A DNA stretch of 22,740 nt, taken from positions 1 through 22,740 of IMG/VR virus record IMGVR_UViG_3300032265_002984; one strand, 5' to 3'. The first letter of the stretch is position 1; each line of letters opens with the position of its first letter. This stretch comes from a virus. The position numbers and the translations under genes were made by a program. The notes under the pieces are model-generated. The model was not told the DNA's origin. It saw only the letters and a list, made by a program, of their open reading frames with translations, and made no database searches. Shown one piece after another: positions 1-22,740 of this stretch.

Positions 1-180
1 AGAAGTGCCACACTTCTTTTGAGTGCTTTTCCAATGAAATCAAGGACTTAACCCCTCTGTGCCACACTTTCCACTCTCTTTTCATATTATTATTTTTTAA
101 AATTAAAAATAAAAAATAAAAGTTAGAGAACGACTTGCAAAAACGGGGTTAAAGACTGGCAAGTGTGGCAATCATTACTT
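1..180. repeat. Left copy of a repeated regulatory or origin-like cassette
   Basis: This stretch has no convincing gene. It begins with the palindrome AGAAGTG-CCA-CACTTCT (1-17), followed by a conserved block ending GTGCCACACTTTCCACTCT (about 43-77), then about 45 bases of almost pure A/T (84-124). A second GTGTGGCA element follows at 163-170. The same elements in the same order recur at 7081-7260. Short inverted GTGTGGCA/TGCCACAC repeats beside an easily melted A/T tract are typical of replication origins or repressor-controlled regions, but which applies here is an inference. The left edge may be cut by the window. Confidence 0.6.
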
Positions 181-189
181 TTAGTTATA

Positions 190-345
190 TCAATAGCAAA
201 TAACATAACTTCCCTGTATAACGCATACTCGCTGACCACCATCAGGTTGGTTGATGATTACTGTCTCATCAGCCATTGCCGCGATAGCATGCCCTAAAAA
301 GTAAAGCGCCGTAAAAATTAGTAACCATTTCAAGTACTTATTCAT
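190..345 (-). CDS. Small secreted or membrane-anchored protein, 51 aa
   Basis: The sequence is a short open frame starting MNKYLKWLLIFTALYFLG, a basic start followed by a hydrophobic segment and an AMA-DE junction, which looks like a Sec signal peptide or N-terminal anchor. The rest (TVIINQPDGGQRVCVIQGSYVICY) has two cysteines about ten residues apart that could form a disulfide. Small phage proteins with an exported N-terminus, a 'PDG' motif and a Cys pair are common, but I know no function. A GAGG site lies 7 bases before the ATG. The start overlaps the upstream gene's stop as ATGA. It is the last gene of the leftward block. Confidence 0.7.
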   Translation of the reverse strand: MNKYLKWLLIFTALYFLGHAIAAMADETVIINQPDGGQRVCVIQGSYVICY

Positions 346-542
346 CTTTGCACCTCATATCCTTTATTGTTTTCTAAAAATTTATAAGCCCATTCCCTAA
401 ACTTCACTCGGTTTTCACTGGTTTGCTCATCTGTTGGATCCCATACAAAATCCAATATATGCTCGCCAGTGCCGTCCTGCACTTCAATCTTGGTCATATT
501 GCCATCTGAATCGTATACATCTACTGGTATTGCTTTTTTCAT
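342..542 (-). CDS. Hypothetical phage protein, 66 aa
   Basis: Acidic soluble protein with no recognised function. The C-terminal half has the pattern DEQTSENRVKFREWAYKFL, which resembles short unannotated proteins I associate with phage small-gene blocks. An AAGGGAG ribosome site sits 5 bases upstream of ATG. Its start overlaps the stop of the 110-aa gene (ATGA) and its stop overlaps the start of the next gene, so it is translationally coupled on both sides. Confidence 0.7.
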   Translation of the reverse strand: MKKAIPVDVYDSDGNMTKIEVQDGTGEHILDFVWDPTDEQTSENRVKFREWAYKFLENNKGYEVQR

Positions 543-871
543 GTTATCTCCCTTACTTTATGTTGTTTTTCCCGCCAACTGTCTACTTCACCATAATCGC
601 CACGAATCATGCTCATTCGCTCTAGCTTTCTAAACTCGGGCTCAATTGCCCACCATGCTGCAGATGCCTCTAAGTATTCTATCCACTCGTCATTACGCTC
701 AAAAAACGGGTGATTAAACCCTGTTATGTCTACAGTACACACTACCTCAGATAGCGGCACTCGCGAGCCTTTAAGGCGCTTTCCATATGTTCCTATTCGT
801 ACCCTGTCTCTAGCCCTTATAAAGCGATCATACGCCCTTTGTTGCTCTTGTGTTAGGCTAATCAATGTCAT
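539..871 (-). CDS. Conserved phage protein of unknown function, 110 aa
   Basis: A 110-aa protein with a basic N-terminal helix (QRAYDRFIRARDRVR), a central VDITGFNHPFFERNDEW segment and a C-terminal EFRKLERMSMIRGDYG segment. I recognise this arrangement as a recurrent unannotated protein of phage accessory blocks, but no biochemical role is known to me. It contains no membrane segment and no obvious metal site. It overlaps the end of the sigma-factor gene by 14 bases and the start of the 66-aa gene by 4 bases, so the three genes are probably on one transcript. Confidence 0.75.
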   Translation of the reverse strand: MTLISLTQEQQRAYDRFIRARDRVRIGTYGKRLKGSRVPLSEVVCTVDITGFNHPFFERNDEWIEYLEASAAWWAIEPEFRKLERMSMIRGDYGEVDSWREKQHKVREIT

Positions 872-1427
872 CCTCCTCGAGATGGTCTAAGTTTAAAACA
901 TCTAATGATGTCGGTTCTTGTAATAGGTAGAATTTCAATTGATTGATGCGCTTAATTGGTTTATTGAGGATGGTTGACATTTCATGCACTGTGGGGGTTC
1001 GCCCCAGTGTTTGAGTCAGCGCTCTTTCGGTGTAAGTCATCTTACGAATCTCTTCGCGCACCTTGATGGGTATGCGAACTAGGTTATCGGTGTTATCTAG
1101 GCCACGCTCTACGGCTCTGATAATAAACCCCTTGGCATAGGTTGCAAATTTAGCATTATTGGTGGGCTTCCATTGTGTTGCGGCCTTGAGTAAGCCCTCG
1201 TTAGCCATGCCTATCAGGTCTTCCTGTGGTGTTTTACTGTGATGCCAGGCCGCCAACTTGCGGACTGTATAAACAACAAAGCGAAGATTATGCTTAACTA
1301 GAGACTCTAGGGCATCATCATCGCCTTGTGCTATGCGCTCTGCTAAAACATACTCATCCTTAGAATCAAGGACGGGTATGCCATACAGGGATTGTAAATA
1401 ATCTGTTAAAAAGTCATTTTTTGACAT
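858..1427 (-). CDS. Phage-encoded RNA polymerase sigma factor lacking region 4, 189 aa
   Basis: Sigma-70 family protein predicted to direct host RNA polymerase to phage promoters. Residues about 25-60 (DEYVLAERIAQGDDDALESL then NLRFVVYTVRKL) match regions 1.2-2.1. Residues about 68-112 (QEDLIGMANEGLLKAATQW, KFATYAKGFIIRAVERGL) match regions 2.2-2.4, which contact core enzyme and the -10 element. Residues about 125-175 (TYTERALTQTLGRTPTVHEM to QEPTSLD) match region 3. The protein stops after a short acidic tail, so the region 4 that normally reads the -35 element is absent, as in the T4 late factor gp55. I chose ATG at 1427 because sigma homology begins just after it; the open frame extends upstream without homology. 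A plausible target is the repeated CGTATTAG element of the structural module. Confidence 0.88.
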   Translation of the reverse strand: MSKNDFLTDYLQSLYGIPVLDSKDEYVLAERIAQGDDDALESLVKHNLRFVVYTVRKLAAWHHSKTPQEDLIGMANEGLLKAATQWKPTNNAKFATYAKGFIIRAVERGLDNTDNLVRIPIKVREEIRKMTYTERALTQTLGRTPTVHEMSTILNKPIKRINQLKFYLLQEPTSLDVLNLDHLEEDDID

Positions 1428-1593
1428 TGTTGTTCCGGTGTATGAATCGCTCGGTACGCATGAACATTTCCAAAGCCTGCGGAATGACCAAAAGAAAAAT
1501 ACCGAATAAAAACCATAATACACCAGTAAACGTAATTTGTACACCAAAACCATACAATGCTAAAAAACAAATAAAGCCACCGATGAGTTTCAT
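1414..1593 (-). CDS. Small membrane protein, 59 aa
   Basis: Two hydrophobic segments (residues about 4-20 and 24-43) are followed by a basic cytoplasmic-looking tail ending RFIHRNNNVKK. This indicates an inner-membrane hairpin protein. The start MKLIGG at 1593 is preferred over the longer frame because it begins directly before the first membrane segment, but the ribosome site is weak (GAAAG about 13 bases away). It overlaps the sigma-factor start by 14 bases. Function unknown; small phage membrane proteins often act in lysis control or superinfection exclusion, but nothing here distinguishes these. Confidence 0.55.
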   Translation of the reverse strand: MKLIGGFICFLALYGFGVQITFTGVLWFLFGIFLLVIPQALEMFMRTERFIHRNNNVKK

Positions 1594-1781
1594 AATAGTG
1601 CATCTTTCAATAATAAGCAAGCCATAGCATATGGATTTACTTTAAGTTGTTTAGGTAGTGCTACTAATTTAGTGCCGGCGGTCAGGTAGGGTTGTGCCTC
1701 GGTTTTACTAGCAAACTTGCGCATAACCCCATTGAACTCGTCAATTACTGCATAGCGGTAGTTAGTCAATCTTGGCCTCAT
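1590..1781 (-). CDS. Hypothetical phage protein, 63 aa
   Basis: Short protein with YAVIDEFNGVMRKFASKTEA, a pattern of two beta strands then a helix, then a basic C-terminus. It looks like a small alpha/beta protein of a kind common in phage blocks, without known function. It overlaps the neighbouring genes on both sides (20 and 4 bases). The only usable start is ATG at 1781; no clear ribosome site precedes it, so it may depend on translation of the upstream gene. Confidence 0.6.
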   Translation of the reverse strand: MRPRLTNYRYAVIDEFNGVMRKFASKTEAQPYLTAGTKLVALPKQLKVNPYAMACLLLKDALL

Positions 1782-1977
1782 GTTTGAGTAAGTTGCCCAA
1801 TTGAGTACGGAGGAATACCACTACATCCCATTCGCCATTGTCGCGGCCAACAGCGCGCTCCATGTTGGTGAGCTTGTCTTCGTACCAGTACAAGGCTTTA
1901 AGTATGCTGAGCACCTCTTCGCTATCGAAGCTAACATTAAATCGATTGGTGTTGGTAGCTTGGTCTAGGTTAATCAT
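1762..1977 (-). CDS. Hypothetical phage protein, 71 aa
   Basis: Predicted mainly helical soluble protein containing SEEVLSILKALYWYEDKL and VVVFLRTQLGNLLKHEAK. No family recognised. A strong GGAGG site lies 7 bases before the ATG, so this start is well supported. It lies in the leftward operon, 2 bases after the 103-aa gene. Confidence 0.65.
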   Translation of the reverse strand: MINLDQATNTNRFNVSFDSEEVLSILKALYWYEDKLTNMERAVGRDNGEWDVVVFLRTQLGNLLKHEAKID

Positions 1978-1979
1978 AA

Positions 1980-2291
1980 TTACACCTCCAATGGTTTAAG
2001 GGTTACTGATTTGACATGCTGCACTTGTGTGACCTGCTGCACAAAATCCTTAGTGCCGTACTCTTTAACTAAGATCGCGCTAATCGTGTTGCGGTCGTAC
2101 TCTTTTACTTCGGCCATAAAGCGCATGCCGGCATACATTCCTTGGCCGCGCTCAATCAATGCGGCTTTAAGAATGCGAGCTCTGGCCTCAAGCTCTTTAA
2201 TCTCTTGGTCAATATGTCCGAGCTCATCGATTACATCTGTGGGCTTTTGGAAATAGTCGTCAATCTGTCTGATGGTGATTTCTTGTAACAT
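1980..2291 (-). CDS. Conserved phage coiled-coil protein, 103 aa
   Basis: The first half is a long charged helix (residues about 18-48, HIDQEIKELEARARILKAAL) likely to form a coiled coil. The second half contains RFMAEVKEYDRNTISAILV and ends VQHVKSVTLKPLEV. I recognise this fold pattern as a recurrent unannotated phage protein, sometimes found near recombination or nucleotide-metabolism genes; the function is not established. TTAGGAG lies just before the ATG, inside the end of the upstream 32-aa frame. Confidence 0.7.
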   Translation of the reverse strand: MLQEITIRQIDDYFQKPTDVIDELGHIDQEIKELEARARILKAALIERGQGMYAGMRFMAEVKEYDRNTISAILVKEYGTKDFVQQVTQVQHVKSVTLKPLEV

Positions 2292-2292
2292 T

Positions 2293-2391
2293 TTATTCTC
2301 CTAAGTGAATGGTTAAATCTACTGGTAATAGGGTACAGAATTCATTCTCTATAATCCATTCTAGTAAATCTTTGATATTGTCAAACTTCAT
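2293..2391 (-). CDS. Possible very small protein, 32 aa
   Basis: A 32-codon frame, MKFDNIKDLLEWIIEN... ending TIHLGE, fills the gap between two well-supported genes. Its last codons contain the ribosome site of the next gene and its stop lies one base before that gene's start, a spacing typical of coupled genes. No good ribosome site is seen before its own ATG, which lowers confidence. No function can be assigned. Confidence 0.4.
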   Translation of the reverse strand: MKFDNIKDLLEWIIENEFCTLLPVDLTIHLGE

Positions 2392-2399
2392 TGTGTGTA

Positions 2400-2618
2400 T
2401 CATGCGGTTTCCTTTTTGCCCATGGTAGGCTCTTTATAAAATACATCGATGTAAATTGCTCGGGTAGGACTGTGATGTATTGCCTCCGATACGCGGCCAG
2501 TCTCTACAAAAAACCTAAACTGACTGCATGCAAGGCGCTCTGCTTCGCACTTGTATTTGTGTGGGCAATCTATACATGGTTCAGCCCGTTTAGGTTGCAA
2601 ATAATGTCTATGCGCCAT
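2400..2618 (-). CDS. Small cysteine-cluster (probable zinc-binding) protein, 72 aa
   Basis: Near residues 16-33 the protein has the pattern C-x2-C-x5-C-x6-C (CIDCPHKYKCEAERLAC), followed by SQFRFFVETGR. Four regularly spaced cysteines suggest one structural zinc ion. Three in-frame ATGs are available; the one at 2618 is chosen because AGAGGGG lies 9 bases upstream, whereas the ATG at 2627 directly abuts that site. The gene starts inside the 3' end of the next zinc-ribbon gene. Function unknown; a nucleic-acid or protein-binding adaptor is plausible. Confidence 0.65.
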   Translation of the reverse strand: MAHRHYLQPKRAEPCIDCPHKYKCEAERLACSQFRFFVETGRVSEAIHHSPTRAIYIDVFYKEPTMGKKETA

Positions 2619-2769
2619 CGTCATCATCCCCTCTTACTTGGTCGGCCATGTCCATCATGCAAGATAAACAAGTAGGGCAAAATGCTACCGGTATGATGCC
2701 AAAATCGCCGGCGATACCTCCCTCTTCCTCGAGTGAAAAATCACCTGAGCATACTGAGCATTCAATCAT
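2608..2769 (-). CDS. Small zinc-ribbon-like protein, 53 aa
   Basis: A 53-aa frame starting MIECSVCSGDFSLEEEGG, with a second pair in AFCPTCLSC. The two CxxC pairs, separated by a glycine- and acid-rich segment (GIAGDFGIIPV), form a typical zinc ribbon. Related tiny 'FCPTC' proteins are common in phage genomes and uncharacterised. A GGAG site sits 7 bases before the ATG. It overlaps the 106-aa gene upstream by 8 bases and the 72-aa gene downstream by 11 bases. Confidence 0.72.
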   Translation of the reverse strand: MIECSVCSGDFSLEEEGGIAGDFGIIPVAFCPTCLSCMMDMADQVRGDDDDGA

Positions 2770-3082
2770 CTTCGGTCTCCTCAAAAATATAATACGGCAC
2801 TTCTAAAAATCCATCGCCTTCTAATGGATTCTCAGTAATGAAGTAGTTAACACGATTGACAAGGTGATAGCCGTCTACAATGTACAAATTGCCGTCTAGC
2901 CCCTCTACTAGTGTCCATACGCGGTGCGGTTCTGTATCAGCTATGCTACGTACATAATCTAGCTCTTCGCCGTAGGTCTCGAATTTATCCTCAACAAATT
3001 CACCTTCTTGTTTTTGAGTAAAATGGTTTTTAATGGGTTTGTATTTCTCGTCCCATGCATCAAATTGTTTTTCCCAATCCAT
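2762..3082 (-). CDS. Hypothetical acidic phage protein, 106 aa
   Basis: Soluble acidic protein. The N-terminus (MDWEKQFDAWDEKYKPIKNH) is helical. The middle carries RVWTLVEGLDGNLYIVDGYH, which looks like a small beta-sheet unit followed by a VNYFIT motif, a pattern seen in unannotated phage proteins. No function recognised. GAGG precedes the ATG, and the start overlaps the stop of the 54-aa gene by one base. Confidence 0.68.
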   Translation of the reverse strand: MDWEKQFDAWDEKYKPIKNHFTQKQEGEFVEDKFETYGEELDYVRSIADTEPHRVWTLVEGLDGNLYIVDGYHLVNRVNYFITENPLEGDGFLEVPYYIFEETEDD

Positions 3083-3246
3083 TATGCCACCTCTTTTATG
3101 TCATCGGTAAACTCTTCGGCCTCTACGCAGCGCCATTTACCAGATTGATCCCATGCCGCCTCTTGCGCGGCCTCTTCGCTCTCTGCCTCAATGATAAACT
3201 TCTGAGACAAATACTCTACGCGTGACAATGTTACTTCGTATCTCAT
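3082..3246 (-). CDS. Hypothetical small phage protein, 54 aa
   Basis: Protein starting MRYEVTLSRVEYLSQKF, then an acidic helix (EAESEEAAQEAAWDQSG). It has the beta-strand, strand, helix pattern of many tiny phage proteins of unknown role. Two adjacent ATGs exist (3249 and 3246). The second gives the better distance from GGAGG, but both overlap the upstream frame. No function assigned. Confidence 0.62.
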   Translation of the reverse strand: MRYEVTLSRVEYLSQKFIIEAESEEAAQEAAWDQSGKWRCVEAEEFTDDIKEVA

Positions 3247-3401
3247 CATGCCTCCACTAATTGGTTGATTAACTTCTCTACTTTTTTCCATGCCTTATCG
3301 GCCTCTTTTGTAATTTTGCCGCTCATATGCTCATCTATTGTCAACATGGTATAGAGCTCAATTGCCATTCTTAAATCACTAGCTGTCCATTGCTTGTCCA
3401 T
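3246..3401 (-). CDS. Hypothetical small helical protein, 51 aa
   Basis: A 51-codon frame starting MDKQWTASDLRMAIELYTML and rich in lysine and glutamate, predicted all-helical. GCGGAGG lies 5 bases before the ATG, and the start overlaps the previous stop as TAATG. Its stop overlaps the start of the 54-aa gene. This coupling and the ribosome site support it despite its size. Function unknown. Confidence 0.62.
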   Translation of the reverse strand: MDKQWTASDLRMAIELYTMLTIDEHMSGKITKEADKAWKKVEKLINQLVEA

Positions 3402-3703
3402 TATGCCTCCGCCATTAAATCAGCCCAATCTTGGCCACGCTCAGCCACTACAAAATCATATGATCCTTTTGTGCCGGCCTGTACTTGGTGACGGCTTGGT
3501 ATATGGTTTCCGTAATAGTCGCGCGCATCATTTTCACCTAGTAAACATTTGCCGGAGCTAATCGCGTCCATCATAGCGCGGCCATATGAGCCCTGTAAGC
3601 CCCACATGCCGGAGTTAATAGTGCGTTGCATGGCTAAGTAATACTCTTCCTCTGTGGCCTCTTCATCGCATTCAATGGTATTGATGTCGTTTAATGTCAT
3701 CAT
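3401..3703 (-). CDS. Conserved phage protein of unknown function, 100 aa
   Basis: The core segment reads GMWGLQGSYGRAMMDAI, then CLLGENDARDYYGNHIPSR and AGTKGSYDFV. I recognise it as a frequently seen, unannotated phage protein; the N-terminal acidic region (ECDEEATEEEYYLAMQ) is helical. No catalytic motif was identified. Two adjacent ATGs (3703, 3700) are both compatible with the AGAGG site 8-11 bases upstream. Confidence 0.75.
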   Translation of the reverse strand: MMTLNDINTIECDEEATEEEYYLAMQRTINSGMWGLQGSYGRAMMDAISSGKCLLGENDARDYYGNHIPSRHQVQAGTKGSYDFVVAERGQDWADLMAEA

Positions 3704-3706
3704 GGT

Positions 3707-3880
3707 TTAATCCTCTTTAATATCTCGGTTGTACATCATTTCAATAGCAGAATCAGTATATTGGCTATAACCACCCTGAATGAAAAAAACTAACACATTA
3801 TCAATGGCTTCAGGATTATTAATAAGAAATTCTAATTCCCGTTTTGTTAACTTAACCACCATTTCATCGGTTGTCATCAT
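3707..3880 (-). CDS. Hypothetical small protein, 57 aa
   Basis: A 57-codon frame starting MMTTDEMVVKLTKRELEFLI and containing AIDNVLVFFIQGGYSQYTDS. It fits exactly between two coupled genes, with 3 bases on each side, and a GGAG site lies upstream of a double ATG. It looks like a small soluble helical protein. No function recognised. Confidence 0.6.
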   Translation of the reverse strand: MMTTDEMVVKLTKRELEFLINNPEAIDNVLVFFIQGGYSQYTDSAIEMMYNRDIKED

Positions 3881-3883
3881 AGT

Positions 3884-4042
3884 TCATTTCTCCAAAAAAA
3901 TAAAATTAGCTAATAGATCATCTATGCTTTGTTTATGCGCTTTCCAGTCGTGAGCTTGAATGTTGCATTGTTCCATTGCCTCATAAGCACCCAATAAATC
4001 AGCGTAAGCGCATTTAATTGCTAGTACTTGGTCATCATTCAT
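3884..4042 (-). CDS. Small conserved phage protein, 52 aa
   Basis: Starts MNDDQVLAIKCAYADLLGAY, followed by a C-terminal DWKAHKQSIDDLLANF helix. I recognise this 'QVLAIKCAYADL ... HDWKAH' pattern from small phage proteins without known function. The open frame extends further upstream, but ATG at 4042 is chosen because GGAAG lies upstream, homology-like sequence starts here, and it gives a 4-base overlap with the 75-aa gene. Confidence 0.68.
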   Translation of the reverse strand: MNDDQVLAIKCAYADLLGAYEAMEQCNIQAHDWKAHKQSIDDLLANFIFLEK

Positions 4043-4266
4043 AATAAATCTTCCTTTTCTCTGATTGTGTTTATTTGTTCGTTGATACTGTGAAAATTTG
4101 CGTCTTCTAATGCGTACTGCATGGCATTTAATATCTGAATGCCATCCCACTTAAAATAGCTCGCTATCATCGCGCCTAGTGCCTCTGCGTCCGATATACC
4201 GGCCTGATACTCAGGAACGTAACGCTCCTTGATTGTGGCCTTAATAAGGCCTTGTAAATTAGTCAT
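4039..4266 (-). CDS. Hypothetical phage protein, 75 aa
   Basis: Predicted helical protein with KWDGIQILNAMQYALEDANF near the middle, resembling unannotated small phage proteins. A strong AAAGGAG lies before the ATG. Both ends overlap neighbours by 4 bases. No catalytic or membrane features. Confidence 0.68.
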   Translation of the reverse strand: MTNLQGLIKATIKERYVPEYQAGISDAEALGAMIASYFKWDGIQILNAMQYALEDANFHSINEQINTIREKEDLL

Positions 4267-4514
4267 ACTAGCTCCTTTGGTTTAACTGGGTGATCATGTA
4301 CGCCGCGTTGACGGCGTTGTATACGAAACCAATTGTCCATCGATCCGTAACATTTAATAATTGAGAATTGATGCTGCCATGCTTTATCACTCTCAAATTG
4401 TTTTTGCTCGGCATCGGATCTAGTCCGGTATGTGCCGCCGTCGGGGTTGCATGGCAAACCCTTGGATAATGCTTCGCGGCGCGCTCTCGCGGCCATTGAT
4501 TGTATTGATTTCAT
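4263..4514 (-). CDS. Hypothetical basic phage protein, 83 aa
   Basis: Basic protein (SMAARARREALSKGLPCN at the start, WFRIQRRQRGVHDH near the end) with a GTYRTRSDAEQKQFE helix between. The charge suggests possible nucleic-acid contact, but that is only inference. TGGAGG lies before the ATG, inside the 47-aa gene upstream, and the start overlaps that gene's stop (ATGA). Confidence 0.65.
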   Translation of the reverse strand: MKSIQSMAARARREALSKGLPCNPDGGTYRTRSDAEQKQFESDKAWQHQFSIIKCYGSMDNWFRIQRRQRGVHDHPVKPKELV

Positions 4515-4654
4515 TTAGTAACCTCCATATTGTGCGCCTCAATTTCGGCGCGGGTAAAAATAGCCTTGTATACGCGGGCATGGTCTAGCAAAAAATCAGC
4601 ATAGCGGCGCGCCTCGTCATATGTATCAAACCAAAAACTATTGCAGTAGTACAT
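4511..4654 (-). CDS. Hypothetical small phage protein, 47 aa
   Basis: A 47-codon frame MYYCNSFWFDTYDEARRYAD... ending NMEVTK. It reads as strand, helix (DEARRYADFLLDHA), strand, similar to tiny 'YxxF.T.EEA..YA' phage proteins. A strong TGGAGG site lies upstream. Coupled by a 4-base overlap to the 83-aa gene. Function unknown. Confidence 0.62.
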   Translation of the reverse strand: MYYCNSFWFDTYDEARRYADFLLDHARVYKAIFTRAEIEAHNMEVTK

Positions 4655-4656
4655 AA

Positions 4657-4815
4657 TTAAACCTCCATCCCATCAATAATATTGCTGATCTTAACGATTA
4701 AATCGCGAAGATTAGCCGAACGAATAGAATTGCGCTCTATCTCTTTAGCCATTAAGAGCGCGACCCCTAGGCCGGCTCTAACCTCCATCAACTCCCATCT
4801 AGTAAATTTCTCCAT
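4657..4815 (-). CDS. Hypothetical small helical protein, 52 aa
   Basis: Starts MEKFTRWELMEVRAGLGVAL and continues with charged helical segments ending IIDGMEV. The open frame runs further upstream, but ATG at 4815 is preferred: GGAG lies 10 bases before it and it overlaps the previous stop by one base (TAATG). No family recognised. Confidence 0.6.
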   Translation of the reverse strand: MEKFTRWELMEVRAGLGVALLMAKEIERNSIRSANLRDLIVKISNIIDGMEV

Positions 4816-5081
4816 TATTCGTACACTCCAATTTCTCCGGCGTTGATCCATTCGGCATGCAGGCCATACCGGCGTAAAATTGTGGTAATTTTGGGGTTTA
4901 TGCCAAAATCCCAATCCGGTATATTGTGGCCGTCGTAATAGTCTGCCCACAATGTATTGCGGTCATAATCGCCGTAAATACCTTCAGCGCTGATCTGAAA
5001 ATTTTCTATGTCGGAGCGCTCATATACCGGCGCGCCAATTTTCTTTAATGCGTTAAATGCTAATCTATGGTTTCGTGTCAT
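4815..5081 (-). CDS. Conserved phage protein of unknown function, 88 aa
   Basis: Contains LKKIGAPVYERSDIENFQIS, WADYYDG, and a C-terminal RRYGLHAEWINAGEIGVYE segment. I recognise this as a repeated uncharacterised phage protein. It follows a 112-base gap, so it may be the first gene of a leftward sub-operon. GGAAGGGAAG lies just before the ATG. Confidence 0.72.
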   Translation of the reverse strand: MTRNHRLAFNALKKIGAPVYERSDIENFQISAEGIYGDYDRNTLWADYYDGHNIPDWDFGINPKITTILRRYGLHAEWINAGEIGVYE

Positions 5082-5193
5082 TTTTGCTTCCCTTCCGTAA
5101 TTGATCTATCTATTTTAATGATCTACTAATCTATTCATATTAGGGGAAACCCTAGGTTTTAGGGTTTTCTCATATTGTGAAATTGATCTAGGT
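5082..5193. promoter_or_regulatory. Internal control gap with hairpin and TGATCTA repeats
   Basis: This 112-base A/T-rich gap is the largest inside the leftward block apart from its own leader. It holds three TGATCTA copies (5102-5108, 5119-5125, 5182-5188) and a hairpin AAACCCTA-GGTTT-TAGGGTTT (5147-5167). A transcriptional attenuator plus an internal promoter or operator would fit, but no clear -35/-10 pair was found. The functional reading is an inference. Confidence 0.4.
5147..5167 (-). terminator. AAACCCTA/TAGGGTTT hairpin, possible attenuator
   Basis: Eight-base-pair stem with a 5-base loop between the 33-aa and 88-aa leftward genes. Read leftward, the 3' arm ends GGGTTT followed by CCCC, so it lacks a long U-run and would be a weak intrinsic terminator. 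A near-identical hairpin occurs at 6623-6639. Confidence 0.35.
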
Positions 5194-5295
5194 CTAAAAA
5201 CAATCAAATATCACTAGGATAAATAAGCACCAAATACCGGCGATTAGAATCGCGCCTAGGATATTAACAATATAAGACAATAGTAATTTAAGCAT
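5194..5295 (-). CDS. Very small single-pass membrane protein, 33 aa
   Basis: A 33-codon frame, MLKLLLSYIVNILGAILIAG then IWCLFILVIFDCF, almost entirely hydrophobic, so one long membrane segment. AGGGG lies 8 bases upstream of the ATG and the gene sits 2 bases after the 50-aa gene. Small hydrophobic phage proteins may modulate lysis or the envelope; nothing more specific can be said. Confidence 0.5.
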   Translation of the reverse strand: MLKLLLSYIVNILGAILIAGIWCLFILVIFDCF

Positions 5296-5297
5296 AA

Positions 5298-5450
5298 TTA
5301 AGCCCCTATAAATACATTAGACAATTGAGTCTCTACGCGGCCGCCGGTAGTGCGCGCGAATTGCTTCGCCGCTCTCATACCTTGGAAAACGGCGCTATAG
5401 TCTTCCCCATGATGCCGGTAGAAGACTACAAAAATATAATGGCCGCTCAT
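5298..5450 (-). CDS. Hypothetical small phage protein, 50 aa
   Basis: A 50-codon frame MSGHYIFVVFYRHHGEDYSA then VFQGMRAAKQFARTTGG. Predicted strand, strand, helix. An AAGG site lies upstream and the start overlaps the previous gene's stop. The coding sequence is rich in GCG and CGC, like its right-hand neighbours. No function recognised. Confidence 0.6.
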   Translation of the reverse strand: MSGHYIFVVFYRHHGEDYSAVFQGMRAAKQFARTTGGRVETQLSNVFIGA

Positions 5451-5692
5451 AATAGCGCCTTCAATTCGGCCTTAAGCGCCTTGGCGCTCTCGCCGCGAAA
5501 TTGAGCGGCATTGGCTAGAAAATAGCGCACTATGCCGCGCGCATCATCTTGATAGTATTTATCATTGATAGAATTTAATGAGCTCATAGCATCAAGATAC
5601 GGCGCCGCGCTAAAATACACTTTAGGCCAAGCGCGGCGAATATCGCGCGCAATGGTTGAGAGCGGCCGCGCCGCGTTGATTGTGTTTTCCAT
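5447..5692 (-). CDS. Conserved phage protein of unknown function, 81 aa
   Basis: Contains RPLSTIARDIRRAWPKVYFS, AAPYLDAMSSL, and NDKYYQDDARGIVRYFLANA, a combination I recognise from many unannotated phage proteins. Mostly helical and soluble. ATG at 5692 is preferred over the longer frame because GGAAGGAATT lies 7-10 bases before it. Strongly G+C-rich codon choice. Function unknown. Confidence 0.75.
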   Translation of the reverse strand: MENTINAARPLSTIARDIRRAWPKVYFSAAPYLDAMSSLNSINDKYYQDDARGIVRYFLANAAQFRGESAKALKAELKALL

Positions 5693-5774
5693 AGTGGTAA
5701 TTCCTTCCATTGTTTTAATGGCGCGCACAATGCGAGCCCCTAAGCCGCCGCGCTGCAGCGGCTTAGAGACGGCA

Positions 5775-6536
5775 TTAAGCCGCGGCCAGTATAGGAATAA
5801 AGCGGCCTTTTAATGATCCATGAGCAATAATGACCGGATCAGCGCGGCGAGAGTTTAGTCCGCCGTCACAAGCGCCGCATTCGCCGCACAATTTACGCGC
5901 GCCGGCTTCTTTACTGGCAGGGCAAATAAATTCGCCGGCTTGTATTGCTTCATTCGCGGCGCGTACCCTGAAAGTGCGAAAACCGGCGGCCTTGGCGGCG
6001 GCGCGCTCGGCTTCATTATCAGCGCTGGCCATGCATAAGGCCATAATATCGGCGCCGGCCTTGCCGCTCTGCCATTGATGACTGTATCCGGTATGACCGG
6101 AAGCATTGATCAAGAGCGAGCGCCAAATATTGGCCGGTACGGCGGCCGGATCCCCATATGTTCCGAGCCGTACCATACGGCCAGTGGCGGCATTTTGCGC
6201 GGCCATTAGATCCGCCGGATAATTACCGGCCACAATGGCGGCGGCGACGGCGCGCGCGCCTTGGCCTAGGTTTACATAGCAAGCGCCACCTAGGCCGCGT
6301 CTATGCTTACAATCGCCGCAAATTGACGCGTCGGCGAGCGCGCGCGCATTGTCTACCGGCGAGCGGCCGTTATCCACTAGAATATAGGTTTGAACCATGT
6401 TACCGGTTTTGACATTAGTACTATTAGTAAGCGCCACTACTACTATTGGCGCGCCGTCTAACATAGAAGCGCCGCGATAGATGATGAAGCCGGCCGGCTT
6501 CTTGGCCTTAGGCGTTAAGGGTTTAGGTAATAGCAT
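5775..6536 (-). CDS. Two-cysteine-cluster phage protein, possibly Gp88/DUF7227-like, 253 aa
   Basis: The largest leftward product. Seen: an N-terminal cluster C73-x2-C76-x9-C86-Y (CGDCKHRRGLGGACY), a conserved-looking RLGTYGDPAAVP at 123-134, a HTGYSHQW segment at 148-155, and a C-terminal cluster C205-P...C217-x2-C220-x2-C223. The order (Cys cluster, then 'xRxGxYGDP', then a strand with aromatic residues, then a CP..CxxCxxC tail) resembles phage proteins of the Gp88/DUF7227 type, which have been suspected to bind iron-sulfur or zinc. That link is from memory and unproven. ATG at 6536 is chosen because GAGAGG lies 10 bases upstream. It is the first gene of the leftward block and has very G+C-rich codons (GCG, CGC, GGC). 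Confidence 0.75.
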   Translation of the reverse strand: MLLPKPLTPKAKKPAGFIIYRGASMLDGAPIVVVALTNSTNVKTGNMVQTYILVDNGRSPVDNARALADASICGDCKHRRGLGGACYVNLGQGARAVAAAIVAGNYPADLMAAQNAATGRMVRLGTYGDPAAVPANIWRSLLINASGHTGYSHQWQSGKAGADIMALCMASADNEAERAAAKAAGFRTFRVRAANEAIQAGEFICPASKEAGARKLCGECGACDGGLNSRRADPVIIAHGSLKGRFIPILAAA

Positions 6537-6622
6537 GATGATAATTCCTCTCATAAAATGCGCCGCTTAATTGCGTTGCATGCCTGATTATCAGGCCGCC
6601 GCAATACATTCTCAAGATATAA

Positions 6623-6639
6623 AAACCCTAATAGGGTTT
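6623..6639 (-). terminator. Terminator-like hairpin in leftward leader
   Basis: Stem AAACCC / GGGTTT with loop TAATA. Read leftward, the 3' arm is followed by TTATAT, so it looks like a short intrinsic terminator or attenuator located between the palindrome array and the first leftward gene. Confidence 0.4.
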
Positions 6640-6718
6640 ACCCTAGGATACGGCGCGAGCTCAGCGCATAAATAGCATTGTGGCGCGCATCCCCGAGCCC
6701 GCGCATCGCGTACGCGTA

Positions 6719-6735
6719 TGCACCACATTGGTGCA
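6719..6735. promoter_or_regulatory. NtrC-like palindrome 1
   Basis: TGCACCA-CAT-TGGTGCA, perfect 7-base arms. It matches the known NtrC (NRI) enhancer consensus TGCACC-N5-GGTGCA. The 21-base context ATG...CTG is identical to that of site 2. Confidence 0.6.
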
Positions 6736-6760
6736 CTGGCAAACTGGCCGCGCCTACTCA

Positions 6761-6777
6761 TGCACCACATTGGTGCA
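6761..6777. promoter_or_regulatory. NtrC-like palindrome 2
   Basis: TGCACCA-CAT-TGGTGCA, identical to site 1. Its centre is 42 bases from site 1, four DNA helical turns. Confidence 0.6.
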
Positions 6778-6781
6778 CTGC

Positions 6782-6828
6782 CTAAGTAAGTGAGCACTAA
6801 CTAACCTAGTGCTAAGTAAGTGAGTACT
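6782..6828. repeat. CTAAGTAAGTGAG direct repeat around a palindrome
   Basis: CTAAGTAAGTGAGCACT (6782-6798) and CTAAGTAAGTGAGTACT (6812-6828) differ by one base. Between and overlapping them is AGCACTA-ACTAACC-TAGTGCT (6793-6813), a 7-base-arm palindrome. Probably part of the same protein-binding array. Confidence 0.6.
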
Positions 6829-6844
6829 CACACCACTACAGCTG

Positions 6845-6861
6845 TGCACCATATTGGTGCA
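6845..6861. promoter_or_regulatory. NtrC-like palindrome 3
   Basis: TGCACCA-TAT-TGGTGCA, perfect 7-base arms. Its centre lies 84 bases from site 2, eight helical turns. Confidence 0.6.
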
Positions 6862-6894
6862 TTGGCCTAGGTGCTATGCTGCAGCGCAGCAGTG

Positions 6895-6911
6895 TGCACC
6901 ATATTAGTGCA
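6895..6911. promoter_or_regulatory. NtrC-like palindrome 4 (one mismatch)
   Basis: TGCACCA-TAT-TAGTGCA, one mismatch in the right arm. Its centre lies 50 bases from site 3. Confidence 0.55.
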
Positions 6912-6970
6912 TAGGTTAGGGTAAACCCTTAGTGCCGGCTTTTCGATGAGGCAATACCCCAATTTGCAGA

Positions 6971-6996
6971 CCCCCTGGGCCCCCCGCCCGGGCCCC
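6971..6996 (-). other. Potential G-quadruplex tract
   Basis: The plus strand has runs of 5, 6, 3 and 4 cytosines separated by TGGG, G and GGG. The minus strand therefore has four guanine runs of at least three with loops of 1-4 bases, meeting the standard G-quadruplex pattern. It also contains GGGCCC and CCCGGG palindromes, so it could fold as a hairpin instead. It is a sharp G+C island in an A/T-rich region. Confidence 0.5.
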
Positions 6997-7049
6997 TGAG
7001 CAAACCTGAATTTCTGTAATTTTTTTTCTAAAATGCATTTCACATTATG

Positions 7050-7300
7050 AGAAGTGTGGCAATTGCCAGAGAAGTGCCAGAGAAGTGCCACACTTCTTTT
7101 GACATGATTTCCTTATAAATCAATGACTTAACCCCTCCGTGCCACACTTTCCACTCTTTTTTCATTTTTATTTTTATTTTTAAAAAATAAATAAAATGTA
7201 TAGTGGCGTATCGATTTGGAAAAAACGGCTCAAAGACTGGCAATTGTTTGCAACTCGTTGATTCCATTGGGGTTTGTTCAAAAAGAAGTGTGGCACTTCT
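7050..7300. repeat. Right copy of the GTGTGGCA repeat cassette
   Basis: Three direct 11-base units based on GCCAGAGAAGT/GCCACACTTCT (about 7064-7097) lead into the palindrome AGAAGTG-CCA-CACTTCT (7081-7097). The conserved GTGCCACACTTTCCACTCT block and an A/T tract (about 7160-7198) follow, then AAAGACTGGCAA. The palindrome returns in inverted centre form at 7284-7300 (AGAAGTG-TGG-CACTTCT). Elements from 7081 onward align with window positions 1-180. An origin or repressor region is the best guess. Confidence 0.6.
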
Positions 7301-7350
7301 CTGGCACAAGACTGGCACTAAAATTTTTTTTGTAAAATTTGAGGATTGTG

Positions 7351-7368
7351 CGTATTAGTAAAAGTATG
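7351..7368 (+). promoter_or_regulatory. CGTATTAG element before first rightward gene
   Basis: CGTATTAGTAAAAGTATG. It differs from the element at 13307 by one base and has the ATG at the same place, 8 bases after CGTATTAG. The upstream TAGGGCG half is not present here. Confidence 0.5.
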
Positions 7369-7710
7369 AACAAATACGTATATCAAATATCTGGCGCATT
7401 GGAAAATCCGCCGGGCAAGTTAAAAGGCTTGCGGGTACTGGTATGCGACTTGTACTATTTCGATCAGGTAGATGTGCCCATCCAAATATTGGATAAGGCA
7501 ACGGCTAAGTACCTAGAGTTTCGGCTTAGCATCACTGCCGAATCTTTGAATATTCAAAGACTGCCAGTCGAGATCCAAAACAAAATACGCGTTCCGTTAG
7601 GGAAATGGCTGGACCAATGGGTCCTTGAAAACTTCTATGGCAATACTAGCAACAGAAAAAGTTCTGACTCTGGACTATTGGAAAATGGCGGGGGACATCC
7701 GGGAGGGTGA
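7366..7710 (+). CDS. Hypothetical protein at head of structural module, 114 aa
   Basis: Protein of unknown family. The N-terminal 80 residues (MNKYVYQISGALENPPGKLK, then RVLVCDLYYFDQVDVPIQIL, then a segment reading LDKATAKYLEFRLS) suggest a compact alpha/beta domain. The tail after about residue 90 is Ser/Gly/Asn-rich and overlaps the next gene out of frame by 74 bases. ATG at 7366 is chosen over an upstream TTG because it lies at the conserved distance from CGTATTAG. Position before the terminase would suit a small terminase subunit, but no helix-turn-helix is evident, so this is only a suggestion. Confidence 0.6.
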   Translation: MNKYVYQISGALENPPGKLKGLRVLVCDLYYFDQVDVPIQILDKATAKYLEFRLSITAESLNIQRLPVEIQNKIRVPLGKWLDQWVLENFYGNTSNRKSSDSGLLENGGGHPGG

Positions 7711-8611
7711 TTTTCTATTTAACCGTTTTGGCAAACTAGTCAAAGTCAAACTGGTGCAGCAATCCAGAGCGCTTCATTGTTACGAAGCCCAATTTGCTGA
7801 TGGATTAACCATCGCTGGTGATGCTCATCTTAAGTTACCTGTAGAATCGGAGAACTACCGCAAACAGGTAAGGAAATACAAAGGCACTCGTAAGTTTCGG
7901 CGTCAACCTGAACCCATTACGTTACACACTCTTTTAGAAACACCGCTCACTGGCAGAGAAAACCGCAAAGAGTTTTCCGTTCCGACCACTGGCGCCCTGC
8001 AGTTCCCCCACATTGACTTGCCTGTCCCACCATTCATCTTTGGATTCTGGTTTTTTAACCGCCGCTCAACCGGCAGAATGGTACCGCCACCTGAATTTAG
8101 GGACGTGGTAATAGAAAAACTGCGCGACCAAGGCTATTTGCCAACCAGCAAACGAAAAGACTTTACAACGCAGCCCACCATCCTCGCGCATTTAAAACCA
8201 AACGTCCCCTATCGCATACCGAACAACTACCTACTTTCGTCCGCGACTCAACGAACGCAATTGTTACAGGGAATTTTGCACTCTAAAACCAAGCAGTACA
8301 ACAAACAGACCAATGTGTTTCGGTTTACGCACCGTAAAAAAGAGTTAGTCTCCCAGGTTCAGTATCTTGCCGAGTCTTTGGGTGCGCGAACCGTCATAGA
8401 CCATGACATCTACAAAAACTATTATACCGTGTTTATCAAAACTCGGTTACAATTGACCCATGAGCAAACACCGCGCCCGATTAAAGTACGCCAAGAGTGG
8501 CGGCTAGTGGCGGACGTGTATGAGATACAGCCGCAGGGCTGTGTGCACATTGAAACAGATAACCCCGACACAGGCTTTCTCGTAGGAGAGGGATTTATAC
8601 CATGTCTTTAA
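7637..8611 (+). CDS. Free-standing intein-derived protein (Hint plus LAGLIDADG remnant), 324 aa
   Basis: Seen: block A-like MAGDIREGDFLFNRFGK near residues 17-33, block B-like GLTIAGDAH at 56-64 keeping the His, an endonuclease-like centre with FGFWFFNRRS (135-143) and IPNNYLLSSATQRTQLLQGI (194-213), and block F-like VYEIQ...FLVGEGFIPCL at the C-terminus. In active inteins the first residue is Cys or Ser and the end is His-Asn; here the matching N-terminal residue is Ala5 and the protein ends P-C-L. The two LAGLIDADG catalytic acids are replaced (Asn141 and a His-Ser at 215-216). It should therefore neither splice nor cut. Its stop overlaps the terminase ATG by 10 bases. Inteins in large terminases are well known, so this is probably a relic or a co-opted descendant. 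ATG 7637 is used; a TTG 12 bases upstream is possible. Confidence 0.75.
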   Translation: MAILATEKVLTLDYWKMAGDIREGDFLFNRFGKLVKVKLVQQSRALHCYEAQFADGLTIAGDAHLKLPVESENYRKQVRKYKGTRKFRRQPEPITLHTLLETPLTGRENRKEFSVPTTGALQFPHIDLPVPPFIFGFWFFNRRSTGRMVPPPEFRDVVIEKLRDQGYLPTSKRKDFTTQPTILAHLKPNVPYRIPNNYLLSSATQRTQLLQGILHSKTKQYNKQTNVFRFTHRKKELVSQVQYLAESLGARTVIDHDIYKNYYTVFIKTRLQLTHEQTPRPIKVRQEWRLVADVYEIQPQGCVHIETDNPDTGFLVGEGFIPCL

Positions 8612-10047
8612 CACCTGAAAAAGAAAAGTTTTTAGAAGACTATGTTGCAGCGCGCAAACATTGGCCCAAACAACAGCTTGAAGCGATGGTCTGGCAGACT
8701 AAATGGTCGCTGCAAGCATTACCACATCAACGAGAACCAAAAGATCAAGATTATGACACCTTCCTTATGCTCGCAGGCCGGGGATCTGGTAAGACGCACA
8801 CTGCCAGCCATTGGATTGGCATTCGTGCTTGGAACTATGACAACACCCGCTGGCTCGTCACAGCGCCCACTTCCAATGACATACGAGCAACTTGTTTTGA
8901 AGGAGATAGCGGACTCATTAACATTATCCCCCGCTCCCTTATCCGCGACTACAACAAATCTTTATTTGAAATTACTCTTACCAATGGATCTCTCATCCAA
9001 GGTATTCCTGCTTCCGAACCAGAACGGTACCGTGGAAAGCAGTACCATGGGGCTTGGTTCGACGAGTTGTGTGCGTTTGATTACATCGATGAAGCCTACG
9101 ATGGAGTACAGTTTACCCTCCGTCTTAGGGACCCCAGAATTCCTCGGGTGCAGCAGATTATTACCACCACTCCAAAGCCAAAAGAACTCATCGTCGACCT
9201 TAACGAGGGAAAAGTAGGTGGTGATGTCTATGTAGCTAACGCGTCTTCATACGATAACCGTGCCAATCTGTCAGAAACGTTTTTTAAACAACTTGAAACG
9301 TACGATGGCACCGACATGGGGCGCCAAGAGATCTATGGTGAGATTCTTGACCCTGAGCAGGCAGGTATTATTAAACGTAAACAGTTCCGTATGTGGCCAG
9401 CGAACAAACCAACGCCAACATTGGAGTACGTTATTGCGTCATATGACCCAGCAACTTCGGAAAAAACCACCAATGACCCGACAGCTTGCGAGGTATGGGG
9501 TGTATTTGAGCAACAAGATGCAGGAATGGCGGCAATTTTGCTTGATTGTTGGGATGAACACCTGTCTTACCCCGAATTGCGCCGCAAAGTGATCAATGAT
9601 TTTAAAGAAGTGGTGTATGGATCGGATAATGACTTTGGTAAAGGCAGAAAAGCCGACTTAATCCTCATGGAAGACAAATCAGCGGGTATTTCTCTCATTC
9701 AAGAGCTCCAACAGTCTGGCGTTCCAGTGCAAGGATACAACCCTGGCAGAGCAGATAAGGTGCAGCGACTAAACATTGTGGCTCCTTTAGCATCTAAAGG
9801 CAAGTTATTCATTCCAGAAGACGCAGAAAACAAGGGCGAGTTTGCCAGCTGGTCAAAACGCTTCTTACGTCAGCTGTGTTCGTTTCCTGAAGCTGGGGGG
9901 CATGATGACTATGTGGATGCTTTTTCTCAAGCCATGCGTATTTTGCGTGATTCGGGATGGATTTTGCTAGATCCACTGCCAGCGCGTGATTATGACTACG
10001 CTGATGATGACTCACGCAAACGTTTTGCTAATCCTTATGCACAATAG
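8602..10047 (+). CDS. terL: Terminase large subunit, 481 aa
   Basis: Packaging motor ATPase and nuclease that cuts and pumps concatemeric phage DNA into proheads through the portal. Seen: Walker A AGRGSGKT (58-65), a WLVTAPTSND segment (84-93), Walker B AWFDE (151-155), motif III-like IITTTPKP (186-193), and the RNase H-like nuclease residues in IASYDPATS (Asp282), LMEDKSAG (Asp358) and GGHDDYVDA (432-440). The length is normal for the family and no intein interrupts it. The start overlaps the upstream intein-like gene by 10 bases. A late-promoter-like element begins within its stop codon, so downstream genes can be transcribed separately. Confidence 0.95.
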   Translation: MSLTPEKEKFLEDYVAARKHWPKQQLEAMVWQTKWSLQALPHQREPKDQDYDTFLMLAGRGSGKTHTASHWIGIRAWNYDNTRWLVTAPTSNDIRATCFEGDSGLINIIPRSLIRDYNKSLFEITLTNGSLIQGIPASEPERYRGKQYHGAWFDELCAFDYIDEAYDGVQFTLRLRDPRIPRVQQIITTTPKPKELIVDLNEGKVGGDVYVANASSYDNRANLSETFFKQLETYDGTDMGRQEIYGEILDPEQAGIIKRKQFRMWPANKPTPTLEYVIASYDPATSEKTTNDPTACEVWGVFEQQDAGMAAILLDCWDEHLSYPELRRKVINDFKEVVYGSDNDFGKGRKADLILMEDKSAGISLIQELQQSGVPVQGYNPGRADKVQRLNIVAPLASKGKLFIPEDAENKGEFASWSKRFLRQLCSFPEAGGHDDYVDAFSQAMRILRDSGWILLDPLPARDYDYADDDSRKRFANPYAQ

Positions 10048-10087
10048 GGCGGAAACCCCCCAAATAGCGTATTAGTTAAAATAAGGA
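10045..10087 (+). promoter_or_regulatory. Bipartite late-promoter-like element A (before portal)
   Basis: TAGGGCG (10045-10051), 16 bases, then CGTATTAGTTAAAATAAGGA (10068-10087). The same arrangement occurs at 13284 and 17243. The spacer GAAACCCCCCAAATAG can partly pair with the GGGCGG. Confidence 0.65.
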
Positions 10088-10101
10088 CGTCCCCAATTCT
10101 C

Positions 10102-10123
10102 GTTGTTGCCATGTGGCAGCAAC
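10102..10123 (+). promoter_or_regulatory. Hairpin in portal mRNA leader
   Basis: GTTGTTGCC / GGCAGCAAC with an ATGT loop, a 9-pair stem containing one G-U pair. It lies 17 bases before the portal ATG, and the alternative GTG start would lie inside the loop. Confidence 0.55.
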
Positions 10124-10139
10124 TTCAAATATAAAATCT

Positions 10140-13058
10140 ATGGCCAATCCACAATTACCGATTCAAATGGGCAATAACTTGCCTGGTCTTACCGACCAAG
10201 AAGAAGATTTAGCAGAAGCAATGGATCAAGACGCTGAAATGAAAGCGTACGAAGCTGAGCTCGACCTAGATCCGCAAGAAGTTGAAGAAGAAGTTATTGA
10301 GCTTGAAGATGGTTCTGTAGTAATCAACTACAAAGAAAAAGAAAGCCCGTTAAAAAATCCAGAATTTTATTCGAACTTGGCTGAAGAGTTAGACGACGGC
10401 ATTTTACAAGAATTAGCCGTTGAGTATTTAGATTACATCGACGTTGATAAAGAAGCGCGTTCACAAAGAGACAAGCAGTATGAAGAAGGATTACGTAGGA
10501 CAGGACTTGGCAAAGATGCACCTGGTGGCGCAACGTTTGATGGCGCGTCTAAAGTTGTTCATCCAGTTATGGCAGAAGCCTGCGTAGATTTTGCTGCGTC
10601 TGCAACAAAAGAACTCTTGCCATCTGATGGCATTGTTAAATCAAACATTAAAGGTGTAGATAATCGCCTTAAAGTAGAAGTAGCTGATCGTAAAGTCGAT
10701 TTTCTTAACTGGCAATTGACAGATCAAATTCCTGAGTACCGCGATGAGATGGAGCAGTTGCTTACTCAGTTGCCGCTTGGTGGATCACAGTTTCTTAAAT
10801 GGCGTTGGGATGATGAACAATTTCGTCCAACTTGCGAATGGGTTCCAATTGATAACATCATTCTCCCATATTCCACAACCAACTTCTACACATCACAGCG
10901 TGTAGCAGAACAACAAGACATTACAGAAGACACGTACGAACGCCGCATTGATGCTGGCTTGTATCGCGACTTAGAAAGCGCGCAGTATACTTCTGACGCT
11001 CCTCTTACAGATCAAACTAAATCACAATCTGCAAACGATAAGATTGAAGGTAAATCCGAGCCATCTAAAAATATTGATGGATTGCGCCGTATTTACGAAA
11101 TCACTTGTTACATGCGTTTGGACGACGATCCCCTCACCGAAGGAAGACGCGCTCCTTACATTTTAACAATTGATGAGTCCAGCAGCAAAGTGTTGGCCTT
11201 ATATCGTAACTGGGAATCAGGCGATGAAAAACTTGAGAAGTTGGATTGGTATGTTGAATTCAAGTTCATTCCTTGGCGCGGTGCTTACGCTATTGGTTTA
11301 CCCCAGCTTATTGGTGGTCTGTCTGCTGCTCTTACAGGTTCTTTACGTGCTTTGTTGGATGCAGCTCATATTAACAACAGCCAGACAATGCTTAAGCTCA
11401 AAACTGGACGCGTTAGTGGCCAGTCTGACAGGATCGAACCAACCCAAGTAATCGAAGTAGAAGCTGGCCCTGGTGTAACTGACATTCGTCAGATTGCAAT
11501 GCCAATGCCGTTCAACCCACCGTCATCTGTTCTTTTTGACTTGCTTGGTTGGTTAACAGCTGCAGCTAAAGGTGTTGTTACTACTTCTGAAGAGAAAATC
11601 CAAGATGCTAACAGCAACATGCCAGTTGGCACAACCCAAGCTCTGATTGAGCAGGGTGCTAAAGTATTCTCATCCATTCACGCTCGCCTGCACCGCAGCC
11701 AAGCTAAGTCTCTTAAAATTATTTCCCGTCTCAACCATTGGTATTTGGAAGAGATGGACAATCAGTCTGGTTCTGAAGTTCAAGTACGCGACTTTGCATA
11801 CAACAACGACGTTCGTCCAGTTTCTGATCCTAACATTTTTTCTGAAACACAACGCTTAGCTCAAAACCAAGCGTTGTTACAGATGGCTTCTACTGCGCAG
11901 CCAGGCATGTTTGACATGCGCTCAATTTACAAACGTATTCTTAAACAATTAAAAGTTCCAGATGCAGAAGAGATTTTACCAAACCCAATGGGTGCAAACG
12001 AATCCAATCCTGCGTTAGAAAACGTTTCAATGACTATGGGCAAACCAGCAGCGGCTTACCCAGATCAAGATCACATTGCGCATATTCAGATTCATTTGGA
12101 ATATGCAAACAATCCAGCGTATGGCGGCAACCCAGTAATCGGGCCAACATTTGCGCCACAAGCATTACAACACATTAAACAGCATTTAACACTGCATTAC
12201 TTGCAACAAATGCGTGGCATGGTTTCTGGTGCGTCTGGCGGCAAAGATGTTCTTGAGTTACATCAAGAAAAGCCATTAGACAAAAAAGCACAACAAGCAT
12301 TGGCATTAGCTTCTCAAGTTGTCAACAAAGATTCACAGCAAGAATTAGGACAATACGTACAGCAAATTCAAGCATTGGCTCAGAAAGTTCAGCAAGCTCA
12401 ACAACAGCAGTCTCAAAATGCTGCAATGAATGATCCTACTGCCGCCGCAATTGTTAAAACACAAATGGCCGAAACAGAACGTAAAACTGCAGAGTCCCAA
12501 GCTAGAATGCAAGCAGAACTTCAATCTTCACAACAAGACTACCAGATTAAAGTGGCTGAGTTGCAAGCTAAAGTTCAAGAGTTGCAAGCTAAATATTCTA
12601 CACAAACCAACATTGATAACCAGCGCAATGCAACAGATATTGCTATGGCAAACATCAATAATGCGGCTAAAGAGCGTGTTGCTCAAATTAATGCCGGCGT
12701 TCAAATGGATCAGCAACAGCAACAATTGGAACATGAACAAACCATTTCCGCAATGGATGCTATTCAAGCAGCTGACGCGGACATTCGCCAACATGGTTTA
12801 GCAGTTCAACAACAAGCCTTCCAAGCACAAGCTGATCAAGTGGCACAGCAAGTAGCACAACAAAAAGAAGCGGCATTGGCTCAACAGCAGCATGAGCAAC
12901 AAGTTCAACAACAAGGCATGCAAGCCCAAAACCAAGCCATGCAGTCTGGCTTAGATCACGGTCAAGCGTTGCAACAAAACGATCAACAACATCAACAAGC
13001 ATTAGAACAACAAGCAGCAGCACCACAACCAACAACACCCCCAACAGGAGCGCTATAA
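10140..13058 (+). CDS. Portal protein with long Gln-rich coiled tail, 972 aa
   Basis: Forms the dodecameric ring at one capsid vertex through which terminase packages DNA. Identification rests on position directly after terL and on segments such as SKVVHPVMAEACVDFAASAT and KELLPSDGIVK, typical of large P22-like portals. The core spans about residues 60-680. From about 690 to the end the protein is long helices very rich in Gln and Ala (QQAQQQQSQNAAM, KVAELQAKVQELQAKYS, many QQ runs), ending PQPTTPPTGAL. P22-type portals carry a C-terminal helical barrel, and this could be an enlarged equivalent (inference). ATG 10140 is chosen over a GTG at 10113 that sits in a hairpin; neither has a good ribosome site. 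The stop overlaps the next gene's start (TAATG). Confidence 0.85.
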   Translation: MANPQLPIQMGNNLPGLTDQEEDLAEAMDQDAEMKAYEAELDLDPQEVEEEVIELEDGSVVINYKEKESPLKNPEFYSNLAEELDDGILQELAVEYLDYIDVDKEARSQRDKQYEEGLRRTGLGKDAPGGATFDGASKVVHPVMAEACVDFAASATKELLPSDGIVKSNIKGVDNRLKVEVADRKVDFLNWQLTDQIPEYRDEMEQLLTQLPLGGSQFLKWRWDDEQFRPTCEWVPIDNIILPYSTTNFYTSQRVAEQQDITEDTYERRIDAGLYRDLESAQYTSDAPLTDQTKSQSANDKIEGKSEPSKNIDGLRRIYEITCYMRLDDDPLTEGRRAPYILTIDESSSKVLALYRNWESGDEKLEKLDWYVEFKFIPWRGAYAIGLPQLIGGLSAALTGSLRALLDAAHINNSQTMLKLKTGRVSGQSDRIEPTQVIEVEAGPGVTDIRQIAMPMPFNPPSSVLFDLLGWLTAAAKGVVTTSEEKIQDANSNMPVGTTQALIEQGAKVFSSIHARLHRSQAKSLKIISRLNHWYLEEMDNQSGSEVQVRDFAYNNDVRPVSDPNIFSETQRLAQNQALLQMASTAQPGMFDMRSIYKRILKQLKVPDAEEILPNPMGANESNPALENVSMTMGKPAAAYPDQDHIAHIQIHLEYANNPAYGGNPVIGPTFAPQALQHIKQHLTLHYLQQMRGMVSGASGGKDVLELHQEKPLDKKAQQALALASQVVNKDSQQELGQYVQQIQALAQKVQQAQQQQSQNAAMNDPTAAAIVKTQMAETERKTAESQARMQAELQSSQQDYQIKVAELQAKVQELQAKYSTQTNIDNQRNATDIAMANINNAAKERVAQINAGVQMDQQQQQLEHEQTISAMDAIQAADADIRQHGLAVQQQAFQAQADQVAQQVAQQKEAALAQQQHEQQVQQQGMQAQNQAMQSGLDHGQALQQNDQQHQQALEQQAAAPQPTTPPTGAL

Positions 13059-13279
13059 TGGCAAACGACAACAATCAAAAAGGCTTTCGCCAAGTTTATC
13101 AAGAAACTGGTAAATTATCATCTGGCGGCGGCCCTAAGCAAGACATCGATTCGGGTCCTGCAGGTTCACATCGCAATAACAACTGGAAAATTGGCGCAGC
13201 GCAATCAAAAATGCGTAATGCTGGCAAAATTGGTCCAGGTAAAAACCTTAAAGACATCGACGGCGGCAATTTCTATTAA
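13058..13279 (+). CDS. Small Gly/Asn-rich protein, 73 aa
   Basis: Hydrophilic, low-complexity protein (MANDNNQKGFRQVYQETGKL, KIGPGKNLKDIDGGNFY) with few hydrophobic residues, probably unstructured. It is coupled to the portal by a one-base overlap and so probably acts in head assembly or is packaged with the portal. A GGAG site in the portal end precedes the ATG. Function unknown. Confidence 0.7.
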   Translation: MANDNNQKGFRQVYQETGKLSSGGGPKQDIDSGPAGSHRNNNWKIGAAQSKMRNAGKIGPGKNLKDIDGGNFY

Positions 13280-13283
13280 TATT

Positions 13284-13322
13284 TAGGGCGGATTTGTCCG
13301 CTTCAACGTATTAGTAAAAATA
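13284..13322 (+). promoter_or_regulatory. Bipartite late-promoter-like element B
   Basis: TAGGGCG (13284-13290), 16 bases, then CGTATTAGTAAAAATATG (13307-13324). The ATG of the next gene overlaps the element. GCGGA-TTTG-TCCGC (13288-13301) can form a small hairpin within it. Confidence 0.65.
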
Positions 13323-13516
13323 TGAAGGACTTTATCAGCGAAATTATCAGCCGCGTACGCAGCGAGATACAGAACCAAGCGGACACCATCACCGCGGGTT
13401 CAAACATCAATTCATTTGATGATTATAGGCAATACGTAGGTAAAATCGAGGGACTAAAATTATCTCTTGCAATTATTGACGAAATTTTGACGGAAAACAG
13501 TGAAGAAGACCTGTAA
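13322..13516 (+). CDS. Small helical phage protein, 64 aa
   Basis: Predicted two-helix protein (MKDFISEIISRVRSEIQNQA, then FDDYRQYVGKIEGLKLSLAI, acidic end). Short proteins with an 'xxYRxxxGxIxGL' pattern occur next to portal and scaffold genes of many phages with no known role. There is no ribosome site: the ATG lies 8 bases after CGTATTAG, so if that is the -10 element the mRNA would be nearly leaderless. Confidence 0.72.
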   Translation: MKDFISEIISRVRSEIQNQADTITAGSNINSFDDYRQYVGKIEGLKLSLAIIDEILTENSEEDL

Positions 13517-13537
13517 AGGTTAAGAAAGGATTGCCGC

Positions 13538-13978
13538 ATGGCAATTGATTTTAAGCAACAAGACGAACCAGATTTACGATCAGAGCAAGAATGCTTTCCA
13601 GACGTAGATCCCGGTGTAGAAATTCTGGGAGATCGAGTATTGGTGCAACTGCGCCGAGAAAAGGTAACCAGTAAAGGCGGAATCATCCTTGTGGATGAAA
13701 CCAGACAGACCTTACGTTTTAACGAAACAGTAGCAAAAGTAATTGGTATTGGCCCCCTGGCGTATAAAAGCCCAGATGACCTAACACCTTGGCCAGAAGG
13801 CCCTTGGTGCAATACTGGTGACTTAGTTCGTACAATTAAGTACGGCGGCGACCGTTTTGTTGTGCAACCTGACGATGAAGGCGCACCTGTAGTGTTTATT
13901 ACACTCCAAGCGCGTGAAGTGATCTCTAAGATCAAATCATTTGAAGCAGCGCAAAAAATGAAAGCGTTTGTAGATTAA
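13538..13978 (+). CDS. GroES-like co-chaperonin, 146 aa
   Basis: Predicted 10-kDa chaperonin that caps host GroEL, as T4 gp31 does to fold its capsid protein. Seen: GDRVLVQLRREKVTSKGGII at 31-50, where VTSKGGIIL fits the GroEL-binding mobile loop; then ETVAKVIGIGP (63-73), TGDLVRTIKYGGDRFVV (93-109) and a final VFITLQAREVISKI. These match the GroES beta-barrel order, with about 30 extra residues at the N-terminus and an insertion around 74-92. AAGGA lies upstream. Location between portal and scaffold suggests it assists head-protein folding. Confidence 0.85.
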   Translation: MAIDFKQQDEPDLRSEQECFPDVDPGVEILGDRVLVQLRREKVTSKGGIILVDETRQTLRFNETVAKVIGIGPLAYKSPDDLTPWPEGPWCNTGDLVRTIKYGGDRFVVQPDDEGAPVVFITLQAREVISKIKSFEAAQKMKAFVD

Positions 13979-13998
13979 CTTTTGTAGAAAAGACGAAA

Positions 13999-14979
13999 AT
14001 GGCAGACAATGAAAAGAAAGATGTTCCTATCAAGGAACAAGCAGATGGCTCAGTTTTAGCCAAAGTAGAAATGCCGGATGAAGTAGAAGATCCAGGCGAA
14101 GTTGTTGCAGTCGAAGCGCCTGATGACCGAACTGATGAAGAACGGGAAGAAGATGAAGCTGAAGACGAAGACAACTTTGATGAGTCAGAAGATGAACGCG
14201 AAAGGATTCGTGAAGCTAGGCGTGAAGAGCGCAGGCTAAAAAAAGATCTTAAAAAACAGCGTGATTTCTCAGCTCAAAACAAAATTAAAATGCTTGAGCG
14301 TAATAACGAAGAGTTAGCTAAGCGTTTGGCCGCAGTAGAAAATACTGCAGTATCTTACCAGTTTGCACAGATTGACAAGTCTATTGAAGACGAAGCAACC
14401 CGTGTTGAATATGCTAAGATGAAAATGGTCCAAGCAGCTCAGAACAACGACGCAGCCGCTCAAATGGATTATTTGGAGCAGTTGACAGACGCTAAACAAC
14501 GTCTCAACCAAGCTCAGCATTACAAGAAACAACAGCTTGAGCAAGCTAAGACTCCAGCACAAAACGTGCCTAATGAGTCTACCACTAGAGTTCAAAGACA
14601 AGCTGAAAGTTGGCTTAAAAAGAACGCTTGGTATGATCCACAAGCTCGAGACACAGATAGTAGAATTGCCAAAGTAATTGACCAAGAACTCGCAGCCGAT
14701 GGTTGGGATCCAGCAGATTCTGAATATTGGGAAGAGTTAGACAGTCGTTTATCGTCTCGTTTACCACACAGATATACTTCCAAAGGAGGCTCTGTGAAAC
14801 GAGCAAATCCATCATCATCTAGCAGAGTTTCAAATGCTGGTGCGTCAAAACCCGGAACCATCACGCTTTCACGTGATCGTGTTAATGCAATTAAAGATGC
14901 AGGCGCTTGGGATGATGTAGAAAAACGAAATAAAATGATCCGCGCATATGCGTCGTACGATCGTGAAAATAAAGGTTAA
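13999..14979 (+). CDS. Probable scaffold protein, 326 aa
   Basis: Very acidic N-terminus (residues 24-66, mainly Asp/Glu), then a long coiled coil (about 62-118: ERERIREARREERRLKKDLK and onward), further helices to about 190, and a basic, Ser-rich C-terminal third with SKGGSVKRANPSSSS and TLSRDRVNAIKDAGAWDD. An acidic coiled-coil protein shortly upstream of the major capsid gene is the standard profile of an internal scaffold that directs procapsid assembly and then leaves. No protease motif was seen. Sequence recognition is weak; the assignment depends on profile and position. Confidence 0.72.
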   Translation: MADNEKKDVPIKEQADGSVLAKVEMPDEVEDPGEVVAVEAPDDRTDEEREEDEAEDEDNFDESEDERERIREARREERRLKKDLKKQRDFSAQNKIKMLERNNEELAKRLAAVENTAVSYQFAQIDKSIEDEATRVEYAKMKMVQAAQNNDAAAQMDYLEQLTDAKQRLNQAQHYKKQQLEQAKTPAQNVPNESTTRVQRQAESWLKKNAWYDPQARDTDSRIAKVIDQELAADGWDPADSEYWEELDSRLSSRLPHRYTSKGGSVKRANPSSSSRVSNAGASKPGTITLSRDRVNAIKDAGAWDDVEKRNKMIRAYASYDRENKG

Positions 14980-14984
14980 TTAAA

Positions 14985-15539
14985 ATGGCAAATACAAGAA
15001 TTAAACGCGATTTAGAAGACAGATTGTCAGATCGTGTACAAGAAACTAAAGAACGGATCGCAGCAGAAGATCCTAACAATAAAACCAAGCGCGAACGTGC
15101 AGAAGCGTTCAGAGATAAATGGCAAAATAGCGCATTGCCTGATTTGCCGGGTGGTATCATACCTGGCTTTCACTTGTGTTGGTTATCCACCACAAACAAT
15201 TATGACAGTATCGACAAACGCGTAGCGTTGGGTTATGAACCAGTTAAAGCCTCGGAATTAGGTAAAGGCTTTGAAGGACTAGGTAAAATGAGCTCGGGCA
15301 AGTTTGAGGGCTGTGTTAGCTGTAACGAGATGGTTCTCTTTAAGTTACCAGAAGAAATCTATCAAGAAGTGATGCGCATGATGCACCTAGAGGATCCGCT
15401 AGATCATCAACGCAACATTACCGCCGCTGTGCGTAATACTGCACAAGAAGGTAAGGGCGGACGCTCAGTTCTTGAAGGTGGAGTTTTGGAAATGGAAAAA
15501 GAGGCCGCAAAGGCGAATAGTAATATCCGCTTCGATTAA
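14985..15539 (+). CDS. Conserved structural-module protein, 184 aa
   Basis: Basic helical N-terminus (NTRIKRDLEDRLSDRVQETK), then IIPGFHLCWLSTTNNYDSID and LGYEPVKASEL, a Cys pair in GCVSCNE (108-114 region), and a C-terminal helical segment. I recognise the 'PGFHLCWLSTTN ... LGYEPVK' core from head modules of other phages; it is uncharacterised and could be a head-completion or inner-head protein. It begins 5 bases after the scaffold gene, so the two are likely co-translated. Confidence 0.68.
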   Translation: MANTRIKRDLEDRLSDRVQETKERIAAEDPNNKTKRERAEAFRDKWQNSALPDLPGGIIPGFHLCWLSTTNNYDSIDKRVALGYEPVKASELGKGFEGLGKMSSGKFEGCVSCNEMVLFKLPEEIYQEVMRMMHLEDPLDHQRNITAAVRNTAQEGKGGRSVLEGGVLEMEKEAAKANSNIRFD

Positions 15540-15570
15540 CATTCTTCAAAAAACAAAGGATTAATAATAC

Positions 15571-16233
15571 ATGTCTACGACATATCTTCCCTTTGGTATG
15601 AAGCCTGCCTACCACCCAAGTGGTCTGGATCGTGCAACTCAGTTTGTCGGTACAAACAGCTTCCAAGCTGCTACTGATAATACTTACAATGCACCTTACG
15701 GTCTCACAACTGGTCAGTCTTTTTACCAATATCAACCAGTAGCAATCAACTCATCGGGTCAATTGATCCCTGCTCCTACATTAGCCGCAACTGGCCGTAT
15801 GTACGGTGTATTTGATGGTGTTGAGTTTACCGACTCACAAGGTCGTCGTTCAGTAGCTAAATGGGCTTCTAAAACCACTCTTGATGCTTCTACACAAATC
15901 ATTTTCTGGCTCTTTACAGATCCTGAGTTGGTTTACGAAGCTCAGTGCAATGGTTCAGTTGCAACTTCAGCAATGGGTCGCGATTATGACTTTGACGCAA
16001 CAAACAACGCAACAGTAGGTCAGTCTATCGGCAACGGTGGCGCTGGCTTCTCCCAAACAGCTTTGGCCGCATCACCAGTTTCTGCTGGCGCACAAGGTCA
16101 AGTTAAAGTTGTTGGTTTGGGTCGCGAAGTAGCATTCCCAACAGGCCAAACAAACGCCTGGGCAGATACCTACACAATCGTCCAAGTAAAAATCGCCAAT
16201 AGCCAAACAGTCGCTCCTGCGATCTCGGTTTAA
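15571..16233 (+). CDS. Putative virion protein beside major capsid gene, 220 aa
   Basis: Begins TTYLPFGMKPAYHPSGLDRA and is beta-rich with many Gly, Ala, Thr and Ser. It includes YGVFDGVEFTDSQGRRSVAK and VKVVGLGREVAF. Proteins starting 'xxGxxPxYHPSG' are commonly found just before the major capsid gene in aquatic phages and are probably capsid-associated or decoration proteins. AAGGA lies upstream. Role inferred from context. Confidence 0.7.
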   Translation: MSTTYLPFGMKPAYHPSGLDRATQFVGTNSFQAATDNTYNAPYGLTTGQSFYQYQPVAINSSGQLIPAPTLAATGRMYGVFDGVEFTDSQGRRSVAKWASKTTLDASTQIIFWLFTDPELVYEAQCNGSVATSAMGRDYDFDATNNATVGQSIGNGGAGFSQTALAASPVSAGAQGQVKVVGLGREVAFPTGQTNAWADTYTIVQVKIANSQTVAPAISV

Positions 16234-16260
16234 TTAACAACGAAAGAAAGGTAATAAGCA

Positions 16261-17178
16261 ATGGCAACTCCAATGCGTAGTACGGACTTTCGTGCGGTAG
16301 TCGAACCGATTATCAACGAAGTCTTTGACGGTGTTTACGAACAACGTGCTGACGAGTGGAAAGGGTTTGTTGAACAGATCCAAGGTATTCCACGTAACTA
16401 TCACGAAGAAGTAATGCTCTTCGGTATGAATGCTGCACCTGCCATGCCTGACGGTACTCCCGTTAGCTATGACCAAGGTGGTACATTGTACATCACCCGT
16501 TTCATCTACCAAATCTATGGCTTGGCTTATGCCTTGACCAAAGTTTTGATGGAAGACGGCGATCACATCCGTATCGGTAGCACCTTCGCTAAACATTTAG
16601 CTCAGTCTATGATTGAGACTAAGGAAACTTTGTGTGCTAACCTGTTGAACTTTGCGTTTACAGCCGGCTACACAGGTGGCGATGGCGTAACTTTGATTAA
16701 TACAGCCCACCCAATTGCTAATGGTCAAACATTTAGCAATAAGCTGTCTACAGCTGCTTCTTTGAGCCAAACTTCTGTTGAACAGATTTTGATTCAAATC
16801 CGTGGCGCTATTGACAACAATGGTAAGCGTATTCGTCTAAAAGCTGAGCAGTTAGTTGTTCCTCCAGCACTCGAGTTCCAATCAGAAGTAATTCTGAAAT
16901 CGGTTCTCCGTTCTGGTACAGCTGACAATGATTTGAACCCTATCAAATCAACAGGTATGTTGCCAAAAGGCACACACGTGGTAACACGTTTGTCCTCAAG
17001 CAAAGCCTGGTTTGTTCAGACTGATGCAGAAAATGGTCTCATGCTCGTAATGCGTCGTCCTATGGAAAAATCCATGGAAGGTGATTTCGAAACTGATTCT
17101 ATGCGTTATAAGGCTACTGAGCGTTATGCTACAGGTTGGCACGATGCGCGTAACCTTTTCGGTACTCAAGGCGTTTAA
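16261..17178 (+). CDS. Major capsid protein (HK97-fold), 305 aa
   Basis: Shell-forming protein. Seen: an N-terminal helix (TDFRAVVEPIINEVFDGVYE), a central ETKETLCANLLNFAFTAGYT helix followed by a long loop, KAEQLVVPPALEFQSEVILK which resembles the P-domain segment of Mu-type/HK97-fold capsids, and a C-terminal ERYATGWHDARNLFGTQGV end. The length of about 300 residues is normal and there is no attached scaffold or protease domain. GAAAGG lies before the ATG. A strong terminator follows directly, consistent with a highly expressed last gene of the transcript. Confidence 0.85.
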   Translation: MATPMRSTDFRAVVEPIINEVFDGVYEQRADEWKGFVEQIQGIPRNYHEEVMLFGMNAAPAMPDGTPVSYDQGGTLYITRFIYQIYGLAYALTKVLMEDGDHIRIGSTFAKHLAQSMIETKETLCANLLNFAFTAGYTGGDGVTLINTAHPIANGQTFSNKLSTAASLSQTSVEQILIQIRGAIDNNGKRIRLKAEQLVVPPALEFQSEVILKSVLRSGTADNDLNPIKSTGMLPKGTHVVTRLSSSKAWFVQTDAENGLMLVMRRPMEKSMEGDFETDSMRYKATERYATGWHDARNLFGTQGV

Positions 17179-17206
17179 TCAAAAACTACCAAAAGTAGTG
17201 TATTTG

Positions 17207-17236
17207 AACCCCAGGTATAAAACCCTGGGGTTTTTT
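17207..17236 (+). terminator. Rho-independent terminator after capsid gene
   Basis: Perfect 9-base-pair stem AACCCCAGG / CCTGGGGTT with an 8-base loop, followed by a T-run (17231-17236). It separates the capsid transcript from the next promoter-like element, which begins 7 bases later. Confidence 0.88.
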
Positions 17237-17242
17237 ACTTTT

Positions 17243-17285
17243 TAGGGCGCATTTTACCTAGTTTGCGTATTAGTTAAAATAAGGA
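17243..17285 (+). promoter_or_regulatory. Bipartite late-promoter-like element C
   Basis: TAGGGCG (17243-17249), 16 bases, then CGTATTAGTTAAAATAAGGA (17266-17285), identical in its downstream 20 bases to element A. Its place just after a terminator is where a promoter is needed. Confidence 0.72.
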
Positions 17286-17287
17286 AG

Positions 17288-17346
17288 ATAATCCCACTCT
17301 GACCGCCGACGCTTCCCGGTGAGACGACTTAGAGACAGTTTGGGAT
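17288..17346 (+). promoter_or_regulatory. Folded 5' leader of post-capsid operon
   Basis: The 85-base leader between element C and the next ATG is G+C-rich. ATCCCA (17290) can pair with TGGGAT (17340) and CTCT with AGAG inside, enclosing a shorter CCG/CGG stem. It may stabilise the mRNA or control translation. Pairing was found by eye only. Confidence 0.4.
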
Positions 17347-17370
17347 ACCCACTAAGATAAGGAATTAAAC

Positions 17371-17898
17371 ATGTCATCAACATTTACCTCGCCGATTCGT
17401 ATTTTTGTACGTAACAACCCATCAAACGACGGTACAATCGCCCCAGACAACACTGGTGCTTCTTCAGCAACTCAGCAAGTTACTTTTTCTGGCGTTAACG
17501 CAGCCGGTGTAATTTCTACTTTTCAAGTTGGATCCCCAACAACTGCAGACAACATTGTAATCCCAGCTGGTTCTTTAATTAGCAACGTACGTTTGTTTGA
17601 AACAACTGCCCCTTCAGCATTTACTGGTTTAGTAATTACTGTTGCCATTGCTGGTACAACTGTTGGTACAATTACACCAACTACAACTGGCGGCGTTATT
17701 TCTATTGCCTTTACAGCTACTGCTACTGCAGCTGCTTTGTTGGCTAACGTTGGCACAAGTGATGTTCCTGTAACATTTACTGTTGGTGCAACTTCTGGTG
17801 TAACTGGCACATTGGCTGGAACATTTGATGTGTCTTATGTCCCACGTAATGCTGATGGCTCTATTGCTCCTTACGGTTCTGGCTACACAAATAGCTAA
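17371..17898 (+). CDS. Putative beta-rich virion protein, 175 aa
   Basis: After MSSTFTSPIRIFVRNNPSND the protein is dominated by Thr, Ala, Gly and Val in alternating beta-strand patterns (GLVITVAIAGTTVGTITPTT, VPVTFTVGATSGVTGTLAGT). There are no cysteines. Such proteins following a capsid gene are often decoration or neck proteins, but I recognise no family. AAGGAAT lies upstream, and the gene is first after element C. Confidence 0.65.
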   Translation: MSSTFTSPIRIFVRNNPSNDGTIAPDNTGASSATQQVTFSGVNAAGVISTFQVGSPTTADNIVIPAGSLISNVRLFETTAPSAFTGLVITVAIAGTTVGTITPTTTGGVISIAFTATATAAALLANVGTSDVPVTFTVGATSGVTGTLAGTFDVSYVPRNADGSIAPYGSGYTNS

Positions 17899-17905
17899 TT
17901 TAGAC

Positions 17906-17921
17906 GGCGGGGCAACCCGCC
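17906..17921 (+). promoter_or_regulatory. GNRA-tetraloop hairpin between structural genes
   Basis: GGCGGG-GCAA-CCCGCC, a perfect 6-pair stem with a GCAA loop. It lacks a strong T-run, so it is more likely an mRNA-stability or processing hairpin, or weak terminator, than a full stop. Confidence 0.55.
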
Positions 17922-17943
17922 TCTTTAACCTTTAGGAGAAATC

Positions 17944-18249
17944 ATGCGTGAAGTAATAGTAACAGTACCAACCGCTGGGACAACAACAGATCCTGTTGTG
18001 CTTGACCAGTACCTCACTCCATTTCAAGTTAGCTATGTAAATTCTGGCTCAGGCACGGTTCAAGTTTCACAAACTGACCCCTACCCTGTAGTAAATAGTG
18101 TTTTTACATCACCAACTTTTACTTGGATTACAGCACCAACATCTGCACCAAACACTGCAACGTTTTTAGCACAACCTTTCCGTGCTATTCGTTTGTCTGG
18201 TGCAACCGCAGGTGACACACTTACTGTAGTTCAAGCCGGAGTTAAGTAA
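17944..18249 (+). CDS. Small beta-rich structural protein, 101 aa
   Basis: Starts MREVIVTVPTAGTTTDPVVL and continues with Thr/Pro/Val-rich strands (PFQVSYVNSGSGTVQVSQTD, AIRLSGATAGDTLTVVQAGV). It looks like a single beta-sandwich domain, as in phage decoration or head-tail proteins. TTTAGGAG precedes the ATG and the stop overlaps the next ATG (TAATG). Function inferred only from context. Confidence 0.68.
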   Translation: MREVIVTVPTAGTTTDPVVLDQYLTPFQVSYVNSGSGTVQVSQTDPYPVVNSVFTSPTFTWITAPTSAPNTATFLAQPFRAIRLSGATAGDTLTVVQAGVK

Positions 18250-18863
18250 TGCCTGTTTACCTCGATACTCGAGGTAATAGCGTTCTGTCTATAGCGGTCT
18301 GTGACCGCTGTAATAGAAAGTTTGGCTATACCGAATTAATGCCTGATCCCAATTTTCCTGGGATGCGGGTTTGCAAGGACGACCTAGATCAGTTCGACCC
18401 ATGGCGTTTGCCTGCGCGTCAAACTGAAAATATTGCGTTACGTTTTCCACGCCCAGATGTTTCTATTGCCCTTCGTCCAGATCAGATTATGACAAACGGC
18501 GGCTTTACTCAAGGTGCTGACTCATTCTTTATTGAAGGTGTTCCACCTGCAGGCGGAGCACAGGGCGATCTTAATACGGCCAGCAACGTGGCACCATCAC
18601 CACAAATGCTTAATCCGTTTATCTACACAGTAACACCAAACACTGGCCCGCAAGCTGGTGGCACACCAATCGTAATCATGGGTGCTAACTTTACCGACGT
18701 AACAACAGTTAGGGTCGGCGGAGCGTTAGCAACATTTACGTTAATCAATTCCACAGAGATTCATGCAACTACTCCAGTATATCCAATTACTGGTACTGTT
18801 GACGTGAGCGCTACTTCCACATTTGGAACAGCAACTCTGCATGGTAGTTTTATTTACACCTAA
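18249..18863 (+). CDS. Zinc-ribbon plus TIG-domain virion protein, 204 aa
   Basis: Two parts are visible. Residues about 15-70 hold C18-x2-C21 and Cys42 in VCDRCNRKFGYTEL ... MRVCKDDLDQFDPWRL, a metal-site-like region with one expected fourth ligand not obvious (Asp or His may replace Cys). Residues about 124-204 form an IPT/TIG immunoglobulin-like domain (VTPNTGPQAGGTPIVIMGAN, then TVRVGG, then a TVDVSATS strand). TIG domains on phage virions typically act in carbohydrate binding or as spacers. The N-terminal part resembles a family common in phage head-tail regions. It is coupled to the gene before it and followed by the fibre gene. Confidence 0.75.
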   Translation: MPVYLDTRGNSVLSIAVCDRCNRKFGYTELMPDPNFPGMRVCKDDLDQFDPWRLPARQTENIALRFPRPDVSIALRPDQIMTNGGFTQGADSFFIEGVPPAGGAQGDLNTASNVAPSPQMLNPFIYTVTPNTGPQAGGTPIVIMGANFTDVTTVRVGGALATFTLINSTEIHATTPVYPITGTVDVSATSTFGTATLHGSFIYT

Positions 18864-18871
18864 TAAAATAA

Positions 18872-21800
18872 ATGTCAGATCAGCCGATAACTAGACTACC
18901 GATTGCTACAACCCTAACAGGTGACGAGCAAACGGTAGTTGTACAACGTGGTGTTACAAAACAAGCATCTGTCTCTCAGATCGCTAACGCTGCCTCGCCT
19001 GGCAAACTCATTACCAATATTATTTATAACCCGGTCACGGGCTATTTAACAATTTACTACAGCGATGGAACAACGCAAGTTGTTGGTCCTGTCTCTGGCT
19101 GGTCTGGTTACTCTGGCCTATCTGGTTACAGTGGTATTTCTGGTTATAGTGGCTCTGGTAGATCAGGTTATAGTGGTACTTCTGGATTTTCTGGTATCTC
19201 AGGTTATAGTGGTTCTGGTGTCTCGGGTTATAGTGGTTTCTCTGGATTTTCTGGGTACGTTGGTTTGTCTGGATATTCTGGATATTCAGGCTCCGTTTAC
19301 ATTGGAGCATCACCTCCTCCAACCCCTGGCGCAGGAGCAATGTGGTGGGATGACGTTGCCGGTAAATTAAAGATTTACTACTGTGACATCGACGGTTGCC
19401 AGTGGGTAGACTCAATCATGGGTACAGCTGGTTTCTCCGGCTACTCTGGTATCTCTGGCTACAGTGGTTCTGCTGGTGGTACTGGTATTTCGGGTTACTC
19501 TGGCTACAGCGGATATTCTGGCTACAGCGGTGTAAGTTTAACCCCTGGCGGAGCAAACACAGATGTACAATACAACGACGGCGGCGTCCTCGGTGGCTCA
19601 TCTACATTTACCTATGACGGCACAACAGTACTTGTTCCAACATTAACACTAGCCAATGGCACTATTGTTAAAGATACTAGTGATTATTCTTTAGCAATTG
19701 GAAATTCAGCTGGTCAAACTACTCAAGGTAGTGAAGCCCTTGCAATCGGTCCTTTTGCTGGTCAAACTAATCAAGGTAATGGTGCCACAGCAATTGGCGT
19801 TATAGCTGGACGAATTAATCAAGCTACCGGTGCTACAGCAATTGGTTACGCGGCGGGTTCTGAGAATCAAGGTTTCTACGCTTTTGCTCTTGGTAATAGC
19901 GCCGGTCAAATTAATCAAGGTCAGAATGCCACAGCAATTGGTCAAAATGCTGGTAATGATACTCAAGGTCTTAATGCTACAGCAATTGGCTCTCTAGCTG
20001 GTAATTTTACTCAAGGCACTTCAGCTATAGCAATCGGCCCTTCTGCCGGTTGTTTTACTCAAGGTACTGAAGCCGTTGCAATTGGTGAAAACGCCGGTTT
20101 TATAAGCCAAGGCGGCAGTGCTATAGCAATTGGTCATATAGCTGGCAACGATACTCAAGGCACTTCAGCTGTAGCAATTGGTGATAGTGCTGGTCAAAAT
20201 AACCAAGGCGCTTATGCTATTGCAATTGGTTCTTATGCTGGAGTAAATAATCAGCCAACCGGTTCGATTATATTAAACGCATCTGGTTCCACACTGGATG
20301 GAACCAACGCCGGTCTGTATATTGACCCAGTTCGTAATGATGCTACTGAAACAACTAACGCACTTTACTACAACACCACAAGCAAAGAGCTAACATACGG
20401 TCCTGCAGGCGGCGGCGGTGGCACACCTGGCGGAGCAGATACAAATGTTCAGTACAACAGTAGTGGAGCTTTTGCTGGCTCGTCCACATTTACCTACGAC
20501 GGTACAACAGTACTTGTTCCGACACTAACACTAGCCAATAATGCTATTGTTGCAGACAACGTTGGTAACGGAATACTATTTGGTAAAGGAGCCGGACAAA
20601 TCTCTCAAGGAGGCGGCGCTACTGCGATTGGATACAATGCTGGTTATACTAATCAAGGTCCTTCTGCTATTGCACTTGGTGCTGGTGCTGGTTATGATAC
20701 TCAAGGAGTTACAGCAATTGCAATCGGCGGGGATTCTGGTTCCGTAACACAAGGCGATAATGCCGTAGCAATAGGTAATTCCGCTGGTTATAATCTTCAA
20801 GGAAGTAATGCTGTTGCTATTGGGGAGGTCGCCGGTGAACTTTCTCAAGGCGCTAGCGCTACTGCAATTGGAGCTGGAGCCGCTAATTCTAGCCAAGGTG
20901 CATCTGCGATTGCTATTGGTGATAGTGCAGGTAATCAATACCAAGGTACGTATGCGGTAGCAATTGGCTCCCAAGCCGGTTTATTTAATCAAGGTGCGTC
21001 TGCGATAGCAATTGGTCAAAATGCAGGTATTACTAGCCAACCCGCTAATTCAATTATTGTTAATGCCTCTGGTTCAACGTTAAATGGTTCCAACGCCGGT
21101 TTGTACATCAATCCAGTACGCAATGACACAGGCTCTGTAACCGACGCACTTTATTACAATACCTCAACTAACGAAATAACTTACGGTCCTGCAGGTATGG
21201 GCCCATCTGGCTACTCTGGTTACTCTGGTATTGATGGTGTTTCTGGCTACTCTGGTTACTCTGGTATTGATGGTGTTTCTGGCTACTCTGGTATCTCTGG
21301 CTACTCTGGTATCTCTGGTTACTCTGGTATTGATGGTGTTTCTGGCTACTCTGGTTACTCTGGTATTGATGGTGTTTCTGGCTACTCTGGTTACTCTGGT
21401 ATTGATGGTGTTTCTGGCTACTCTGGCTACTCTGGTCGTTCAGGCTACAGCGGTTCTGGTATCTCTGGTTACTCTGGTATCTCTGGTTACTCTGGTATCT
21501 CTGGTTACTCTGGTTTATCTGGCTACTCTGGTCGTTCAGGCTACAGCGGTTCTGGTATCTCTGGCTACAGCGGTTCTGGTATCTCTGGTTACTCTGGTAT
21601 CTCTGGCTACAGCGGTTCTGGTATCTCTGGTTACTCTGGTATCTCTGGCTACAGCGGTTCTGGTATCTCTGGTTACTCTGGTATCTCTGGCTACTCTGGT
21701 ATCTCTGGCTACTCTGGTATCTCTGGTATCTCTGGCTACAGTGGCGCATCTGGTATCTCTGGCTACAGTGGAATCTCTGGATATAGCGGTATTTCAGGAT

Positions 21801-22740
21801 ACTCAAGCTATAGTGGTATATCTGGCTATTCTGGTATCTCTGGTTACTCGGGCTTTTCTGGAGCGCAAGGTAATTCCTCAACTTATTTCCAATACCGAGC
21901 AGATACAAGCACATTAGCAGGGTACCCAGGAGATGGTAATGTATCTTGGAACAACGCAACACAAACTAGTTCGACAACAGTTAGGGTTTCACACCTAACA
22001 ACAAACAACGTAGACGTTGATGTGTATTTGGCTCTCTTACAACAAACTGAAGAATTTATTATTCAGGATCAAAATAACAGTGCCAATTATCAAACTTGGA
22101 TTATTTCTGGTACACCAACAAATACAAACCCTGGGGCAACAAATAGTTACTGGACGTACCCAGTCACATTAGCTGCTTCTGGTGGTACAGGAACAACAAA
22201 TATACCAAACAACCATCAAGTAATTTTAGCTGTTGTTAATGGTATTTCTGGATTTTCAGGTTTTAGTGGATTTAGTGGTATTTCTGGTTACAGCGGATAT
22301 TCTGGTATATCTGGTTACAGTGGTGCATTAGGCACATCTGGCTACTCTGGTATTTCTGGCTATTCAGGATATTCTGGCATATCTGGTTACAGCGGTTTTG
22401 GCATTTCTGGATATTCAGGATACTCTGGCACTTCTGGATATTCAGGATACTCGGGTATTTCTGGCTACAGTGGCTCTGGTATTTCTGGCTACTCTGGTAT
22501 CTCTGGCTACAGTGGTGCATCTGGTATATCTGGCTACAGTGGTGCATCTGGTATATCTGGCTACAGTGGTGCATCTGGTATTTCTGGCTACAGTGGATAC
22601 TCTGGTATCTCTGGCTACTCTGGTATCTCTGGCTACTCTGGTATCTCTGGATACAGTGGTGCATCTGGTATCTCTGGATACAGTGGTGCATCTGGTATCT
22701 CTGGCTACAGTGGCGCGTCTGGTATCTCTGGCTACAGTGG
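18872..22740 (+). CDS. Giant collagen-like/YadA-like fibre protein, partial (at least 1289 codons)
   Basis: The frame is open from ATG 18872 to the window edge, so the 3' end is missing. Domain order seen: an N-terminal virion-attachment-like part (RLPIATTLTGDEQTVVVQRG, VTKQASVSQIAN), a Gly-X-Y segment (about 19090-19300) with Gly-Tyr-Ser and Gly-Ile-Ser triplets, a small CQWVD-containing insert, another short Gly-X-Y segment, two similar units each made of a VQYN...GSSTFTYDGTTVLVPTLT strand block, a run of 16-residue repeats and an NALYYNTTSKELTYG-like block, then long Gly-X-Y stretches flanking a non-repetitive domain (about 21870-22245). It is probably a trimeric receptor-binding or capsid fibre; a C-terminal chaperone domain would be expected beyond the edge. 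Confidence 0.85.
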   Translation, partial: MSDQPITRLPIATTLTGDEQTVVVQRGVTKQASVSQIANAASPGKLITNIIYNPVTGYLTIYYSDGTTQVVGPVSGWSGYSGLSGYSGISGYSGSGRSGYSGTSGFSGISGYSGSGVSGYSGFSGFSGYVGLSGYSGYSGSVYIGASPPPTPGAGAMWWDDVAGKLKIYYCDIDGCQWVDSIMGTAGFSGYSGISGYSGSAGGTGISGYSGYSGYSGYSGVSLTPGGANTDVQYNDGGVLGGSSTFTYDGTTVLVPTLTLANGTIVKDTSDYSLAIGNSAGQTTQGSEALAIGPFAGQTNQGNGATAIGVIAGRINQATGATAIGYAAGSENQGFYAFALGNSAGQINQGQNATAIGQNAGNDTQGLNATAIGSLAGNFTQGTSAIAIGPSAGCFTQGTEAVAIGENAGFISQGGSAIAIGHIAGNDTQGTSAVAIGDSAGQNNQGAYAIAIGSYAGVNNQPTGSIILNASGSTLDGTNAGLYIDPVRNDATETTNALYYNTTSKELTYGPAGGGGGTPGGADTNVQYNSSGAFAGSSTFTYDGTTVLVPTLTLANNAIVADNVGNGILFGKGAGQISQGGGATAIGYNAGYTNQGPSAIALGAGAGYDTQGVTAIAIGGDSGSVTQGDNAVAIGNSAGYNLQGSNAVAIGEVAGELSQGASATAIGAGAANSSQGASAIAIGDSAGNQYQGTYAVAIGSQAGLFNQGASAIAIGQNAGITSQPANSIIVNASGSTLNGSNAGLYINPVRNDTGSVTDALYYNTSTNEITYGPAGMGPSGYSGYSGIDGVSGYSGYSGIDGVSGYSGISGYSGISGYSGIDGVSGYSGYSGIDGVSGYSGYSGIDGVSGYSGYSGRSGYSGSGISGYSGISGYSGISGYSGLSGYSGRSGYSGSGISGYSGSGISGYSGISGYSGSGISGYSGISGYSGSGISGYSGISGYSGISGYSGISGISGYSGASGISGYSGISGYSGISGYSSYSGISGYSGISGYSGFSGAQGNSSTYFQYRADTSTLAGYPGDGNVSWNNATQTSSTTVRVSHLTTNNVDVDVYLALLQQTEEFIIQDQNNSANYQTWIISGTPTNTNPGATNSYWTYPVTLAASGGTGTTNIPNNHQVILAVVNGISGFSGFSGFSGISGYSGYSGISGYSGALGTSGYSGISGYSGYSGISGYSGFGISGYSGYSGTSGYSGYSGISGYSGSGISGYSGISGYSGASGISGYSGASGISGYSGASGISGYSGYSGISGYSGISGYSGISGYSGASGISGYSGASGISGYSGASGISGYS
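19693..20262 (+). repeat. YadA-like 16-residue repeat block 1 (12 repeats)
   Basis: Twelve 48-base units encode AIGxxAGxxxQGxxAT-type repeats, for example AIGPFAGQTNQGNGAT and AIGDSAGQNNQGAYAI. Spacing and the Ala-Ile-Gly step match the left-handed beta-roll of YadA-type trimeric adhesin heads. The DNA has diverged between repeats while the protein pattern is kept. Confidence 0.75.
20571..21050 (+). repeat. YadA-like 16-residue repeat block 2 (10 repeats)
   Basis: Ten 48-base units of the same type as block 1, such as AIGNSAGYNLQGSNAV and AIGEVAGELSQGASAT, flanked by duplicated strand blocks. It is two repeats shorter than block 1. Confidence 0.75.
21186..21870 (+). repeat. Collagen-like Gly-X-Y tandem repeats
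   Basis: Almost uninterrupted Gly-Tyr-Ser, Gly-Ile-Ser and Gly-Ile-Asp-Gly-Val-Ser triplets. At DNA level, units built from GGCTACTCTGGTATCTCT recur, including a longer unit containing GGTATTGATGGTGTTTCT present five times between about 21228 and 21412. Minus-strand Gln/Ser-rich open frames here are antisense shadows. Confidence 0.85.
21870..22245 (+). other. Non-repetitive fibre domain between collagen stretches
   Basis: About 125 residues inside the fibre gene, beginning after FSGAQG with FQYRADTSTLAGYPGDGNVS and including TTVRVSHLTTNNVDVDVYLA. This pattern (a 'PGxGNxxxNN' strand pair, then 'DVxxYLA') resembles a beta-sandwich domain that often follows Gly-X-Y segments in environmental phage fibres. 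Likely a trimerisation or binding knob. Confidence 0.6.
22245..22740 (+). repeat. Collagen-like Gly-X-Y repeats running off the window
   Basis: Starts GISGFSGFSGFSGIS and continues with SGYSGASGIS units to the last base. The final part repeats an 18-base DNA unit, GGCTACAGTGGTGCATCT with small variants, many times. The reading frame remains open at 22740. Confidence 0.85.

Follow-up and report, generated by a model that had tools for sequence, protein, structure and literature searches.

Phage sigma factors with promoters of their own are already known. Phage SPO1 needs two of its own proteins, gp33 and gp34, at its late promoters, which are bipartite and have a spacer of about 18. The sigma factor gp47 of Salmonella phage 7-11 is a single chain that includes region 4, and its late promoters read GTAAtg-(16)-aCTA (PMC8948821). 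The sigma factor gp36 of phage phiEco32 has no region 4, and its promoters consist of one element without a -35 (PMC8948821). SigO-RsoA of Bacillus subtilis is a two-protein sigma (PMC8103513), and the T4 protein gp33 is structurally unrelated to region 4 and does not bind DNA by itself (PMC7892883).

The repeated motif described here very likely represents a family of promoters in a lake-water phage group with its own sigma factor. Judged from sequence comparison, the bipartite promoter is probably read by a phage two-subunit (split) sigma acting on the host core RNA polymerase. Such a system would share with phage 7-11 a phage sigma, the host RNA polymerase, a bipartite promoter with an interval of 16 as written, and a position before late genes. 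It differs from gp47 in its -35 and -10 sequences and in carrying the putative region 4 on a separate protein, and its consensus does not match GTAAtg-(16)-aCTA. Like phiEco32 gp36, the phage sigma lacks region 4 and would recognize a -10-like element, whereas most sites here carry an invariant -35 element. As in SigO-RsoA, sigma2 and sigma4 functions would lie on separate proteins, here by genes and predicted fold; however, that system is bacterial, and phage subunit 1 has regions 1.2-3. The combination of a phage sigma without region 4 and a second small protein also recalls T4 gp55/gp33/gp45, but the T4 late system works without a -35 element and needs the sliding clamp (PMC7892883), whereas the -35 element is conserved here. 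SPO1 gp33/gp34 is a further parallel, with different promoter sequences.

The window, the whole stretch of DNA that was analyzed, comes from a virus collection; it is a phage record of 22,740 bases and a fragment. Its minus strand carries many small genes plus the sigma factor up to 7318. A 117-base repeat (1-117 and 7081-7197, 79% identity, 7,080 bases apart) flanks this minus-strand block with the sigma gene. Four copies of a palindrome-like 19-mer, RTGCACCAYATTRGTGCAY, lie upstream of the block at 6718-6912 and are possible operator sites. From 7351 onward, the plus strand carries a small gene of the packaging region (7366-7710), the large terminase subunit (8602-10047), the portal protein (10140-13058, its start set by comparison with the MANP... 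start of relatives), small genes that include a conserved 64-aa gene (13322-13516), a GroES-like co-chaperonin gene inside the capsid module (13538-13978), the major capsid protein (16261-17178), head genes, and a large tail-fibre gene (18872-22738) that contains repeats of 48 bases (16 aa) as well as collagen-like repeats of 9 bases.

Three mismatch-free copies of TAGGGCG-N16-CGTATTAGT were found in the window, all on the plus strand (10045-10076, 13284-13315, and 17243-17274); shuffled sequence gave 0.15 matches on average, even with three mismatches permitted. The block CGTATTAGT occurred in perfect form exactly four times, on the plus strand every time, and five bases separated each copy from a T-A step at the predicted -1/+1. 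Sites with the -35 half were designated class A and sites without it class B. The first class A promoter (10045-10083, plus strand) precedes the portal gene, with its -35 TAGGGCG at 10045-10051, its -10 block at 10068-10076, and a predicted +1 at 10083; its initial TAG doubles as the stop codon of the terminase. The second (13284-13322, plus strand; -35 at 13284-13290, -10 block at 13307-13315) begins 5 bases after a stop codon and is leaderless, the predicted +1 being the A of the ATG at 13322. The third (17243-17281, plus strand; -35 at 17243-17249, -10 block at 17266-17274, predicted +1 at 17281) follows the major capsid gene, and a terminator-like hairpin (17206-17233, plus strand) lies just 5' of it. 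The fourth site (7351-7366, plus strand) is a leaderless class B promoter with the -10 block only (7351-7359), and its predicted +1 is the A of the ATG at 7366. The original prediction had reported the two-part motif with its 16-base gap at 10045, 13284, and 17243, the same 20 downstream bases at 10068 and 17266 (CGTATTAGTTAAAATAAGGA), and a lone downstream half at 7351; the copies proved to be exact, the 20 bases identical, and the lone half real. A generic sigma70 promoter scan of the window yielded no excess over shuffles.

The stretch of about 90 bases that would be transcribed first from the third promoter (17281-17370, plus strand) is a structured leader conserved in relatives. Its helices covary, with 7 of the 13 predicted pairs changed on both sides. 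Further complementary segments are GGAAG/CTTCC versus GGTAG/CTACC, and CTTAG/CTAAG versus TCAAG/CTTGA adjoining the ribosome site. No credible Rfam match was obtained for this leader, which looks like a cis-acting leader RNA.

To define the spacing, 108 related loci fetched with capsid and sigma queries were searched with the pattern GGGC[AG]-N-[CT]G[CT]AT[TA]A[GT]T at gaps of 5 to 39, with the T-A step left outside the pattern. A gap of exactly 16 gave 222 matches, corresponding to 164 distinct sequences, and every other gap in that range gave at most two; the reversed-motif control on the related contigs had zero matches at gap 16. The invariant spacing claimed for the window therefore held across the related contigs. 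In the profile of 167 non-redundant sites, T-A-GGGCG occupies -38 to -32 and Y-G-Y-A-T-W-A-K-T occupies -15 to -7, so that the consensus is TAGGGCG-(16)-YGYATWAKT. T was present at -1 in 98% of these sites and A at +1 in 99%, neither of which had been used in selection, and C was absent from -12 to +3 except for 2% at -1. We infer that +1 is the A of this conserved T-A step, 15 bases downstream of the first base of the -10 block. Read as hexamers, the site consists of AGGGCG, 18 bp, YATWAK, 7 bp, and the start. This layout is ordinary sigma70-type geometry with unusual letters. Caution is called for, because experiment (PMC8948821) did not confirm a purely computational promoter prediction for phage 7-11 (PMC4331800); the present promoter call differs from it in resting on many genomes and on a start-site signature outside the search.

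Site usage was counted in 13 whole or near-whole relatives, in which 126 sites were found (74 class A and 52 class B). As the original prediction proposed for the window, the sites stand before genes in the direction of transcription: 113 of the 126 have a same-strand gene downstream, and 87 are intergenic, versus 9.6% for random positions. Their positions relative to gene starts agree as well, with an ATG exactly at +1 in 35 of the 126 sites of both classes in the 13 genomes and in 36 of the 167 class A sites. If transcription begins at the A of the T-A step, several genes would therefore be leaderless. Judged by reading frames, these include two genes in the window, namely the conserved 64-aa gene at 13322, which has no in-frame ATG, GTG, or TTG start upstream, and the gene at 7366. 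For the latter, there is an in-frame TTG at 7339, but it precedes the -10 block and so could not be on the predicted transcript. The motif is not confined to the structural module: in whole relatives the sites occur on both strands and also precede genes beyond that module. For this reason, "late" is only a likely label for these promoters.

Class B sites often lie directly behind a terminator T-run and carry little -35 signal; 18 of 103 were one letter off GGGC[AG] at the right place. A class B site is also found at the start of the region-4-like gene described below. Because class B sites have no -35 element, the requirement for the second subunit cannot be the same at all sites. Some class B sites (L084-L098 and others) also carry, at an almost fixed position upstream, a palindrome of the type TTTCACAWWRTGAAA; they may form a third promoter class under a regulator of its own.

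The phage sigma gene lies on the minus strand of the window. Its ORF spans 858-1553, and the conserved start is codon 43 (MSKNDF), which gives a coding region of 858-1427. Pfam Sigma70_r2 and Sigma70_r3 matched above cut-off, so that regions 2 and 3 are homologous to those of SigA/RpoD. The comparison with SigA (E 1.4e-20 over residues 4-177) aligned the protein to regions 1.2-3.2. No region 4 Pfam match was obtained for the window sigma, and the proteins of this family, of about 183-190 aa, end before region 4. By these alignments, the window protein is a region 1.2-3 sigma-like subunit and not a complete sigma70 factor. A 110-aa ORF (539-871, minus strand) overlaps the 3' end and stop codon of the sigma gene, and of 12 near-complete relatives, 11 carry this family together with the sigma gene. 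Its AlphaFold model had no informative PDB match; the protein is possibly a sigma partner or an anti-sigma.

A candidate for the missing region was found by gene-content comparison. A protein of about 102 aa is common to the sigma-carrying genomes, with its gene present in 12 of 12 near-complete ones. It is absent from the Caulobacter phage GB2A and from MW202545, complete genomes that encode a related capsid protein at 65-66% identity and in which the sigma, the region-4-like gene, and the motif are all absent. The record G027 (59 kb, possibly incomplete) was considered as a further sigma-minus control and rejected, since it has both the region-4-like gene and the motif, in the dialect TGYATTAAT. 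The region-4-like gene lies outside the 22.7-kb window fragment. In relatives it is located about 10 kb from the sigma gene (about 9 kb in G037, on the same strand), a distance that would place the gene of the window phage beyond the left end of the window.

The C-terminal half of this protein matched sigma region 4 in a profile comparison (E 0.0043), and its commonest Pfam match was Sigma70_r4_2 (5 of 11 members, best E 0.009, which is weak). The predicted structure has three confident helices. Its top Foldseek matches were sigma region-4 domains, several of them titled "-35 promoter binding domain", at modest scores (Foldseek E 0.42; VIA Z 7.8, where the tool warns of a possible common arrangement below 8). 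The stretch VTEKYWRYHF, the most conserved among 70 sequences, aligns with the region-4 recognition helix, as would be expected if GGGCG is invariant. No sigma was matched when an HMM of the region-4-like family was run against PDB sequences, and the protein had no match among 50,697 phage records. When whole relatives were searched with PF04545 and PF08281, the matches were mostly weak; the PF08281 matches of G011 and G027 lie in the region-4-like gene, and the sole match over cut-off, PF04545 in G034, lies in a different short ORF. From the modest scores combined with co-occurrence and geometry, the protein is the probable, not proven, sigma region 4 and reader of the -35 element.

In the proposed model, the host core RNA polymerase would be reprogrammed by the phage-encoded two-subunit sigma. 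Subunit 1 (858-1427 in the window, regions 1.2-3) would read the -10 half, which is CGTATTAGT in the window, and subunit 2, the region-4-like protein bound to the polymerase, would read the invariant AGGGCG at -35. The 16-base gap, which puts the hexamers 18 bp apart, would correspond to the constant separation of the two domains on RNA polymerase, transcription would begin at the A of the T-A step, and the second site class would retain the -10 half alone. We infer from sequence that both proteins work together as one sigma, that GGGCG is contacted by the second of them, and that the sites have promoter activity with a given timing. A search of nine relatives for a T7-type polymerase (PF00940) gave no match, while the T7 record used as a positive control was matched.

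The alternative that retains most weight, although unlikely, is that the phage sigma reads the -10 half only and GGGCG is the site of another phage activator, not of sigma region 4, comparable to MotA at T4 middle promoters. Class B sites would fit such an arrangement, since they keep the complete -10 and the start signature without GGGCG, and the sequence matches of the small protein to region 4 are weak. However, GGGCG lies exactly at -36 to -32 with a rigid 16-base gap, as it would for region 4 on RNA polymerase, and every near-complete genome with the sigma also has the region-4-like gene, which both complete sigma-less genomes lack.

The -10 half of the promoter varies among the phages. 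Almost all of them keep to one main -10 dialect throughout the genome, with G014 mixing two, and at least five dialects were found across the group. The phage sigma residues at positions that we take to correspond to E. coli sigma70 437, 440, and 455, and presumably to contact the -12 and extended -10 positions, were aligned without gaps. They are R/E/K with CGTATTAGT, K/R/N with TGCATTAGT, F-or-Y/N-or-Q/N with TGCATAAGT, and R/M/N with TGTATGATT, a covariation that rests on about four independent changes. For the same 22 genomes, the dialects required 4 changes on the sigma tree, the fewest that five states allow, compared to 7 on the terminase tree and 8 on the capsid tree; shuffled dialect labels needed about 12. 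The promoter letters thus follow the sigma gene, and capsid genes are exchanged. The window capsid itself is 98% identical to those of phages that use another dialect and share only 47% identity in the sigma. On these comparisons, we have high confidence in a link between the phage sigma and the -10 half of the promoter.

This covariation bears on a second alternative, in which the -10 half is recognized by the host sigma70 and GGGCG by a phage activator, and the phage sigma serves other promoters. The resemblance of YATWAK to TATAAT and the location of YG near the extended -10 position would suit host recognition. Nevertheless, we regard it as very unlikely, as the dialect tracks the phage sigma tree and not the capsid or terminase, and the commonest dialects make poor sigma70 -10 boxes, with G or A at the last hexamer position. 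Returning to the split sigma, its halves appear, on balance, to evolve apart: the -35 reader and GGGCG would be frozen, the -10 reader and its box would drift together, and many genes would be leaderless.

The repeats are extremely unlikely to act as RNA, whether as hairpins or as signals for processing or translation, or to bind packaging or replication proteins. The upstream half had been noted to take part in small hairpins, and this caution turned out to be minor: a 4-bp hairpin is possible at 106 of the 167 sites versus 95 ± 5 with shuffled spacers, a weak excess, but impossible at the other 61. Neither the start-site signature nor the covariation with sigma would be expected of such elements, and an ATG at +1 means that there is no leader. 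Promoters of the T4 late type, with a TATAAATA-type -10 box, no -35, a gp55-like sigma, a gp33-like coactivator, and a sliding clamp, are scarcely credible, even though the phage sigma has no region 4 and the A/T-rich stretch before the start reads TATAAATA in some dialects, because a conserved -35 element exists at fixed spacing, the A/T stretch is variable while YGYATWAKT and T-A are fixed, a T4-type start would land downstream of the ATG of the leaderless genes, and gp33 is reported to be structurally unrelated to sigma region 4 (PMC7892883). The bipartite phage promoter of the original prediction was upheld as a phage-specific two-part code with fixed spacing, but not in its likening of the A-rich end to T4 late promoters, which have no -35 element; the A-rich stretch corresponds not to the -10 box but to the discriminator that separates the -10 element from the start.

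The phage group is common in lake metagenomes, with 528 capsid relatives in one scan, and a search of a phage collection gave no close cultured member. Phage contigs were found in lake MAG bins of one beta-proteobacterium (two contigs) and one Verrucomicrobia, hints that are too weak to name a host. A full-text literature search, with most subscription papers out of reach, yielded no description of a phage split sigma or of such a motif. A phage sigma divided into a -10 reader and a separate region-4-like -35 reader would therefore, if true, be new as far as the searched literature shows. For this group, the results also provide a map of predicted promoters and start sites. If the drift of the split sigma is true, these phages would hold a natural record of change in the promoter specificity of the sigma2/3 domains. 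With several dialects that track sigma residues, the group also makes the co-evolution of sigma and promoter specificity, a long-standing question, open to direct test by swaps between dialects.
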